Source: Pseudomonas protegens CHA0 (GTDB lineage Bacteria > Pseudomonadota > Gammaproteobacteria > Pseudomonadales > Pseudomonadaceae). Taken from it: DNA of 64,000 nucleotides. This document shows positions 1 to 64,000 of the stretch, piece by piece. The DNA is taken from NCBI RefSeq assembly GCF_000397205.1, contig NC_021237.1:6455001-6519000 (forward strand), written 5' to 3'. The position numbers and the translations under genes are program-made. The notes below the pieces were generated by a model, which worked only from the letters and a program-made list of their open reading frames with translations, had not been told where the DNA came from and did no database searches. Position 1 is the stretch's first letter, and every line of letters begins with the position of its first letter.

Positions 1-1068
<1,068 letters not shown>

Positions 1069-1423
1069 GGAGACGGCTATCTCAAGGTAGCGATGCGCCA
1101 CTGGGCGCCTCGGTAAATAAATATTCGATGCAGAACAGACTGTGTTTCATCCAGCTTGTTCACGCGCAACATGTTGTCGAAATGCCCAAAAGCACTTCAA
1201 GGAGCGATTTTACTAAAGGACTGGAACGGCAAAATCGGCGAAAAGTCGAAGTCTAGCTGGTAAATCAGGGCTTCTTGCCGGTAACTCATACAACCTGCTC
1301 AAGTACATGCTGATCCGCGAAGACCTGATAGGCGTGGCCGCCAGTAAAACGGATCAGTATCCTAGCACCTCCTCGCCCGCACAGGCTAAGACCAAGCGGG
1401 CAGCCCAACAGGTTTAAAAACGA
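1069..1423. other. Divergent intergenic region ftsY / M16 operon
   Basis: This 355-bp gap separates the divergent starts of ftsY (1068, minus) and the first M16 gene (1424, plus), so it should carry both promoters. I see no convincing -35/-10 pair, no REP palindrome and no plausible coding frame. The only short open frames lack a ribosome binding site. Confidence 0.6.
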
Positions 1424-2779
1424 ATGAATGCTCTAGCCCGCCGCGCCGCAGGCCTGCTGCTCAGCACAGTTTGTCTGCCCCTTGCAGCCCTGGCTGCCGA
1501 CCCTCAACCCACCCATGAATTCACCCTCGACAACGGCCTCAAGGTCGTGGTCCGCGAAGATCATCGCGCGCCGGTGGTGGTGTCCCAGGTCTGGTACAAG
1601 GTCGGCTCCAGCTACGAAACCCCGGGCCAGACCGGTTTGTCCCACGCCCTGGAACACATGATGTTCAAGGGCAGCGAGAAAGTCGGCCCCGGCGAGGCCT
1701 CCCTGATCCTGCGGGACCTGGGCGCCGAAGAGAACGCCTTCACCAGCGACGACTTCACGGCCTATTACCAGGTCCTGGCCCGCGACCGCCTGGGCGTGGC
1801 CCTGGAGCTGGAAGCCGACCGCATGGCCAGCCTGCGCCTGCCGGCCGACGAGTTCAGCCGCGAAATCGAGGTCATCAAGGAAGAGCGCCGCCTGCGCACC
1901 GACGACAAGCCGATGTCCAAGGCCTACGAGCGCTTCAAGGCCATGGCCTACCCGGCCAGCGGCTACCACACGCCGACCATCGGCTGGATGGCCGACCTGA
2001 ACCGGATGAAGGTCGAGGAACTGCGCCACTGGTACCAGGCCTGGTACGTGCCGAACAATGCCACCCTGGTGGTAGTCGGCGACGTCACCCCGGACGAGGT
2101 GAAAACCCTGGCCCAACGCTACTTCGGCGCGATCCCCAAGCGTGACGTGCCACCGGCGAAGATCCCCATGGAGCTGGCCGAGCCCGGCGAGCGCCTGATC
2201 ACCTTGCACGTCAAGACCCAACTGCCGAGCCTGATGCTGGCCTTCAACGTGCCGAGCATCGCCACCGCCGAGGACAAACGCGCGGTGAACGCCCTGCGCC
2301 TGGCCGCGGCCCTGCTGGACGGCGGCTACAGCGCTCGCATCCCGACCCAGCTGGAGCGCGGCGAAGAGCTGCTGTCCGGCGGCTCCACCAGCTACGACGC
2401 CTACACCCGGGGCGACAGCCTGTTCATGCTTTCGGCCACCCCCAACAGCCAGAAGAAGAAAACCATCGCCCAGGCCGAAGCCGGGCTGTGGCGCCTGCTG
2501 GACCAGTTGAAGACCACCCCGCCATCCGCCGAGGAACTGGAGCGGGTGCGAGCCCAGGTGATCGCCGGGCTGGTCTACGAACGTGACTCCATCACCAGCC
2601 AGGCCACCGCCATCGGCCAGCTGGAAACCGTCGGCCTGTCGTGGAAGCTGATGGACACCGAGCTTGCGGAACTGCAAAGCGTGACCCCGGAAGACATCCA
2701 GAAGGCCGCCCGCACCTATTTCACTCGGGAACGTATGAGCGTGGCCCATGTACTGCCTGAGGAGTCCGCTCATGAGTAA
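1424..2779 (+). CDS. M16 family zinc metallopeptidase, catalytic subunit
   Basis: 451 aa. A signal peptide covers about residues 1-25 (MNALARRAAGLLL...AALAA), so the protein is periplasmic or envelope-bound. The inverted zinc motif HxxEH is H74-ALE-H78, and the third ligand is probably in EE at 153-154 (EVIKEERR). This is the catalytic half of a split pitrilysin-type M16B protease. It lacks the C-terminal substrate-binding R/Y signature, which its downstream partner has. The next gene overlaps it by 8 bp, so the two are probably made together. Substrates are probably short unfolded peptides (family knowledge). Confidence 0.9.
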   Translation: MNALARRAAGLLLSTVCLPLAALAADPQPTHEFTLDNGLKVVVREDHRAPVVVSQVWYKVGSSYETPGQTGLSHALEHMMFKGSEKVGPGEASLILRDLGAEENAFTSDDFTAYYQVLARDRLGVALELEADRMASLRLPADEFSREIEVIKEERRLRTDDKPMSKAYERFKAMAYPASGYHTPTIGWMADLNRMKVEELRHWYQAWYVPNNATLVVVGDVTPDEVKTLAQRYFGAIPKRDVPPAKIPMELAEPGERLITLHVKTQLPSLMLAFNVPSIATAEDKRAVNALRLAAALLDGGYSARIPTQLERGEELLSGGSTSYDAYTRGDSLFMLSATPNSQKKKTIAQAEAGLWRLLDQLKTTPPSAEELERVRAQVIAGLVYERDSITSQATAIGQLETVGLSWKLMDTELAELQSVTPEDIQKAARTYFTRERMSVAHVLPEESAHE

Positions 2780-4262
2780 GCGCAAGAATGCCTCGCCGGT
2801 CCTGCTGGGCCTGGCCCTGGTGGCCCTGCTCACCGCCGGCGGCCTGTACCTGTCGCGTTCCGGCGAATCCAATGCCAGCCAGGCCCTGGACAACGCCAAG
2901 ACCAGCCAGAAGCTCCAATCCCTGGCCGAGCTGGATGGCAAGGCCCCCAGCCACCGCAACCTCAATGTGCAGACCTGGAGCACCGCCGAAGGCGCCAAGG
3001 TGCTGTTCGTCGAAGCCCGCGAGCTGCCGATGTTCGACCTGCGCCTGATCTTCGCCGCCGGCAGCAGCCAGGACGGCAACGCGCCGGGCGTGGCCCTGTT
3101 GACCAACGCCATGCTCAACGAAGGCGTGGCCGGCAAGGATGTAGGCGCCATCGCCCAGGGCTTCGAAGGCCTGGGTGCGGATTTCGGCAACGGCGCCTAC
3201 AAGGACATGGCCGTGGCCTCGCTGCGCAGCCTGAGCGCTGTGGATAAACGCGAACCGGCGCTGAAGCTGTTCGCCGAAGTGGTGGGCAAGCCGACCTTCC
3301 CCGCCGACTCCCTGGCGCGGATCAAGAACCAGATGCTCGCCGGCTTCGAATACCAGAAGCAGAACCCCGGCAAGCTGGCCAGCCTGGAGCTGATGAAGCG
3401 CCTGTATGGCACCCACCCTTACGCCCATGCCAGCGACGGCGATGCCAAGAGCATCCCGCCGATCACCCTGGCCCAGCTCAAGGCTTTCCACGCCAAGGCC
3501 TATGCCGCAGGCAACGTGGTGATCGCCCTGGTCGGCGACCTGTCCCGCAGCGATGCCGAGGCGATTGCCGCACAAGTCTCCGCCGCCCTGCCAAAAGGCC
3601 CGGCGCTGGCGAAGATCGAGCAACCTGCCGAACCCAAGGCCAGCATCGGCCATATCGAGTTCCCGTCGAGCCAGACCAGCCTGATGCTGGCGCAACTGGG
3701 CATCGACCGTGACGACCCGGACTACGCCGCTGTCTCCCTGGGCAACCAGATTCTCGGCGGCGGCGGCTTCGGCACCCGGCTGATGAGCGAAGTGCGCGAG
3801 AAGCGCGGCCTGACCTACGGCGTCTACTCGGGTTTCACCCCGATGCAGGCCCGCGGCCCGTTCATGATCAACCTGCAGACCCGCGCGGAAATGAGCGAAG
3901 GCACCCTGAAGCTGGTGCAGGACGTGTTCGCCGAGTACCTGAAGAACGGCCCGACCCAGAAAGAACTGGACGACGCCAAGCGTGAACTGGCTGGCAGCTT
4001 CCCGCTGTCCACCGCCAGCAACGCCGATATCGTCGGCCAGCTGGGCGCCATGGGTTTCTACAACCTGCCGTTGAGCTACCTGGAAGACTTCATGCGTCAA
4101 TCCCAGGAGCTGACGGTGGAGCAGGTCAAGGCCGCCATGAACAAGCACCTGAATGTCGACAAGATGGTCATCGTCAGCGCCGGCCCCACCGTCGCGCAAA
4201 AGCCGTTGCCGCCTCCCACTGACAAACCCGCCGAGCAGCCGCTCGGGGTTCCGGAGCATTAA
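2772..4262 (+). CDS. M16 family peptidase-like protein, non-catalytic partner subunit
   Basis: 496 aa. I chose the ATG at 2772 (MSKRKNASPV), preceded by GAGGAG; an in-frame ATG at 2748 lies inside the upstream gene. A single N-terminal transmembrane helix (about residues 8-27) suggests membrane anchoring facing the periplasm. Where HxxEH should be, the protein reads LLTNAMLNEG, so the zinc site is absent. It keeps the R/Y-pair region (TRLMSEVREKRGLTYGVYS) typical of the non-catalytic subunit of two-component M16B peptidases. It overlaps the catalytic gene by 8 bp and rsmD by 1 bp. Confidence 0.88.
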   Translation: MSKRKNASPVLLGLALVALLTAGGLYLSRSGESNASQALDNAKTSQKLQSLAELDGKAPSHRNLNVQTWSTAEGAKVLFVEARELPMFDLRLIFAAGSSQDGNAPGVALLTNAMLNEGVAGKDVGAIAQGFEGLGADFGNGAYKDMAVASLRSLSAVDKREPALKLFAEVVGKPTFPADSLARIKNQMLAGFEYQKQNPGKLASLELMKRLYGTHPYAHASDGDAKSIPPITLAQLKAFHAKAYAAGNVVIALVGDLSRSDAEAIAAQVSAALPKGPALAKIEQPAEPKASIGHIEFPSSQTSLMLAQLGIDRDDPDYAAVSLGNQILGGGGFGTRLMSEVREKRGLTYGVYSGFTPMQARGPFMINLQTRAEMSEGTLKLVQDVFAEYLKNGPTQKELDDAKRELAGSFPLSTASNADIVGQLGAMGFYNLPLSYLEDFMRQSQELTVEQVKAAMNKHLNVDKMVIVSAGPTVAQKPLPPPTDKPAEQPLGVPEH

Positions 4263-4882
4263 TGGCCCGTCCAGCCCGTCCCAGCAAGAAACCCGTCCAC
4301 AACCAGCACAATGGCGTGGGCCAGTTGCGCATCATTGGCGGCGAATGGCGCAGCCGCAAGCTGAGCTTCCCCGACCTGCCGGGGCTGCGCCCGACCCCGG
4401 ACCGGGTGCGTGAAACCCTGTTCAACTGGTTGGCCCCCTATGTGGCCGGGGCCAAGGTCATCGACCTGTTCGCCGGCAGCGGTGCGGTGTTCCTCGAAGC
4501 CCTGTCCCGTGGCGCCGCCACGGGCCTGGCCCTGGACAGCAGCAGCGTGGCCATTTCCAGCCTGCGCGAGCACCTGGGGACCCTGCGCTGCACCGTCGGC
4601 CAGGCCCAGACCGCCGACGCCCTGCGCTACCTGGAAACCCAGCCGGCCACGCCGTTCGACCTGGCCTTCCTCGACCCGCCGTTCAATCAGAACCTGCTGC
4701 CCGCCGCCTGCGCCCTGCTGGAAGAGTGCGGCTGGCTGGCGGACGACGCCTGGATCTACACCGAAAGCGAAACCGCGCCATCGACCCTGGGGCTCCCCGG
4801 AAGCTGGCGCCTGCACCGTGAACAAAAATCCGGGCAGGTGTATTACTCGTTGTGGCAACGTATGGCAGACAACGTCGCCTAG
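4262..4882 (+). CDS. rsmD: 16S rRNA (guanine966-N2)-methyltransferase RsmD
   Basis: 206 aa. The SAM-binding motif is DLFAGSGAVFLEALSRGA and the catalytic motif is LDPPFN, preceded by the family signature RPTPDRVRETLFNWL. It methylates G966 of 16S rRNA during 30S assembly. It starts at the TAATG overlap with the upstream M16 gene, so it is the third cistron of the operon. An N-terminal Lys/Arg-rich extension of about 20 residues (MARPARPSKKP) probably helps bind RNA. A GC-rich inverted repeat follows in the next gap. Confidence 0.96.
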   Translation: MARPARPSKKPVHNQHNGVGQLRIIGGEWRSRKLSFPDLPGLRPTPDRVRETLFNWLAPYVAGAKVIDLFAGSGAVFLEALSRGAATGLALDSSSVAISSLREHLGTLRCTVGQAQTADALRYLETQPATPFDLAFLDPPFNQNLLPAACALLEECGWLADDAWIYTESETAPSTLGLPGSWRLHREQKSGQVYYSLWQRMADNVA

Positions 4883-4969
4883 AACCTGATCACGACCTCG
4901 CGAGCAACGCTCAGGCCCGAGCCGCGCAGCAGATCGTAGTCAGGCTCTCAAGCCGACCGGAACAAGGTA

Positions 4970-4989
4970 CGCAGCCCGCCCGGGCTGCG
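4970..4989. other. GC-rich inverted repeat upstream of yheT
   Basis: CGCAGCCCG (4970-4978) and CGGGCTGCG (4981-4989) form a 9-bp inverted repeat separated by two bases. It sits in the 131-bp gap between rsmD and the hydrolase, about 25 bp before the GTG start. No T-run follows, so it is not an obvious intrinsic terminator. It may fold in the mRNA leader. Confidence 0.4.
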
Positions 4990-5013
4990 CGCCGCTGCAT
5001 CGAGACCCTCCCC

Positions 5014-6015
5014 GTGCCCGACTCGCCTGATCGCTTCACCCCCGCCTTCGGCCTTGGCAACCCGCACCTACAGACCCTGTGGGGCCCGCTGTGGCGCCCG
5101 ACCACTCATCTTGAGCGCCAGCGCGAACGCTTGTGGCTGGACGACGGCGACTTTCTCGACCTGGACTGGCACGGCCCCCATAGCGCCGACGCGCCCCTGG
5201 TGCTGGTGCTGCATGGTTTGACCGGTTCTTCCAACTCGCCTTACGTGGCCGGCCTGCAGCAGGCCCTGGCAACCCGGGGCTGGGCCAGCGCGGCGCTAAA
5301 CTGGCGCGGCTGTTCCGGCGAGCCCAACCTGCTGCCCCGCAGCTACCACTCCGGGGCCAGCGAAGACCTGGCTGCAGCCATCGCTCACCTGCGGGCCAAG
5401 CGCCCCCAGGCGCCGCTCTATGCGGTGGGCTACTCCCTGGGGGGCAATGTGCTGCTCAAATACCTAGGGGAAAGCGGCAGCGACAGCCCGTTGCAAGGCG
5501 CCACGGCGGTGTCGGTGCCGTTTCGCCTGGACCAGTGCGCCGATCGCATAGGCCAGGGTTTTTCCAAGGTCTACCAGGCGCACTTCATGCGCGAGATGCT
5601 GGCCTACATCAAGGACAAGCAGCGCCAGTTCCAGCACGACGGCCGCCACGAAGGCCTGGCCACCCTGGCGCAACTGGGGCCGCTGACCAAGATGCGCACC
5701 TTCTGGGACTTCGACGGCCGGGTCACCGCGCCGCTGCACGGCTTTGCCGATGCCCAGGACTATTACCGCCGCGCCTCCAGCCGCTATTTCCTGGGGCAAA
5801 TCCGCACCCCGACCCTGATCATCCAGGCCGCGGACGACCCCTTCGTATTCCGTCACAGCCTGCCCGAAGCCAGCGAGCTATCCGCCAGCACCCAGTTCGA
5901 GCTGCAGGCCAAGGGTGGCCATGTGGGTTTTGTCGACGGCAGCCTGAAACACCCCGGCTATTACCTGGAGCGGCGGATCCCGCAGTGGTTGGCTGGCCTG
6001 GATCGCCATGGATAA
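5014..6015 (+). CDS. yheT: YheT-family alpha/beta hydrolase
   Basis: 333 aa from a GTG at 5014 (MPDSPDRFTPAFGLGNPHLQT). No earlier start outside rsmD is plausible, and family members begin just before the F-x-P-x-x-x-L-x-N-x-H-x-Q-T signature seen here. The nucleophile elbow is GYSLGGN, the acid is probably in AADDPF, and the histidine in GGHVGF. The family is a predicted esterase/acyltransferase whose substrate is unsettled. The AraC gene overlaps its end by 8 bp, suggesting cotranscription. Confidence 0.85.
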   Translation: MPDSPDRFTPAFGLGNPHLQTLWGPLWRPTTHLERQRERLWLDDGDFLDLDWHGPHSADAPLVLVLHGLTGSSNSPYVAGLQQALATRGWASAALNWRGCSGEPNLLPRSYHSGASEDLAAAIAHLRAKRPQAPLYAVGYSLGGNVLLKYLGESGSDSPLQGATAVSVPFRLDQCADRIGQGFSKVYQAHFMREMLAYIKDKQRQFQHDGRHEGLATLAQLGPLTKMRTFWDFDGRVTAPLHGFADAQDYYRRASSRYFLGQIRTPTLIIQAADDPFVFRHSLPEASELSASTQFELQAKGGHVGFVDGSLKHPGYYLERRIPQWLAGLDRHG

Positions 6016-6838
6016 GCCAGCCCGGGAATCGATCCGCTTCTGGCAGAGTGCGCCCCTGGCCGGGGTCGAGTTGCTGGCCGCGCGTTACATCGAGCAGCGT
6101 TTCGTGCCCCATGTGCATGAGGGCTATGTGATCGGCATGATCATGGCCGGTGCCCAGCGCTACCGCTATCGCGGAGCCGAGCATTTGGCGGGCAGCGGCA
6201 CCCTGGTGCTGATCAACCCGGACGAGCTGCACACCGGGGCCAAGGGCGTGGAAGACGGCTGGCTGTACCGCGCCTTCTACCCGGAGAACCAGCAGATATT
6301 CGGCCTGCTGGATGAACTGGAACTGCCCAGCGGCAGCCTGCCGGCCTTCGGCGCCACCTTGTACCGCGATCCGGACCTGGTACAGGGTTTTGCCCGCCTG
6401 CACCACCTGCTGGAAAGCCCGGCCACGGCCCTGCAACAACAGACCCAATGGCGAGAAATGCTGCTGTTGCTGTTGCAACGGCACGCCGGAGTGCGGGCAC
6501 CAGGTGAACCCGGGCAGGAACACCGGGCCATCGTCCAGGCCAAGGAGTTGCTGCGCTCGCAGCTGGCGGCGCCGCCTTCATTGGAGGAACTGGCAGCAGC
6601 GGTGAACCTGTCACCGTTCCATTTCGCCCGGGTGTTTCGCCGGGCTACGGGGATTCCGCCCCACACCTGGTTGATGCAACAGCGCATCGCCAAGGCCCGG
6701 GCCTTGCTGCGTGACGGCTGCCTGCCCCTGGAAGTGGCGACACAATTGGGGTTTGCCGACCAGAGTCACCTCAGTCGGCAGTTCAAGCAGGTGTATGGGG
6801 TAGCGCCGGCGGCTTATCGCAGTGCCGTTCTGCAGTAG
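6008..6838 (+). CDS. AraC-family transcriptional regulator
   Basis: 276 aa. The N-terminal half is a cupin-type ligand-binding domain (FVPHVHEGYVIGMIMAGAQRY, then NPDELHTG). The C-terminal about 100 residues form the double helix-turn-helix AraC domain (LEELAAAVNLSPFHFARVFRRATG ... VATQLGFADQSHLSRQFKQVYG). The ATG overlaps the yheT stop by 8 bp. Its target is unknown: no divergent metabolic operon is adjacent, so it may act elsewhere. REP palindromes follow it. Confidence 0.88.
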   Translation: MDKPARESIRFWQSAPLAGVELLAARYIEQRFVPHVHEGYVIGMIMAGAQRYRYRGAEHLAGSGTLVLINPDELHTGAKGVEDGWLYRAFYPENQQIFGLLDELELPSGSLPAFGATLYRDPDLVQGFARLHHLLESPATALQQQTQWREMLLLLLQRHAGVRAPGEPGQEHRAIVQAKELLRSQLAAPPSLEELAAAVNLSPFHFARVFRRATGIPPHTWLMQQRIAKARALLRDGCLPLEVATQLGFADQSHLSRQFKQVYGVAPAAYRSAVLQ

Positions 6839-6848
6839 GGCGGTGCGG

Positions 6849-6922
6849 CTTTCGCGAGCAAGCTCGCTCCTACAGGTTCGCGGGGGCCTGCGGGCCGTAG
6901 GAGCTGGCTTGCCAGCGAAGGG
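6849..6922. repeat. REP palindrome pair (BIME/REPIN-like)
   Basis: Two inverted REP-like units lie in the convergent gap: TTTCGCGAGCAAGCTCGCTC-CTACA from 6850, and GTAGGAGCTGGCTTGCCAGCGAAG ending at 6921. Each folds into a short GC-rich stem. Extragenic palindromes of this type are dispersed in Pseudomonas by RAYT transposases (family knowledge). Confidence 0.85.
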
Positions 6923-6939
6923 GCCGCGGGTAAAGGCCG

Positions 6940-7794
6940 TCAGTCACCGGTGGCGACAGGCCGCTGCGCATCGGTGATCCACTCGCTCCACGAACCGGCA
7001 TACAGCCGCCCCAGGGGGTAGCCGGCCAGGCTCAGGGCAAACAGGTTGTGGCAGGCGGTGACGCCAGAACCGCAATAGGCCACCAGTTGCTGCGGGTCAC
7101 GCCCGGCCAGTTTCTGCGCGAAACGCTGCTTGAGCTGATCGGCCGGTAGAAAGCGCCCATCCTCCCCCAGGTTGTCGGTGAACGCCGCGCATTGCGCCCC
7201 GGGAATATGCCCGGCCACCGGGTCGATGGGTTCCACTTCGCCACGAAAGCGCGGCAGGCCACGGGCATCCAGCAGGGTCAGGTCCGTCTGGCCCAGGCGC
7301 TTGCCCAGGTGCTCGGCATCCAGCAGCAGGCTGTGATCAGGGTGCCCGACGAACTGCCCCGGCGCGTTTTCCGGGGCATCCAGGCTCAGCGGCAAGCCAG
7401 CGGCGTGCCAGGCTTTCAGGCCGCCATCGAGAATGAAAACGCCATCACGCTTGCCCAGCCAGGCCAGCAACCACCAGGCACGAGCGGCGTAGGAACCGGG
7501 GCCGTCGTCGTAGAGCACGATCTCGCTGTCGTTATCGATGCCCCAGGCCTGCAGGCGCGCCACCAACTGCGCGGGCTCCGGCAACGGATGCCGACCGGTC
7601 ACGCCCTTGATCACCGGCGCGCTCAGATCCCGGTTCAGGTCCGCGAAATGCGCCCCGGCGATATGCCCGTCGGCGTAACTGCGCTGGCCGTAATCCGGGT
7701 CTTCCAGAGCAAAGCGACAATCCAGAATCACCAGGCCGGGCTGCTGTTTCTTCTGGTCCAGGGCAAGCGGGCTGATCAACTGCGCGAGGGGCAT
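6940..7794 (-). CDS. Sulfurtransferase, 3-mercaptopyruvate/thiosulfate type (SseA-like)
   Basis: 284 aa with two tandem rhodanese domains. The C-terminal one carries the active-site loop YCGSGVTAC with the catalytic cysteine. The CG[S/T]GVTA form resembles 3-mercaptopyruvate sulfurtransferases more than thiosulfate rhodaneses, so MPST activity is the better guess. The N-terminal domain has the DGPGSYAARAWW motif but no catalytic Cys, as is normal. It is cytoplasmic with no signal peptide. It lies downstream of the TetR gene on the same strand with a 33-bp gap and may be cotranscribed. Confidence 0.9.
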   Translation of the reverse strand: MPLAQLISPLALDQKKQQPGLVILDCRFALEDPDYGQRSYADGHIAGAHFADLNRDLSAPVIKGVTGRHPLPEPAQLVARLQAWGIDNDSEIVLYDDGPGSYAARAWWLLAWLGKRDGVFILDGGLKAWHAAGLPLSLDAPENAPGQFVGHPDHSLLLDAEHLGKRLGQTDLTLLDARGLPRFRGEVEPIDPVAGHIPGAQCAAFTDNLGEDGRFLPADQLKQRFAQKLAGRDPQQLVAYCGSGVTACHNLFALSLAGYPLGRLYAGSWSEWITDAQRPVATGD

Positions 7795-7827
7795 GGCGGG
7801 CTCCTGTGAATAAGTTGGAGGTTGATC

Positions 7828-8499
7828 CTACTGCACTTCTTCCAGGGCTTGGGCCAAGGGCACATAAAACTCTTCGAACAGGCCGTTGACCGCTTCCCGG
7901 GCCTGGTCGGTGACGAAACCGGCCTCCAGCACCAGCACCTGGTACACCCCACGCTTGATGGCTTCTTCGCTCAGGTGCGTGGAGTTTTCCCGGGTCGTGC
8001 ACAGAAAACGCACCCAGGAGGTGAGGATGATCCAGGCATTGAGGGTCAGGGATTCGATCTGCACCTTGTCCATGGCGACGATCCCGGCGTCGACGAAACG
8101 CCCGTAGATGGCCATGCCCTGGATCAGGCAGCGCTGGGAAAAACGTCGGTAGCGCGCAGCCAGCTCGGGGTCGCTGTCCAGCAGGTGCTCCAGGTCGCGG
8201 TGCAGGAAGCGATAGCGCCACATGGCCGCCAGCAGAGCCTGCAGGTAGTAGCGCTTGTCTTGCACGGTGACCGCGCGCCCGGGGGGCGGTCGAAGGAAGC
8301 TGTCCACCAGGCTTTCGTACTCGGCAAACAGCACGGCGATGATCGCCTGCTTGTTGGGGAAGTGGTAGTACAGGTTGCCCGGGGAAATCTCCATGTGCGC
8401 CGCAATATGGTTGGTGCTGACGTTACGCTCGCCCTGCTGGTTGAAGAGTTCGAGGCTGAACTGGACGATGCGTTCGCGGGTTTTTATGCGTGGGGCCAT
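7828..8499 (-). CDS. TetR/AcrR-family regulator of the divergent dehydrogenase operon
   Basis: 223 aa. The N-terminal helix-turn-helix is typical (ERIVQFSLELFNQQGERNVSTNHIAAHMEISPGNLYYHFPNK), and the C-terminal helical domain should bind an inducer. It is divergent from the aldehyde dehydrogenase operon. A perfect 9-bp inverted repeat lies between -35 and -10 of the candidate promoter for that operon, so I infer repression of the ALDH-GMC genes and probably autoregulation. The inducer may be a fatty or aromatic aldehyde or alcohol, but the sequence does not say. Confidence 0.88.
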   Translation of the reverse strand: MAPRIKTRERIVQFSLELFNQQGERNVSTNHIAAHMEISPGNLYYHFPNKQAIIAVLFAEYESLVDSFLRPPPGRAVTVQDKRYYLQALLAAMWRYRFLHRDLEHLLDSDPELAARYRRFSQRCLIQGMAIYGRFVDAGIVAMDKVQIESLTLNAWIILTSWVRFLCTTRENSTHLSEEAIKRGVYQVLVLEAGFVTDQAREAVNGLFEEFYVPLAQALEEVQ

Positions 8500-8583
8500 G
8501 GGCGTGGGCTTTAATCAGAAGGCTGGCGTGCATCTTACGTTCTATCCCCCCGGGGATAAATCGCCACCGGCGCAGGAGGGCAA

Positions 8584-8613
8584 TTGACATTTTAGAGCAT
8601 AAGCTCTAAAAAA
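8584..8613 (+). promoter_or_regulatory. Promoter with overlapping palindromic operator (TetR site)
   Basis: A perfect -35 TTGACA (8584-8589) is followed after 17 bp by a weak -10 TAAAAA (8607-8612). Overlying the spacer and -10 is the inverted repeat TTTTAGAGC (8590-8598), ATAA, GCTCTAAAA (8603-8611). This arrangement suits repression by the adjacent TetR protein. Assignment to that regulator is inference from position. Confidence 0.7.
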
Positions 8614-8643
8614 CTAGCCACCTTACAAAGACGGAGCCCGTCC

Positions 8644-10074
8644 ATGTCTGCCGAAATCGCTTACCTGCAGGATTCCCTTCAGCAACAGGACGAGCTGCTT
8701 GAGCTGTTCGAAGCCCAGCGCCGGGCCTTTGCCGCCAACCCGATGCCCCCCGCAGCGCAACGCCAGCAATGGCTGAAGGCACTGCAGGAGCTGCTTAGCA
8801 ACGAGCGCCAGGCCCTGATCGATGCCATCAGCCAGGACTTCAGCAACCGCAGCGCCGACGAAACCCTGCTGGCCGAGCTGATGCCCAGCCTGCACGGCAT
8901 CCACTACGCCAGCAAACACCTGAAGAAATGGATGAAGCCGTCCCGCCGCGCCGTGGGCCTGGCCTTCCAGCCGGCCTCGGCCAAGGTGGTCTACCAGCCC
9001 CTGGGGGTGGTCGGGATCATAGTGCCGTGGAACTACCCGCTGTACCTGTGCATGGGCCCGCTGGTGGGGGCGCTGGCCGCCGGCAACCGAGTGATGCTCA
9101 AGCTCAGTGAGTCCACACCCGCCACCGGGCAACTGCTCAAGCAACTGCTGGCCCGGGTCTTCCCCGAGGACCTGGTGTGCGTGGTGCTGGGCGAGGCCGA
9201 GGTGGGCATGGCGTTTTCCAAGCTGCGCTTTGACCACCTGCTGTTCACCGGCGCCACCAGCATCGGCAAGCACGTGATGCGCGCCGCCGCGGAAAACCTG
9301 ACCCCGGTGACCCTGGAACTGGGCGGCAAATCCCCGGCCATCGTCTCCAGCACCGTGCCCCTCAAGGACGCTGCCGAACGCATCGCCTTCGGCAAGACCC
9401 TCAACGCCGGGCAGACCTGCGTCGCCCCGGACTACGTACTGGTACCGGAAGAGCGCGTCGGCGCCTTTGTCGAAGCCTATCGACAGGTGGTGCGCGGTTT
9501 TTTCCCGACCCTGGCAGACAACCCCGACTACACCGCCATCATCAACCAGCGCCAGTTGGCGCGGCTCAACGGTTACCTGAGCGACGCCACCAGCAAGGGC
9601 GCGCTGCTGGTGCCCCTGTTCGAGCAGAGCCAGGAACGCCGCCTGGGCCACAGCCTGCTGCTCAATGTCAGCGATGACATGACCGTGATGCAGGACGAGA
9701 TCTTCGGCCCGATCCTGCCCATCGTGCCCTACCGGACCCTGGACCAGGCCTTCGCCTATATCACCCAGCGTCCGCGCCCGCTGGCGCTGTACTACTTCGG
9801 CTACGACAAGGCCGAGCAGCAACGGGTGCTCAACGAAACCCACTCCGGCGGCGTGTGCCTCAACGACACCCTGCTGCATGTGGCCCAGGACGACCTGCCG
9901 TTCGGCGGCATCGGCCCTTCCGGCATGGGCCACTACCACGGGCATGAAGGCTTCCTGACCTTCAGCAAGGCCAAGGGGGTGTTCATCAAGCAGCGGTTCA
10001 ACGCCGCCCGCCTGATCTACCCGCCGTATGGCAAATCGATCCAGAAGCTCATCCAGAAGCTGTTCATTCGTTAA
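8644..10074 (+). CDS. Coniferyl-aldehyde-dehydrogenase-type aldehyde dehydrogenase
   Basis: 476 aa, full-length for the class-3-like ALDH group annotated as coniferyl aldehyde dehydrogenase (CalB-like). The Rossmann-fold NAD(P) region holds GVVGIIVPWNYPLYL and FTGATSIGKHV. The catalytic Glu lies in LELGGKSPAIV and the catalytic Cys in NAGQTCVAPDY. It would oxidise aldehydes produced by the downstream GMC oxidoreductase. First gene of an operon with the small Tat lipoprotein and the GMC gene. Physiological substrate is unproven; long-chain aliphatic or aromatic aldehydes are both possible. Confidence 0.9.
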   Translation: MSAEIAYLQDSLQQQDELLELFEAQRRAFAANPMPPAAQRQQWLKALQELLSNERQALIDAISQDFSNRSADETLLAELMPSLHGIHYASKHLKKWMKPSRRAVGLAFQPASAKVVYQPLGVVGIIVPWNYPLYLCMGPLVGALAAGNRVMLKLSESTPATGQLLKQLLARVFPEDLVCVVLGEAEVGMAFSKLRFDHLLFTGATSIGKHVMRAAAENLTPVTLELGGKSPAIVSSTVPLKDAAERIAFGKTLNAGQTCVAPDYVLVPEERVGAFVEAYRQVVRGFFPTLADNPDYTAIINQRQLARLNGYLSDATSKGALLVPLFEQSQERRLGHSLLLNVSDDMTVMQDEIFGPILPIVPYRTLDQAFAYITQRPRPLALYYFGYDKAEQQRVLNETHSGGVCLNDTLLHVAQDDLPFGGIGPSGMGHYHGHEGFLTFSKAKGVFIKQRFNAARLIYPPYGKSIQKLIQKLFIR

Positions 10075-10101
10075 CCAGTACAACGCCGGGTAATAACAAC
10101 A

Positions 10102-10647
10102 ATGACCCCTAGCCTGTCTGAAACACCCGCGCTGTCACGGCGCGGCCTGCTGAAAATCGGCCTCTGCGCCAGCGCTTTCCTGGCCACTGCCGGGCTCGGC
10201 GCCAGCCTCAGCGGTTGCTCCGCCAGCACGCCCGCCAGCGGTTTCACCATGCTGCGCAGCAATGACCTGCCGTTCCTGCGGGCGCTGATCCCGGTGATGC
10301 TCGAAGGCGCCGTACCGGCGGACAAGATGCCCGCCGCCATCGAAGGCACCCTGGCCAACCTGGACAACGCCCTCAATCACCTGTCGACCGAGATGTTCAA
10401 GCTCACCCAGCAGCTGTTCGATGTACTGGGCATGGCGGTCACCCGCGGCCCGCTGACGGGGATCTGGGGCAGTTGGGAAAACGCCAGCGCGGATGACATC
10501 CGCAATTTCCTCAGCCGCTGGGAAAACAGCTTCCTGGCCTTGCTGCGCATGGGCCATGCCTCGTTGCTGCAACTGGTGATGATGGCTTGGTACACCCGGC
10601 CCGAGTCCTGGGCCCATTGCGGTTATCCCGGGCCACCGAAGGTCTGA
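10102..10647 (+). CDS. Small Tat-exported lipoprotein, probable partner of the GMC oxidoreductase
   Basis: 181 aa. A twin-arginine signal (LSRRGLLKIG) is followed by a hydrophobic stretch and a lipobox-like LSGC near residue 39, suggesting a folded, lipidated envelope protein. The mature part is mostly alpha-helical with no recognised catalytic motif. Its size and its position immediately before a GMC dehydrogenase resemble the small third subunit of gluconate/fructose-type dehydrogenases. I infer it helps secrete or anchor the GMC enzyme, which has no signal of its own. Confidence 0.7.
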   Translation: MTPSLSETPALSRRGLLKIGLCASAFLATAGLGASLSGCSASTPASGFTMLRSNDLPFLRALIPVMLEGAVPADKMPAAIEGTLANLDNALNHLSTEMFKLTQQLFDVLGMAVTRGPLTGIWGSWENASADDIRNFLSRWENSFLALLRMGHASLLQLVMMAWYTRPESWAHCGYPGPPKV

Positions 10648-10655
10648 CCGGCCTT

Positions 10656-10779
10656 TGTAGCCGCTGCCACAGGCTGCGAACGAGCGAGGCGCTCGCGGGG
10701 CACTGGGGGTTCGGCTGCAGATCGTCAAGCAAGGCCCTGGGGCCTTTTCGCAGCTTCGCAGGCTCAGCAGCAGCTACAG
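10656..10779. repeat. Long intergenic palindromic element, copy A
   Basis: Ends are complementary: TGTAGCCGCTG at the left and CAGCAGCTACA at the right. An inner pair also matches (CTGCGAACG against TTTTCGCAG). The block ATCGTCAAGCAAGGCCC ... GGGCCTTTTCGCAG recurs in copy B at 62768-62896. It has no coding capacity and separates the small lipoprotein gene from the GMC gene within the operon. Confidence 0.75.
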
Positions 10780-10820
10780 TGGATGCGCGCCGAGCCATCA
10801 ATAATAAGAGAGCACCCGAT

Positions 10821-12416
10821 ATGCCTGTACCTGATCTGTTCCGCGAAGGCCTGAATCGTGGCTGGAAAACCTACAACGGCTCGCAGTTGGAGCAGGACCT
10901 GACCCTGGAAGCCGATGTCGCCATCATCGGCAGCGGCGCCGGGGGCGGCACCACTGCCGAGATCCTCAGCGCCGCCGGCTACAAGGTGCTGCTGATCGAA
11001 GAAGGCCCGCTCAAGACCAGCGACGACTTCAAGATGCTCGAAGACCAGGCCTACACCAGCCTCTATCAGGAGGGCATCGGGCGCATGAGCAAGGATGGCG
11101 CCATCACCATCCTCCAGGGCCGCGCCGTGGGCGGCACTACCTTGATCAACTGGACGTCGAGCTTCCGCACGCCTGACCCGACCCTGGAGCACTGGGCCCG
11201 TGAGCACGGGGTGGTGGGCCACAGCTCGGCCGAAATGGCGCCCTGGTTCGAGAAAATGGAACAGCGCCTGGGCGTCGCGCCCTGGGTCATGCCGCCCAAC
11301 GCCAACAACGACGTGATCCGCAAGGGCTGCGAAGCCCTGGGCTACAGCTGGCACGTGATTCCGCGCAACGTGCGCGGCTGCTGGAACCTGGGCTACTGCG
11401 GCCTGGGCTGCCCGACCAACGCCAAGCAGTCGATGCTGGTGACCACCATTCCGGCGACCCTGGAGAAAGGTGGCGAGCTGCTGTACCTGGCCCGGGCCGA
11501 GCGCCTGCAAATAAAGGACGACAAGGTCACCAGCCTGCAATGCCAGGCCATGGACGCCCGCTGCGTGGCCCCCACCGGGCGCACCATCACGGTCAAGGCC
11601 AAGCATTACGTGCTGGCCGGTGGCGGCATCAACAGCCCGGCCCTGCTGTTGCGTTCCGATGCGCCGGACCCGCATTCGCGGCTGGGCAAACGCACCTTCC
11701 TGCACCTGGTCAACTTCTCCGCCGGGCAGTTCGACGAGGTGATCAACCCGTTCTACGGCGCGCCGCAGTCGATCTATTCCGACCACTTCCAGTGGCAGGA
11801 CGGCACCACCGGCAAGATGTCCTACAAACTTGAAGTGCCGCCCCTGCAGCCGGCCCTGGCCAGCACCCTGCTGGGCGGGTTCGGGCCGCAGAGCGGGCTG
11901 TCCATGGAGAAACTGCCCCACACCCATGCCATGCTTGCCCTGCTGCGGGACGGCTTTCACCCCGACAGCACCGGCGGCAACGTCGAACTGCGGGGTGACG
12001 GCACCCCTGTCCTCGACTATCAGGTTTCACCCTACGCCTGGGACGGACTGCGCCGGGCCTTCCACAGCATGGCGGAGATCCAGTTCGCTGGCGGCGCCAA
12101 GGCGGTCAAGCCGCTGCACAGCGATGCACGCTTCGCCAAGAACCTCGACGAAGTGCGGGCGCAGATCGACGGCCTGGACCTGGCCCTGTACCGCACCCGC
12201 CTGGGCAGTGCCCACGTGATGGGCGGTTGCGCCATGGGCGAAGATCCGAAAACCGCGGTCACCGACAGCCTCGGGCGCCACCATCAACTGCACAACCTGT
12301 CGGTCCACGACGGCTCGCTGTTTCCCACCAGCATCGGCGCCAACCCGCAGCTGTCGGTCTATGGGCTCACGGCGCAATTGGCCAGCGCCTTGGCGGAGCG
12401 CCTGAAATCAGTGTGA
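10821..12416 (+). CDS. GMC family FAD-dependent oxidoreductase
   Basis: 531 aa. I start at the ATG at 10821 (MPVPDLFREGLNRGWKTYN), preceded by AAGAGAG; the longer open frame upstream runs through repeat element A and is not credible. The FAD motif is VAIIGSGAGGGTTAEIL, a cysteine-rich stretch is CWNLGYCGLGCPTNAKQSM, and the C-terminal active-site region includes SAHVMGGCAMG and the GANPQLSVYGLTAQLA end. It would oxidise an alcohol to an aldehyde for the upstream dehydrogenase. The electron acceptor is probably membrane-linked, as in gluconate-dehydrogenase relatives. Confidence 0.88.
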   Translation: MPVPDLFREGLNRGWKTYNGSQLEQDLTLEADVAIIGSGAGGGTTAEILSAAGYKVLLIEEGPLKTSDDFKMLEDQAYTSLYQEGIGRMSKDGAITILQGRAVGGTTLINWTSSFRTPDPTLEHWAREHGVVGHSSAEMAPWFEKMEQRLGVAPWVMPPNANNDVIRKGCEALGYSWHVIPRNVRGCWNLGYCGLGCPTNAKQSMLVTTIPATLEKGGELLYLARAERLQIKDDKVTSLQCQAMDARCVAPTGRTITVKAKHYVLAGGGINSPALLLRSDAPDPHSRLGKRTFLHLVNFSAGQFDEVINPFYGAPQSIYSDHFQWQDGTTGKMSYKLEVPPLQPALASTLLGGFGPQSGLSMEKLPHTHAMLALLRDGFHPDSTGGNVELRGDGTPVLDYQVSPYAWDGLRRAFHSMAEIQFAGGAKAVKPLHSDARFAKNLDEVRAQIDGLDLALYRTRLGSAHVMGGCAMGEDPKTAVTDSLGRHHQLHNLSVHDGSLFPTSIGANPQLSVYGLTAQLASALAERLKSV

Positions 12417-12459
12417 AAAAGCGGGATATTCTCGTCGTCTATAGTGCTTTCTTCCCTAA

Positions 12460-13397
<938 letters not shown>

Positions 13398-13428
13398 GTG
13401 ATATGGCGCCCTTTCGGCTCCCACAAAC

Positions 13429-13460
13429 ACCTGTAGGAGCCGGCTTGCCGGCGAAGCTTC
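13429..13460. repeat. REP palindrome between ferredoxin and mutM
   Basis: CACCTGTAGGAGCCGGCTTG followed by CCGGCGAAGC. The inner GCCGGCTTGCCGGC forms the stem. It sits in the convergent gap of the two genes. Confidence 0.85.
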
Positions 13461-14273
13461 TCAGCTCTGGCAACGCGGGCAATAGACACTGGCCCGCTGG
13501 CCCAGCTTGATTTCCCGCAGCCCGGTGCCGCAGACCTTGCAGTTCTCCCCGCCACGCCCGTAGACGAACAGTTCCTGCTGGAAGTAGCCCGGCTGGCCAT
13601 CGCCACCGATAAAGTCGCGCAAGGTGGTGCCGCCGCGCTCGATAGCGGCCGCCAGGATGCGTTTGATCTCGATCGCCAGCTTCAGGTAGCGCGCTCGGGA
13701 AATCCCCTTGGCTTCGCGGCGCGGGTCGATGCCCGCGGCGAACAGCGCCTCGGTCGCATAGATATTGCCCACCCCCACCACCACCGCGTTGTCCATGATG
13801 AACGGTTTGACCGCCATGGAGCGTCCGCGGGACAGCTGATACAGGCGCTCGCCGTCGAACAGGTCGGTCAGCGGCTCGGGCCCCAGGCGCACCAGCAATT
13901 CGTGATTCAGCGGGTCGTGGCTCCAGAGCATGGCGCCAAAGCGCCGCGGATCGGTGTAGCGCAGGGCCAGGCCGGACTCCAGCTCGATATCCACATGTTC
14001 GTGCTTGGCCGCCGGCAGCCCAACCTCCACCAGACGCAGGTTGCCGGACATTCCCAGGTGGCTGATCAGGGTGCCGACCTCAGCATTGATCAAAAGGTAT
14101 TTGGCCCGCCGCTCCACCAGCACAATGCGCTGCCCGGACAGGCGCACGTCCAGATCTTCGGGGATCGGCCAGCGCAAGCGCCGGTCACGGACGATGACCC
14201 GGCTGACCTTCTGGCCTTCCAGATGCGGCGCGATTCCGCGCCGGGTGGTTTCGACTTCCGGTAATTCAGGCAT
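13461..14273 (-). CDS. mutM: Formamidopyrimidine-DNA glycosylase MutM (Fpg)
   Basis: 270 aa. The mature N-terminus begins [13 protein letters not shown], with the catalytic Pro and Glu directly after Met. The H2TH region ([14 protein letters not shown]) is present, and the C-terminal zinc finger has CKVCGTG ... VYCPRCQ. It excises 8-oxoguanine and formamidopyrimidines from DNA and nicks the strand. It is downstream of the HDOD gene on the same strand. Confidence 0.97.
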
Positions 14274-14306
14274 ATGCGCCCCTGGTACTCATCGCGAAAT
14301 GAACGA

Positions 14307-15173
14307 TCAGTGTGCGCCCAGCTCGCGCACGGTTTCCTTGAGGTTCTCGAAGTCGTAGTCCGATAGGCCGACGTAATCGAGAATCAGGTGGCCGATGCTG
14401 TTCCACTCGTGGTCTTCCACCTGGTTGCCCAGCACCCGGTAGGACGCGCAGATGTGCTCGGCCATCTTGAGGATCGCCAGCAGGTTCTTCAGTTGGCTGT
14501 TGCGCGAGGATTCGTCGCTGAAGATCGCCAGGGCGTTGTGGTGGTTGGCAATGGCGTTGGTCACGTGCTCCGGCAGGCGCCAGGACTTGGCCGTGTAGTA
14601 GCCGACCACCGCGTGGTTGGTATTGAAGGCACGGTTTTCCGTGTCCACCACCCGCTGCTCCGGGCCGGCGCTGCCGTAGGCCTCTTCCAGCACAGTCATG
14701 TAGTCGGGGAAGCGCTTGAGCATCAGCGGCACGCCGCAGTCATGGAACAGGCCCAGGGCATAGGCCTCGTCCACGGCCTGGGAGCCGGTACGCTTGGCCA
14801 GGGTCAGGCAGGTCATGGCCACGTCCTGGGCGGTGTCCCAGAAGCGGTTGAGGGTGACGATGGTTTCATCGCTCATCTCGCCCTTGATCGACTGCGCATT
14901 GATCAGGTTGATGATCGAACGGCTGCCCAGGAGATTCACCGCCCGCTGGATCGAAGCAATCTTGTTGCTCAGCCCGTAATACGGTGAATTGACGATCTTC
15001 AGCAACGCGCCGGACAGGCCCGGGTCCTGGGAGATCAGCTTGGCGATCACCTCCAGATCGGGATCGGGCATGTACTGCTCCATCTGCAAATCCACCATGA
15101 TTTGCGGTTGGGGCGGCACGCTGATGCCTTGCAGGGCCTGTTGAATCTGTTCGGCTGATAGCTCTTGGGACAT
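14307..15173 (-). CDS. HDOD domain protein
   Basis: 288 aa with an HDOD domain covering most of the length (residues about 20-220: LISQDPGLSGALLKIVNSPYYGLS, then LGLFHDCGVPLML, ending with NAIANHHNA). HDOD proteins are HD-superfamily relatives used in signalling, often without detectable hydrolase activity. No DNA-binding, GGDEF or EAL module is attached. It is followed on the same strand by mutM after 33 bp. Function not assigned. Confidence 0.85.
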   Translation of the reverse strand: MSQELSAEQIQQALQGISVPPQPQIMVDLQMEQYMPDPDLEVIAKLISQDPGLSGALLKIVNSPYYGLSNKIASIQRAVNLLGSRSIINLINAQSIKGEMSDETIVTLNRFWDTAQDVAMTCLTLAKRTGSQAVDEAYALGLFHDCGVPLMLKRFPDYMTVLEEAYGSAGPEQRVVDTENRAFNTNHAVVGYYTAKSWRLPEHVTNAIANHHNALAIFSDESSRNSQLKNLLAILKMAEHICASYRVLGNQVEDHEWNSIGHLILDYVGLSDYDFENLKETVRELGAH

Positions 15174-15314
15174 AAGTACACGCTCTGGGTGAGCCGGGGA
15201 TTCTAACCTCTAACACGGGAATGTTGGGCGACCGGACAGGAACTTTACCCAATGGTTGCGGCAAAGGGCTCCCGCCGCAGGTCCATTGGCCATCGCTTGC
15301 GCCCCGCGACGGGG

Positions 15315-15320
15315 TATAAT
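15315..15320 (+). promoter_or_regulatory. rlmI: -10 element of the rlmI promoter
   Basis: A consensus TATAAT followed by CGCGCCC lies 27 bp before the rlmI ATG. I find no good -35 at 16-18 bp (TTGGCC at 15286 is 23 bp away), so only the -10 is reported. Confidence 0.5.
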
Positions 15321-15346
15321 CGCGCCCTTTTTTCCGGAGCGACGTC

Positions 15347-16543
15347 ATGTCCCTGCCAAGCCTGCGCCTCAAAGCCAACGCCGATCGCCGCCTGCGCGCC
15401 GGCCACCTGTGGGTCTACAGCAACGAAATCGATGTAGCCGCCACCCCTCTGCACGGCTTCAAGGCAGGCGACCAGGCAGTGCTGGAAGCCGCCGGCGGCA
15501 AGCCCCTGGGCGTGGTCGCCATGAGCCCGAACAACCTGATCTGCGCCCGCCTGCTGTCGCGCGATGCCAAGCTGGCCCTGGACAAGTCGCTGCTGGTGCA
15601 CCGCCTGAACGTGGCCCTGTCCCTGCGCGAGCGCCTGTTCGACAAACCGTTCTACCGCCTGGTGTACGGCGACTCCGACCTGCTGCCGGGCCTGGTGGTC
15701 GATCGTTTCGGCGACATCCTGGTGGTACAGATCGCCTCCGCGACCATGGAAACCCACAAGGACGACATCATTGCCGCCCTGACCCAGGTGCTCAAGCCCA
15801 GCGGCATCCTGTTCAAGAACGACTCCGCCGCCCGTGACGCCGAAGGCCTGGGACGCTACGTCGAAACCGTGTTCGGCCTGGTGCCGGAGTGGGTCGCCCT
15901 GGAAGAGAACGGCGTGAAGTTCGAAGCCCCGGTGATCCAGGGCCAGAAAACCGGCTGGTTCTACGACCACCGCATGAACCGTGCCCGCCTGGCGCCTTAT
16001 GCCAAGGGCAAGCGCGTGCTGGACCTGTACAGCTACATCGGCGGCTGGGGCGTGCAGGCCGCGGCTTTCGGCGCCAGCGAAGTGTTCTGCGTCGACGCCT
16101 CGGCCTTCGCCCTCGACGGCGTGGAGCGCAACGCCGCGCTGAACGGCTTTTCCGAGAAAATGACCTGCATCGAAGGCGACGTCTTCGAAGCCCTGAAGGA
16201 ACTCAAGGCCAGTGAAGAGCGCTTCGACGTGATCGTTGCCGACCCGCCCGCCTTCATCAAGCGCAAGAAAGACCTGAAGAACGGCGAAGGCGCCTACCGC
16301 CGCCTTAACGAGCAAGCCATGCGCCTGCTCAACAAGGACGGCATCCTGGTCAGCGCTTCGTGCTCGATGCACCTGCCCGAGGACGACCTGCAGAACATCC
16401 TCCTGACCAGCGCCCGCCACCTGGACCGCAACATCCAGCTGCTGGAGCGCGGCGGCCAGGGCCCGGACCACCCGGTACACCCGGCCATTCCGGAAACCCG
16501 CTACATCAAGAGCATCACCTGCCGCCTGCTGCCCAACAGCTGA
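15347..16543 (+). CDS. rlmI: 23S rRNA (cytosine1962-C5)-methyltransferase RlmI
   Basis: 398 aa. An N-terminal PUA-like domain (LKANADRRLRAGHLWVYSNEI) precedes a central EEHEE-type region and a C-terminal SAM methyltransferase domain (VLDLYSYIGGWGVQAAAFGA, catalytic VADPPAFIKRKKD, SCSMHLPEDD). It methylates C1962 of 23S rRNA. It starts 27 bp after the TATAAT. It marks the left border of the peptide/SagB island: the next genes are not part of the usual neighbourhood. Confidence 0.94.
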   Translation: MSLPSLRLKANADRRLRAGHLWVYSNEIDVAATPLHGFKAGDQAVLEAAGGKPLGVVAMSPNNLICARLLSRDAKLALDKSLLVHRLNVALSLRERLFDKPFYRLVYGDSDLLPGLVVDRFGDILVVQIASATMETHKDDIIAALTQVLKPSGILFKNDSAARDAEGLGRYVETVFGLVPEWVALEENGVKFEAPVIQGQKTGWFYDHRMNRARLAPYAKGKRVLDLYSYIGGWGVQAAAFGASEVFCVDASAFALDGVERNAALNGFSEKMTCIEGDVFEALKELKASEERFDVIVADPPAFIKRKKDLKNGEGAYRRLNEQAMRLLNKDGILVSASCSMHLPEDDLQNILLTSARHLDRNIQLLERGGQGPDHPVHPAIPETRYIKSITCRLLPNS

Positions 16544-16552
16544 GCCACTGCC

Positions 16553-16582
16553 TGCCCAGGGACGCCACAGCATCCCTGGGCA
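16553..16582. terminator. Strong hairpin after rlmI
   Basis: TGCCCAGGGA (16553-16562) and TCCCTGGGCA (16573-16582) form a perfect 10-bp stem with a 10-nt loop starting 9 bp after the rlmI stop. There is no T-run, so termination may be partial or factor-dependent. Confidence 0.45.
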
Positions 16583-16637
16583 ACCGCTCGAGCGCCTCGC
16601 TCCCCTCTCGCCTCTCCCCTCTCGCCGCCCGGGCCAT

Positions 16638-16765
16638 TGGATAACCCAGGGAAACCCGCGCTTATATACCTATGATCCATCAAAGTAACTAGCCAATATC
16701 CTACAGTGCTCTAGGCAATCACTTACCTAATAACTACTTGATTCCTCTCTATTGCTGTCTACTCT
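16638..16765 (+). promoter_or_regulatory. A+T-rich leader with two candidate promoters for the peptide/SagB operon
   Basis: The DNA from about 16636 to 16818 is visibly richer in A+T than its surroundings. Candidate 1 is TTGGAT (16638-16643), 19 bp, TATATA (16663-16668). Candidate 2 is TTGATT (16738-16743), 16 bp, TACTCT (16760-16765) with an upstream TG. Neither is a full consensus match and the start of transcription is unknown. Confidence 0.35.
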
Positions 16766-16771
16766 TCGGAA

Positions 16772-16788
16772 GTCGCTTAGGAAGCGAC
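16772..16788. promoter_or_regulatory. Inverted repeat just upstream of the 23-codon gene
   Basis: GTCGCTT-AGG-AAGCGAC is a perfect 7-bp inverted repeat with a 3-nt loop, ending 17 bp before the AGGAG ribosome binding site. It could be an operator or a 5'-UTR hairpin affecting translation of the peptide. Its role is inference. Confidence 0.4.
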
Positions 16789-16818
16789 ATTCATTCAAAT
16801 CGTTTAGGAGCAATAACA

Positions 16819-16890
16819 ATGAAAGCTATCTCCCTCGAATCGAAAAAGATCGCCAACCTGGCTTGCCTCGCAGCGGCTAAATCCCGCTAA
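16819..16890 (+). CDS. 23-aa candidate precursor peptide of the SagB/AurF cluster
   Basis: 23 codons plus TAA, beginning MKAISLESKK and ending ACLAAAKSR. The strong site AGGAG (16806-16810) is 8 nt before the ATG, so translation looks deliberate. The peptide is basic, with four Lys and one Arg, and has a single Cys at residue 16 inside a small hydrophobic stretch. It has no Tyr, Trp, His or Phe. No database family is recognised. A stem-loop and 70 bp separate it from the SagB-type gene. I infer a ribosomally made substrate or scaffold for the two oxidative enzymes. The alternative is a translated leader that only regulates the operon. Confidence 0.6.
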   Translation: MKAISLESKKIANLACLAAAKSR

Positions 16891-16896
16891 GTAATT

Positions 16897-16931
16897 GATG
16901 AACTGGGGAGTGCCGGCTACCCAGCTTCATC
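16897..16931 (+). promoter_or_regulatory. Stem-loop between the peptide gene and the sagB-like gene
   Basis: GATGAA-CTGGG (16897-16907) pairs with CCCAG-C-TTCATC (16920-16931), giving 11 bp with one bulged C and a loop of about 12 nt. The hairpin starts 7 nt after the peptide stop and is followed by TTTGGTC rather than a T-run. Such a structure after a short first cistron could reduce read-through or stabilise the upstream mRNA, raising peptide output over enzyme output. Confidence 0.55.
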
Positions 16932-16960
16932 TTTGGTCAAGTTCAGAGTTTTAAAAGAAC

Positions 16961-18040
16961 ATGCAAATAAACCCGAACTTTTTCATACTTGCCCGCCCGC
17001 CCTTCACTGTTATCTGGAACTATAAAGATCACACTCAGTTCGAACTGGACTCGATCTATTCCACACGCCTCATACAACTTGTCGAAGACCCTTCGCAGTA
17101 TGACGATAAGAATGAAATAGATAGTGCATTCGCCGCCGCCGGGCTCCTGTCCAACGAGACTTTCGAGCCACTTGAATGGGGCTGGGATGAACTGTCGCGG
17201 ATCTTCCACATCGGCACCAAGAACCTGCCCTTCGAGCAAGTGCCCCAGGATATTCATGAGTGGTCCGCCCAATACCTCGAGCATTGCGATCAGGTACTGG
17301 ACACCCCGGCCCCCTCAGCCCGCTTTGCCGAAACCTCCCACAATGGTCTGATCCGCCTGCCCGCGCCGGTATTGGAAACCGCCAGCTCCCTGAACCAGGT
17401 GCTGCTGCAGCGCAAGACTTCACGCTCCTTTTCCCAGCAGGCCGTGGCCCTGGAAGAGCTCAGCACCCTGCTCTACCTGTCCCTGGGCTACCTCAAGGAA
17501 CGGGAAGCCGACACGGACGAGACCGTCCCCGAAGCCCTGCGGCCAAGGCGCAGCAGCCCTTCCGGCGGTGGCCTGAACGCCTGCGAGGGTTATGTCTATG
17601 CCGCCAGGGTCCGCGGCCTGGAGCCGGGCCTCTATTACTACCACCCGGAGCTGCACGCCTTGCGGCCCGTGCACCCGCTTCCAGAAGAACCCCTGGGCCT
17701 GCTGCTGGCTGGCCAGCACTTCGTCAACGAACTGCCCCTGGGCCTGTTCCTGACCTGCCGCTTCGACAAACTGTGGTGGAAATACGAACACTCCCGGGCC
17801 TACCGCATGGCCTATGTCGAGGCCGGGCATATCTCGCAAACCTTCCAGCTCGCGGCCACTGCCCTGGGCCTGGACACCTGGCTGACGGGAGCCCTGAGCG
17901 ACGAGCGCGTGGAGCAATTGCTGGGGCTGCAGGACGCCGCGGAGCAGCCGCTGTTCTTTGTCGGCTGCGGCCAAGGTGATGGCCAGGTGCAATGCAAGGA
18001 ACTCAAGGCCCTGATCGAACAGCGGGAGCGCGAACAGTAA
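16961..18040 (+). CDS. SagB-type (ThcOx-like) FMN dehydrogenase
   Basis: 359 aa. Residues about 145-345 are the nitroreductase-fold SagB domain: R151-KTSR-S-F (FMN phosphate contact), SSPSGGGLN at 198-206, and the signature KYEHSRAYRMAYVEAGH at 274-290. SagB proteins usually oxidise azolines to azoles on ribosomal peptides. The N-terminal about 130 residues are extra. Residues 14-65 (beta strands followed by helices ending FAAAGLL) could be a winged-helix PqqD-like peptide-recognition domain, but that is only my reading. No YcaO cyclodehydratase is nearby, so classical azole formation is not encoded here. The stop overlaps the next ATG (TAATG). Confidence 0.85.
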   Translation: MQINPNFFILARPPFTVIWNYKDHTQFELDSIYSTRLIQLVEDPSQYDDKNEIDSAFAAAGLLSNETFEPLEWGWDELSRIFHIGTKNLPFEQVPQDIHEWSAQYLEHCDQVLDTPAPSARFAETSHNGLIRLPAPVLETASSLNQVLLQRKTSRSFSQQAVALEELSTLLYLSLGYLKEREADTDETVPEALRPRRSSPSGGGLNACEGYVYAARVRGLEPGLYYYHPELHALRPVHPLPEEPLGLLLAGQHFVNELPLGLFLTCRFDKLWWKYEHSRAYRMAYVEAGHISQTFQLAATALGLDTWLTGALSDERVEQLLGLQDAAEQPLFFVGCGQGDGQVQCKELKALIEQREREQ

Positions 18041-19017
18041 TGCACCCCGCCGCATCGTCCAAAGAGGCCCCGGCAGGCCGGCGTCCCTACTCCCTCGGCG
18101 ACTGGGACAACCGCTCCGCGGTGCGCTCGCGCAAGAGCAGCTACCAGCTACCGCCCCACAGCGAGCTCGAACAGGAACTGCAGACCCGTGACTGGTTTCC
18201 GCCGGCCTTCATCCCCTACTTCGCCGACCCGGCCGTCCAGCACGCCGGGAGGACGGTACAGCAGCGCCTGGCGGCCAACCATCTGGTGTACTTCCTGCAC
18301 TACACGACGATCCTGGAGCACAAGATCGTCAACCGCTCGGTGGAAACCCTGATCCACGGGGAACTGGCGATCGAGCTGCCGGAGACGATGAAAATCGCGG
18401 CCCTGCAGTTGTATACCGACGAGGGCTATCACGCCCTGTTCTCCTTCAAGCTGGCGGAGCAGGTGGCGAATGGTTACGCCATGCCAGCCTGGCAGCCACT
18501 GCCCAGGCGCATCCGCCTGATGCACGACCTGCTGGCCCGCTGCGCCGATTCTCAACGGCCCCTGGTCTGGTTCCTGCTGGGTTTCGTCTCCGAAACCATC
18601 ATTGCCAAGGAGTTGCTGAGCATCACCGGTGATGGGCTGGTGTCCACGGTCTACCAGATGTTCAGGGAGCACCTGGAAGACGAGGCCCGGCACAGTCGTT
18701 ATTTCAGCGAAGTGTTCGACTATGTCTGGGCACGACTGTCGCCGCAGCAGCAGGTTTTTTCCGCCAGCCAACTGATCGATATCATTTTCATCTTCGCTGC
18801 CGTGGACCAGGAGTGGCTGAGCGCAAGCCTGAACGAGTCCGGCATTCCCCTCGCCGCGGCACATGCCGCCATCCACAGCCTGATTCAGCCGAGTGCAGAA
18901 GTGCTGCGCGCCCGCTCGATCGCCGGCGCCACCCTGCAAGCCATGAAGCGCGCAGGTTTCTTCGAGCACGATGATAACCGCCGACTCTTCACCCAGACAG
19001 GACTGATCGATGCCTGA
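18040..19017 (+). CDS. AurF-type di-iron N-oxygenase family protein
   Basis: 325 aa from the ATG at 18040 in the TAATG overlap. Seven metal ligands can be placed: E93 (ILEHK), E128 and H131 (YTDEGYHA), E185 (VSETIIAKE), H211, E215 and H218 (HLEDEARHS). Their spacing (35, 3, 54, 26, 4, 3) closely follows AurF (35, 3, 57, 27, 4, 3), including the extra histidine found in AurF and CmlI. Those enzymes oxidise aryl amines to nitro compounds with a di-iron-peroxo centre. The substrate here is unknown. It is translationally coupled to the SagB gene (1-bp overlap) and the MFS gene (8-bp overlap). Confidence 0.85.
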   Translation: MHPAASSKEAPAGRRPYSLGDWDNRSAVRSRKSSYQLPPHSELEQELQTRDWFPPAFIPYFADPAVQHAGRTVQQRLAANHLVYFLHYTTILEHKIVNRSVETLIHGELAIELPETMKIAALQLYTDEGYHALFSFKLAEQVANGYAMPAWQPLPRRIRLMHDLLARCADSQRPLVWFLLGFVSETIIAKELLSITGDGLVSTVYQMFREHLEDEARHSRYFSEVFDYVWARLSPQQQVFSASQLIDIIFIFAAVDQEWLSASLNESGIPLAAAHAAIHSLIQPSAEVLRARSIAGATLQAMKRAGFFEHDDNRRLFTQTGLIDA

Positions 19018-20221
19018 AATCAGGGATGACTCTGCCTCCACGACCAGGAAGGTCGGCGCCATTGTCTTGCTCATGGCCATGGTCATGCTCGGGGTGTTCC
19101 CGATCGACGTGCTCTTGCCTTCTTTTCCTGCACTGTCCCAACACTTTGCTACCAGCGCCGCCGATATCGCCCTGTCCGTCAGCCTGTTCGCCATCGGCAT
19201 CTCGATCTCCCAATTGCTGATCGGCCCGCTGTCGGATGCCCTGGGCCGCAAGACCCTGCTGCTGGCCGGCATGGCCGTATCGGTCGGCGGCGCTCTGGGC
19301 TGCGTCTGGGCCAGGGACTACAACTGGTTTCTGGTGTTTCGCGTGGTCCAGGCACTGGGCTGTGGCTGCTTCGTGCTGTCCCAGGCGCTGGTCCAGGACC
19401 TGTTCGTCGGCCAGGAGCGCGACCGCCTGCGGATCCTCATGGTCACCGCCAGCGGCCTGTGCATTTCCCTCTCGCCCCTGGCCGGGACCCTGCTGCAAAG
19501 CCTGATGGGCTGGCCAGGCAGCTTCTATGTGTTCAGCGCGATTGCCGTCCTGGTGTTTCTCAAGGCGCTGGCCACCCTGGAAAACCCGCCGATCGTCAGG
19601 AGCGGCCCGCGCACCGGCATCCTCCAGGCCTACCGACGGGTCTGCAGCAACTTCAGTTTCGTCGCCTACTGGCTGATCTCGGCCATCGTCTTCGCTTGCC
19701 ACTTCTCGTTCATCGTGGTCTCGCCGCTGATCTTCCTGGAGCAACTGCAGCTCAGCAGCTACGAGTTTTCCCTGACCCTGCTGCTCTACGGCGCGGCCTA
19801 CGTGATTGGCGGGGTGGTAGCCGGGGTGCTCAACAAATACCTGGAGCCCGGCACCCAGATCATTACCGGGTTGTGCCTGATCTTCCTCGCCGGGCTGGTC
19901 ATGCTGCTGTTGGCCAGCCAGTTCGGCCTGTCCATCAGCACGGTGCTGGTGCCGATGATCATCTGCACCGCCGGCACCACCATCACCCGGCCCGCCGCCA
20001 CGTCCAGGGCCATGGAACTGTTCCCGGACAATGCCGGCGCCTCGGCCTCGGCCGGCAACACGCTGATTTTCGTCATGGGCGGGCTGATCAGCGCCGTGAT
20101 CAACCTCAGCGCCAGCGACCTGCAGACCACCCTGGCCCTGAGTTTCATCGCCCTGAGCAGCGTCGGCCTGCTGGTCAACCAGCGCATCAGCCGCCGCGCC
20201 CGGAACCTGCGCCTGGCCTGA
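19010..20221 (+). CDS. Bcr/CflA-type MFS drug efflux transporter
   Basis: 403 aa with about 12 hydrophobic segments. MFS motif A is visible in the first inner loop (LIGPLSDALGRKTLLLAG), with the Bcr/CflA-like N-terminus (MLGVFPIDVLLPSFPALSQHF). This drug:H+ antiporter family exports small molecules such as bicyclomycin, chloramphenicol or dipeptides. The ATG overlaps the AurF-like stop by 8 bp, so it is the last gene of the operon. It probably exports, and gives self-resistance to, the cluster's product (inference). Confidence 0.9.
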   Translation: MPEIRDDSASTTRKVGAIVLLMAMVMLGVFPIDVLLPSFPALSQHFATSAADIALSVSLFAIGISISQLLIGPLSDALGRKTLLLAGMAVSVGGALGCVWARDYNWFLVFRVVQALGCGCFVLSQALVQDLFVGQERDRLRILMVTASGLCISLSPLAGTLLQSLMGWPGSFYVFSAIAVLVFLKALATLENPPIVRSGPRTGILQAYRRVCSNFSFVAYWLISAIVFACHFSFIVVSPLIFLEQLQLSSYEFSLTLLLYGAAYVIGGVVAGVLNKYLEPGTQIITGLCLIFLAGLVMLLLASQFGLSISTVLVPMIICTAGTTITRPAATSRAMELFPDNAGASASAGNTLIFVMGGLISAVINLSASDLQTTLALSFIALSSVGLLVNQRISRRARNLRLA

Positions 20222-20251
20222 AGCCCGGATTGGCCCGGGTCCTGGTGGCCA

Positions 20252-20821
20252 TCAGGCGGTTGTGGCAGCTCCCTCGCTGAAACGGGCCAGCCCGCGGCCA
20301 GTCAGGCACAGGCCAAGGGAGAAGGCCAGGGTCGGGCCGGCAAAGAACAGCAGGGACATCCACCCGCTCTTGAAAGGGTCGAGATAACGGTAAGCAAGCC
20401 ACAGCTTGAACAGCTTCAGCACCAGCCAGGGCCATGGCAAGGCCAGCACCAGCCAGAGGACATTGCCCAGCAGGCGCCGGCCCAATCGTGCCCGCCCTTG
20501 CACCCGACTCACCACGGCCACGGCGACCAGCAGCCCGGCCGCCACGCAGTACTCCATCCGCGGGCTGGAGGGTAGCTCGTCATACAGCCGTACCAGCCCC
20601 GCCGCCCCCAGGCCCAGCAGCAACATGAGCCCCCAGGTGCGCCACTGGCGCTGCTGCCCGGCCAGCATTTGCAACCCCCCGCCGCCCACCAGTAGTGCAG
20701 CACCCGTTGCGACGATGCCCAGGCCGGACCAATCGCTGTACAACAACAGCCACATCAGCAGCAGCCCCTGCAACAGGCCGACGCCCAGGCAGAACTTGAT
20801 GGATTGCAGAGTCGCGGACAT
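20252..20821 (-). CDS. Hypothetical multi-pass membrane protein
   Basis: 189 aa from the ATG at 20821. About five or six hydrophobic segments cover most of the length, and short Arg-rich loops (SRVQGRARLGRRLLG) suggest cytoplasmic faces. I recognise no family. It is convergent with the MFS gene (30-bp gap) and lies between the island and ilvD. It may belong to neither. Confidence 0.65.
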   Translation of the reverse strand: MSATLQSIKFCLGVGLLQGLLLMWLLLYSDWSGLGIVATGAALLVGGGGLQMLAGQQRQWRTWGLMLLLGLGAAGLVRLYDELPSSPRMEYCVAAGLLVAVAVVSRVQGRARLGRRLLGNVLWLVLALPWPWLVLKLFKLWLAYRYLDPFKSGWMSLLFFAGPTLAFSLGLCLTGRGLARFSEGAATTA

Positions 20822-21122
20822 TCCAGCTCCATTGGAAGGTAATCGAAGGGCGGCGAGTCTAAACCAGGATGGCAGCGTCCGGTGATATCCAGGCAATCAA
20901 TGCCACAGAGCGGCCCCGGCATTCCTTCCTGACGCCAGCGGTGTAGAATCGGCGAATTCATCGCCAGTCATCCCCCGGCGGGTTTATGAGCTCAGGCTGA
21001 GGCGCGCGGCGATCCCGCGGCGTCATCGGCAGCTTTCGGACACACGGCCATTTCTGAGTGTTCCCGAGGTCAATAGAAGCTCACTCCCCATTTGTTACCT
21101 GATTAGCCGCCCGGAGTGCTCC
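20822..21122 (+). other. Intergenic region and leader upstream of ilvD
   Basis: This 301-bp gap lies between the divergent membrane-protein start and ilvD. A -10-like TAGAAT at 20944-20949, followed by CGGCG, is the only promoter-like element; I find no clear -35. If used, it would give an ilvD leader of about 165 nt. I see no branched-chain-codon leader peptide, REP unit or riboswitch-like fold in it. Confidence 0.4.
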
Positions 21123-22964
21123 ATGCCTGATTACCGCTCGAAAACATCCACCCATGGCCGCAACATGGCCGGCGCCCGCGCCCTGTGGCGCGCCACGGGG
21201 ATGAAAGATGACGACTTCAAGAAGCCGATCATCGCCATTGCCAACTCCTTCACCCAGTTCGTCCCGGGGCACGTGCACCTGAAGGACCTGGGCCAGCTGG
21301 TGGCTCGCGAGATCGAACGCGCCGGTGGCGTGGCCAAGGAATTCAACACCATCGCCGTGGACGACGGCATCGCCATGGGCCACGACGGCATGCTGTATTC
21401 CCTGCCGAGCCGCGAGATCATCGCCGACTCCGTGGAATACATGGTCAACGCCCACTGTGCCGACGCCATCGTGTGCATTTCCAACTGCGACAAGATCACC
21501 CCCGGCATGCTGATGGCCGCCCTGCGCCTGAACATCCCGGTGATCTTCGTTTCCGGCGGCCCGATGGAAGCCGGCAAGACCAAGCTCGCCAGCCATGGCC
21601 TGGACCTGGTGGACGCCATGGTCATCGCCGCCGACTCCAGCGCTTCTGACGAGAAGGTTGCCGAGTACGAGCGCAGCGCCTGCCCGACCTGCGGTTCGTG
21701 CTCCGGCATGTTCACCGCCAACTCCATGAACTGCCTGACCGAAGCCCTGGGGCTCGCCCTGCCGGGCAACGGTTCGACCCTGGCCACCCACAGCGATCGC
21801 GAAGAGCTGTTCCTGCGGGCCGGGCGCACCATCGTCGAGCTGTGCCAGCGCTACTACGGCGACAACGACGAGTCGGTCCTGCCGCGCAACATCGCCAACT
21901 TCAAGGCGTTCGAGAACGCCATGACCCTGGACATCGCCATGGGCGGTTCCACCAACACCATCCTGCACCTGCTGGCCGCCGCCCAGGAAGCCGAGATCGA
22001 CTTCGACCTGCGGGACATCGATCGCCTGTCGCGCCACGTGCCGCAGCTGTGCAAAGTGGCGCCGAACATCCAGAAGTACCACATGGAAGACGTGCACCGC
22101 GCCGGCGGCATCTTCAGCATCCTCGGCGAACTGGCCCGTGGCGGCCTGCTGCACACCGACCTGCCCACCGTGCACAGCAAGACCATGGCCGAAGGCATCG
22201 CCCAGTGGGACATCACCCAGACCAGCGACGAAGCCGTGCATCACTTCTTCAAGGCCGGCCCGGCGGGCATCCCGACCCAGACGGCGTTCAGCCAGTCGAC
22301 CCGTTGGGACAGCCTCGACGATGACCGTGAAAACGGCTGCATCCGCAGTGTCGAGCATGCCTACTCGAAAGAAGGCGGCCTGGCCGTGCTCTACGGCAAC
22401 ATCGCCCTGGACGGCTGCGTGGTGAAGACCGCCGGTGTCGACGAGTCGATCCATGTCTTCGAAGGCAACGCCAAGATCTTCGAGAGCCAGGACAGCGCGG
22501 TGCGCGGCATCCTCGCCGACGAGGTGAAGGAAGGCGACATCGTGATCATCCGTTACGAAGGCCCGAAAGGCGGCCCGGGCATGCAGGAAATGCTCTATCC
22601 GACCTCCTACCTGAAGTCCAAGGGCCTGGGCAAAGCCTGCGCCCTGCTCACCGACGGCCGCTTCTCCGGCGGCACCTCGGGGCTGTCCATCGGCCACGCC
22701 TCGCCTGAAGCGGCAGCCGGTGGCGCCATCGGCCTGGTGCAGGACGGCGACAAGGTACTGATCGACATTCCCAACCGCTCGATCAACCTGTTGGTCAGCG
22801 ACGAGGAACTGGCGGCCCGCCGTGTCGAGCAGGACAAGAAAGGCTGGAAACCGGTGGAAGCACGCCCGCGCAAGGTGACCACCGCGCTGAAGGCCTACGC
22901 CCTGCTGGCCACCAGCGCCGACAAGGGTGCGGTGCGCAACAAGGCCATGCTCGACGGCCTGTGA
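21123..22964 (+). CDS. ilvD: Dihydroxy-acid dehydratase IlvD
   Basis: 613 aa, full length. Iron-sulfur cluster cysteines lie in [11 protein letters not shown] and [27 protein letters not shown]-terminal signatures [16 protein letters not shown] and [17 protein letters not shown] are intact. It dehydrates 2,3-dihydroxy-isovalerate and -methylvalerate in valine, isoleucine and leucine synthesis. It is monocistronic: a strong terminator follows within 20 bp. Confidence 0.98.
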
Positions 22965-22980
22965 TCGTAGCCCGCCAATG

Positions 22981-23013
22981 AAAATGCCCCGCCAAGTGCG
23001 GGGCATTTTTTTT
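22981..23013 (+). terminator. Intrinsic terminator of ilvD
   Basis: AAAATGCCCCGC (22981-22992), loop CAAGT, GCGGGGCATTTT (22998-23009), followed by more T to 23013. A 12-bp perfect stem with an 8-T run: a textbook rho-independent terminator. Confidence 0.95.
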
Positions 23014-23015
23014 GA

Positions 23016-23092
23016 CCTTGCCGGCGAAGGCAGCGTTGAACCTTGCATCGCCCTCGACCGCGCCTTCGCTGGCAAGCCAGCTCCTACAGCAG
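23016..23092. repeat. REP units downstream of ilvD
   Basis: A partial unit TTGCCGGCGAAGGC (23018-23031) and a full inverted unit CGCCTTCGCTGGCAAGCC-AGCTCCTACAG (23061-23089) occupy the gap between the ilvD terminator and the convergent SGNH gene. Confidence 0.8.
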
Positions 23093-23134
23093 CATTCAAG
23101 GTGGTGGCGCCGCCGCTGAAGCGGTGCCGGGAGC

Positions 23135-24358
23135 TCAAGGCATGCGTTCGCCCAATTGCCCGCGCAGGAAGCGATACAAGCCATCGGCGCTCTTGCGATA
23201 ACCATCGGCGGTCAGGTGGATCAGGTCGTTGCGGGCCAGGTCGCTGCCCTGCCATTTGCTGATGGAGCAGTCCCCCCCCATGAACGCCTGCCAGTCCCAG
23301 AACAGGGTGCGACTGTTCTTCGCCACGTCCTTCTGGATCTGGATGATCTGCCGCAACGGCTGGGGCTGGGAGGCCGCGCAACTGCCAGCATTGCGACGCT
23401 TGATGGAATCCGGCGGCCCCACCAGCAAAATCACGGTCTTGGGCAGGTTCTTGCGCAACAGCGCGACCTTCTCCTGCAACTGGCTGCGGTACAACTGCAG
23501 ATCCAGGTCGTCGTCGAAGGCTTCGTTGGTGCCGTAGGCCAGCACCACCATGTCCGGGCGCAGGGCCTTGAGGGCTTCCAGCCAGCCGGGCTGCCACTTG
23601 TCCAGCACGTCCAGGCGTGCACCGTTGATCCCCAGGGCGGAATAGATCACCCCGGCGCTCTTCTGCCCGAGGATGTTCCAGCCGCCCAGGGCCAGTCCCT
23701 GGTTGCTGGCCACGTTCAGGTCCAGGGGCAGGGTCAGGTTGTTGAACGGCGGGCTGAAGCGCCATTGCCCCCCCGTAGCGGCCAGCATGCGGCTGCTTTT
23801 GTTGAGGTTGTCCCGGGCGGTCAGGGTGCTGTTGCTGGACGCCTGGTACAGCGCGGAAATCCGGTACTGCTGGTTGCTCGGCTGGCGTTCGGCGATATGC
23901 ACCCGCGCGCCTGGGGTCAGGGGCAGCGACAGGTAGCCGCCCAGGGGAAACTGGTTGCTCTGCTGGTTGCGTGCCGATACCAAGGACCACTGGCGCTTGG
24001 CGGCGCCGAGAATCACCCGCTCATAGCGGGTGCCGGGCACCGGCGTGGCTGCCACGAAACCGATGCCGCCATCGCCGTATTGCGCCTGCAGCAGGCGCCG
24101 CACCTCACCGCTGAACAAGTCGGCGGCGGTGTGGGAGTCGCCCAGTTGCACAATGGTGATGGGGGTGCGGTTGGAAGTGCTGAATTTGCGTGCCAGCAGC
24201 GCCAGGTTCGGGTCGGTCCCGGTGGTCAGGACTTTTTTCGCCTTCATCCCGGACTTGGCCAGCGCCGAAGCGGGAGTGGCCTGGACCTCGGTGGTCGGGC
24301 TGCAACTGCTCAGCAAGGTGATGCCCAGCAACAGCGCAATGCCTTGCAGTCGCCCCAT
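23135..24358 (-). CDS. SGNH/GDSL-family lipoprotein (O-acylation cassette)
   Basis: 407 aa. A lipoprotein signal ends at LLSSC, so the protein is probably tethered in the periplasm. SGNH hydrolase blocks are visible: GDSHTAADL (nucleophile Ser), VVLAYGTNEAFDDD (block III Asn) and a C-terminal DLIHLTADGY with the Asp/His dyad. Proteins of this type often transfer or remove O-acetyl groups on extracellular polysaccharides together with an MBOAT. It starts 2 bp after the stop of the second SGNH gene, forming a three-gene operon with it and the MBOAT. Confidence 0.8.
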   Translation of the reverse strand: MGRLQGIALLLGITLLSSCSPTTEVQATPASALAKSGMKAKKVLTTGTDPNLALLARKFSTSNRTPITIVQLGDSHTAADLFSGEVRRLLQAQYGDGGIGFVAATPVPGTRYERVILGAAKRQWSLVSARNQQSNQFPLGGYLSLPLTPGARVHIAERQPSNQQYRISALYQASSNSTLTARDNLNKSSRMLAATGGQWRFSPPFNNLTLPLDLNVASNQGLALGGWNILGQKSAGVIYSALGINGARLDVLDKWQPGWLEALKALRPDMVVLAYGTNEAFDDDLDLQLYRSQLQEKVALLRKNLPKTVILLVGPPDSIKRRNAGSCAASQPQPLRQIIQIQKDVAKNSRTLFWDWQAFMGGDCSISKWQGSDLARNDLIHLTADGYRKSADGLYRFLRGQLGERMP

Positions 24359-24360
24359 AG

Positions 24361-25506
24361 TCAGTGCTCCGTCAATTGTTGGCTGGGAAAGTTGATCAGC
24401 GAGATCACACGCTCAGCGATCAGCTTCTGCCCAGTGGTGGTGAAATGGATACCGTCGTCGACCCGGGTCTTGACCTTCTTGCCATCGCCGGTGGTGCGGT
24501 AATAGGAGAATTCGTCGCTCTGGTAACCGAGAATCTCGTTGGCCGAGACGTAGTGCTGGTGGTACTGCTCGATCTGGCCCTTGTACAGCTGGCTCAGGTA
24601 GGCCATGGCTGTAGACAGCTTGGGCTTCTCCATGTTCGGCGGCCCGACCCAGATCACCTGCACATTATGCGCCTGGGCGGTGTCGAGGATCGAATCGATG
24701 CGCTGGCGATAGGCTTCTTCCCAGTCCGGGGTCTTGAAGCGCAGGAACGGCTTGCCCTTGACCACCGGCATGTCCCAGGGGTCGTTGGGGCCGAGGAAAA
24801 TCACCATCAGGCGAATGTTGGGGTTGCTGGCCAGGGTGCTTTCAACCGTCTTGGGCCAGTTGAAAAAGCTCGGGTAGGCAAGGCCGGTGCTCTGCTTGCT
24901 GAGGTTCAGGCTCTTGACGTTGTAGCGTTTGCGCAAGGTGTTGGCCATGTGTGGCGCCACGCCCTGCATCAGGGAATCACCGACGAAGAACACTTCATCC
25001 CCGGTGGCCAGGCTGGCCTTCAGAGGCGTGGTTGCCCCCGGCTCGACCTTGGGCGGATGGCTGACCACCGGGGCCACGGCCACCGGCTGCGGGTGCACTG
25101 CAGCCGGCGCCTGCGGAGCGGGATGCACGGGGGCCGGATGCACCGGCGCAGCATGGTCGGTCGCAACCGGCGCAGGTACGGGCGCAGACACCTCGGCCAG
25201 CGTAGGCAAAGGAGGCAGCTCTTGCTCCGCGGCGGCCTCGGCCACCATCACCTGGCCGGTAAAGCTGCCGACAAAGGCCACCCGGGCATTTTCCAGGGCC
25301 TGGTTGAGTTGCGCGCCAAAGCGCCACTGCGGGTTCTGCGACAACCCCGGGACCTCGCAGTCGTCGTGGTACTTCTGCTGGCAGTAGAGGCGGATCGACT
25401 GCTGGTTGAACCACACCAGCAGCAGGCTGGTGACCACCAGGGCGTAGAAGACCTTGGCCGCGCTACCGAGGCTGATCGACAAGGGCGAACGGTTAGAAAC
25501 TGGCAT
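24361..25506 (-). CDS. Membrane-anchored SGNH-family protein (DUF459-like)
   Basis: 381 aa from the ATG at 25506 (MPVSNRSPLS), overlapping the MBOAT stop by 14 bp. One N-terminal transmembrane helix (about residues 17-33) is followed by a long Ala/Pro/His-rich linker (residues about 105-155, with a repeated VHPAP unit). The SGNH domain follows: FVGDSLMQGVAPH, VIFLGPNDPWD and DDGIHFTTTGQKL. It probably works in the periplasm as the acyl-acceptor or acyl-transfer partner of the MBOAT. The linker could span to the outer layer. Confidence 0.8.
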   Translation of the reverse strand: MPVSNRSPLSISLGSAAKVFYALVVTSLLLVWFNQQSIRLYCQQKYHDDCEVPGLSQNPQWRFGAQLNQALENARVAFVGSFTGQVMVAEAAAEQELPPLPTLAEVSAPVPAPVATDHAAPVHPAPVHPAPQAPAAVHPQPVAVAPVVSHPPKVEPGATTPLKASLATGDEVFFVGDSLMQGVAPHMANTLRKRYNVKSLNLSKQSTGLAYPSFFNWPKTVESTLASNPNIRLMVIFLGPNDPWDMPVVKGKPFLRFKTPDWEEAYRQRIDSILDTAQAHNVQVIWVGPPNMEKPKLSTAMAYLSQLYKGQIEQYHQHYVSANEILGYQSDEFSYYRTTGDGKKVKTRVDDGIHFTTTGQKLIAERVISLINFPSQQLTEH

Positions 25507-26905
25507 AGATGAACCCCGGCACGCCCGACGGAGAGGCGAAGATGACCACGCAGATAAACAGCCCCAGCGGCACTGGATAGAACAGCCACGGCAAACCGGT
25601 GGCGGCATCGAACAGGCGGCGCAGCAGCGCCACGATCCGTGGGTAGAACGCAACGAACAGCAGGCAGCCCAGCAGGCTGGCGCCGCCGCCGAGCAGGCCG
25701 CCCAAGGACAGCTCGCCCAGGCCCTTGAGCATGTCCATGGCATCGGACAGGGTCGCGCAGCGGAAGAAGATCCAGGCGAACGCCACATAGTGGAACGTCA
25801 ACAGCCGCGCCATGAGGTCGGCGCCGATCCAGCTCGGCCCCCGGGCCAGCAGCGGGCTGCACAGCTTGTACAGGGCCAGGCCGATACCGTGCAGCGCGCC
25901 CCAGATGATGAAGTTGGCGCTGGCGCCGTGCCACAGGCCGGAAATCAGCATCGCCAGCAGCATGTTCAGGTTGCCGCGCCACACCGGGCCACGGTTGCCC
26001 CCCAAGGGGATGTACACATAGTCACGGATGAAGGTCGACAGGCTGATGTGCCAGCGGCCCCAGAATTCCTTGAGGTTGCGCGCCGCGTAGGGGTAGTTGA
26101 AGTTCTGTGGCAGGCGGAAGCCCAGCAGCAGGGCGATGCCCGTCACCAGGTCGGTGTAGCCGCTGAAGTTGAAGTAGATCAGGAACGAATAACCGTAGAC
26201 CGCACGCAGGATCTGCTCGGCAGAATAGGCCACCGGGCTGTCGAATACCGGGTCGACCCATTCGTTGGCCAGCCAGGAACTGAGGAAGAACAGCTTGACC
26301 ACCGCCACCGCGATCAGGCCCAGGGCGCGCTGCGGCTCCAGCACCTGGCGCAACTGCGGCGGGTTGATCTGCGCCAGCATGGGAATCGCCCGGTTCACCG
26401 GACCGGCGATCAGGCTGGGGAAGAAGGCCAGGTAAAGCGCCAGGTCGAAGGGCGAGCCCGGGGTCAGCTCACGGCGGTTGATCGACACCAGGTAACTGAC
26501 CGAGTGGAAGGCATAGAATGACAGCCCCACCGGCAGCAGCACCTCCAGCAGCGGCAGCGACACCTCGACACCGAACTGGGCGAAGGCGTTCTGCACCGTA
26601 CTGGTGAAGAAATCCTGGTACTTGAACAGGTAGAACGCCCCGAGCACCAGCAGCAGCATCAGTCCGTTGACCCAGCCGCGCCCGGGGTAACGCTGGCTCA
26701 ACAGGCCGAGCAGGTACACCAGGGCCGTGTAGCCCAGCAGGATGTAGAGGAAGTTCAGGCTGAAGCTGGCAAGGATCGCGTAACTGGCGACCAGCAGCAG
26801 GACGTTCTGCAAGCGCAGGCTGAAGCCCAGGCCCCAGTACAGAACGAAGAACAGGATGAAGCAGAGGCCGAATTCGATCGAGAGATAGCTCACAACGTAG
26901 TCCAT
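25493..26905 (-). CDS. MBOAT family membrane-bound O-acyltransferase
   Basis: 470 aa from the ATG at 26905 (MDYVVSYLSIEFG). Many hydrophobic segments and the AlgI/DltB-like signatures are present: FNFSGYTDLVTGIALLLGF, NFNYPYAARNLKEFWGRWHISLS and GLWHGASANFIIWGALHG, with the invariant histidine. It should carry acyl groups across the inner membrane for transfer by the two SGNH proteins downstream. No polysaccharide synthase, alginate or cellulose gene is adjacent, so the acceptor polymer is unknown. Confidence 0.9.
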   Translation of the reverse strand: MDYVVSYLSIEFGLCFILFFVLYWGLGFSLRLQNVLLLVASYAILASFSLNFLYILLGYTALVYLLGLLSQRYPGRGWVNGLMLLLVLGAFYLFKYQDFFTSTVQNAFAQFGVEVSLPLLEVLLPVGLSFYAFHSVSYLVSINRRELTPGSPFDLALYLAFFPSLIAGPVNRAIPMLAQINPPQLRQVLEPQRALGLIAVAVVKLFFLSSWLANEWVDPVFDSPVAYSAEQILRAVYGYSFLIYFNFSGYTDLVTGIALLLGFRLPQNFNYPYAARNLKEFWGRWHISLSTFIRDYVYIPLGGNRGPVWRGNLNMLLAMLISGLWHGASANFIIWGALHGIGLALYKLCSPLLARGPSWIGADLMARLLTFHYVAFAWIFFRCATLSDAMDMLKGLGELSLGGLLGGGASLLGCLLFVAFYPRIVALLRRLFDAATGLPWLFYPVPLGLFICVVIFASPSGVPGFIYASF

Positions 26906-27055
26906 TACGTGCAGTCGGGGACAAACCCGGCACAAGGGAGAGCAGGCGGGGGGATGGGAAACGGACGCGATTATGGCAGAGGGGGTTTGGCAGTCACAAG
27001 TTGAAACATTCTCCGCCTATAACGGACGCCGGCTCCGCACCGAACGACAGACACC

Positions 27056-27146
27056 CCTTGCAGGAGCTGGCTTGCCAGCGAAGGCGTCCGCGAGAGCGAC
27101 GCCCGGCCCAATGGCCTCTTCGCCGGCAGCCGGCTCCTACAGAGGG
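27056..27146. repeat. REP unit pair upstream of the MBOAT operon
   Basis: TTGCAGGAGCTGGCTTGCCA-GCGAAGGC (from 27058) and the inverted unit CTTCGCCGGCAGCCGGCTCC-TACAG (ending near 27142) face each other across about 30 bp. Confidence 0.8.
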
Positions 27147-27164
27147 GCGGTGTAGCGGGCAGGC

Positions 27165-28220
27165 TTACTGGATGTCTTCGGGCTTGACGATCACCCAGTT
27201 CTTGTCGGCAGTCACCGGCAACCCTTCCTTGGCCTGGGCCGCGGCGTGCTTGGCGATCATGCCGTTGAGCTGGGTCATGTACTTGTCCTTGCGGTTGATC
27301 CACAGGTGGATGCCGCCCTTGGCCACGTCAACATCGTGGAACAGCATGTAGCCGTCGCTGGTGGGGGTGTCGCCGCCCACCAGCACCGGTTTCTTCCACT
27401 CGTCGATGTAGGTCAGGATCGCCGCATGCTTGCCCGCCATCCAGGTGGCCGGGGTCCACAGGTAGGGGGTCAGTTCAAGGCCGAGGTTGGCCTTCTCGTC
27501 ATATTTGCCTTCGCTGATCTGCTTGCGCGCGGTGGTCAGGGCGCCAGTCTTGCGATCCTTGAGCAGGGTGGTCACGCCGATGACGTTCTGCGGCTTGACG
27601 TTGTAGCCGTACTTGGGATCGGCGGCGACCATGCGCACCAGCTCTTCTGAGGCGGCGGTCATCACATAGACCTCGATACCGTTCTCCATCAGCTTGTTGT
27701 ACAGCTCGGCCTGGCCGGTGAAGACCTTGGGCGGGTTGACCTCGATGGTCTTGACCACATCACCGTCGTAATAGGTGCTCGGCACCGGCTTGCCGGAAGC
27801 CATCAGCTCATCGACATAGCCCTTGAGCTCCTTGAGGGTAAAGCCGGAGAACACCTGGGCGACCCAGGGGTAGCAGACCATGTCGTCGATTTCACAGAGG
27901 CGGTAGTAGTAGCTGAACAGGCTTTCCTTGTGCTCGGCGGTGTCCTTGAACGGGATCAGCTTGAGCGACGGGTCAAGCGTGTCGCGGGTAATCAGGCCCT
28001 TGTTTTCCATGAAGGGCAGCAGGGATTCTTCCAGGTCGTAGCGGTAACTGGTGTTGTCCATGTCGAACACCGCGTAGTTACCCTTGTTGGCATTGGCCGC
28101 GATCATCGCGTCCAGCTGCTTGGCCTGTTCCGCGGGCCAGTGCTTCAACTCGGTGGCCAGGGCCTGGCCGGCGAGGCCCAGGCAGAGTGCGACTGCGAGC
28201 AATTTCGGAGCGAGTTTCAT
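27165..28220 (-). CDS. pchP: Periplasmic HAD-type phosphorylcholine phosphatase (PchP-like)
   Basis: 351 aa. A signal peptide (MKLAPKLLAVALCLGLAGQALA) directs export. HAD motif I is DMDNTSYRYDLEESL, motif II threonine is in YVMTAASEE, and motif IV region is GGDTPTSDGYMLF. The length and the DMDNT motif match the P. aeruginosa phosphorylcholine phosphatase, which releases choline from phosphorylcholine. The sequence cannot prove the choline specificity. It is divergent from tcyP. Confidence 0.82.
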   Translation of the reverse strand: MKLAPKLLAVALCLGLAGQALATELKHWPAEQAKQLDAMIAANANKGNYAVFDMDNTSYRYDLEESLLPFMENKGLITRDTLDPSLKLIPFKDTAEHKESLFSYYYRLCEIDDMVCYPWVAQVFSGFTLKELKGYVDELMASGKPVPSTYYDGDVVKTIEVNPPKVFTGQAELYNKLMENGIEVYVMTAASEELVRMVAADPKYGYNVKPQNVIGVTTLLKDRKTGALTTARKQISEGKYDEKANLGLELTPYLWTPATWMAGKHAAILTYIDEWKKPVLVGGDTPTSDGYMLFHDVDVAKGGIHLWINRKDKYMTQLNGMIAKHAAAQAKEGLPVTADKNWVIVKPEDIQ

Positions 28221-28462
28221 CGGCGGTTTTCTCCCTGAGTGAAAGCCTTCGACGCTAACAAATCCCTGTGACAGTTCTCGTCTCCACGCGACCGCTTGCG
28301 TCCCGTAAGCGCCAGCGACATGCGCCTGAACGTCAATCGCTTATTCCAAAAACGACAGTTGCCATGCGATATCGTTATTAATTCAATAGATTTCAAGCTG
28401 TTAGGCTTGCCGGTTCGCAATCGCCCTGAGCCGCGATTGGCACAAGCCTTATCGGAGCCCCA

Positions 28463-29854
28463 ATGAATCTGCCGCTGTTCCTCAACCTGCTGGTGTTCCT
28501 GGCCTTGCTGCTGGGCCTGGCACAAACCCGCCATACCACCTGGAGCCTGGCCAAGAAAGTCCTGCTGGCCCTGGTGCTGGGCGTGGTCTTCGGCATCGCC
28601 CTGCACAGCCTCTACGGCGCCGGCAACCCGGTGCTCAAGGCCTCCATCGCCTGGTTCGACCTGGTGGGCAACGGCTACGTGCAATTGCTGCAGATGATCG
28701 TCATCCCCCTGGTGTTCGCCTCGATCCTCAGCGCCGTGGCCCGCCTGCACAATGCTTCGTCCCTGGGCAAGATCAGCTTCCTGACCATCGGCACCCTGCT
28801 GTTCACCACCGCCATCGCCGCGCTGGTGGGCATCGGCCTGACCAACCTGTTCGGCCTGACCGCCGAAGGGCTAGTGGCCGGCACCCAGGAAATGGCCCGC
28901 CTGCAAGTGATCCAGAGCGATTACGCAGGCAAGGTGGCCGACCTCAACGTGCCGCAGCTGCTGCTGTCGTTCATCCCGCAGAACCCCTTCGCCGACCTGG
29001 CCCGGGCCAAGCCGACCTCGATCATCAGCGTGGTGATCTTCGCCGCCTTCCTCGGCGTCGCGGCGCTGCAGCTGCTCAAGGACGATGCCGACAAGGGCCA
29101 GAAAGTGCTCAACGCCATCGACACCCTGCAAGCCTGGGTGATGCGCCTGGTGCGCCTGGTGATGAAGCTCACGCCCTACGGTGTGCTGGCGCTGATGACC
29201 AAGGTGGTGGCCGGTTCCAACCTGCAGGACATCATCAAGCTGGGCAGTTTCGTGGTGGTGTCCTATATCGGCCTGGGGCTGATGTTCGTGGTCCACGGCC
29301 TGCTGGTGGCACTGGCCGGGATCAACCCGCTGCGCTTCTTCCGCAAGGTTTGGCCAGTGCTGACCTTCGCCTTCACCAGCCGCTCCAGCGCCGCCAGCAT
29401 TCCCCTGAGCATCGAGGCCCAGACCCGGCGCCTGGGCATTCCCCAGTCCATCGCAAGCTTTGCCGCCTCGTTCGGCGCCACCATCGGCCAGAACGGCTGC
29501 GCCGGCCTGTACCCGGCCATGCTGGCGGTGATGGTTGCCCCGACCGTGGGCATCAACCCGCTGGACCCGCTGTGGATCGCCACCCTGGTGGCCATCGTCA
29601 CCCTGAGTTCCGCCGGCGTTGCAGGCGTGGGCGGCGGCGCAACCTTCGCCGCGCTGATCGTGCTGCCGGCCATGGGCCTGCCGGTGTCTCTGGTGGCGCT
29701 GCTGATTTCCGTGGAGCCGCTGATCGACATGGGCCGCACCGCGCTCAACGTCAGCGGTTCGATGACCGCAGGCGCGATCACCAGCCAGGTGATGCAGCAG
29801 ACCGACAAGGCGCTGCTGGACGCCGATGAGCACGAAGAACTGGCTCAGGCCTGA
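28463..29854 (+). CDS. tcyP: L-cystine:cation symporter TcyP (YdjN)
   Basis: 463 aa, dicarboxylate/amino acid:cation symporter family. The C-terminal block [20 protein letters not shown] ... [20 protein letters not shown] ... [20 protein letters not shown] is characteristic of the TcyP/YdjN branch, which takes up cystine and S-sulfocysteine. It is monocistronic and divergent from pchP across 242 bp containing an A+T-rich stretch (28320-28395) where control by CysB would be expected from family knowledge. A degraded REP unit follows. Confidence 0.9.
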
Positions 29855-29865
29855 TTGATCTCTTC

Positions 29866-29906
29866 GCCGGCCCGCCGGTTCCTTCGGGAGCCCGGCTGGC
29901 TGGCGG
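29866..29906. repeat. Degraded REP unit between tcyP and folA
   Basis: TCTTCGCCGGCCCGCCGGTT and the following GGAGCCCGGCTGGCTGGCGG resemble a decayed REP pair in the convergent gap. Confidence 0.5.
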
Positions 29907-29911
29907 AGCGC

Positions 29912-30424
29912 TCAGCGCTTCTCCCACACCTCGAAGCTGTACGCCGGCTTGTCCCCTTCCGCCGGGTTCGGCACCTCTGACACCCGCTTCCACTGTTGCT
30001 CATCGAATTCCGGAAACCAGGCATCGCCTTCCGGGCTCAAGGCTACCCGCGTCAGGTACAGGCGATCTGCCTGCTCCAGCCCCTGGCTGTAAAGCTGTGC
30101 GCCACCGATCAGCATCAGCTCGCTGGCGCCCTGCTCCAGTGCCCACTCCTCGGCCCGGGCCACTGCCGCCTCCAGGGAGGGGTAGACCTCGGCACCTTCG
30201 AGCACCAGGCCGGTCTGACGACTGACCACGATATTCAACCGCCCCGGCAACGGCCGGCCGAGAGAGTCCCAGGTCTTGCGCCCCATGATGATGGGCTTGC
30301 CCAGGGTGGTGGCCTTGAAGAATTTGAAATCCCCCGGCAAATGCCAGGGCATGCTGTTGTCGACGCCGATCACGCGGTTTTGTGCAAGGGCCGCGATCAG
30401 GCTGAGAGGGAGAGATTTTTTCAT
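29912..30424 (-). CDS. folA: Dihydrofolate reductase FolA
   Basis: 170 aa. The active-site stretch GVDNSMPWHLPGDFKFFKATT contains the catalytic Asp, and MGRKTWDSLGRPLPGR and MLIGGAQLYSQGL are the NADPH and fold signatures. It reduces dihydrofolate to tetrahydrofolate, regenerating what thyA (about 13 kb away) oxidises. It is divergent from the DUF2868 gene. Confidence 0.97.
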   Translation of the reverse strand: MKKSLPLSLIAALAQNRVIGVDNSMPWHLPGDFKFFKATTLGKPIIMGRKTWDSLGRPLPGRLNIVVSRQTGLVLEGAEVYPSLEAAVARAEEWALEQGASELMLIGGAQLYSQGLEQADRLYLTRVALSPEGDAWFPEFDEQQWKRVSEVPNPAEGDKPAYSFEVWEKR

Positions 30425-30520
30425 GCCGGCGAGGATACCAGAGGACCAGGACCTGGCAACGTACCCCGATCCGCGCTGCAGCAGTTATGCTCAGCGCACT
30501 TTTGAGCGATGGAATGACGC

Positions 30521-31900
30521 GTGACTGCACTGACTCCCCTGCAACGCCTGTGGCTGACCGAAACCGTGCGCCTGCGCGAGGAACACGCCGGCCCGCTGGA
30601 AGATCAGGAAGCCAATCGCCTGGCCCGCAACCAGGGCGGCGACCTGGCGACCCGGATCCAGAACCGCGCCCTGTGGCTGGCCCAGCGTGACGGCCTGCAC
30701 AGCGCCCTGCTGCACTGGCAGCAGGGCGCACGCCTGGCCCTGCTGGCGCTCTCGGTTCTGGCGGTGATCAGCGGTGCCGGCCTGGCCTTCAGCGCCCTGG
30801 GCAGCACCCAGCAACCGGTGAACGTGTTCTGGGCCCTGGGCAGCCTGCTGGGAATCAACCTGATCCTGCTGCTGAGCTGGCTGGCAGGCCTGCTGTTCGC
30901 CGGCGAGCACGGCGCCAGCCTGGGCCGCCTGTGGCTGTGGCTCAGCGAAAAATTCTCCCGCGATGCCAAGGCCGCGCAGTTGCCGCCGGCCCTGCTGCTG
31001 TTGCTGCAACGGCGCAAGCTCAACCGCTGGGCCCTGGGCAGCCTGATCAACGGCCTGTGGTGCCTGGCCCTGTTCAGCGCCGTGGTCATGTTGCTGTTGC
31101 TGCTGACCACCCACCGCTACAGTTTTGTCTGGGAAAGCACCCTGCTGGGCAGCGATGCCTTCGTGGCCATTACCAACACCTTGAGTGCCCTGCCCCGTGG
31201 CCTGGGCTTTGGCGCGCCGAGCGTGGCGAGCATTCAGGCCAGCACCCGGGATGTCTACAACACCGAACTGATCCGCCAGTCCTGGGCCATCTGGCTGGTG
31301 GTGCTGGTGGTGATCTACGGCGTGCTGCCGCGCCTGCTGCTGATGCTGTTCTGCCGCTGGCGCTGGAAACACGGGCAGGCGCGCCTGCAACTGGACCTCA
31401 ACCTGCCGGGCTACGCCCAATTGCGTGAGCGCCTGATGCCCAGCAGCGAGCGCCTGGGGGTCAACGATGCGGCCCCCGAGCAGTTGCACCGGGTCGAAGG
31501 CGGCGTCAGTGCCCAGGACAGCAGCGGCGCCCTGCTGGTGGCCATCGAACTGGACAACCAGCGCCCCTGGCCGCCGCAACTGCCGGAGAGCGTCAAGGAC
31601 GCCGGCATCCTCGACAGTCGCGAGTCGCGCAGCCGCCTGCTGGAGCAGATGAGCCGTTTCCCCCCGGCGCGTCTGGTGATCGCCTGCGACCCGCGGCGCT
31701 CGCCGGACCGCGGCAGCCTGGGGCTGATCGCCGAACTGACGCGCAACGCCAGCGCCACCCGGGTCTGGCTGCTGCAAGCCCCGCCCGGCCAGGCCCTGGA
31801 CGCCGATCGCCTGGGCGACTGGCACAGCGCCCTGCACCAGCTGCAGTTGCCCTTCGCCGATTGCGCCCCCCTCGACTGGCTGGAGAACGGTCATGACTGA
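30521..31900 (+). CDS. DUF2868 membrane protein, partner of the DUF3482 GTPase
   Basis: 459 aa from a GTG at 30521, preceded by GGA. Four hydrophobic segments are visible at about residues 76-95, 104-127, 175-200 and 256-283, with a Lys/Arg-rich loop between. The C-terminal about 170 residues are soluble, with a Rossmann-like alternation (LLVAIELDNQ, LVIACDPRRSPDRGSLGLI). The family has no established function. The downstream GTPase gene overlaps it by 8 bp (ATGACTGA), so the two almost certainly act together. Confidence 0.75.
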   Translation: MTALTPLQRLWLTETVRLREEHAGPLEDQEANRLARNQGGDLATRIQNRALWLAQRDGLHSALLHWQQGARLALLALSVLAVISGAGLAFSALGSTQQPVNVFWALGSLLGINLILLLSWLAGLLFAGEHGASLGRLWLWLSEKFSRDAKAAQLPPALLLLLQRRKLNRWALGSLINGLWCLALFSAVVMLLLLLTTHRYSFVWESTLLGSDAFVAITNTLSALPRGLGFGAPSVASIQASTRDVYNTELIRQSWAIWLVVLVVIYGVLPRLLLMLFCRWRWKHGQARLQLDLNLPGYAQLRERLMPSSERLGVNDAAPEQLHRVEGGVSAQDSSGALLVAIELDNQRPWPPQLPESVKDAGILDSRESRSRLLEQMSRFPPARLVIACDPRRSPDRGSLGLIAELTRNASATRVWLLQAPPGQALDADRLGDWHSALHQLQLPFADCAPLDWLENGHD

Positions 31901-33278
31901 TACCCGCCACAAGCCACTGAAACTCGCCGTGGTCGGCCACACCAACGTCGGCAAGACCTCGCTGCTGCGCACCCTGACCCGGGACGTGGGTTTTGGCGAG
32001 GTTTCCCATCGCCCCAGCACCACCCGGCACGTGGAAGGCGCCCGCCTTTCGGTGGATGGCCAACCCCTGCTGGAGCTCTACGACACCCCCGGCCTGGAAG
32101 ATGCCATCGCCCTGCTGGATTACCTGGAGCGCCTGGAGCGCCCGGGCGAACGCCTGGACGGCCCGGCGCGGATGGCGCGGTTTCTCGACGGTAGCGAGGC
32201 TCGCCAGCGCTTCGAACAGGAAGCCAAGGTCCTGCGCCAGCTGCTGGCCTCGGACGCCGGCCTGTATGTGATCGACGCCCGCGAGCCGGTGCTGGCCAAG
32301 TATCGCGATGAGCTTGAAGTGCTCACCGGTTGCGGCAAGCCGCTGCTGCCAGTGCTGAATTTCGTCAGCAGCGCCGACCAGCGCGAAGGCGACTGGCGCG
32401 ATGCCCTGGCCCGCCTGGGGCTGCACGCCCTGGTGCGCTTCGACAGCGTGGCGCCACCGGAGGACGGCGAACGGCGCCTGTATGAAAGCCTGGCGCTGCT
32501 GCTGGAGCACGCACGCCCGGCCCTGCAACGCTTGATCGACGACCAAGAGGCCCAGCGCCTGGCCCGCCAGCACAGCGCAGCGCGGCTGATTGCCGAGCTG
32601 CTGGTGGACTGCGCCGCCTGCCGCCGCAGCGTAGCCAGCGACGCCCAACAGGAACAACAGGCCATAGGCGAACTGCGCCAGGCCATCCGCCAGCGCGAGC
32701 AGCGCTGCGTCGAGGCCTTGCTCAAGCTCTACGCCTTCCGCCCCGAGGACGCGTCGGCCAGCGACCTGCCGCTACTGGACGGGCGCTGGGGCGACGACCT
32801 GTTCAACCCGGAAACCCTCAAGCAACTGGGGGTGCGGGTGGGCAGCGGCATCGCCGCCGGAGCCGCGGCCGGCGCAGGGGTGGATTTGCTGGTGGGTGGT
32901 TTGACCCTGGGGGCCGCGGCGCTGGCCGGGGCTATTGCCGGCGGCGCCCTGCAGACCGCCCGCAGCTACGGCAGCCGCCTGCTGGGCAAACTCAAGGGCC
33001 AGCGCGAGCTGACCGTGGACGACAGCGTGCTGCGCCTGCTGGCCCTGCGTCAGCGCCAGCTGGTACAGGCCCTGAACCTGCGCGGGCATGCGGCCATGGA
33101 CAGCATTCGCCTGGCCACGCCGGAGGACAAGAGCTGGCGCGAGGGCAAGTTGCCGGAAGCCCTGAGCAAGGCCCGGGCGCACCCGCAGTGGTCATCGCTC
33201 AATCCGCAAAAACGCCTGAGCCAGGCCGAGCGCCAGGAGCAGATCGAGGCGCTGGCTGAGACGTTGCTGGTGTCTTAG
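31893..33278 (+). CDS. DUF3482 Era-like GTPase
   Basis: 461 aa. The N-terminal G domain has P-loop VVGHTNVGKTSLLRTLTRD, switch-region threonines STTRHVEG, G3 YDTPGLED and a G4-like LNFVSS in place of NKxD. A central helical region follows, then a Gly/Ala-rich hydrophobic stretch at about residues 316-350 (GSGIAAGAAAGAGVDLLVGG onward) able to insert in or bridge membranes. The YDTPG G3 and soluble G domain suggest a membrane-remodelling or regulatory GTPase working with the upstream DUF2868 protein. Function unknown. Confidence 0.8.
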   Translation: MTDTRHKPLKLAVVGHTNVGKTSLLRTLTRDVGFGEVSHRPSTTRHVEGARLSVDGQPLLELYDTPGLEDAIALLDYLERLERPGERLDGPARMARFLDGSEARQRFEQEAKVLRQLLASDAGLYVIDAREPVLAKYRDELEVLTGCGKPLLPVLNFVSSADQREGDWRDALARLGLHALVRFDSVAPPEDGERRLYESLALLLEHARPALQRLIDDQEAQRLARQHSAARLIAELLVDCAACRRSVASDAQQEQQAIGELRQAIRQREQRCVEALLKLYAFRPEDASASDLPLLDGRWGDDLFNPETLKQLGVRVGSGIAAGAAAGAGVDLLVGGLTLGAAALAGAIAGGALQTARSYGSRLLGKLKGQRELTVDDSVLRLLALRQRQLVQALNLRGHAAMDSIRLATPEDKSWREGKLPEALSKARAHPQWSSLNPQKRLSQAERQEQIEALAETLLVS

Positions 33279-33281
33279 ATC

Positions 33282-33340
33282 GCCTTCGCCGGCAAACCGG
33301 CTCCTGCAAGCCCTGTAGGAGCCGGCTTGCCGGCGAAAGG
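33282..33340. repeat. REP palindrome pair in a convergent gap
   Basis: CCTTCGCCGGCAAACCGGCT-CCTGCA (33283 on) and TGTAGGAGCCGGCTTGCCGG-CGAAAGG (ending 33340) form a near-perfect inverted pair between the convergent GTPase and HD-domain genes. Confidence 0.9.
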
Positions 33341-33344
33341 GCCC

Positions 33345-33899
33345 TCAGGCCAATACAGCCAGCGCCTTGTCCTTGAGCACCTGCAAATCCATCACCGGCA
33401 CCCACATTTCCTTGGCCTGCTCGTCCCAGTGGCGCATGCGCAAACTCACCGCCCATAACGGGTCGAGTTCGAAGGCTGCCGCCTCTGCCGCGCTCATCAC
33501 CCCACCCTGGTATTCCAGGGTGCGCCGGCTGGCTTCGCTCAGCCGCTGGTAATAACCGGGGTCCTTGAAGGTCAGGTAGCGCTTGGCCTGGACGTGGTAT
33601 TCCACCAGCCGCACCAGGCGTTCGCTGAAACCCGCCCGGCGCAGGTAGTCCGCCCCCAGGCGCTCATGGCTGACCACGCCGAAGCCGCCCATGTTCTCGG
33701 CATCCTGCTGGCAGATATGCCCGATATCGTGGAAGAACGCCGCCAGCACCACCTCGTCGTCATAACCTTCCGCCAGGGCCAACTGCGCGGCCTGGGACAT
33801 GTGCTCGATCTGCGACACCGGCTCGCCGATGTAGTCGCAGTCGCCGAAACGCTCGTACAGGCCGAAGACCTCGTCGACCACCTGCTGTCGCCGCTCCAT
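33345..33899 (-). CDS. PhnZ-like HD-domain mixed-valent di-iron oxygenase (phosphonate C-P cleavage)
   Basis: 184 aa from the ATG at 33899 (TGATG overlap with the FAD gene). The residues known from PhnZ are all present, shifted by one or two positions: Y23 and E26 (lid), H33, H57-D58, H61, H78, H102, K106, R156 and D159. PhnZ splits 1-hydroxy-2-aminoethylphosphonate into glycine and phosphate; the TmpB relative acts on the trimethylated analogue. The gene sits with an aminoethylphosphonate-type ABC importer and an FAD oxidoreductase. No 2OG-dependent hydroxylase (PhnY*/TmpA) is nearby, so the source of a hydroxylated substrate is unclear. Confidence 0.88.
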   Translation of the reverse strand: MERRQQVVDEVFGLYERFGDCDYIGEPVSQIEHMSQAAQLALAEGYDDEVVLAAFFHDIGHICQQDAENMGGFGVVSHERLGADYLRRAGFSERLVRLVEYHVQAKRYLTFKDPGYYQRLSEASRRTLEYQGGVMSAAEAAAFELDPLWAVSLRMRHWDEQAKEMWVPVMDLQVLKDKALAVLA

Positions 33900-35032
33900 C
33901 ACGCTTCCTCCAGCAGTCGGGCGATATTGCCCTCGGCCATGGCCGGGCCAACGCTCATACCGACCCCGGTGTGCATCAGGGCCACATGGACCCCGGGGGC
34001 CGCCTCCAGGAAGGAGAACGGTGCCGGGCCGCGAGCGCCGTAGACACCCTGCCAGCGCTCCACCACCCGGACCCTGCAACCCAGGGTCTGCTCGGCCAGT
34101 TCGAGCAGCCAGTTGTCCACCTGTTCAGCATTGAACGGTGAAGGATCGCTACCGTAATCGTGGGAATCACCGATGATCAGCTCACCGTAGGGAGTCGGGC
34201 TGATCAACAGGTGGATACCATGCTCGTGCAGATGGGGCGCCTCGCGCAGAATCTGCGCTTGCACCGCGGCGGCTTCCGGTAGGTCGGCGAAGGCCCCGTA
34301 GTGCACGCAACTCAGACCGGTCAGCAGGGCATGTTGCAGGTTGAGATTGGCCTCGGGCCGCGCCCGGAGCATCTGCAAGCGGCAGATCTGCGGCTGCAAG
34401 GCAGCGATCTGATCCGCCAGCAGGGCCTGATAATCGTGCCCCGAACACAGCACGATCCGCGGCGCGTGGAAGTTGCCGGCGGTGCTGCGCAACTGGCCCG
34501 GCTGGATATCCCGCACCAGGGTCGAGAAGTGAAACTGCACCCCCAGGTCCCGGCGCAGGTAGTCGATCAACTGCGGGATCGCTTCACGGGAATACAGCTG
34601 CTGGTCGTCCAGGCCGTGCAAGGCCGCCCGGTGATGGCGGAACTGGCCGCCGTACAGATCATTCAGCGCCGCGCCCTGGAGCAGCTCGACGCGGTAGCCG
34701 TGCTCCAGCGCACGCCCGGCGCAGAAGGCTTCGAGCAACTGCTCCTCGGCTTCACTGCGGGCGAACAGGAAAGAGCCGTTGCGCTTGAGTTGCAGGCCCG
34801 CCAACTGTTGCCAGTCGGCCCAGATCTCGCGGCTGGCCCTGGCCAGCTCCAGCATGGTGCCCGGCGGCTGGCCGGTGACCAGGGCCTGGCCGAAGTTGCG
34901 CACCGAAGCGCCCAGGGGCGTGGCGCTGCGCTCGAAAACGTGCACCCGCAGACCGCGTTTGGCGGCGGCATAGGCATGGGACAGGCCCAGGATGCCGGCG
35001 CCGACGATCAGCAGATCGCTGTGATTGGTCAT
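33899..35032 (-). CDS. FAD-dependent oxidoreductase of a phosphonate cluster (TIGR03364-type)
   Basis: 377 aa, DAO-fold. The N-terminal FAD motif is LLIVGAGILGLSHAYAAAKRG, followed by VRNFGQALVTGQPPG; the C-terminus has ALMHTGVGMSVGPAMAEG. Members of this group accompany phosphonate HD oxygenases and importers, and relatives oxidise the amine of (N-methyl) aminoethylphosphonates. That would yield phosphonoacetaldehyde, which does not fit directly with a PhnZ step. It overlaps the HD gene by 1 bp, so the two are translated together. A REP unit separates it from the binding-protein gene. Confidence 0.8.
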   Translation of the reverse strand: MTNHSDLLIVGAGILGLSHAYAAAKRGLRVHVFERSATPLGASVRNFGQALVTGQPPGTMLELARASREIWADWQQLAGLQLKRNGSFLFARSEAEEQLLEAFCAGRALEHGYRVELLQGAALNDLYGGQFRHHRAALHGLDDQQLYSREAIPQLIDYLRRDLGVQFHFSTLVRDIQPGQLRSTAGNFHAPRIVLCSGHDYQALLADQIAALQPQICRLQMLRARPEANLNLQHALLTGLSCVHYGAFADLPEAAAVQAQILREAPHLHEHGIHLLISPTPYGELIIGDSHDYGSDPSPFNAEQVDNWLLELAEQTLGCRVRVVERWQGVYGARGPAPFSFLEAAPGVHVALMHTGVGMSVGPAMAEGNIARLLEEA

Positions 35033-35054
35033 GAGTTGTTTCCTGGATGGGGAG

Positions 35055-35082
35055 CGCCTTCGCCGGCAAGCCGGCGAAGGCG
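35055..35082. repeat. Perfect REP palindrome upstream of the FAD gene
   Basis: CGCCTTCGCCGGC (35055-35067), AA, GCCGGCGAAGGCG (35070-35082): a perfect 13-bp stem in the 59-bp gap inside the phosphonate gene cluster. It could weaken read-through from the importer genes into the catabolic genes. Confidence 0.9.
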
Positions 35083-35091
35083 ATTGATCGG

Positions 35092-36117
35092 CTACTGCTT
35101 GGCAACCTTTTCCGACTTGCCGTCATAGCGCTTGCGCCATTCGGCGAGGATCTCGTCGCGGTTCTTCGAGGCCCAGGCAAAGTCGTTCTTGATCAGGCGC
35201 TGCTCGTAGTCGGCCGGCAGTTCGGTCTGCGGCTTGGCGATGCCCGGCTGGGCCAGCACGGCGAAGTTTTCCTTGTACAGCTCCATGGCCTCGGGGCTGG
35301 CGGAGAAGTCGGCGAGTTTCTTCGCCGCCTCTTCATGAGGCGTGCCCTTGATCACCGCGGTGGCTTCGATTTCCCAGCCCAGGCCTTCCTTCGGCAGGAC
35401 AATGTCCAGCGGCGCGCCCTGGCGCTTGAGCTGCACGGCCGGGTACTCGAAGGAGATGCCAATCGGGAATTCACCGGCGGCGGCCAGCTTGCAGGGCTTG
35501 GAACCGGAGTGGACGTACTGGCCGATGTTCTGGTGCAGCTCATCCATGTACTGCCAGCCCTGCTTCTCGCCGAAGGTCTGCAGCCAGGCGCTGACGTCGA
35601 GGAAGCCGGTGCCCGAGGAGGCCGGGTTGGGCATGACGATCTTGCCCTTGTACTCGGGCTTGGTCAGGTCCTGCCAGCTCACCGGCTTGGTCAGGCCCTG
35701 CTTTTCGGCCTCCACGGTGTTGAAGCAGATGGTGGCGGCCCAGACGTCCATGCCGACCCAGGCCGGTGGGTTGGCGGCGTCGCGGTAGTTCGGGCCGATC
35801 TTGCCCAGATCCTTGGGCGCATAGCTTTGCAGCATGCCCTGCTGGTCGAGGATCGCCAGGCTGGACGCGGCCAGGCCCCAGACCGCATCGGCCTGCGGGC
35901 GGGCTTTTTCCGCCAGCAGTTTGGCGGTGATGATCCCGGTGGAATCACGTACCCACTTGATCTCCACGTCCGGGTTGGCCTTTTCGAAGGCTTGCTTGTA
36001 GGACTTCAGTTGCTCGGCTTCAAGGGCCGTGTAGACCGTCAGCTCGGTTTTCGCAGCAAAGGCGTTCAGGCTGACAGCAGAGAGGACGGCAGCGGCAAGA
36101 GCCAGGGGCTTGAACAT
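35092..36117 (-). CDS. Aminoethylphosphonate-type ABC transporter substrate-binding protein
   Basis: 341 aa from the ATG at 36117, with a signal peptide (MFKPLALAAAVLSAVSLNAFA). It has the iron(III)/AEP-binding fold typical of this cluster: ELTVYTALEAEQLKSYKQAF, WVRDSTGIITAKLLAEKARP, and GTGFLDVSAWLQTFG. Periplasmic. The assignment to 2-aminoethylphosphonate rests on the combination with the fused permease, ATPase, FAD oxidoreductase and HD oxygenase. Related proteins bind Fe3+, so the ligand is inferred. Confidence 0.83.
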   Translation of the reverse strand: MFKPLALAAAVLSAVSLNAFAAKTELTVYTALEAEQLKSYKQAFEKANPDVEIKWVRDSTGIITAKLLAEKARPQADAVWGLAASSLAILDQQGMLQSYAPKDLGKIGPNYRDAANPPAWVGMDVWAATICFNTVEAEKQGLTKPVSWQDLTKPEYKGKIVMPNPASSGTGFLDVSAWLQTFGEKQGWQYMDELHQNIGQYVHSGSKPCKLAAAGEFPIGISFEYPAVQLKRQGAPLDIVLPKEGLGWEIEATAVIKGTPHEEAAKKLADFSASPEAMELYKENFAVLAQPGIAKPQTELPADYEQRLIKNDFAWASKNRDEILAEWRKRYDGKSEKVAKQ

Positions 36118-36173
36118 GGTGCGGTTCCTTAGTGAGTGCAGATCAGAGTGGGGGTGGGGGTGGGTGAAGCGCA

Positions 36174-37898
36174 TCAGTGGCCCGGCGTGCCCTGGCGCCA
36201 GGCCTGGGAACGGCGCAGCAGGCCGCGCGAAGCCCAGGCCAGGAGCAGCGAGACGCCGGCGGAGGTGAACAGGATCAGGGTCGACATGGCCGCGGCGCCG
36301 CCGACGTTGCCAGCGTCGTCCATATTCAGCACGGCCACGGCAGCGAGGATGGTGTCCGGGCTGTAGAGGAAGATCGCCGCCGACACCGTGGTCATGGCCG
36401 AGACGAACAGGTAGCGCACGATGTCCAGCAGCGCCGGTAGGCAGATCGGCACGGTAACCCGCAGGTAATGCCGGTACAGCGGCGCCTTGAGCGACAGCGC
36501 GGCCGCCTCGAACTCGGCATCCAGCTGGCGCAGGGCGGTGGTGGCGGTCATCTGCGCGGTGGTCAGGTAGTGGGCGATGGTGCACACCACCAGCAGGGTC
36601 ATGGTGCCGTAGAACACGTGCAGCGGGTTGCCATTGAGGTTGAAGAAGAAGACGTAGCCCAGGCCCAGCACCAGCCCGGGCACCGCCATGGGCACGAAAC
36701 TGAGCATGCGCAGCGCCAGGTTCAAGCCGCGCTGGCCGCGGGTCTTCTCCATCAGGTAGGCGCCAGTGAAGATCACCACGCTGCCGATCAGCGCCGTGCA
36801 CAGTGCCATGGTCAAGCTGTTGCGGTAGGCCAGCCAGCCACCGCCGGCGGTGTCGTTGAACTGGTAGTGGTTCAGCGACAGCGACAGGTTGTAGGGCCAG
36901 AATTTCACCAGCGACGAAAACACCGCCATGCCGAACACCAGCAGCAGGGCCGCGCAGATCAGCAACACAATGGCCAGGTAGCAGCCATCGCGCAGTGGCG
37001 ACGGCGCAGGCTTGAATACCTGGGCACGGCCGCTCATGGAGTCACCATGGCGCCGGCGCAGCCAGGCGTCGACACCGAAGCTGAACAGGGCCGGCAACAG
37101 CAGGACCATGCCGATCAACGCGCCGCGGCCGAACTGCTGCTGCCCCACCACCGCCTTGTAGGCTTCCAGGGCCAGCACCTGATAGTCGCCGCCCACTACC
37201 ACTGGCACGCCGAAGTCGGTGATGGTCAGGGTGAACACCAGGCAGAAGGCGGCGAACACCGCCTGCCGGGTCGCCGGCCAGGTGATGCTGCGAAAGGCCT
37301 TGGCGGGGCTGGCGCCCATGCTCGACGCGGCGTCGAACAGCCGCGCGTCCGCCAGGGACAGCGCCGAGAGCAGGATCATCAGGGCGTGGGGAAAGGTGTA
37401 GATCACTTCACCCAGGACAATGCCCCAGAAGCCGTAGATGTTCTCGGCGAACAGGCCACGCAGCATCCCCTGATTGCCAAACAGATAGACCAGGGCAATG
37501 CCCGGGAGCATCGACGGCGCCATCAGCGGCAACAGCGACAGGCCGCGCCAGATGCCCTTGCCGGGAATCAGCGTGCGTTGCAGGGCGTAGGCGAACAGGT
37601 AGGCCAGGGGCACGACGATAGCGGCCACGCTAAGGGAGACTTTCAGGCTGTTGCCCAGCAACCAGTGGAAGTTTTCGCTGGCCACTAGCTCGCGAGCCGC
37701 CAGCCAGCCTCCGCCCTGCCCGGCCTCGGCGCTGAAGCCGCGCCAGAAGATCGCCAACAGGGGCAACAGCACCGCTACACCCAGCAGGACCAGGAGCAGA
37801 ACCTTGCCGCCGACGACAAAAATACGGTCGCCGATCTCGGCACGAGAAGCCTGGCGCGCCCGCTTGGCAGGTAGCGGCAGGGACATTGGCACGCTCAT
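36174..37898 (-). CDS. Fused ABC permease of the aminoethylphosphonate importer
   Basis: 574 aa from the ATG at 37898 (MSVPMSLPLPAKRARQ). Two binding-protein-dependent permease domains are fused in one chain, about 12 hydrophobic segments in all. The EAA-type loops are near SMGASPAKAFRSITWPATRQ in the first half and AALSLKAPLYRHYLRVTVPI in the second. One polypeptide therefore replaces a permease dimer. It starts 1 bp after the ATPase stop and is followed 56 bp later by the binding-protein gene. Confidence 0.88.
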   Translation of the reverse strand: MSVPMSLPLPAKRARQASRAEIGDRIFVVGGKVLLLVLLGVAVLLPLLAIFWRGFSAEAGQGGGWLAARELVASENFHWLLGNSLKVSLSVAAIVVPLAYLFAYALQRTLIPGKGIWRGLSLLPLMAPSMLPGIALVYLFGNQGMLRGLFAENIYGFWGIVLGEVIYTFPHALMILLSALSLADARLFDAASSMGASPAKAFRSITWPATRQAVFAAFCLVFTLTITDFGVPVVVGGDYQVLALEAYKAVVGQQQFGRGALIGMVLLLPALFSFGVDAWLRRRHGDSMSGRAQVFKPAPSPLRDGCYLAIVLLICAALLLVFGMAVFSSLVKFWPYNLSLSLNHYQFNDTAGGGWLAYRNSLTMALCTALIGSVVIFTGAYLMEKTRGQRGLNLALRMLSFVPMAVPGLVLGLGYVFFFNLNGNPLHVFYGTMTLLVVCTIAHYLTTAQMTATTALRQLDAEFEAAALSLKAPLYRHYLRVTVPICLPALLDIVRYLFVSAMTTVSAAIFLYSPDTILAAVAVLNMDDAGNVGGAAAMSTLILFTSAGVSLLLAWASRGLLRRSQAWRQGTPGH

Positions 37899-37899
37899 C

Positions 37900-38976
37900 T
37901 TAGGCAAACACCTGAAGGCTGCGCGGCGGCAAGGCGACCCAGATGTCCTGGGCGCCCAGACGCGGCATGGCTTCCGGGGCCAGCTCGGCCAGCAGCGCAT
38001 GCCCCGGCAGCTCGTTGAGTTCGAAGCTCATGCGGCAGCGATTGCCGAGGAAAGTGATCTCGCGGACCTTGGCCGGGAACAGGTTTTCCTCGTGCACCAG
38101 CGGATTCACGCTGATGGCTTCCGGACGGCAGAACAGCCGGCCCGAGGCGGTCTTGGCCGAGCCGTCGGCCAGGCGCACATTCATGCCGCCAACCTGGGCA
38201 TGGCTGTCGCTGTTGCGGCTGAAGGGTAGCCAGTTGCCCTGGCCGACGAATTCGGCGACGAACGGCGTGGCCGGACGGTCGTAGATTTCCTGGGGCGTGG
38301 CGTACTGCTCGACCTTGCCGTTATTCATCACGGCAATGCGGTCGGCCATCAGCATGGCTTCGTCCTGGTTGTGGGTAACCATCAGGGTGGTGATCCCCAG
38401 ACGCCGCTGCAGCTGGCGCAGCTCGGTGCACAGGTGCTCGCGGACCCGGGCGTCCAGCGCCGACATCGGCTCGTCCAGCAGCAGCAACGACGGCGCCGGT
38501 GCCAGGGCACGGGCCAGGGCCACGCGCTGCTGCTGGCCGCCGGACAGCTGGCCGGGGTACTTCTTCTCGCTGCCGGTCAGCCCCACCAGTTCCAGCATCT
38601 GCGCCACGCGCTTGCGCGCTTCTTCGCGGCCACTTCCGGACAGGCCGTAGGCGATGTTGGCTTCTACCGTGAGGTTGGGGAACAGCGCGTAGGACTGGAA
38701 CAGGATCCCGTAGTCCCGGGCCTGGGGCGCCAGCAGCGACACGTCCCGATCCCCGAGGTACAACTCGCCCTGGTCCTGGCGTTCCAGGCCGGCGATGCAG
38801 CGCAGCAAGGTGGTCTTGCCGCAGCCGGACGGCCCCAGCAGGCACACCAGCTCCCCGGCGGCGACGTCCAGGGACACGTTATCCAGCGCGGTGAAGGCAC
38901 CGAAGCGCTTGTGGATACCGCGCACCTTCATCGGTGCACCGGGGTTGCTCAGGGCAGTTGCAGTGGAGTGGTTCAT
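37900..38976 (-). CDS. ABC transporter ATPase of the aminoethylphosphonate importer
   Basis: 358 aa. Walker A is LLGPSGCGKTTLLR, the ABC signature LSGGQQQRVALARAL, Walker B LLLLDEPMSALD, and the H-loop VTHNQDEAM. A C-terminal TOBE-like domain (residues about 250-350) follows, as in Fe3+/spermidine/phosphonate importers. It is the first gene of the importer operon, downstream of the LysR gene and a 72-bp REP pair. Confidence 0.9.
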   Translation of the reverse strand: MNHSTATALSNPGAPMKVRGIHKRFGAFTALDNVSLDVAAGELVCLLGPSGCGKTTLLRCIAGLERQDQGELYLGDRDVSLLAPQARDYGILFQSYALFPNLTVEANIAYGLSGSGREEARKRVAQMLELVGLTGSEKKYPGQLSGGQQQRVALARALAPAPSLLLLDEPMSALDARVREHLCTELRQLQRRLGITTLMVTHNQDEAMLMADRIAVMNNGKVEQYATPQEIYDRPATPFVAEFVGQGNWLPFSRNSDSHAQVGGMNVRLADGSAKTASGRLFCRPEAISVNPLVHEENLFPAKVREITFLGNRCRMSFELNELPGHALLAELAPEAMPRLGAQDIWVALPPRSLQVFA

Positions 38977-39111
38977 GGACGGACCTCATCTAGCAGATGA
39001 GGCAAATCCTAGAGTTGCAATGCGTCGGTCATATGGCAGTAAGGCAAAAACGACCGATAGTGGTATTCAGGGATTTGGGTTCACGTGTAAATCATGTGCT
39101 GGCTGATCTGG

Positions 39112-39183
39112 CGCCTTCGCGAGCAAGCTCGCTCCCCCAGGGGCAATGCATTTCAACGCAGGAGCGAGCTCGCTCGCGAAGGC
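39112..39183. repeat. REP doublet between the LysR and ABC ATPase genes
   Basis: GCCTTCGCGAGCAAGCTCGC-TCC at the left and GGAGCGAGCTCGCTCGCGAA-GGC at the right form a 72-bp inverted pair (REPIN-like). Each unit also folds on itself. Confidence 0.9.
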
Positions 39184-39207
39184 ATCGGCATGGCCGATGC
39201 AGGTCTT

Positions 39208-40071
39208 TCAGGCGGGAGCCATTTCCTGGGCCAGGCCGAGAAAGGCGGCGGGCAGGCGCGCGTTCTTGCGCTCCTTGAGGCAATACAGGTACTCGGCGAT
39301 CTGCGGCGCGTTTTCGATGGTCAGTACCCGCAGTTGCGGGTCGTGGGGCACTTCCTGGCGGGCAATGATGCTGATGCCGATATTGCGCAGCACCGCCTCG
39401 CGGATCGATTCACGGCTGCCGATCTCCAGCAGCGGGCCAAAGCTGACGTTGGCGTTCTTCAGCAGACCTTCGGTGAGGCTGCGGGTGGTGGAGCCGGGTT
39501 CGCGCATCAGCAGCGTATGCCCGGCCAGGGCGTTGAGGGGCACGTGATCCAGCGCCGCCAGGGGGTGATTGCGATGCACCGCCAGCACCAGCGGATCGCT
39601 GCCCAGCACCCGGCGGACCAACCGCGAATCCTCCAGCAGTTGCGAGGAAGCGGCCACATCCACCCGGTAGTCTTCCAGCGCCTCCAGGACCTGCTGGGAG
39701 TTGCCGATTTCCACCGAGACCTCCACCTGGGGCAGGCGCTGGCGGAAAGTCTTCACCAGATCGAGGATGTAGTACGGCGCGGTGGCGGCGATGCGCAGCG
39801 TGCCCTGCACCTGCCCGCAGTTGCGCAGGAAGAATTCGATGTCCGACTCTTTCTGCAGCAGCTCCTTGACCATCGGCAGCAAGCGCGCGCCCTCATCGCT
39901 CAGGCTCAGGCGGCGACCGCCTCGGTAGAACAGCTCCACCGCGTACTGGCTCTCCAGGTTGCGGACCTGGGTAGTCACCGTGGGCTGGCTGAGGCCGAGC
40001 TTCTTCGCCGCCTGGGTAATGCTGCCCAGGCGGGCGACCATGTAAAAAGCCTTCAGCTCGGCACTCAGCAC
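39208..40071 (-). CDS. LysR-family regulator of the phosphonate cluster
   Basis: 287 aa from a GTG at 40071 with GAGAG 7 nt upstream. The N-terminal winged helix-turn-helix is MLSAELKAFYMVARLGSITQ, with AAKKLGLSQPTVTTQVRNLE; the rest is the LysR effector domain. Position upstream of and co-oriented with the importer suggests it activates phosphonate uptake and catabolism (inference). It starts only 16 bp after the cadA stop, so read-through from the metal-inducible cadA promoter could raise its level. Confidence 0.85.
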   Translation of the reverse strand: MLSAELKAFYMVARLGSITQAAKKLGLSQPTVTTQVRNLESQYAVELFYRGGRRLSLSDEGARLLPMVKELLQKESDIEFFLRNCGQVQGTLRIAATAPYYILDLVKTFRQRLPQVEVSVEIGNSQQVLEALEDYRVDVAASSQLLEDSRLVRRVLGSDPLVLAVHRNHPLAALDHVPLNALAGHTLLMREPGSTTRSLTEGLLKNANVSFGPLLEIGSRESIREAVLRNIGISIIARQEVPHDPQLRVLTIENAPQIAEYLYCLKERKNARLPAAFLGLAQEMAPA

Positions 40072-40087
40072 AGGGTTCTCTCGTTGC

Positions 40088-42439
40088 TTATTTGCGCAGC
40101 AGGCGCAGACCGTTGAACACCACCAACAGGCTCACGCCCATGTCGGCGAACACTGCCATCCACATGGTGGCCAGCCCGGCAAAGGTTACCCCAAGAAAGA
40201 TCGCCTTGATGACCAGGGCCAGGACGATATTTTGCTTGAGCACCACCGAGGTCTGGCGCGACAGGCGGATAAACGCCGGGATCTTGCGCAGATCATCGTC
40301 CATCAGGGCCACATCCGCGGTCTCGATGGCGGTGTCGGTGCCCGCCGCAGCCATGGCGAAACCGATTTCGGCACGGGCCAGGGCCGGGGCGTCGTTGATG
40401 CCGTCGCCCACCATGCCCACCCGATGGCCCTGGGCGTACAGGTCTTCGATGGCCTGCAGCTTGTCGGTGGGCAGCAGGTCGCCCCGGGCCTGGTCGATAC
40501 CCACCTGGGCCGCGATGGCCTGGGCGGTATGGGGGTTGTCGCCGGTGAGCATCAGGGTCTTGATCCCCAGCTCATGCAATTGCTGGATGGCTTCGCGGCT
40601 GGATTCCTTCACCGTATCGGCCACGGCGAACAGCGCCAGCGGGCCATTGCGGTCCAGCAGCAGGACCACGGTCTTGCCCTGTTTCTCCAGGGCGAAGAGT
40701 TTTTCTTCCAAAGCCGGGGAGCACAGGCCCAGCTCTTCCACCAGACGATGGTTGCCCAGGTGGTACAGCTCGCCGTTGATCTCGCCGCGTACGCCTCGGC
40801 CGGTCAGGGCCTCGAAGTTATCCACAGGGTGCATGGCCAACTGCTTATCCACAGCCGCCTGGGCAATGGCCAGGGACACCGGGTGGTCGGAACGCCCTGC
40901 CAGGCTTGCGGCCAGGGCCGGGGCGGTGTCCTGGGCCAGCGGGTCCAGGGACAGGAAGTCGGTCTGCACCGGTTTGCCGTGGGTGATGGTGCCGGTCTTG
41001 TCCAGGGCCAGGTAGTCGAGCTTGTAGCCGCCTTCCAGGTAGACCCCGCCCTTGACCAGGATGCCCTTGCGCGCGGCAGCCGCCAGGCCGCTGACAATGC
41101 TCACCGGGGTGGAGATCACCAGGGCGCAGGGGCAAGCCACTACCAGCAGCACCAGGGCGCGGTAGATCCAGTCGAACCAGACGCCGCCCATGAACAGCGG
41201 CGGAATCAGCGCCACCGCCAGGGCGAAGGCGAATACCGCCGGGGTGTAGATTTTCGAGAAGCTGTCAACGAAGCGCTGGGTCGGAGCCCGGGCGCCCTGG
41301 GCCTGTTCCACAGCGTGGATGATCCGCGCCAGGGTCGAGTTGTTGGCGGCGGCAGTCACTCGGTATTCCAGGGAGCCGGCCTGGTTGATGGTGCCGGCGA
41401 AAACCTTGTCGCCCACAGTCTTTTCCACCGGCAGGCTTTCACCGGTGATCGGCGCCTGGTCGATGGTGGAGTTGCCGGACACGACCTCGCCGTCGAGGCC
41501 GATGCGCTCGCCGGGACGCACCCGCACCAGTGCGCCAAGTTCGACGTTTTTCGCTTCCTGTTCGCTCCAGTTGCCGTCTGCCTGCTGCACCGTGACCCGT
41601 TCCGGGGTCATCTGCATCAGGCCGCTGATGGCGTTGCGCGCCCGATCCAGGGAACGGGCCTCGATCAATTCCGCCACGGTGAACAGGAACATCACCATCG
41701 CCGCTTCCGGCCATTGGCCGATCAGCACGGCGCCGGTCACGGCGATGCTCATCAGGGCATTGATGTTGAGGTTGCGGTTCTTCAGGGCGATCCAGCCCTT
41801 CTTGTAGGTGGTCAGGCCACCACTGAGGATCGACACCAGGGCCACCAGGGCAATCACCCAGTCGGGCGCGGCATTGGTGAAATGGATGACCTCGGCAGCC
41901 AGCGCGCCGATACCGGACAGGGCCAGCGGCCACCAGGGCTTCTTCACGGGCGCTGCGGCAGGCGCGGCTTGGTCACCCTCCTGTTCCAGCGGTTCGGCGT
42001 GCATGCCCAGTGACTTGACCGCCTCGATGATAGGCGCGGTGCTCGGCAGGTCGTGGGTCACCCCCAGCACGCGGTTCATCAGGTTGAACTCCAGCGCCTG
42101 GACCCCGGCCAGCTTGCCCAGCTTGTTCTGGATCAGGGTCTGTTCGGTGGGGCAGTCCATGGCTTCGATGCGAAAGCTGCTCAAGCGCGCGCCGGCGGTC
42201 GGGGTCTCGCTCAGGGTGACCCTGGACGGCGCCAGGTCGGCGGAACCGCAGCAGGATGCGCCGCGGGCGGCATGATCGTGTGCCTTGACCGGCTGCAACT
42301 TGCCCGCGGGCGCATGGGAATGGCTGTGGCCATGGCTGTGATCGTGATCGTGATCGTGATCGTGATCGTGATCGTGATCGTGATCAGCCTGGGGCTGCTG
42401 ATCCGCGGTTTTGCGCGGGCTGTGGAGAGAATCGCTCAT
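40088..42439 (-). CDS. cadA: CadA P1B-type Cd2+/Zn2+/Pb2+-exporting ATPase
   Basis: 783 aa from the ATG at 42439. A His-rich N-terminus contains eight Asp-His pairs then SHGHSHSH, followed by a metal-binding domain with SFRIEAMDCPTEQ. The transmembrane CPC motif is VACPCALVISTP, the phosphorylation site DKTGTIT, and the hinge GDGINDAPALA. It pumps soft divalent metals out of the cytoplasm. It is divergent from cadR over 88 bp with a MerR-type operator. Confidence 0.95.
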   Translation of the reverse strand: MSDSLHSPRKTADQQPQADHDHDHDHDHDHDHDHSHGHSHSHAPAGKLQPVKAHDHAARGASCCGSADLAPSRVTLSETPTAGARLSSFRIEAMDCPTEQTLIQNKLGKLAGVQALEFNLMNRVLGVTHDLPSTAPIIEAVKSLGMHAEPLEQEGDQAAPAAAPVKKPWWPLALSGIGALAAEVIHFTNAAPDWVIALVALVSILSGGLTTYKKGWIALKNRNLNINALMSIAVTGAVLIGQWPEAAMVMFLFTVAELIEARSLDRARNAISGLMQMTPERVTVQQADGNWSEQEAKNVELGALVRVRPGERIGLDGEVVSGNSTIDQAPITGESLPVEKTVGDKVFAGTINQAGSLEYRVTAAANNSTLARIIHAVEQAQGARAPTQRFVDSFSKIYTPAVFAFALAVALIPPLFMGGVWFDWIYRALVLLVVACPCALVISTPVSIVSGLAAAARKGILVKGGVYLEGGYKLDYLALDKTGTITHGKPVQTDFLSLDPLAQDTAPALAASLAGRSDHPVSLAIAQAAVDKQLAMHPVDNFEALTGRGVRGEINGELYHLGNHRLVEELGLCSPALEEKLFALEKQGKTVVLLLDRNGPLALFAVADTVKESSREAIQQLHELGIKTLMLTGDNPHTAQAIAAQVGIDQARGDLLPTDKLQAIEDLYAQGHRVGMVGDGINDAPALARAEIGFAMAAAGTDTAIETADVALMDDDLRKIPAFIRLSRQTSVVLKQNIVLALVIKAIFLGVTFAGLATMWMAVFADMGVSLLVVFNGLRLLRK
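42338..42385. repeat. Hexanucleotide tandem repeat (GTGATC)x8 in cadA
   Basis: Eight perfect copies of GTGATC, read on the minus strand as GATCAC, encode (Asp-His)x8 in the cytoplasmic metal-binding tail of CadA. Slippage would change the number of histidines without shifting the frame. Confidence 0.95.
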
Positions 42440-42473
42440 TAGGGTCCCTTCCGAATTAAGGTGCTTGTTGCCA

Positions 42474-42504
42474 AGTGAACACCCTGTAGCCACTATAGGG
42501 TCAA
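42474..42504. promoter_or_regulatory. CadR operator and cadA promoter
   Basis: The interrupted palindrome ACCCTGTAG-CCAC-TATAGGGT lies at 42481-42501. On the minus strand, -35 TTGACC (42504-42499) and -10 TTCACT (42479-42474) are 19 bp apart, the overlong spacer that MerR-family activators correct by DNA distortion. This supports metal-induced activation of cadA by CadR. Confidence 0.8.
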
Positions 42505-42527
42505 GCACCCATTCGGAGACGACGACA

Positions 42528-42977
42528 ATGAAGATTGGCGAACTGGCGAAACTCACCGACTGTCAGGTCGAGACCATCCGTTACTACGAGCGCGAAGGGC
42601 TGCTGCCGGAACCGGCCCGCAGTGAAGGCAACTATCGCCTCTACACCCAGGCCCACACCGAGCGCCTGACCTTTATCCGCAATTGCCGCAGCCTGGACAT
42701 GACCCTCGAGGAGATCCGCAGCCTGCTCAACCTGCGCGACAGCCCCCAGGACCAGTGCGCCAGCGTCAACGCCCTCATCGACGAGCATATCCATCACGTC
42801 AAGGCGCGCATCGACGGCCTGCTGGCCCTGCAGGAACAACTGCTGGACCTGCGCCAGCGCTGCAGCGAGGGCCCGGACCTTGAGCACTGCGGAATTCTCC
42901 AGCGCCTGGAAGTCAGCGGCTCGGTGGCCCCCAATGAGAGCGAGCCCTCCCATGTCGGGCGCAGCCACGGGCACTGA
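42528..42977 (+). CDS. cadR: CadR, MerR-family metal-responsive regulator
   Basis: 149 aa from the ATG at 42528 (MKIGELAKLTDCQVETIRYY). The MerR helix-turn-helix is N-terminal and a long dimerisation helix follows. Metal ligands characteristic of CadR are in place: Cys in DQCASVNAL (about residue 77) and in LEHCGILQ (about residue 119). The C-terminus is His-rich (SHVGRSHGH). It activates the divergent cadA on Cd, Zn or Pb. Confidence 0.93.
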   Translation: MKIGELAKLTDCQVETIRYYEREGLLPEPARSEGNYRLYTQAHTERLTFIRNCRSLDMTLEEIRSLLNLRDSPQDQCASVNALIDEHIHHVKARIDGLLALQEQLLDLRQRCSEGPDLEHCGILQRLEVSGSVAPNESEPSHVGRSHGH

Positions 42978-42992
42978 ACCCCTGGCGCGGTT

Positions 42993-43580
42993 TCAGGCGC
43001 CGCGCCGAACGCTGGCCGTCAGCCGCAGATAAGCCCCTTCGAGGATTGCCAGCAGCCGCTGGTCCAGTTGCTGCCAGGCCAGCGCCTGGCGCACCAGCCA
43101 GGCGCTGAGCCCCCCCACCAGGCAGCCACCCAGAATGTCGAAAGGGAAATGCACACCCAGGTAGACCCGTGCCCAACTCACCAGGAGCGCCAGGCCCAGC
43201 ATCACCAGCCCGGTCTTGCGCAGGCTGGCCAGGATCAGCGCGAAAGCCATGGCGAACATGCCACTGGCGTGGTCGCTGGGGAAAGACGCCCCGGGCGCGT
43301 GGGCGAGGAAGTTCTGCCCCAGGCCGATCATGAACGGCCGCGGATGGAACCACAGCTCACGGATCAGCAGGTTGCAGACCAGGGCCAGGACAATGCTCAG
43401 GCCGGCGAGCAACACGATCATGCGCTGGCGGCGCTCGCCGAAAACCCAGAACACCACCAGCAGCAGCGGCACGCTGAGTACCACCCATTGCGCGAGGAAA
43501 ACCGCCAGTGCACGCATCGGCATGGACGCCCCGGCACTGGCGTTGATGGCCAGGAACAGGCTGTGATTGAGTTCTTCCAT
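42993..43580 (-). CDS. PAP2 phosphatase, probable undecaprenyl-diphosphate phosphatase
   Basis: 195 aa with about five or six transmembrane segments. The three PAP2 blocks are intact: LWFHPRPF, FPSDHASGMF and SWARVYLGVHFPFD. It resembles BcrC/YbjG, which recycle undecaprenyl pyrophosphate for cell-wall and O-antigen synthesis and give bacitracin tolerance. Other lipid phosphates are possible substrates. It is convergent with cadR. Confidence 0.85.
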   Translation of the reverse strand: MEELNHSLFLAINASAGASMPMRALAVFLAQWVVLSVPLLLVVFWVFGERRQRMIVLLAGLSIVLALVCNLLIRELWFHPRPFMIGLGQNFLAHAPGASFPSDHASGMFAMAFALILASLRKTGLVMLGLALLVSWARVYLGVHFPFDILGGCLVGGLSAWLVRQALAWQQLDQRLLAILEGAYLRLTASVRRGA

Positions 43581-43718
43581 TCGGGGCTCACGTTGAATGT
43601 CACAAGGACCACACCCCGCACCTGGCAGGGCCGCTACTCAGAGCGTAGCTGGCCGCCGGGCACAGCCATGCCCGGAACGGCTCCGGGCACAGGTCGATAA
43701 GGGCAACAGGATCAATCG

Positions 43719-43740
43719 GCAAGGGCCGCGCGGCCCTTGC
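43719..43740. terminator. Palindromic hairpin downstream of thyA
   Basis: GCAAGGGCCGC (43719-43729) and GCGGCCCTTGC (43730-43740) are exact inverse complements, 17 bp after the thyA stop on the minus strand. There is no T-run, so it is a possible weak or bidirectional terminator. Confidence 0.4.
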
Positions 43741-43756
43741 TGCAGTAGCTGGATGC

Positions 43757-44728
43757 TCAGACCGCCATCGGCGCCGTCATGGGCGCGTGGTGCTCATAGC
43801 CTTCCAGGGAGAAGTCGCTCGGTTCGATCAGCTCCAGCCACTCCGGCTGGTAGACGCCGGTCTTGGCGAACTCCGGCACACGCTCGGAAATCACCAGCTT
43901 GGGCATCGGGAACGGCTCGCGCTTGAGCTGTTCGTTGAGCATGTCCAGATGGTTTTCATAGACGTGGGCATCACCGATGAAATAGGTGAACCAGCGCGGC
44001 GTGTAGCCGGTCAGGCGGCCGATCAGGCTCAGCAGCGCAGCACCCTCGGTGAGGTTGAACGGCGTGCCCAGGCCCAGGTCGTTGGAGCGGATGTAGAGGG
44101 TCAGGGAGATTTCCCGGGTCTCGACATTGGGGTGGAACTGGTACAGCAGGTGGCACGGCGGCAAGGCCATTTCATCCAGCTGGGCGCAGTTCCAACCGTG
44201 GAACAGGATCCGCCGGCTACCCGGGTCGTTGATGATGGTGTCGACGCACTGGCGCACCTGGTCGATGGCCTTGTACAGCACCACGTAGCCCTGGCCGTCT
44301 TCCTCGCCTGCGGCGATCTGCCGGTAGCCCTGGCTCAGCGCCAGGTCGATGGCCGCCTGGTTGCTGGTCTTGATCTGTTTGTAGGCCGGCCACTTGCGCC
44401 ACTGCACGCCGTAGATCTCGCCCAGGTCGTCGTCGCCCTGGCGGAACGGGTTGGCCAGCCACTGGGCGTTTTCGTTGGCGTTCTGGTCCCAGACCTTGCA
44501 GCCCAGCGCACGAAACTCGGCGGCGTTGTTCACCCCGCGCAGGAAGCCGACCATCTCGCCGATGGCCGACTTGAAGGCCATCTTGCGGGTGGTGATGGCC
44601 GGGAAACCTTCCTTGAGGTCGTAGCGCAGCATGGCCCCGGGGAAGCTGATGGTGTTCACACCGGTGCGGTTGGCCTGCTTGGTGCCGTTGTTGATGACGT
44701 GGGCCACCAGATCAAGATATTGCTTCAT
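43757..44728 (-). CDS. thyA: Thymidylate synthase ThyA
   Basis: 323 aa. The catalytic Cys lies in [35 protein letters not shown] and [13 protein letters not shown] are fold and dUMP-binding motifs. It methylates dUMP to dTMP using methylene-tetrahydrofolate, which FolA then regenerates. It is about 60 residues longer than E. coli ThyA because of an insertion before the catalytic region (roughly residues 117-150), a long form known elsewhere. It lies 46 bp downstream of lgt on the same strand. Confidence 0.96.
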
Positions 44729-44745
44729 GAATTACCTGCATCCTT

Positions 44746-44770
44746 GAACCCGGGGCACGCCCCGGGGTTC
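44746..44770. other. Hairpin between lgt and thyA
   Basis: GAACCCGGGG and CCCCGGGGTTC pair with one bulged G around a CACG loop. It lies in the 46-bp gap, so it could be an attenuating or mRNA-stabilising structure between the two cistrons. Confidence 0.4.
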
Positions 44771-44774
44771 GAAT

Positions 44775-45584
44775 TTATTGCGCCGCGCTCTTGGCCGGAG
44801 CGCGATGATAAGCCAGCCAGATCAACCCCAGGCCACCGAGAATCATCGGCACGCACAGAACCTGACCCATGGTCAGCCAGTTCCAGGCCAGGTAGCCCAG
44901 CTGGGCGTCCGGCACCCGGACGAACTCGACGATGAAACGGAAGATCCCGTAGAACAGGGCGAACATACCGGAAACCGCCATGGTCGGCCGGGGTTTGCGC
45001 GAGAACAGCCAGAGGATCAGGAACAGCGCCACGCCTTCCAGGGCGAACTGATACAGCTGCGAGGGATGGCGCGGCAATTGCGCCGGATCGCTGAACGGCG
45101 GGAACACCATGGCCCAGGGCAGATCGGTGGGCTTGCCCCACAATTCAGCGTTGATGAAGTTGCCGATGCGCCCGGCGCCCAGGCCGATCGGCACCATCGG
45201 CGCGACGAAATCCATCAGCTCGAAGAAGGTCTTGTTGTTGCGCTTGCCGAACCACCAGGCCGCCAGCATCACCCCGATGAAACCACCGTGGAACGACATG
45301 CCGCCCTTCCACACCTCGAAGATCAGCGTCGGGTTGGCCAAATAGGCGCTCAGGTCGTAGAACAGCACATAACCCAGGCGACCACCGACTATCACCCCCA
45401 TGGACATCCAGAACACCATGTCCGAGAGCTTCTCCTTGCTCCAGGTCGGATCGAAACGGTTCAGGCGGCGCGACGCCAGCAACCAGGCACCGCCAATGCC
45501 GATCAGGTACATCAGGCCGTACCAGTGGATTTTCAGCGGGCCGATGGCCAGCGCCACCGGATCAATCTGCGGGTAAGGCAGCAT
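44775..45584 (-). CDS. lgt: Prolipoprotein diacylglyceryl transferase Lgt
   Basis: 269 aa, seven-helix inner-membrane enzyme. Signature motifs are intact: [25 protein letters not shown] and [17 protein letters not shown] with the catalytic Arg/Asn region. It transfers diacylglycerol from phosphatidylglycerol to the lipobox cysteine, the first step of lipoprotein maturation, as needed by the lipoproteins at 10102 and 23135. It is followed by thyA, the conserved bacterial order. Confidence 0.97.
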
Positions 45585-45665
45585 TGCGACTCCTCGTAAG
45601 GGTTAGAACTTCAGATTCCCGGGGCAAACTGCCAGCCCAGGATTAAGCCAGGATTGCGTCACCAC

Positions 45666-46448
45666 TCAGAACAGGAAGCTGAGCCCCACGCAGAACAGTA
45701 GCGCGGCGAACATGCGTTTCAACAGGCGTGGCGACAGTTTGTGGGCCAGGCGCGCGCCGATGCGGGCGAACACCATGCTGGTCAGGGCAATACCCAACAG
45801 GGCCGGCAAATAAACGAAACCGAGACTATGGGCCGGGAGCAGCGGATCATGCCAGCCCAGAATCATGAAACTTAAGGCACTGGCCAGGGCAATGGGCAAA
45901 CCGCAGGCCGATGAGGTGGCCACCGCCTGCTGCATGGGCACGCTGCGCCAGGTGAGAAAAGGCACGGTGAGGGAGCCACCGCCGATGCCGAAGATCGCCG
46001 AGGCCCAGCCAATCACACCGCCGGCGGCCGTCAGGCCCAGCTTGCCGGGCACCTGGCGGCTGGCCTTGGGCTTGAGCTCCAGGGTCATCTGCAAGGCCAC
46101 CACGAGGGCAAACACACCGATGATTTTCTGCAGGTGCGGGCCGGAGATCGCCTCGGCGGTCAGTGCGCCGAAACCGGCACCCAGGAGGATACCCACGGTC
46201 ATCCAGGCGAAGATCGGCCAGCGCACAGCGCCACGCCGATGGTGCTCGCGCACCGCATTGACCGAGGTAAAGATGATGCTGGCCAGGGAGGTGCCGACCG
46301 CCAGGTGGGTCAGCACCGAGACATCGAAGCCTTGCAGGGTGAAGCTGAACACCAGCACCGGGACTATGATGATCCCGCCGCCCACGCCGAACAGCCCGGC
46401 CAGCACGCCCGCACAGGCGCCCAGCAGCAGATAGAGCAGAAATTCCAT
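45666..46448 (-). CDS. TSUP-family (TauE/SafE) membrane transporter
   Basis: 260 aa from the ATG at 46448 (MEFLLYLLLGACAG), which has a GGA upstream; the alternative ATG at 46475 has no ribosome site. About eight hydrophobic segments and two repeats of the family motif are seen: GLFGVGGGIIIVPVL and AIFGIGGGSLTVPFL. Family members export or import sulfite, sulfonates or organosulfur anions. The substrate cannot be read from the sequence. It is divergent from the NRDE gene. Confidence 0.88.
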   Translation of the reverse strand: MEFLLYLLLGACAGVLAGLFGVGGGIIIVPVLVFSFTLQGFDVSVLTHLAVGTSLASIIFTSVNAVREHHRRGAVRWPIFAWMTVGILLGAGFGALTAEAISGPHLQKIIGVFALVVALQMTLELKPKASRQVPGKLGLTAAGGVIGWASAIFGIGGGSLTVPFLTWRSVPMQQAVATSSACGLPIALASALSFMILGWHDPLLPAHSLGFVYLPALLGIALTSMVFARIGARLAHKLSPRLLKRMFAALLFCVGLSFLF

Positions 46449-46570
46449 GGGAGCATCCGAAAAATAGATCGGCATGGTAACGGAAGCGCCGCCCCGGACT
46501 CCACTGGATGGCGATGGATACCCGCCGGATCTGTGCGTAAAGTGGGCAAAACACACAGGGGGCCACCTTA

Positions 46571-47317
46571 ATGTGCTTGATCGTTTTCGCCTGGCGGCCG
46601 GGTCATGCTCAGCCACTGATCGTCGCGGCCAACCGTGATGAATTCTACGCGCGGCCGAGCCTGCCCCTGGGGCAGTGGCCGGAACTGCCGCAGATCCACG
46701 CCGGTCGCGACCTGGAAGCCGGCGGCACCTGGCTCGGGGTCGGCGCCGAGGGCCGCTTTGCCGCCCTGACCAATATCCGCAACCCGCACCAGCCTCCGGC
46801 GCGGCGCTCGCGGGGTGAACTGGTGGCGCGCTTTCTCGCCGGCGACGTGCCCCTGGATGATTATTTGCGCGATGTAGTCGGGCGCTCGGTGGAGTACGCC
46901 GGGTTCAACCTGCTGCTGGGCAATGCCGAGCAACTGTGGCACTACAACGCTCGGGACCCGCAGCCGCAACAGCTGGAGCCTGGGGTCTACGGCCTTTCCA
47001 ATGCCGGGCTGGATACGCCCTGGCCCAAGCTGCTCAAGGCCAGGGCGGCATTGCAGGAGGTGTTGCATGATCCACAGCCCCAGGCACTGCTGGCGCTATT
47101 GAGCGACCCGCAGACAGCACCCTTCGCCGACCTGCCGGACACCGGCGTGGGCTTGGCCACCGAAAGCCTGCTGTCCAGCGTGTTCATCGCCAGCCCCAGC
47201 TACGGCACACGAGCCAGCACGGCCCTGATCGTCCACGCCGATGGCTCGCGGCATCTGCTGGAGCGCAGCTTTGGCCCCTATGGCGGGCATCTGGGAGAGG
47301 TCGAACTGAAGGTCTGA
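46571..47317 (+). CDS. NRDE (TANGO2-type) family protein
   Basis: 248 aa starting MCLIVFAWRPG, with the hallmark AANRDEFYARP at residues about 19-29 and GGTWLGVGAEGRFAALTN. The Cys at position 2 resembles an N-terminal nucleophile, but hydrolase activity is unproven. Human TANGO2 is linked to lipid and haem handling; the bacterial role is not established. REP DNA follows. Confidence 0.87.
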   Translation: MCLIVFAWRPGHAQPLIVAANRDEFYARPSLPLGQWPELPQIHAGRDLEAGGTWLGVGAEGRFAALTNIRNPHQPPARRSRGELVARFLAGDVPLDDYLRDVVGRSVEYAGFNLLLGNAEQLWHYNARDPQPQQLEPGVYGLSNAGLDTPWPKLLKARAALQEVLHDPQPQALLALLSDPQTAPFADLPDTGVGLATESLLSSVFIASPSYGTRASTALIVHADGSRHLLERSFGPYGGHLGEVELKV

Positions 47318-47325
47318 AGCGTTCC

Positions 47326-47380
47326 CCGGCACGCCGACTCCCACGAACGCTTCTGTGGGAGCCGGCTTGCCGGCGAAGAA
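47326..47380. repeat. REP unit downstream of the NRDE gene
   Basis: CTTCTGTGGGAGCCGGCTTG followed by CCGGCGAAGAA (47349-47379) forms one REP palindrome in the convergent gap to ptsP. Confidence 0.8.
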
Positions 47381-47390
47381 AACAACCCGG

Positions 47391-49670
47391 TTATAGGGTC
47401 TTGCTCGAAGCCGGATTGATCATCCGCGCCAGCCCGAGTTTCTTCAGCGCCAGTTGCAGCGAACTGTGGATAACTTGCGGGTTGTCGATGGTCATCATTT
47501 CCGCCAGCAGTTCCTTGGCCTTGGTCATGCTGACCTGACGCAGCATCCACTTCACCTTCGGCAGGTTGGTGGCGTTCATCGACAGGCTGTCGAAGCCCAT
47601 CGCCATCAACAGCACCGCCGCCGCCGGATCACCGGCCATCTCGCCGCAGATGCTCACTGGCTTGCCTTCGGCATGGGCATCACGCACCACGTTCTGCAGC
47701 GCTTGCAGCACTGCCGGGTGCAGGTAGTCGTAGAGATCGGCCACCCGTGGGTTGTTGCGGTCCACCGCCAGCAGGTACTGGGTCAGGTCGTTGGAGCCCA
47801 CCGAGAGGAAGTCCACCTGGCGCGCCAGTTCCTTGGTCTGGTACACCGCGGCAGGGATTTCGATCATCACCCCCACTGGCGGCATCGGTACGTCAGTGCC
47901 TTCATCGCGCACTTCGCCCCAGGCCCGGTGGATCAGGTGCAAGGCTTCTTCCAGCTCGTGGATGCCGGAAATCATCGGCAGCAGGATGCGCAAATTGTTC
48001 AGGCCTTCGCTGGCCTTGAGCATCGCCCGGGCCTGTACCAGGAAGATCTCCGGGTGGTCGAGGGTCACGCGGATCCCGCGCCAGCCAAGGAAGGGGTTGT
48101 CTTCCTTGATCGGGAAGTACGACAGCGACTTGTCGCCGCCGATGTCCAGGCTGCGCATGGTCACCGGTTGCGGGTGGAAGGCCGCCAGCTGTTCGCGATA
48201 GATCGCCAGCTGTTCCTTCTCGCTGGGGAAGCGCTGGTTGATCATGAACGGCACTTCGGTGCGATACAGGCCCACGCCTTCGGCCCCGCGCTTCTGCGCC
48301 CGGGCTACATCGGCCAGCAGGCCGGTGTTGACCCACAGCGGCATGCGATGGCCATCGGGGGTGATGCAGGGCAGGTCGCGCAGGGCATCCAGGCCCTGGG
48401 CCAGTTGCCGTTCTTCTTCCACCACATCGGCGAACTGCTTGCGCAGCACGTCGCTGGGGTTGGTGTAGACCTCGCCGTGGTAGCCGTCGACGATCATCTG
48501 GATGCCGTCGACCTTGGAGTACGGCAGGTCCACCAGGCCCATCACCGTCGGGATGCCCATGGCCCGGGCCAGGATCGCCACGTGGGAGTTGCCCGAACCC
48601 AGCACCGAGACCAGGCCCACCAGCTTGCCTTCCGGCACTTCGCCGAGCATGGCCGGGGTCAGTTCTTCACTGACCAGGATGGTGTTGTCGGGATAGACCA
48701 GGGTCTGCTGGCGCTCTTCCTGCAGGTAGGCCAGGAGCCGGCGGCCTAGGTCCTTGACGTCCGAGGCCCGCTCGCGCAGGTAGGCATCGTCCATCAGTTC
48801 AAAACGGTTGACGTGATCGGTGACCACCTGGCGCAACGCGCCCTGGGCCCATTGCCCGGTCTTGATCACGGCCTTCACTTCACTGCCCAGGGAGGCGTCG
48901 TCAAGCATCATCAGGTAGACGTCGAACAGCGCGCGCTCTTCAGGGCGCAATTGGGTGGCGAGCTTTTCCGACAGCGCGCGCATATCGGCCCGCACCCCTT
49001 CCAGGGCGCTCTTGAACAGGGCCAGTTCGGCATCGATGTCGGTGACGTGCTTGTCCGGCACCACATCCAGGTCGGCTGGCGGCAGCATCACCACCGCGCT
49101 GCCCACCGCCGCGCCGGGCGAGCCCGGTACGCCGACGAACTTGGCTTCCTGAATGCCCTTGCCCTGGCGACCCAGGCCACGGATCGAACCGGTGGCCTCG
49201 GCATGGGCGATAACCCCGGCCAGTTGGGCGCTCATGGTCACCAGAAAGGCTTCTTCGCCTTCGTCGAACTGGCGGCGCTCCTTTTGCTGGATAACCAGTA
49301 CGCCCACCACCCGGCGGTGGTGAATGATCGGCGCACCGAGGAACGAGGCGTAACGCTCCTCACCGGTTTCGGCGAAGTAGCGATAGCGCGGGTGGTCGGC
49401 GGCGTTTTCCAGGTTGAGGGGTTCTTCGCGAGTGCCCACCAGGCCTACCAGGCCTTCGTTGGGCGCCATGCTGACCTTGCCGATGGAGCGCTTGTTCAAG
49501 CCCTCGGTGGCCATCAGGACGAAACGGTTGGTTTCCGGGTCCAGCAGATAGACCGAGCAGACCTGGCTGCCCATGGCCTCTTTGACGCGCAATACAATAA
49601 TCCCCAACGCCGCCTTGAGATCCTTGGCGGAGTTAACTTCCTGGACGATCTTGCGCAGCGTATTGAGCAT
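47391..49670 (-). CDS. ptsP: PtsP, enzyme I-Ntr of the nitrogen phosphotransferase system
   Basis: 759 aa. An N-terminal GAF domain (residues about 15-155) precedes the enzyme I domains. The phospho-histidine is in GSGNSHVAILARAMGIPT, and the C-terminal PEP-binding domain has SLDIGGDKSLSYF and VSICGEMAGDP. It autophosphorylates on PEP and passes phosphate to NPr and PtsN, linking nitrogen and carbon status to K+ transport and PHB or virulence control in pseudomonads. It is followed on the same strand from rppH after 22 bp, the conserved rppH-ptsP operon. Confidence 0.95.
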   Translation of the reverse strand: MLNTLRKIVQEVNSAKDLKAALGIIVLRVKEAMGSQVCSVYLLDPETNRFVLMATEGLNKRSIGKVSMAPNEGLVGLVGTREEPLNLENAADHPRYRYFAETGEERYASFLGAPIIHHRRVVGVLVIQQKERRQFDEGEEAFLVTMSAQLAGVIAHAEATGSIRGLGRQGKGIQEAKFVGVPGSPGAAVGSAVVMLPPADLDVVPDKHVTDIDAELALFKSALEGVRADMRALSEKLATQLRPEERALFDVYLMMLDDASLGSEVKAVIKTGQWAQGALRQVVTDHVNRFELMDDAYLRERASDVKDLGRRLLAYLQEERQQTLVYPDNTILVSEELTPAMLGEVPEGKLVGLVSVLGSGNSHVAILARAMGIPTVMGLVDLPYSKVDGIQMIVDGYHGEVYTNPSDVLRKQFADVVEEERQLAQGLDALRDLPCITPDGHRMPLWVNTGLLADVARAQKRGAEGVGLYRTEVPFMINQRFPSEKEQLAIYREQLAAFHPQPVTMRSLDIGGDKSLSYFPIKEDNPFLGWRGIRVTLDHPEIFLVQARAMLKASEGLNNLRILLPMISGIHELEEALHLIHRAWGEVRDEGTDVPMPPVGVMIEIPAAVYQTKELARQVDFLSVGSNDLTQYLLAVDRNNPRVADLYDYLHPAVLQALQNVVRDAHAEGKPVSICGEMAGDPAAAVLLMAMGFDSLSMNATNLPKVKWMLRQVSMTKAKELLAEMMTIDNPQVIHSSLQLALKKLGLARMINPASSKTL

Positions 49671-49692
49671 GGCTCGGGGTCGAACTCCGTCG

Positions 49693-50172
49693 TCAGTCGC
49701 GCACTAGCAGGCGCGGGGCAAGCTCTTTGAGAGCGCGGCGATACACTTCGCGCTTGAATGTCACCACCTGGCCCAACGGATACCAATAACTGACCCAGCG
49801 CCAGCCATCGAACTCCGGTTTACCGGTCAAATCCATCCGCACCCGCTGCTCGTTGGAGATCAGGCGCAGGAGAAACCATTTCTGCTTCTGGCCAATGCAC
49901 AGCGGTTGGCTGTGGGTCCGGACCAGACGCTGCGGCAAACGATAGCGCAACCAGCCCCGGGTGCAGGCGAGAATTTGCACATCTTCGCGCTCCAGCCCCA
50001 CTTCTTCGTTCAGCTCGCGATACAAGGCGTCTTCCGGCGTCTCATCGGGGTTGATTCCCCCTTGAGGAAACTGCCAGGCATCTTGATTGATACGGCGAGC
50101 CCATAGCACCTGTCCGGCATCATTGGTCAGAATGATCCCGACATTGGGGCGGAAACCATCGGGGTCGATCAC
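49693..50172 (-). CDS. rppH: RNA pyrophosphohydrolase RppH
   Basis: 159 aa from a GTG at 50172 ([18 protein letters not shown]), the start that matches the family. The Nudix box is [23 protein letters not shown]. It removes 5'-pyrophosphate from mRNA to start 5'-dependent decay. It is divergent from the HAD gene and upstream of ptsP. Confidence 0.95.
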
Positions 50173-50316
50173 GGCTACAACCTCGCAAACGCATGTCGCC
50201 GCATTGTTCCACAAAGCTTGGGAATGCAGCAACGAGGCTGCTTAGCTTATGTGCACTCTTGTGAAAAGACCGTATTCTGGGCACCTTTTTCCGCGACTTT
50301 TCAGCGAGTAACTGCA

Positions 50317-50973
50317 ATGCGCCTGGCTTTATTCGACTTGGACAACACGCTTTTGGGCGGCGACAGCGACCACGCCTGGGGCGACTATCTGTGCGAGCGG
50401 GGCTTCCTCGACGCCGTCGCCTACAAGACCCGCAACGACGAGTTCTATCAGGATTACCTGGCCGGCAAGCTCGACAATGCCGCCTACTTGAACTTCTGCC
50501 TGGAAATCCTCGGCCGCACCGACATGGCCGTGCTCGAAGAGTGGCACCGCGACTTCATGCGCGACTGCATCGAGCCGATCCTCCTGCCCAAGGCCCAGGC
50601 CCTGCTGGACAAGCATCGCGCTGCCGGCGACAAGCTGGTGATCATCACCGCGACCAACCGTTTCGTGACCGCGCCGATCGCCGAACGCCTGGGCGTGGAA
50701 ACCCTGATCGCCACCGAATGCGAAATGCAGGATGGCCGCTACACCGGGCGCAGTACCGATGTGCCGTGCTTCCGTGAAGGCAAGGTCACCCGCCTCAACC
50801 GCTGGCTGGAAGAGACCGGCCACAGCCTGGAAGACAGCTACTTCTACAGCGATTCGATGAACGACCTGCCCCTGCTGGAGCAAGTGACCACCGCCGTGGC
50901 CGTTGACCCGGATCCGAACCTGCGGGCCGAGGCCGAGAAACGTGGCTGGCAGATCATCAGCCTGCGCGACTAG
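50317..50973 (+). CDS. HAD-superfamily subclass IB phosphatase
   Basis: 218 aa from the ATG at 50317. Motif I is [17 protein letters not shown], motif II ITATNRF, and motif [15 protein letters not shown]. The cap is short, like phosphoserine phosphatase relatives. The orthologous Pseudomonas locus beside rppH has been discussed as a histidinol-phosphate phosphatase, which I recall but cannot verify here, so no symbol is given. It starts a short distance from rppH and is divergent. Confidence 0.85.
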
Positions 50974-50977
50974 ACAG

Positions 50978-51020
50978 CTCGCCGGCGAGCCGGCTGTAGG
51001 CGCTGGCTTGCCAGCGAAAA
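50978..51020. repeat. REP units after the HAD gene
   Basis: GCTCGCCGGCGAGCCGGC and CTGTAGGCGCTGGCTTGCCA-GCGAAA are adjacent REP-like palindromes in the convergent gap. Confidence 0.7.
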
Positions 51021-51023
51021 AAC

Positions 51024-51491
51024 CTACGCCGGCTTGGCCACCATCAGATAGAAAATCGCCATGAAGGCCAGGAACGCCGGCCAGCCCAGGGCGAACCACC
51101 AGCGCATATAAAGGGTTGCCCGCAGCGGCATCGGCGTCCCGTCCTGCAGGGCCTGCTCGGCCATCTTGTGCACTCGGATCTGCAACCAGACCACCGGCAG
51201 CCAGCACAGCCCCGCCACCACATACAGGCCCAGGCTCCACATCAGCCACGCCTGCTGCAGCGACCAGCCTGCCAGGTGCACCAGCCCCAGCCCGCTCAAC
51301 GGCTGGAATACCGCCGTGGTGGCGGTAAAGGCCCAGTCGGCGAACACCAGGTGCTTGAAGGTCACGGCAATCACTTCCACCCGGCCACTGCGCCAGGCCC
51401 GCAGGGCGTAATAGGCCGACCCCGCGCCGAGGCCGAACAGCACGGTGGAGGACAGGATATGCAGGGTTTTCAACAGCAGGTAAGCGCTCAT
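51024..51491 (-). CDS. DUF2269-family membrane protein (copy 2)
   Basis: 155 aa from the ATG at 51491 (MSAYLLLKTLHILSSTVLFG). Four hydrophobic segments are visible, and the conserved LKTLHIL start and histidines are shared with the smaller paralogue at 52760. No catalytic motif is recognised. The ATGA overlap with the SDR/DoxX gene shows translational coupling in a three-gene operon. Confidence 0.78.
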   Translation of the reverse strand: MSAYLLLKTLHILSSTVLFGLGAGSAYYALRAWRSGRVEVIAVTFKHLVFADWAFTATTAVFQPLSGLGLVHLAGWSLQQAWLMWSLGLYVVAGLCWLPVVWLQIRVHKMAEQALQDGTPMPLRATLYMRWWFALGWPAFLAFMAIFYLMVAKPA

Positions 51492-52744
51492 TGGCGGGGT
51501 TCGGTCCACAGCAGCCATAGGGTCGCCACCATCAGCACCAGGTTCTTGGCGACGGCGGCATAAGGGTCAAACCAGAAGTGCGGCAGGATCAGGCTGATGA
51601 TCAGGGTGTAGCCGAGCATCAGCCCCAACTGCGCCTGCAAGGCCCGCCGGCGCCAGCGCCGCAGCAGCAGGCCGACACCCAGCAGCGCATCACAGAGTGA
51701 ACCGCCGATCACCGCCAGGGCCGCCCAGACGCCCTGCACGCCAGCCTCGGCCATGATCCGCAGGCCCCAGTCGTAACCCGGGCCAATGCACACCAGCGCG
51801 GTACCCAGCCAGATCAGCACCATCACTGCCAGCAACAGGGGGCGCAGGGCCAGTTGGGTGCTTTGCGCCGCCTGCGGCCAGTCCTGCAAGCGGGCCGCCA
51901 GCGGCGCCGCGTGATACCCGCAGACCGAGGCCAGCACCTGCGGATCCGCCAGGTTGTCGTGGCGGGCCATGGCCAGGCTCTGCCGGTTCAAGGCTCGCCA
52001 GCCCAGGCGATCGCCAGCAGCGGCCACCAGCCGCAGCAAGACCGCTGGCAGCTTGAAGTAGCGCGCCGGGCCCCAGCCCTGGGCCGACCGCAGGTGATCG
52101 AGCAGTTGCGCCATGGTCATGCGTTCCGGGCCGACCAGGGGCAGAACCATGGATTCCTGCGGCCACTGCCTGAGCAGCGCCAGCACCGCGGCGCTCAAGT
52201 CCTCTATATGCAAGGGCTGCATCTGCGCCTTGGCGGATAGCAAGGGAATCAGCGGCCAGGGCGACAGCCTCGTCAGCCAGCCACTGCTGGCACCGCCAGC
52301 GCCGAGCACCAGCGAGGGCCGCAGCACCACCGCCGGTACCCCCAACTGCAGCAGGTAATCATCCGCCGCCGCCTTGCTGGCAAGGAACGGCACCTGGGGC
52401 AGGATCCCGGCCCCCAATGCGGAAATCTGCAGTACCCGCACGCCCCGGGCCGCCGCCAGATCGAACAGCGCGCGGGTACCCAGGTCCTGGGTCAGGCTCA
52501 ACGCCCGCGCATCAGTGCTCAACAGCCCCGCGGCGTTGATCAGCAGGTCGGTGTCGGCAGGCAGGGCAAAGGGCTGGGGCTCGCGGCCCAGGCGATCGAG
52601 ATCCAGCTGGCGCCACTCCACCCCAGGCAACCCCTGGGGCTGCGGGCGACGGCTGGTGGCAATCAACTGATGGCCGGCAGCGTGCAATGCCGCCAGCAGA
52701 TGACGGCCGACAAACCCTGTGGCCCCCACCAGAACGACCTTCAT
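51488..52744 (-). CDS. NAD(P)-binding SDR-type protein fused to a DoxX-like membrane domain
   Basis: 418 aa. Residues 1-about 290 are an atypical extended SDR/NmrA-like fold: VVLVGATGFVGRHLLAALHA (dinucleotide motif) and INAAGLLS. The canonical YxxxK is not obvious (ASKAAADDYLL). Residues about 300-415 hold four transmembrane helices of DoxX/DUF4166-like type (RPLLLAVMVLIWLG ...). It sits between two DUF2269 proteins, so a membrane redox complex is plausible but unproven. Confidence 0.75.
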   Translation of the reverse strand: MKVVLVGATGFVGRHLLAALHAAGHQLIATSRRPQPQGLPGVEWRQLDLDRLGREPQPFALPADTDLLINAAGLLSTDARALSLTQDLGTRALFDLAAARGVRVLQISALGAGILPQVPFLASKAAADDYLLQLGVPAVVLRPSLVLGAGGASSGWLTRLSPWPLIPLLSAKAQMQPLHIEDLSAAVLALLRQWPQESMVLPLVGPERMTMAQLLDHLRSAQGWGPARYFKLPAVLLRLVAAAGDRLGWRALNRQSLAMARHDNLADPQVLASVCGYHAAPLAARLQDWPQAAQSTQLALRPLLLAVMVLIWLGTALVCIGPGYDWGLRIMAEAGVQGVWAALAVIGGSLCDALLGVGLLLRRWRRRALQAQLGLMLGYTLIISLILPHFWFDPYAAVAKNLVLMVATLWLLWTEPRQ

Positions 52745-52759
52745 GGCAATCCTTGAGAG

Positions 52760-53188
52760 TTAGACCGGCTTGGCGCCCATAAGACCGGCAATGGTCACGA
52801 AACATGCGGCGCTGAACACCGCCAGCACCAGGGTGAACGCCAGGCCGCTGGCAACCTTGGCCACCCGCAGGCGGTTGAGGCGCACCATCAGCCACAGCCA
52901 GGCCAGGGCCCCCAGGGTGTAGAGCACACTGGAACCCAGGACCCAGGTCTGCCCTAGCGGCCAACCCACCAGATGCACCAGCCACCAACCGCTGAACGGC
53001 AATGTCAGCATGCCCAGCGCCAGCAACAGCCAGCCGAACAGGCCCGGACGGTGCAGCACCCGGCTATAAACCGTGGCATCCCCCTGGCGGCGCAGGCGCC
53101 AGACCCAGATCGCCAGCCCCAGCGCACTGCCCAATAGCAGCACGGTGGCCAGTACATGAAGCGTCTTCAGCGTGGTCAGTGTTTCCAT
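52760..53188 (-). CDS. DUF2269-family membrane protein (copy 1)
   Basis: 142 aa with four hydrophobic helices (METLTTLKTLHVLATVLLLG ...). It is a paralogue of the 51024 product, sharing the LKTLHVL/LKTLHIL start, the GLF/ADW helix and a WLVHLVGW/LVHLAGW motif. It is the first gene of the operon, 15 bp before the SDR/DoxX gene. Confidence 0.78.
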   Translation of the reverse strand: METLTTLKTLHVLATVLLLGSALGLAIWVWRLRRQGDATVYSRVLHRPGLFGWLLLALGMLTLPFSGWWLVHLVGWPLGQTWVLGSSVLYTLGALAWLWLMVRLNRLRVAKVASGLAFTLVLAVFSAACFVTIAGLMGAKPV

Positions 53189-53228
53189 GTTTTCGCTTCC
53201 TTAAGGCTCCGATCCTCAGCGTAGTCGT

Positions 53229-54743
<1,515 letters not shown>

Positions 54744-54877
54744 CGGAAAGCATCACTGAGCGGGTTGGGCAGGGCCAGGGAGTCTAACCCAGCGTTTGCC
54801 CGGGCGACCACACGAATACAGAGGTTTTAGCCGCCCCCTCGCCTTCTCTGAAGCCCGGCCGATTAGCCAAACGGGCA

Positions 54878-54906
54878 ATGACCTGATCTGCTGCGGCGCC
54901 TATAAT
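54878..54906 (+). promoter_or_regulatory. rpiA: rpiA promoter
   Basis: -35 ATGACC (54878-54883), 17-bp spacer, perfect -10 TATAAT (54901-54906), then a GCCGGCC discriminator. Transcription would start about 30 bp before the rpiA ATG at 54946. Confidence 0.65.
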
Positions 54907-54945
54907 GCCGGCCTTTGTGCCCCCCTTGCCCGCTTCGGAGCCCGC

Positions 54946-55617
54946 ATGACCCAGGATCAACTCAAACAGGCCGTTGCCCAGGCCGCCGTCGACCTTATCC
55001 TCCCGAAACTCGATGACAAGAGCATCGTCGGGGTCGGCACCGGCTCCACCGCCAACTGCTTCATCGACGCCCTGGCCCTGCACAAGGGCGCCTTCGACGG
55101 CGCCGTGGCCAGCTCCGAAGCCACCGCCGCGCGCCTCAAGGGCCACGGGATTGCGGTCTACGAGCTCAACACCGTGAGCGACCTGGAGTTCTACATCGAC
55201 GGCGCCGACGAAAGCGACGAGCACCTGAACCTGATCAAGGGCGGCGGCGCCGCCCTGACTCGGGAAAAGATCGTCGCCGCCGTGGCCAAGACGTTTATCT
55301 GCATCGCCGACGCCAGCAAGCTGGTGCCGGTGCTGGGCAACTTCCCGCTGCCCGTGGAAGTGATCCCCATGGCCCGCAGCCACGTGGCCCGTGAACTGGT
55401 GAAACTGGGCGGCGACCCGGTGTACCGCGAAGGCGTGATCACCGACAACGGCAACATCATCCTCGATGTGCACAACATGCAGATCACCAATCCGGTGGAA
55501 CTGGAAAGCCAGATCAATGCCATTGTCGGCGTGGTCACCAATGGCCTGTTCGCTGCACGCCCCGCTGATGTGCTGCTGCTGGGTACCGCCGAAGGGGTGA
55601 AGACCCTCAAGGCCTGA
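54946..55617 (+). CDS. rpiA: Ribose-5-phosphate isomerase A
   Basis: 223 aa from the ATG at 54946 with CGGAG upstream. Motifs [37 protein letters not shown] (catalytic Asp/Glu) and [11 protein letters not shown] (Lys) are intact. It interconverts ribose-5-phosphate and ribulose-5-phosphate in the pentose phosphate pathway. REP units follow. Confidence 0.97.
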
Positions 55618-55629
55618 GCCTGCCCTGCA

Positions 55630-55700
55630 GATAGGAGCCGGCTGGCGGGCGAAGGCGGTTTTGAAGGCCTCTTCGCTGGCAAGCTGGCTCCTACATCGGT
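55630..55700. repeat. REP units between rpiA and the SdiA-regulated gene
   Basis: ATAGGAGCCGGCTGGCGGGC-GAAGGC (from 55631) and the inverted CTCTTCGCTGGCAAGCTGGC-TCCTACAT (ending 55696) form a REPIN-like pair in the convergent gap. The second unit overlaps the end of the convergent gene. Confidence 0.8.
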
Positions 55701-56596
55701 TTCTTGAAGACGTAGAACAGGTTCGGTTCGCTCACCAGGTACAGGGTGCCGGCGTCATCCATGGCCATCCCTTCCGCCTGAGGCACCGCCTTGCTCAGAC
55801 CCTGACGCCACTTGCCCAGGGCCAGGGTACTCAGCGGGCGCCCCTCGACATCCAGCTCCACCACCAGCCGTGACTCGTCCGACAGTGCCAGCAGGTGGCC
55901 ACTGCGCTCGTCGTATTGCAGGCTGGATAGATCACGCACGAACAGGCCGGCATCGCGCTTGGGGTTGTTCACCACATGCATCCCGTAGGACTGTTCCGGA
56001 TCTTGATGGGGGAAGCCCTGCACTTCATAGATCAGCATCGGGTCGCGCTCCTTGGCGACGAACAGGCGCTTGCCCTGGGAGTCGTAGGCCAGCCCCTCGA
56101 AGCCTTTGTTGCCGGCAAGGTGCACGCCCAGGGTGATCTGCTCGGCTTCTGCCGCATCCACCGCCGTGGTTTCATCGTCCAGCTGGATCTTGATCAGCCG
56201 GTGCTGGCGCTCGTCACTGATCACATAGGTATTGGCACTGATGAACTCCACCGCTTCCGGATCGCCAAAGCCCACCAGAGCGATGCGGCGCAGGATCTGC
56301 CCGTCCAGGGATAGCTCGATCAGTTCGGAATTCTTGTTGGTCACGGTGAACAGGCTGTTGCGCAGCGGATCGTAGGTCAGCGCCGAGACCTCATCCAGAC
56401 CCTCGATGGGCTGCGCCTCCAGCACGACACGATAATCGCCCAACCCCAGGGATTGGGGGGCCGCCACCTGCCAGTAGGATTGCCAGTCGAACCAGGCGCG
56501 CTGCCACAACCTGTGGTTATGGACAAACACCGCCAGCAGCACGGCCATCAGGCAGAGGATCAGGTAAAGGGGTTGCAGGCGGGTGAGGCGATACAT
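55691..56596 (-). CDS. SdiA-regulated (YjiK-like) periplasmic beta-propeller protein 1
   Basis: 301 aa from the ATG at 56596. One N-terminal transmembrane segment (about residues 8-28) anchors a periplasmic beta-rich domain with recurring strands (EVSALTYDPLRNSLFTVTNK, GFEGLAYDSQGKRLFVAKE, YVISDERQHRLIKIQL). The family is named after E. coli YjiK and is of unknown function, resembling esterase-like phytase propellers. It is a tandem paralogue of the next gene upstream. It probably forms an operon with it (101-bp gap). Confidence 0.82.
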   Translation of the reverse strand: MYRLTRLQPLYLILCLMAVLLAVFVHNHRLWQRAWFDWQSYWQVAAPQSLGLGDYRVVLEAQPIEGLDEVSALTYDPLRNSLFTVTNKNSELIELSLDGQILRRIALVGFGDPEAVEFISANTYVISDERQHRLIKIQLDDETTAVDAAEAEQITLGVHLAGNKGFEGLAYDSQGKRLFVAKERDPMLIYEVQGFPHQDPEQSYGMHVVNNPKRDAGLFVRDLSSLQYDERSGHLLALSDESRLVVELDVEGRPLSTLALGKWRQGLSKAVPQAEGMAMDDAGTLYLVSEPNLFYVFKKPM

Positions 56597-56697
56597 GGCG
56601 GGCAGGCTCGAAATCAGGACAGGCTGATGAAATATCACAGCCGCCTGAATTCAAGCTTAATGCCCTGAATGGCCCGGCTCGGGTGCCAGGCCGGGGC

Positions 56698-57624
56698 TCA
56701 CTGTTTCTCGAAGCGATAGAACAGGTTGGGCTCGCTGACCATGTACAGGTTGCCGGCCTCATCCATGGCCACCCCTTCGGCCCGGGGAATGGTTTTTTCC
56801 AGGCCATTGAAGCCACCGAGCAGGGCCATGAAGCTGACCTGCTCGCCCTGCTCGTCCAGTTCCAGCAGCAGATGGGAATCAGCCGACAGCACCAGGGTAT
56901 GGCCGGTGCGCGGGTCGATACCCAGGGCCGACAGGTTGCGCAAGTCGAGTTCGTCGCTGGCCAGCTTCTGCTTGTTGCCCTTGAGTACCTGGCTACCGTC
57001 GCTGCTCCAGGTAAACAACGCCGGCGGGCGCTCCTCCCCGAGCAGCAACTGTTGCCTGCGCGGGTTCCAGGCAATGGCTTCGAACGCCTTGTTCTGGTCT
57101 GCCGAAGGGCCCAGGTCGTATTTGGGGAAGTCCGCGACATTCAGCGACCGGGTACTGCCATCGACCTTGACGATCACCAGCGAATGCTCGCGCTCATCGA
57201 CAATCGCCAGCAGGCCATTTTCCAGGACCGCGACCCCTTCCGGGTTGCTCCAGCCCACTAGAGGCATCTTGCGCAGGACGTCGCCTTGCAGCGACAGCTC
57301 CACCAGGAATGGGTATTTGCCCATTACCGAAAACAGGGTCTTGGTCTGGGGGTTATAGGAAAGATCGGAGGCTTCGTCCCGCTCCATGCCTGGCAGGACC
57401 TTGGCATCGATCACCGCCCGGTAGCTGGGCAGCCAGATACTGGAGCTGCGTTCGGCGGTACTGACAAAACCTTCCTGGACCCAGAGAGCCCCACGGTCAT
57501 CCCAATGCATGAGGCTGGCTACGCCATAGCAGATCACGCCCGCCAACAGCAGCCAGGAATACCAGCGCATACGCAATCGCAAGCGGCGGATGAGGCGAGG
57601 TTTAGGTAGAGGGTGGGCGTCCAT
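56698..57624 (-). CDS. SdiA-regulated (YjiK-like) periplasmic beta-propeller protein 2
   Basis: 308 aa from the ATG at 57624; a GTG three bases earlier is less likely. A membrane helix at about residues 22-40 follows an Arg-rich N-terminus (RLIRRLRLRMRW). The periplasmic domain matches the tandem paralogue: EASDLSYNPQTKTLFSVMGK, AFEAIAWNPRRQQLLLGEE and the common ending AEGVAMDEAGNLYMVSEPNLFY. Function unknown; the pair probably arose by duplication. Confidence 0.82.
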   Translation of the reverse strand: MDAHPLPKPRLIRRLRLRMRWYSWLLLAGVICYGVASLMHWDDRGALWVQEGFVSTAERSSSIWLPSYRAVIDAKVLPGMERDEASDLSYNPQTKTLFSVMGKYPFLVELSLQGDVLRKMPLVGWSNPEGVAVLENGLLAIVDEREHSLVIVKVDGSTRSLNVADFPKYDLGPSADQNKAFEAIAWNPRRQQLLLGEERPPALFTWSSDGSQVLKGNKQKLASDELDLRNLSALGIDPRTGHTLVLSADSHLLLELDEQGEQVSFMALLGGFNGLEKTIPRAEGVAMDEAGNLYMVSEPNLFYRFEKQ

Positions 57625-57788
57625 CACACAGATTCCAGAAACGCGGCCAAAGTTAATAGCACAGGGATTTTAGATCCGCGAACCATAAACTTCGGAATTA
57701 TCCGGGAAAAATGTGAAAAAACGGTTAAAGCCGCTGATCTCTCTGCGCCGGGCCCTGGATTACCGGGCCCAGCGCAGAAAGATTCGGA

Positions 57789-58454
57789 TCAACGGACGCT
57801 GCTGGTGAAACGGCTGGCACCGGGAAGCTCCAGCACCAGCTCATCGCCGACATTCAGCGGCCCAACCCCGACCGGCGTGCCCGTGAGGATCACATCGCCG
57901 GCCTGCAGGGAGAAACAACCGGCCATGTACTGGATCATCGGCACTATGGGGTTGAGCATGATGGCGCTGTTGCCGTCCTGGCGTACTTCACCGTTGATGG
58001 TCAGGCGGATGCCGATGTCGGTCAGGTCGGCGAAGGTGCTGCCCACCACAAAGGGAGCGATCACCGCCGCGCCGTCGAACGACTTGGCGATTTCCCAGGG
58101 CAGGCCCTTGGCTTTGAGTTCGGCCTGCTTGTCCCGCAGGGTCAGGTCCAGTGCCGGGGCAAAGCCGGAAATGGCATCCAGCACTTCTTCACGGCTGGGT
58201 TTGGTGGAGAGCGGCTTGCCGATCAACACCGCGATTTCCGCTTCGTAGTGCACCGAACCACGCTCGGTGGGAATGGCGAACCCACCTTCCAGGGGTACCA
58301 CACAACTGCCCGGCTTGATAAACAGCAGGGGTTCGGTAGGTACCGGGTTGTCCAGCTCCTTGGCGTGCTCGGCGTAGTTGCGACCGATGCACACCACCTT
58401 GCCCACCGGAAAATGGATCCGGGTACCGTCGACATACTGGTGCTGATAGCTCAT
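57789..58454 (-). CDS. Fumarylacetoacetate hydrolase family protein
   Basis: 221 aa. Family core motifs are CIGRNYAEHAKEL, HYEAEIAVLIGKP (metal-binding E-x-E), KSFDGAAVIAPF and GDVILTGTPVGVGPL. Short FAH proteins of this type (FAHD1-like) act as acylpyruvate hydrolases or oxaloacetate decarboxylases. The substrate is not evident. It is 43 bp downstream of the D-2-hydroxyglutarate dehydrogenase gene on the same strand and may be cotranscribed. Confidence 0.9.
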   Translation of the reverse strand: MSYQHQYVDGTRIHFPVGKVVCIGRNYAEHAKELDNPVPTEPLLFIKPGSCVVPLEGGFAIPTERGSVHYEAEIAVLIGKPLSTKPSREEVLDAISGFAPALDLTLRDKQAELKAKGLPWEIAKSFDGAAVIAPFVVGSTFADLTDIGIRLTINGEVRQDGNSAIMLNPIVPMIQYMAGCFSLQAGDVILTGTPVGVGPLNVGDELVLELPGASRFTSSVR

Positions 58455-58497
58455 TACCGACTCCTGCTTGTGTGCTTTATCTGGACACTACCCGGCT

Positions 58498-59892
58498 TCA
58501 GATCGCGAAGATCTTGCCCGGATTCATGATGCCGTTCGGGTCGAACGCGGCCTTGACCGCCTTCATGTACTCGATCTCCACCGGCGAGCGGCTGTAGGTC
58601 AGGTAATCACGCTTGGTCATGCCCACGCCGTGCTCCGCGGAAATCGAGCCGTTGTACTTCTCGACCGTCTCGAACACCCACTTGTTGACCGTCGCGCACT
58701 TGGCAAAGAACTCGTCCTTGCTCAGGTTATCCGGCTTGAGGATATTCAGGTGCAGGTTGCCGTCGCCGATGTGGCCGAACCAGACGATTTCGAAGTCCGG
58801 GTAGTGCTTGCCGACGATGGCGTCGATTTCCTGAAGGAAGGCCGGGACTTTCGACACAGTGACCGAAATGTCGTTCTTGTACGGCGTCCAGTGGGAAATG
58901 GTCTCGGAGATGTATTCGCGCAGCTTCCACAGGTTGTGCAACTGGGTTTCGCTCTGGCTCATCACGCCGTCCAGCACCCAGCCCTGCTCGACACAGTGCT
59001 CGAAGGTTTCCAGGGCGTGGTTGGCCACTTCCTCGGTGGTGGCTTCGAATTCCAGCAGCGCATAGAACGGGCAGTCGGACTCGAACGGCGCCGGTACGTC
59101 GCCACGGGCCAGGACCTTGGCCAGGGCCTTGTCGGAGAAGAACTCGAAGGCCGTCAGATCCAGCTTGCCCTGGAAGGCGTGCAACACGGGCATGATCGAG
59201 TCGAAATCAGGGGTGCCCAGGACCATCGCCGTGAGGTTCTTCGGGGCCCGGTCCAGGCGCATGGTGGCCTCGACCACGAAGCCCAGGGTGCCCTCGGCGC
59301 CGATGAACAGCTGGCGCAAGTCATAGCCGGTGGCGTTCTTGATCAGGTCCTTGTTCAGCTCCAGCAGGTCGCCCTTGCCGGTGACCACCTTCATGCCGGC
59401 CACCCAATTGCGGGTCATGCCGTAGCGAATCACCTTGATCCCGCCGGCATTGGTACCGATATTGCCGCCAATCTGGCTGGAACCTGCAGAAGCGAAATCC
59501 ACCGGGTAGTACAGGCCGTTTTCTTGCGCCAGGTTCTGCAACTGCTCGGTGACCACGCCCGGCTGGCACACTGCGGTGCGGTCGGTCAGGTTCAGGTCGA
59601 GGATCTGGTTCATATAGTCGAAGGACACCACCACCTCGCCGTTGGCTGCCACCGCTGCCGCCGAAAGCCCGGTGCGACCGCCCGAAGGCACCAGCGCAAC
59701 CTTGTGCTGATTGGCCCAGCGCACAATGGCCTGGACCTGCTCGATGGTTTTCGGAAACACAATGGCTGTCGGGGCCGGGGCGAAATGCTTGGTCCAATCC
59801 TTGCCGTAAGCATTCAGGGAGTCAGCGTCGGTCAGCACCTTGCCAGGCTCAACCAGGGTCTTCAGCTCATCAATCAGGGCAGGATTGGTCAT
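58498..59892 (-). CDS. FAD-binding D-2-hydroxyglutarate dehydrogenase
   Basis: 464 aa from the ATG at 59892 (MTNPALIDELK), the length of the Pseudomonas enzyme; an ATG 10 codons upstream is less likely. The FAD PCMH domain has VALVPSGGRTGLSAAAV and SSQIGGNIGTNAGG, and the C-terminal domain WFGHIGDGNLHLNI and SAEHGVGMTKRDYL with metal-binding histidines. It oxidises D-2-hydroxyglutarate to 2-oxoglutarate. SerA makes D-2-hydroxyglutarate while driving 3-phosphoglycerate oxidation, so the divergent pair forms a functional couple. Confidence 0.9.
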   Translation of the reverse strand: MTNPALIDELKTLVEPGKVLTDADSLNAYGKDWTKHFAPAPTAIVFPKTIEQVQAIVRWANQHKVALVPSGGRTGLSAAAVAANGEVVVSFDYMNQILDLNLTDRTAVCQPGVVTEQLQNLAQENGLYYPVDFASAGSSQIGGNIGTNAGGIKVIRYGMTRNWVAGMKVVTGKGDLLELNKDLIKNATGYDLRQLFIGAEGTLGFVVEATMRLDRAPKNLTAMVLGTPDFDSIMPVLHAFQGKLDLTAFEFFSDKALAKVLARGDVPAPFESDCPFYALLEFEATTEEVANHALETFEHCVEQGWVLDGVMSQSETQLHNLWKLREYISETISHWTPYKNDISVTVSKVPAFLQEIDAIVGKHYPDFEIVWFGHIGDGNLHLNILKPDNLSKDEFFAKCATVNKWVFETVEKYNGSISAEHGVGMTKRDYLTYSRSPVEIEYMKAVKAAFDPNGIMNPGKIFAI

Positions 59893-60096
59893 CGACAGAA
59901 CTCTCGAACAATTCATGGTCATCCTGAGAACGCTTCACGTCGCAGGAATGAGTGTTTAGCGGGGCGCGTATGCTAGCATACCGCCCCCGCAGGAGAGTGC
60001 CCAAGGGCCTTTCTGCGGTGTCGGCCCAGTGCCGCCCAGGTCAGCTCAAGCTGTCCACTTCCCTGCCATTTTTCTCCGGGACACAGGTTTACGCAG

Positions 60097-61326
60097 ATGA
60101 GCAAGACTTCTCTCGATAAGAGCAAGATCAAGTTCCTTCTCCTCGAAGGCGTCCACCAATCCGCTGTCGACGTCCTCAAGGCCGCCGGCTACACCAGCAT
60201 CGAGTACCTCACCGGTTCTCTGCCGGAAGCCCAGCTCAAGGAAAAGATCGCCGATGCACACTTCATCGGCATTCGCTCCCGCACTCAACTGACCGAAGAG
60301 ATCTTCGACCACGCGAAGAAACTGGTCGCAGTGGGCTGCTTCTGCATCGGCACCAACCAGGTTGACCTGTCCGCCGCTCGCGAGCGCGGCATCGCGGTGT
60401 TCAACGCGCCGTACTCCAACACCCGTTCGGTTGCCGAGCTGGTGCTGGCCGAGGCCATCCTGCTGCTGCGCGGCATCCCCGAGAAAAACGCTTCCTGCCA
60501 CCGTGGCGGCTGGATCAAGAGCGCGGCCAACTCCTTCGAAATCCGTGGCAAGAAGCTGGGTATCGTCGGTTACGGCTCCATTGGTACTCAGCTGTCGGTC
60601 CTGGCCGAAGGCTTAGGGATGCAGGTGTTCTTCTACGACACCGTGACCAAGCTGCCACTGGGCAACGCCACCCAGGTGGGCAACCTGCACGAACTGCTGG
60701 GCATGTCCGACATCGTCACCCTGCACGTGCCGGAAACCGCGGCCACCCAGTGGATGATCGGCGAGAAGGAAATCCGCGCCATCAAGAAGGGCGGCATCCT
60801 GATCAACGCCGCCCGCGGCACCGTGGTCGAGCTGGACGCCCTGGCGGACGCGATCAAGGACAAGCACCTGATCGGCGCGGCCATCGACGTATTCCCGGTG
60901 GAGCCGCGCTCCAACGACGAAGAGTTCGAAAGCCCGCTGCGCGGCCTGGACAACGTGATCCTGACCCCGCACATCGGCGGTTCCACCGCTGAAGCCCAGG
61001 CCAACATCGGCCTGGAAGTGGCAGAAAAACTGGTCAAGTACAGCGACAACGGTACCTCGGTGTCCTCGGTCAACTTCCCTGAAGTGGCGCTGCCGGCCCA
61101 CCCGGGCAAGCACCGTCTGCTGCACATCCACGAGAACATTCCGGGCGTGATGAGCGAGATCAACAAGGTCTTCGCCGAAAACGGCATCAACATCTCCGGT
61201 CAGTTCCTGCAGACCAACGAGAAGGTCGGCTACGTGGTGATCGACGTCGACGCCGAGTACTCGGACCTGGCGCAAGAGAAGCTGCAGCACATCAACGGCA
61301 CCATCCGTTGCCGCGTGCTGTTCTAA
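60097..61326 (+). CDS. serA: D-3-phosphoglycerate dehydrogenase SerA
   Basis: 409 aa. The NAD-binding motif is GIVGYGSIGTQLSVLAEGLG; the catalytic Arg is in NAARGTVVELDAL, Glu in DVFPVEPRS and His in LTPHIGGST. A C-terminal ACT domain (residues about 335-409: LHIHENIPGVMSEINKVF) allows serine feedback. It starts serine synthesis. A strong bidirectional terminator follows. Confidence 0.97.
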   Translation: MSKTSLDKSKIKFLLLEGVHQSAVDVLKAAGYTSIEYLTGSLPEAQLKEKIADAHFIGIRSRTQLTEEIFDHAKKLVAVGCFCIGTNQVDLSAARERGIAVFNAPYSNTRSVAELVLAEAILLLRGIPEKNASCHRGGWIKSAANSFEIRGKKLGIVGYGSIGTQLSVLAEGLGMQVFFYDTVTKLPLGNATQVGNLHELLGMSDIVTLHVPETAATQWMIGEKEIRAIKKGGILINAARGTVVELDALADAIKDKHLIGAAIDVFPVEPRSNDEEFESPLRGLDNVILTPHIGGSTAEAQANIGLEVAEKLVKYSDNGTSVSSVNFPEVALPAHPGKHRLLHIHENIPGVMSEINKVFAENGINISGQFLQTNEKVGYVVIDVDAEYSDLAQEKLQHINGTIRCRVLF

Positions 61327-61342
61327 GCCTCGACCGCGGCAC

Positions 61343-61373
61343 AAAAAAGGGAGCCCTCTGGGCTCCCTTTTTT
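61343..61373. terminator. Bidirectional intrinsic terminator of serA
   Basis: AAAAAAGGGAGCCC (61343-61356), loop TCT, GGGCTCCCTTTTTT (61360-61373): a perfect 14-bp stem with T-runs in both directions, so it can terminate serA and the convergent DUF4399 gene. Confidence 0.95.
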
Positions 61374-61386
61374 ATCGTGTTTACGA

Positions 61387-61824
61387 TTATTTCACTGTTA
61401 CTGTGATTTTCTTGGAAACGATCACCGGGTTGAAAGGCACGTGGTTCTTGTCCCCCAGTTCCAGTTGCAGGGTGTGCTTGCCGGGTGTCAGGGTCACTTC
61501 GGTTTCGGTCTGGGCCTTGCCGAAGTGCAGGTGGTTGGCGTCCATCGGGATCGGCAGGTTCTCGGCAGGCAACTGATCGACATCGATCAGCAGGTGATGG
61601 TGGCCGGTGTTGGCGGTCTGATCGCCCGCCGGAGCCAGGGCGATGCCTTCAACGCCGAACTTGACCTTGAAGGTCTTGTCCACGGTGGCCCCGTCGGCCG
61701 GGGAAACGATAGTCACCTTGGCGCCGGCAGGTGCCTCGGTACGCGGAATTTCCGCTGCACCGGCCAGCATCGAGGTTCCCAGCAACAGACCGGCCAAAGC
61801 AGCACGCGACATAAAAATTTTCAT
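61387..61824 (-). CDS. DUF4399 periplasmic protein
   Basis: 145 aa from the ATG at 61824, with a GGAGAAG ribosome site. A signal peptide (MKIFMSRAALAGLLLGTSML-AGAAE) precedes a small beta-sandwich with TGHHHLLID and ANHLHFGKAQTE. The histidine clusters suggest metal binding, but that is unproven. No enzyme motif is seen. It ends against the serA terminator. Confidence 0.8.
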   Translation of the reverse strand: MKIFMSRAALAGLLLGTSMLAGAAEIPRTEAPAGAKVTIVSPADGATVDKTFKVKFGVEGIALAPAGDQTANTGHHHLLIDVDQLPAENLPIPMDANHLHFGKAQTETEVTLTPGKHTLQLELGDKNHVPFNPVIVSKKITVTVK

Positions 61825-61956
61825 TATCTTCTCCAGTTTTTCCGCAAATCTTTTACGGTTATGACAACTTCGTGGCAATTCGTTGTCGAAGGCACTCAAC
61901 ACCTTAGCAAAGCGAGCCTGAACGGCGCATCGCTCATATAAATTCAAGGAGTGACC

Positions 61957-62742
61957 ATGCGTTTCCTGCCTGGCCTGTTACTTTTGCTGCCCCTTGCGAG
62001 CACTTGCGCTCAAGCCGAACTGATGGACGATATCAATGACCGCGGCGAGCTGCGCATCGCCCTGGAAGCCGATACGCCACCCTTCAATTTCAAGGACGAC
62101 GGCAAACTCACCGGTTTCGAGGTGGAGTTGGGGCAACTGCTGGCCAGTGAACTGGACGTACGCGCGGACTTCGTGGTGACCGAGGCCGCCGAACTGCTCC
62201 CGGGAGTGGAAAGCGGCAAGTTCGACGTGGCGATCAACCACATAGCAATGACCCCGGAACTCAAGGATCGTTTCGATTTCAGCGAACCCTACAGCTATTC
62301 CAGTGCGCAGTTGATTGTGCGCAAGGAAGAGCAGCGTCCGCTGTTTTCCCTGCAGGCCCTGCGCGGCCAGGCGCTGGGGGTGGCCCAGGGCAGCCAGTTC
62401 GTCGATCAGGCGCGGACTGTGGAAGGGATCAACCTGCGCAGCTACGCCGATGCCCAGCAGCCGATCAAGGACGTGGCGGACAAGCAGATCGACGCTGCCA
62501 TCAGCGATCGCCTGCTGATTCCCTACGCCATTCGCGACAGCCGCCTGCCGGTGAAAGAAGGCGCCAAGGTCGGACCGACCCTGAGCCTGGCGATCCCCTT
62601 CCAGAAAGGTAACCCAGCGTTTCGCGCGAGCCTGGACAGCGCCTTGCAGCGGATCAAGGCCGACGGGCGCCTGATGGCCCTGTCGGAGAAATGGTTCGGC
62701 ATGGACGCGAGCAAACCGCCGAAGGCCGAAGCCGGGCAGTAA
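61957..62742 (+). CDS. Amino-acid-type ABC transporter substrate-binding protein (no permease adjacent)
   Basis: 261 aa from the ATG at 61957 with AAGGAG at 61946-61951. A signal peptide (MRFLPGLLLLLPLASTCAQA) and the SBP family-3 core are clear: ALEADTPPFNFKDDGKLTGF and EVELGQLLA, then NHIAMTPELKDRFDFSEPY. The closest family image is FliY/GlnH-like polar amino acid binders. In other pseudomonads permease genes may follow; here repeat copy B and an opposing gene follow, so it must use a distant transporter or act as a sensor. Confidence 0.87.
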   Translation: MRFLPGLLLLLPLASTCAQAELMDDINDRGELRIALEADTPPFNFKDDGKLTGFEVELGQLLASELDVRADFVVTEAAELLPGVESGKFDVAINHIAMTPELKDRFDFSEPYSYSSAQLIVRKEEQRPLFSLQALRGQALGVAQGSQFVDQARTVEGINLRSYADAQQPIKDVADKQIDAAISDRLLIPYAIRDSRLPVKEGAKVGPTLSLAIPFQKGNPAFRASLDSALQRIKADGRLMALSEKWFGMDASKPPKAEAGQ

Positions 62743-62767
62743 ACGACACAAGCTGCCTGGATTGACC

Positions 62768-62896
62768 TGTAGCCGCAACCTGCGAACGGCCCGAAGGGAC
62801 CCAGGGGCTTCATGGCTGCTAGAGGTCGGCGGGAAATCGTCAAGCAAGGCCCTTAGGGCCTTTTCGCAGCCTCGCTAAAACTCGGCAGCGGCTACG
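62768..62896. repeat. Long intergenic palindromic element, copy B
   Basis: Begins TGTAGCCGC and ends GGCAGCGGCTAC, with the shared block AATCGTCAAGCAAGGCCC ... GGGCCTTTTCGCAGC and the inner match CTGCGAACG. Its right end contains the TAG stop of the adjacent DUF523 gene (62894-62892). It matches copy A at 10656-10779. Confidence 0.78.
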
Positions 62897-63380
62897 AGGA
62901 CAATGCGGCCAGGGCGCTGGCGGCCTCGGGCAGTTGCAGCTCGCTGAAGACTTGCACCCCGTGCTGCTTGAGCAACGCGGCGGTGACGCCCTCCCCCGAA
63001 ACCTTGACCCCGCTGAAGCTGCCGTCATAGGTCAGCAGGTTGCCGCAGGATGGGCTGTGGGCCTTGAGCACGGCAACGCGGATCCGGTGCTTTTCCACCA
63101 GCTCCAGGGCCTGGCGGGCGCCAGCCAGGAACTGGGCGCTGACATCTTCACCTTCGCAGGTCATCACCGGTGCCCGCCCCTCGAGCACATCGACACCCTG
63201 CCCGCCGGGGATCTCCGCCGGCGCCCGTGGAGTGGGCAAACCACCAGCAACCTCCGGACACAAGGCAACCACTCGTCCCTCTTGCTGCCAGGCGGCCAGT
63301 TGATCGAACGGGCCGCTGGCACCGCCGTCGTAGCGTACGCGGTGGCCCAACAGGCAGCGGCTGACCAGGATCTTGTGCAT
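62892..63380 (-). CDS. DUF523 family protein
   Basis: 162 aa. Family hallmarks are VSRCLLGHRVRYDGG, ALCPEVAGGLPTPR, VLKAHSPSCG and the conserved cysteines in each. The fold and partners are unknown; the Cys residues might bind metal or persulfide. The stop codon lies in repeat copy B. It starts 3 bp after the 2OG-oxygenase stop, so the two genes are probably one operon. Confidence 0.88.
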   Translation of the reverse strand: MHKILVSRCLLGHRVRYDGGASGPFDQLAAWQQEGRVVALCPEVAGGLPTPRAPAEIPGGQGVDVLEGRAPVMTCEGEDVSAQFLAGARQALELVEKHRIRVAVLKAHSPSCGNLLTYDGSFSGVKVSGEGVTAALLKQHGVQVFSELQLPEAASALAALSS

Positions 63381-63382
63381 AT

Positions 63383-64000
63383 TTAGAACGGCTCGTTACC
63401 ACGGCGCCGGAACCAGCCGGTCAGGGACAGGCGTTCCCGGGTCGCGGGCATGACTTCATGGGGGACTTCGCCGGAAAGAAACACCACCAGCCGCCCCCCG
63501 ACAGGGACTACATCGTATTGCCCCCGGTCATTGAGGTACATGCGCAATTGCCCGCCCTGCTCGGGCAGCCACTCCTCATTGAGGTAGACCACCGCCGAGA
63601 CCATGCGCCGGTCGTCATCGCGAAAGCGATCCACGTGGCGCTTGTAGAAGGCTCCCGGCGGGTACATCGCGAAATGGCATTCGAAATCTTCAAGCCCGAG
63701 GAACAGGCCTCGGTTCAGAGCCTCGCGCAGGCTGTCCATCAGTTCCAGGTAGCTATCGCAGGCCTGGGCCTGACCGGGCTCGAGCCACTGGATATGGTCG
63801 CCGCGTATACCCTCGCGGATCTCCTGGGCCGGCCCGCGTCCTACCGCCGCCGGCGCCAGTTCACCTTCAGCCGCACGTTTACGGCACTCAGCCGCCAGTT
63901 CGAGGGTCAGAGCCTCGGACAGGAAGACATTTTGCTGCGACCAGCCACAGGCGGCCAGGTCGTCGACAATGTTCAACAACAGCGGATGATCAGAGGGTAT
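63383..64000 (-). CDS. 2OG-Fe(II) dioxygenase, prolyl-4-hydroxylase type (5'-truncated by window edge)
   Basis: The frame stays open from the stop at 63383 through the right edge at 64000 (206 visible codons, reading IPSDHPLLLNIVDDLAACG), so the start lies outside. The double-stranded beta-helix core is intact: KRHVDRF (HxD), SAVVYLNEEWLPEQGGQL, and PHEVMP with RERLSLTGWF (distal His and 2OG-binding Arg). It should hydroxylate an unknown protein or small substrate. A TTG at 63979 could serve as a start but is unlikely. Confidence 0.85.
   Translation of the reverse strand: MPSDHPLLLNIVDDLAACGWSQQNVFLSEALTLELAAECRKRAAEGELAPAAVGRGPAQEIREGIRGDHIQWLEPGQAQACDSYLELMDSLREALNRGLFLGLEDFECHFAMYPPGAFYKRHVDRFRDDDRRMVSAVVYLNEEWLPEQGGQLRMYLNDRGQYDVVPVGGRLVVFLSGEVPHEVMPATRERLSLTGWFRRRGNEPF

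Follow-up and report, generated by a model that had tools for sequence, protein, structure and literature searches.

What is made, or done, by a bacterial gene cluster consisting of a 23-codon gene, genes for two putative oxidative enzymes, and an exporter gene? The question is raised by a window of 64,000 nucleotides from Pseudomonas protegens CHA0 (NC_021237.1, positions 6,455,001 to 6,519,000), in which the stretch 16819-20221 holds the gene of a 23-residue peptide and, after it, those of a SagB-type flavin dehydrogenase, of an AurF-type di-iron protein, and of an MFS exporter. A sequence-only reading had proposed a peptide-derived, oxidised product that is exported. That proposal is largely supported, i.e., by conservation of the peptide, by an RRE-like domain, and by codivergence of precursor and partner enzymes, with the exception of its word 'inserted'. 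As judged from comparison of sequences, it is likely that the four genes represent a compact, RRE-guided, YcaO-free RiPP-type pathway with the peptide as its precursor, though its chemistry is something that we infer. The grounds are a selected peptide linked to sagB, the RRE-like domain, and an N-terminal peptide motif that is kept while cores and partners change.

The locus and its setting

The peptide gene (MKAISLESKKIANLACLAAAKSR; 16819..16890, + strand) is preceded by a Shine-Dalgarno sequence, AGGAG, as read from the sequence at 16806..16810 (+), and an ANGGA motif is found 5' of the peptide in 112/123 AurF-type loci. These coordinates, along with the family scores given below, confirm the four genes as first named. 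The three large genes indeed overlap at the level of bases, with the sagB stop and the aurF ATG having one base in common, at 18040, and with the end of aurF (19017) running 8 bases past the start of the MFS gene (19010). That the genes form one transcription unit agrees with this order and overlap, and is a statement about order and overlap specifically, as a consensus scan of 16500-21130 returned no sigma-70-like promoter.

The flanking genes are as earlier described, rlmI upstream (15347-16543) and ilvD downstream (21123-22964). To call the cluster 'inserted' between them is nevertheless misleading, since rlmI lies directly 5' of the cluster in 76 of 80 named loci. The rlmI-adjacent slot, that is, is the cluster's usual site in Pseudomonas, and recent insertion thereby is ruled out. 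The nearest sagB kin of the window (L002-L005), as given by a quick tree in which long branches are joined and 114 of 141 rows are kept, i.e., excluding duplicate proteins and loci lacking 300 model positions in one frame, are located elsewhere in their genomes. SagB, AurF and MFS genes do co-occur, adjoining one another in the named loci except for L081, which is without AurF.

A conserved precursor peptide

A short ORF precedes sagB in 81/81 loci, in the window and in each of 80 relatives fetched, and conservation of the small ORF, upon which the sequence-only reading hung, thus is observed. Within an enlarged table of 141 loci, some places having been fetched and hence counted twice, the peptide was found by pattern in 136, with L101 added by eye. 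Pooled pN/pS over 92 distinct sequences, all from peptides of 23 residues, is 0.40 in frame, whereas the two alternative frames give 1.05 and 2.19, i.e., the peptide is under selection at the level of amino acids. A profile search of 119 Pseudomonas genomes gave 37 strong matches in 36 of these genomes, every one beside sagB, and a single weak match away from sagB. Conservation, pN/pS and sagB-linked matches together rule out a chance ORF. As with RiPPs, this is a genetically encoded precursor adjoining modifying enzymes.

For the window peptide we propose residues 1-7 as leader and residues 8-23 as core. Among 74 distinct AurF-type peptides A12-N13 is present in all, and is followed at residue 14 by Leu in 71, the others having Met, Phe or Trp. 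Among AurF-less peptides, as based on our own alignment, residue 14 is Phe in 4/5. E7 is not invariant, being Q in L158, a locus with a broken sagB, nor is Cys16 of the window peptide conserved (13/74).

SagB and its N-terminal domain

The sagB gene (16961..18040, +) encodes a 359-aa FMN dehydrogenase scoring 70.2 bits against PF00881 (cut-off 23.5) and 121 against TIGR03605 SagB (cut-off 78.4). In addition, K274-Y275, presumably the catalytic pair, is found in 24/24 SagB sequences and aligns with the Lys-Tyr of ThcOx. By score and by pair, then, this is a SagB-type dehydrogenase. The best specific model for it is TIGR04511 (NCBIfam, putative peptide maturation dehydrogenase) at 168.2 bits, as it is also for the SagB proteins of L094, L104 and L106, yet none of the four reaches the cut-off of 240, and by that test none is a member. 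The gene is in pieces or partial in 16/141 loci, again with some loci fetched twice, and L070, which has an internal stop, was dropped from the SagB alignment. Two of these broken or partial loci, L106 and L161, carry other SagB types.

SagB residues 1-70 (16961..17170, +), when modelled alone, have as their best 20 structural matches exclusively RiPP-pathway proteins, and thus appear in the model to resemble a RiPP recognition element, as is looked for in RiPP pathways. Fusion of such a domain to SagB would imply that SagB both recruits and oxidises its own substrate.

The di-iron enzyme, the exporter, and the absence of YcaO

The AurF-type di-iron oxygenase (18040..19017, +; 325 aa) belongs to its superfamily, with 60.7 bits against PF11583 (cut-off 29.6). 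Seven residues that we take to be di-iron ligands, E93, E128, H131, E185, H211, E215 and H218, are invariant in 108/108 AurF sequences and align with AurF 3chh. The likeness to 4-aminobenzoate N-oxygenase AurF ends there, as the specific model for that enzyme, NF045603, gives 19.6 bits versus a cut-off of 620, and as the substrate proposed here is a ribosomal peptide. In 5 loci aurF is split into two reading pieces. The final gene (19010..20221, +; 403 aa) encodes an MFS protein (MFS_1, 138.8 bits), so the exporter of the sequence-only reading stands, but its designation as Bcr/CflA is softened here to 'Bcr/CflA-like', as TIGR00710 gives 175.6 bits, under its cut-off of 200.9.

Family searches also agree that no YcaO, radical SAM, PEARL or protease gene is found among the large genes of the cluster, these matching other families, and the genome's only YcaO lies at 3.13 Mb, some 3.3 Mb from the window at 6.46 Mb. 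No core position has a fixed Cys, Ser or Thr, the best being position 8 with 38/74 distinct AurF-type peptides. The cluster consequently does not have the makeup of a TOMM or linear azole pathway, and azoline formation is ruled out on these two counts. Azoline oxidation likewise is unlikely because there is neither a YcaO nor an E1-like gene in the cluster, nor a fixed Cys, Ser or Thr. In these same respects the cluster departs from SagB/ThcOx/McbC azoline dehydrogenase systems, with which it otherwise shares the TIGR03605 domain and Lys-Tyr pair, and ThcOx matches over the length of the SagB model, wHTH domain included.

Related clusters and their distribution

In more diverged SagB clusters the N-terminal peptide motif, Mxx[IV]x[LIMV][EQ], is kept while both the remaining peptide and the partner enzymes differ, with cores across the family including IANL, LAAF, SNDAY and KKFCALMPV. 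As is typical of RiPPs, that is, a conserved leader-like N-terminus is combined with a variable core. In L094, L095, L097 and L098 SagB is accompanied by a NodU-type carbamoyltransferase and a different MFS protein, in L096 by a methyltransferase plus carbamoyltransferase, and in L104 by a LysE exporter. The L104 precursor is a tandem duplication and the L094 peptide is 58 residues long. Five AurF-less sisters retain sagB and MFS (L081 and L099-L102), and all five of their peptides are without A12-N13. The precursor, in other words, diverges together with its partner enzymes. This codivergence and the RRE-like domain speak against the enzymes acting instead on a known free small molecule, one of the outcomes that had been held to be fatal to the sequence-only reading, though these are comparative rather than experimental arguments.

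A match to sagB is found in 87/249 Pseudomonas genomes, including remnants and a few PflD-like matches, and about three in ten of the sampled Pseudomonas genomes carry the four-gene unit. Relatives were seen in 5/244 genomes of the order scan (counting the window and another Pseudomonas), in 22/321 of the class scan (nearly all besides the window matching in the catalytic part only), and in 17/398 of the phylum scan. Full-length relatives beyond Pseudomonas are few.

Could the peptide be a carrier rather than the source of the product? In pearlin-type pathways the product is built on a peptide carrier and then is cut off. By analogy, the enzymes here might modify a terminal or added residue, with a small, amino-acid-like product subsequently cleaved and exported. 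Retention of K21 and R23 in, respectively, 63/74 and 61/74 distinct AurF-type peptides would suit this idea, as would the LysE-type exporter of L104 and the NodU-type carbamoyltransferases of L094-L098, both types being present, going by the excerpts of PMC8067088, in the FVG (gvg) cluster along with two small ORFs, so that a gvg-type pathway perhaps is a second parallel. No match to a PEARL ligase was obtained with any of the three large genes, however, and it is the C-terminus that differs between AurF-type subgroups (LVKKTK, LVRKAQ, SPVKTPSK) while A12-N13 remains constant. We therefore view a carrier role as unlikely. The gvg cluster of P. fluorescens WH6 resembles the present one in its small ORFs, di-iron-type (heme-oxygenase-like) redox gene, carbamoyltransferase and LysE exporters, but is larger, employs another oxygenase family, and, in the excerpted text, has no SagB listed (PMC8067088, PMC8064604).

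An intercistronic hairpin

Between peptide and sagB lies a hairpin (16897..16931, +) with GUGCCGGC at its apex (16910-16917). Over an alignment of 44 sequences, from chosen loci of AurF type only, changes are seen on both sides in 9/11 pairs, and covariation is 0.466 versus 0.246 upon shuffling (0/500 shuffles as high). The apical sequence is present in 84/105 distinct AurF-type intergenic sequences and GCCGGC in 98/105. No Rfam match was found up to E 10 within 16400-17200. Searching 119 genomes gave 34 hairpin matches, one in each of 34 genomes and each beside sagB, ruling out a repeat element as its source.

A hairpin so placed invites the idea that the peptide is a regulatory leader, as are the upstream peptides of some resistance genes. 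A ribosome stalled on the peptide, or by drug, would alter the hairpin and so control sagB-aurF-MFS, with the enzymes acting on some unrelated substrate. The exporter's resemblance to the Bcr/CflA group would be in keeping with this, as would third codon positions that are more conserved in the peptide (0.324; 92 rows, counting 23-residue peptides) than in SagB, where the lowest value for a stretch of 22 codons is 0.367. The hairpin does not cover the sagB start, however, as it ends 29 bases before the ATG. Selection, furthermore, acts on residues, these being conserved from positions 2 to 21 without a single-codon run, neither the duplicated L104 peptide nor the L094 peptide suits a stalling role, and the RRE-like domain is left without explanation. 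We regard this account as improbable. Least probable is that the peptide, unmodified, is a micro-subunit activating or stabilising a SagB that with AurF oxidises a free metabolite, as small partner subunits do for some nitroreductase-fold enzymes, e.g., cyclodipeptide oxidases, since such a subunit would be expected to stay largely constant so long as the enzyme retains its RRE, and since peptide divergence tracks partner change.

A proposed pathway

We return, then, to the RRE-guided, YcaO-free pathway with the peptide as precursor, whose chemical steps and their order, along with trimming, export and the role of the hairpin, are put forward as suppositions. The N-terminal MKxIxLE strand of the peptide would be held by the RRE-like domain at the front of SagB. 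SagB most likely would then desaturate a residue of the hydrophobic core between its alpha and beta carbons, as does the PflD nitroreductase domain, with residue 14 the best guess as to site. The AurF-type enzyme would subsequently oxygenate the core, perhaps at or next to Asn13, which would place its site beside that of SagB, as dehydroPhe7 is beside hydroxyAsp8 in the pfl pathway. Trimming by housekeeping proteases and export by the MFS protein would follow, and the hairpin probably would serve to hold precursor mRNA above enzyme mRNA in abundance.

Precedent comes from a YcaO-free nitroreductase domain that forms Z-dehydrophenylalanine in a Pseudomonas RiPP, nitroreductases in YcaO-less RiPP clusters being described in the excerpts of that paper as rare and uncharacterised (PMC12636437). 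To the extent that these and the excerpts of PMC7726476 show, the pfl/pos pathways (PflA-PflD) and the OS3 cluster of Os17 similarly are YcaO-free Pseudomonas systems in which a small precursor adjoins an enzyme of SagB/nitroreductase type and is acted upon by an oxygenase as well, as is proposed here. Their precursor in contrast is of about 85 residues (Os1348) rather than 23, their nitroreductase is fused to an MNIO rather than to an RRE-like domain, and they possess a HEXXH enzyme and a GNAT, where the present cluster has an AurF-type enzyme and no HEXXH, MNIO or GNAT gene. The 359-aa SagB, with its nitroreductase and RRE-like domains only and with AurF and MFS as partners, accordingly falls outside of the pfl/pos type. 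Among the open-access papers searched there was none on this cluster and none matching SagB plus AurF plus Pseudomonas; PMC13060819 and PMC8939145, judging from excerpts, are about other systems.

Significance

The unit probably represents an undescribed family of natural products made by the ribosome, one whose precursor falls under the length that most gene callers accept, which may be the reason that it went unnoticed. More tentatively, and with rather less confidence than we have in the pathway as such, it could be a new RiPP family with precursors of 22-26 residues, the core being desaturated by an RRE-SagB fusion and the adjacent invariant Asn being N- or C-oxygenated by an AurF-type enzyme, which would be the first of its type on a ribosomal peptide, with the system being modular, i.e., with RRE-SagB reused alongside carbamoyltransferases, methyltransferases, other exporters, and matching cores. 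The cluster is a widespread and very small example of a YcaO-free RiPP nitroreductase, and two enzymes plus a 23-mer make for easy reconstitution. In its sisters without AurF and its relatives with a carbamoyltransferase, nature has already made the swaps by which each enzyme may be assigned to a part of the peptide. Should the reading of AurF be true, then di-iron N-oxygenase chemistry would extend to ribosomal peptides.

Organization of the Cluster

The cluster consists of a 23-codon peptide ORF (16819-16890, + strand) with a good ribosome site and then, 70 nt later, sagB (16961-18040, +; TIGR03605 above cut-off), aurF (18040-19017, +; PF11583 above cut-off), and an MFS gene (19010-20221, +; family scan). 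The sagB/aurF overlap is one base and the aurF/MFS overlap eight bases. This order, as claimed in the sequence-only reading, is correct at these coordinates by both sequence and family scans. The exporter's claimed assignment to Bcr/CflA stands only at the level of the MFS family, that is, Bcr/CflA is the best-scoring subfamily model, yet scores under its cut-off.

That the 23-codon ORF is a real gene, as also had been claimed, is borne out. Among 81 loci (80 SagB relatives from named Pseudomonas contigs plus the window), all 81 carry, ahead of sagB, a short ORF matching this pattern. It is 23 codons long in 77 of them and, across those 77, E7, A12, N13, and L14 show no variation. Read in frame, 92 distinct peptide-gene sequences give a pooled pN/pS of 0.40; the two alternative frames give 1.05 and 2.19. 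The flanking DNA is far more variable than the ORF. A profile search of 119 Pseudomonas genomes gave 37 strong matches in 36 genomes, all adjoining a sagB place, the sole match elsewhere being weak (genome G064, E 0.03). Across the window (16795-16818) and 122 other loci, the peptide's ribosome site often is ACAAGGAG, with ANGGA present in 112 of the 123. ACAAGGAG resembles the RsmA/CsrA consensus; it may mediate Gac/Rsm control or instead be a plain Shine-Dalgarno site.

Distribution and Loss

The cluster is an established component of the genus. SagB matches occur in 87 of 249 Pseudomonas genomes, a count that takes in remnants as well as a small number of long PflD-like proteins, and rlmI is the immediate upstream neighbor in 76 of the 80 named loci. 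In the SagB tree the window's nearest kin are loci L002-L005 and L103, among which four clusters are situated away from rlmI. One named strain carries two copies on different contigs (L002 and L007), the L002 copy, away from rlmI, being followed by a LuxR-type regulator-like ORF (9382-10392). Loci L070, L073, L077, L155-L160, and L162 have a broken or partial sagB, in many cases beside a retained peptide, AurF, and MFS; the pathway has been lost repeatedly.

Precursor and Partner Enzymes

The precursor varies in step with its partner enzymes. In an enlarged table of 141 loci, some places having been fetched twice, AurF is present in 124, and the peptide was found by pattern in 123 of these. 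Ala-Asn occupies positions 12-13 in all 74 distinct peptides from AurF-bearing loci. Five loci (L081, L099-L102) at the same rlmI-ilvD site have sagB and MFS without AurF. Their peptides retain the N-terminal motif, with Ala-Asn in none of the five; they have LAAF (three), VHHH (one), or VGF (one). As these five form one clade (98 SH-aLRT), nested among AurF-bearing lineages, the difference represents approximately one event. L159, with broken sagB and no AurF, still encodes IAN, and AurF's absence from L090 reflects a contig end only.

AurF itself is intact: all 108 of the AurF sequences carry E93, E128, H131, E185, H211, E215, and H218 without exception, and these residues align with the AurF structure 3chh at its iron ligands. 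Far from the window, this genome holds a second AurF-family match (C1:4016608-4017012, 30.1 bits) and its only YcaO (C1:3127852-3128874).

More distant SagB clusters exist as well. L094 (7270-11163), L095, L097, and L098 combine SagB, bearing a RiPP recognition element-like domain (RRE), with a NodU-type carbamoyltransferase and a different MFS protein, sagB being in pieces in L097 and L098; their 55-58-residue precursors share an invariant SNDAY, and the clusters make up a second RiPP-like family. L096 (2027-7745) pairs SagB with a TPR-methyltransferase, carbamoyltransferase, and MFS, and Gln replaces Glu7 in its precursor. Outside Pseudomonas, L104 (5908-7742) has SagB, a LysE-type exporter, a T-run terminator, and a precursor, MKKVEVEMKKFCALMPV-MKKSNVETKKFCALMPVMQKK, that is a tandemly duplicated leader-core unit. 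This pattern, in which a constant N-terminus and recognition domain go with a changing core and tailoring enzyme, is characteristic of a RiPP family.

Peripheral to these, a PatB-like PLP enzyme lies ~1.2 kb beyond the L104 SagB/LysE genes. In L106 (6458-8320), a SagB relative is just downstream of a protein with many SPASPFMA-type repeats, and an upstream peptidase weakly resembles lasso-peptide isopeptidase (41.7 bits versus a cut-off of 400). The SagB of L105 (6246-7340, - strand), from another family in the same order, is preceded by a 24-residue peptide ending VYTTC, with no modifying gene seen adjoining it.

An Intergenic Hairpin

A strong hairpin is possible between peptide and sagB in nearly every locus. 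Over 44 AurF-type loci, both sides change in 9 of 11 pairs, 92.4% of cells pair versus 80.4% in shuffles, and covariation is 0.466 versus 0.246 shuffled (0 of 500 shuffles as high), reaching at most 0.250 when the partner is slid one to three columns. Of 105 distinct AurF-type sequences, 84 have GUGCCGGC as the cap, compared with 0 of 11 distinct sequences from intact AurF-less or other-type clusters. A search of 119 genomes with a covariance model gave 34 matches in 34 genomes, all abutting a sagB place. This is a new RNA element; in L104 and L091 the hairpin is a simple terminator followed by a run of T. It probably acts in processing or partial termination and so favors precursor mRNA; it may have a regulatory role.

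Proposed Chemistry

This is a real, conserved, compact RiPP-type cluster, undescribed in the open-access literature searched. The strongest precedent for its SagB plus AurF is PflD of the Pseudomonas pfl pathway, which converts Phe to Z-dehydrophenylalanine via its nitroreductase domain and hydroxylates the next residue, Asp, via a fused MNIO (PMC12636437). By analogy, the core would be desaturated at one residue by SagB and oxygenated at the neighboring residue by AurF. Position 14, hydrophobic or aromatic, along with Asn13 fits such neighbor geometry, these site assignments being guesses. Action of SagB on the 23-residue peptide is well supported; action of AurF on it is likely, though less firmly supported. 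AurF chemistry on a peptide, if true, would be the surprising part.
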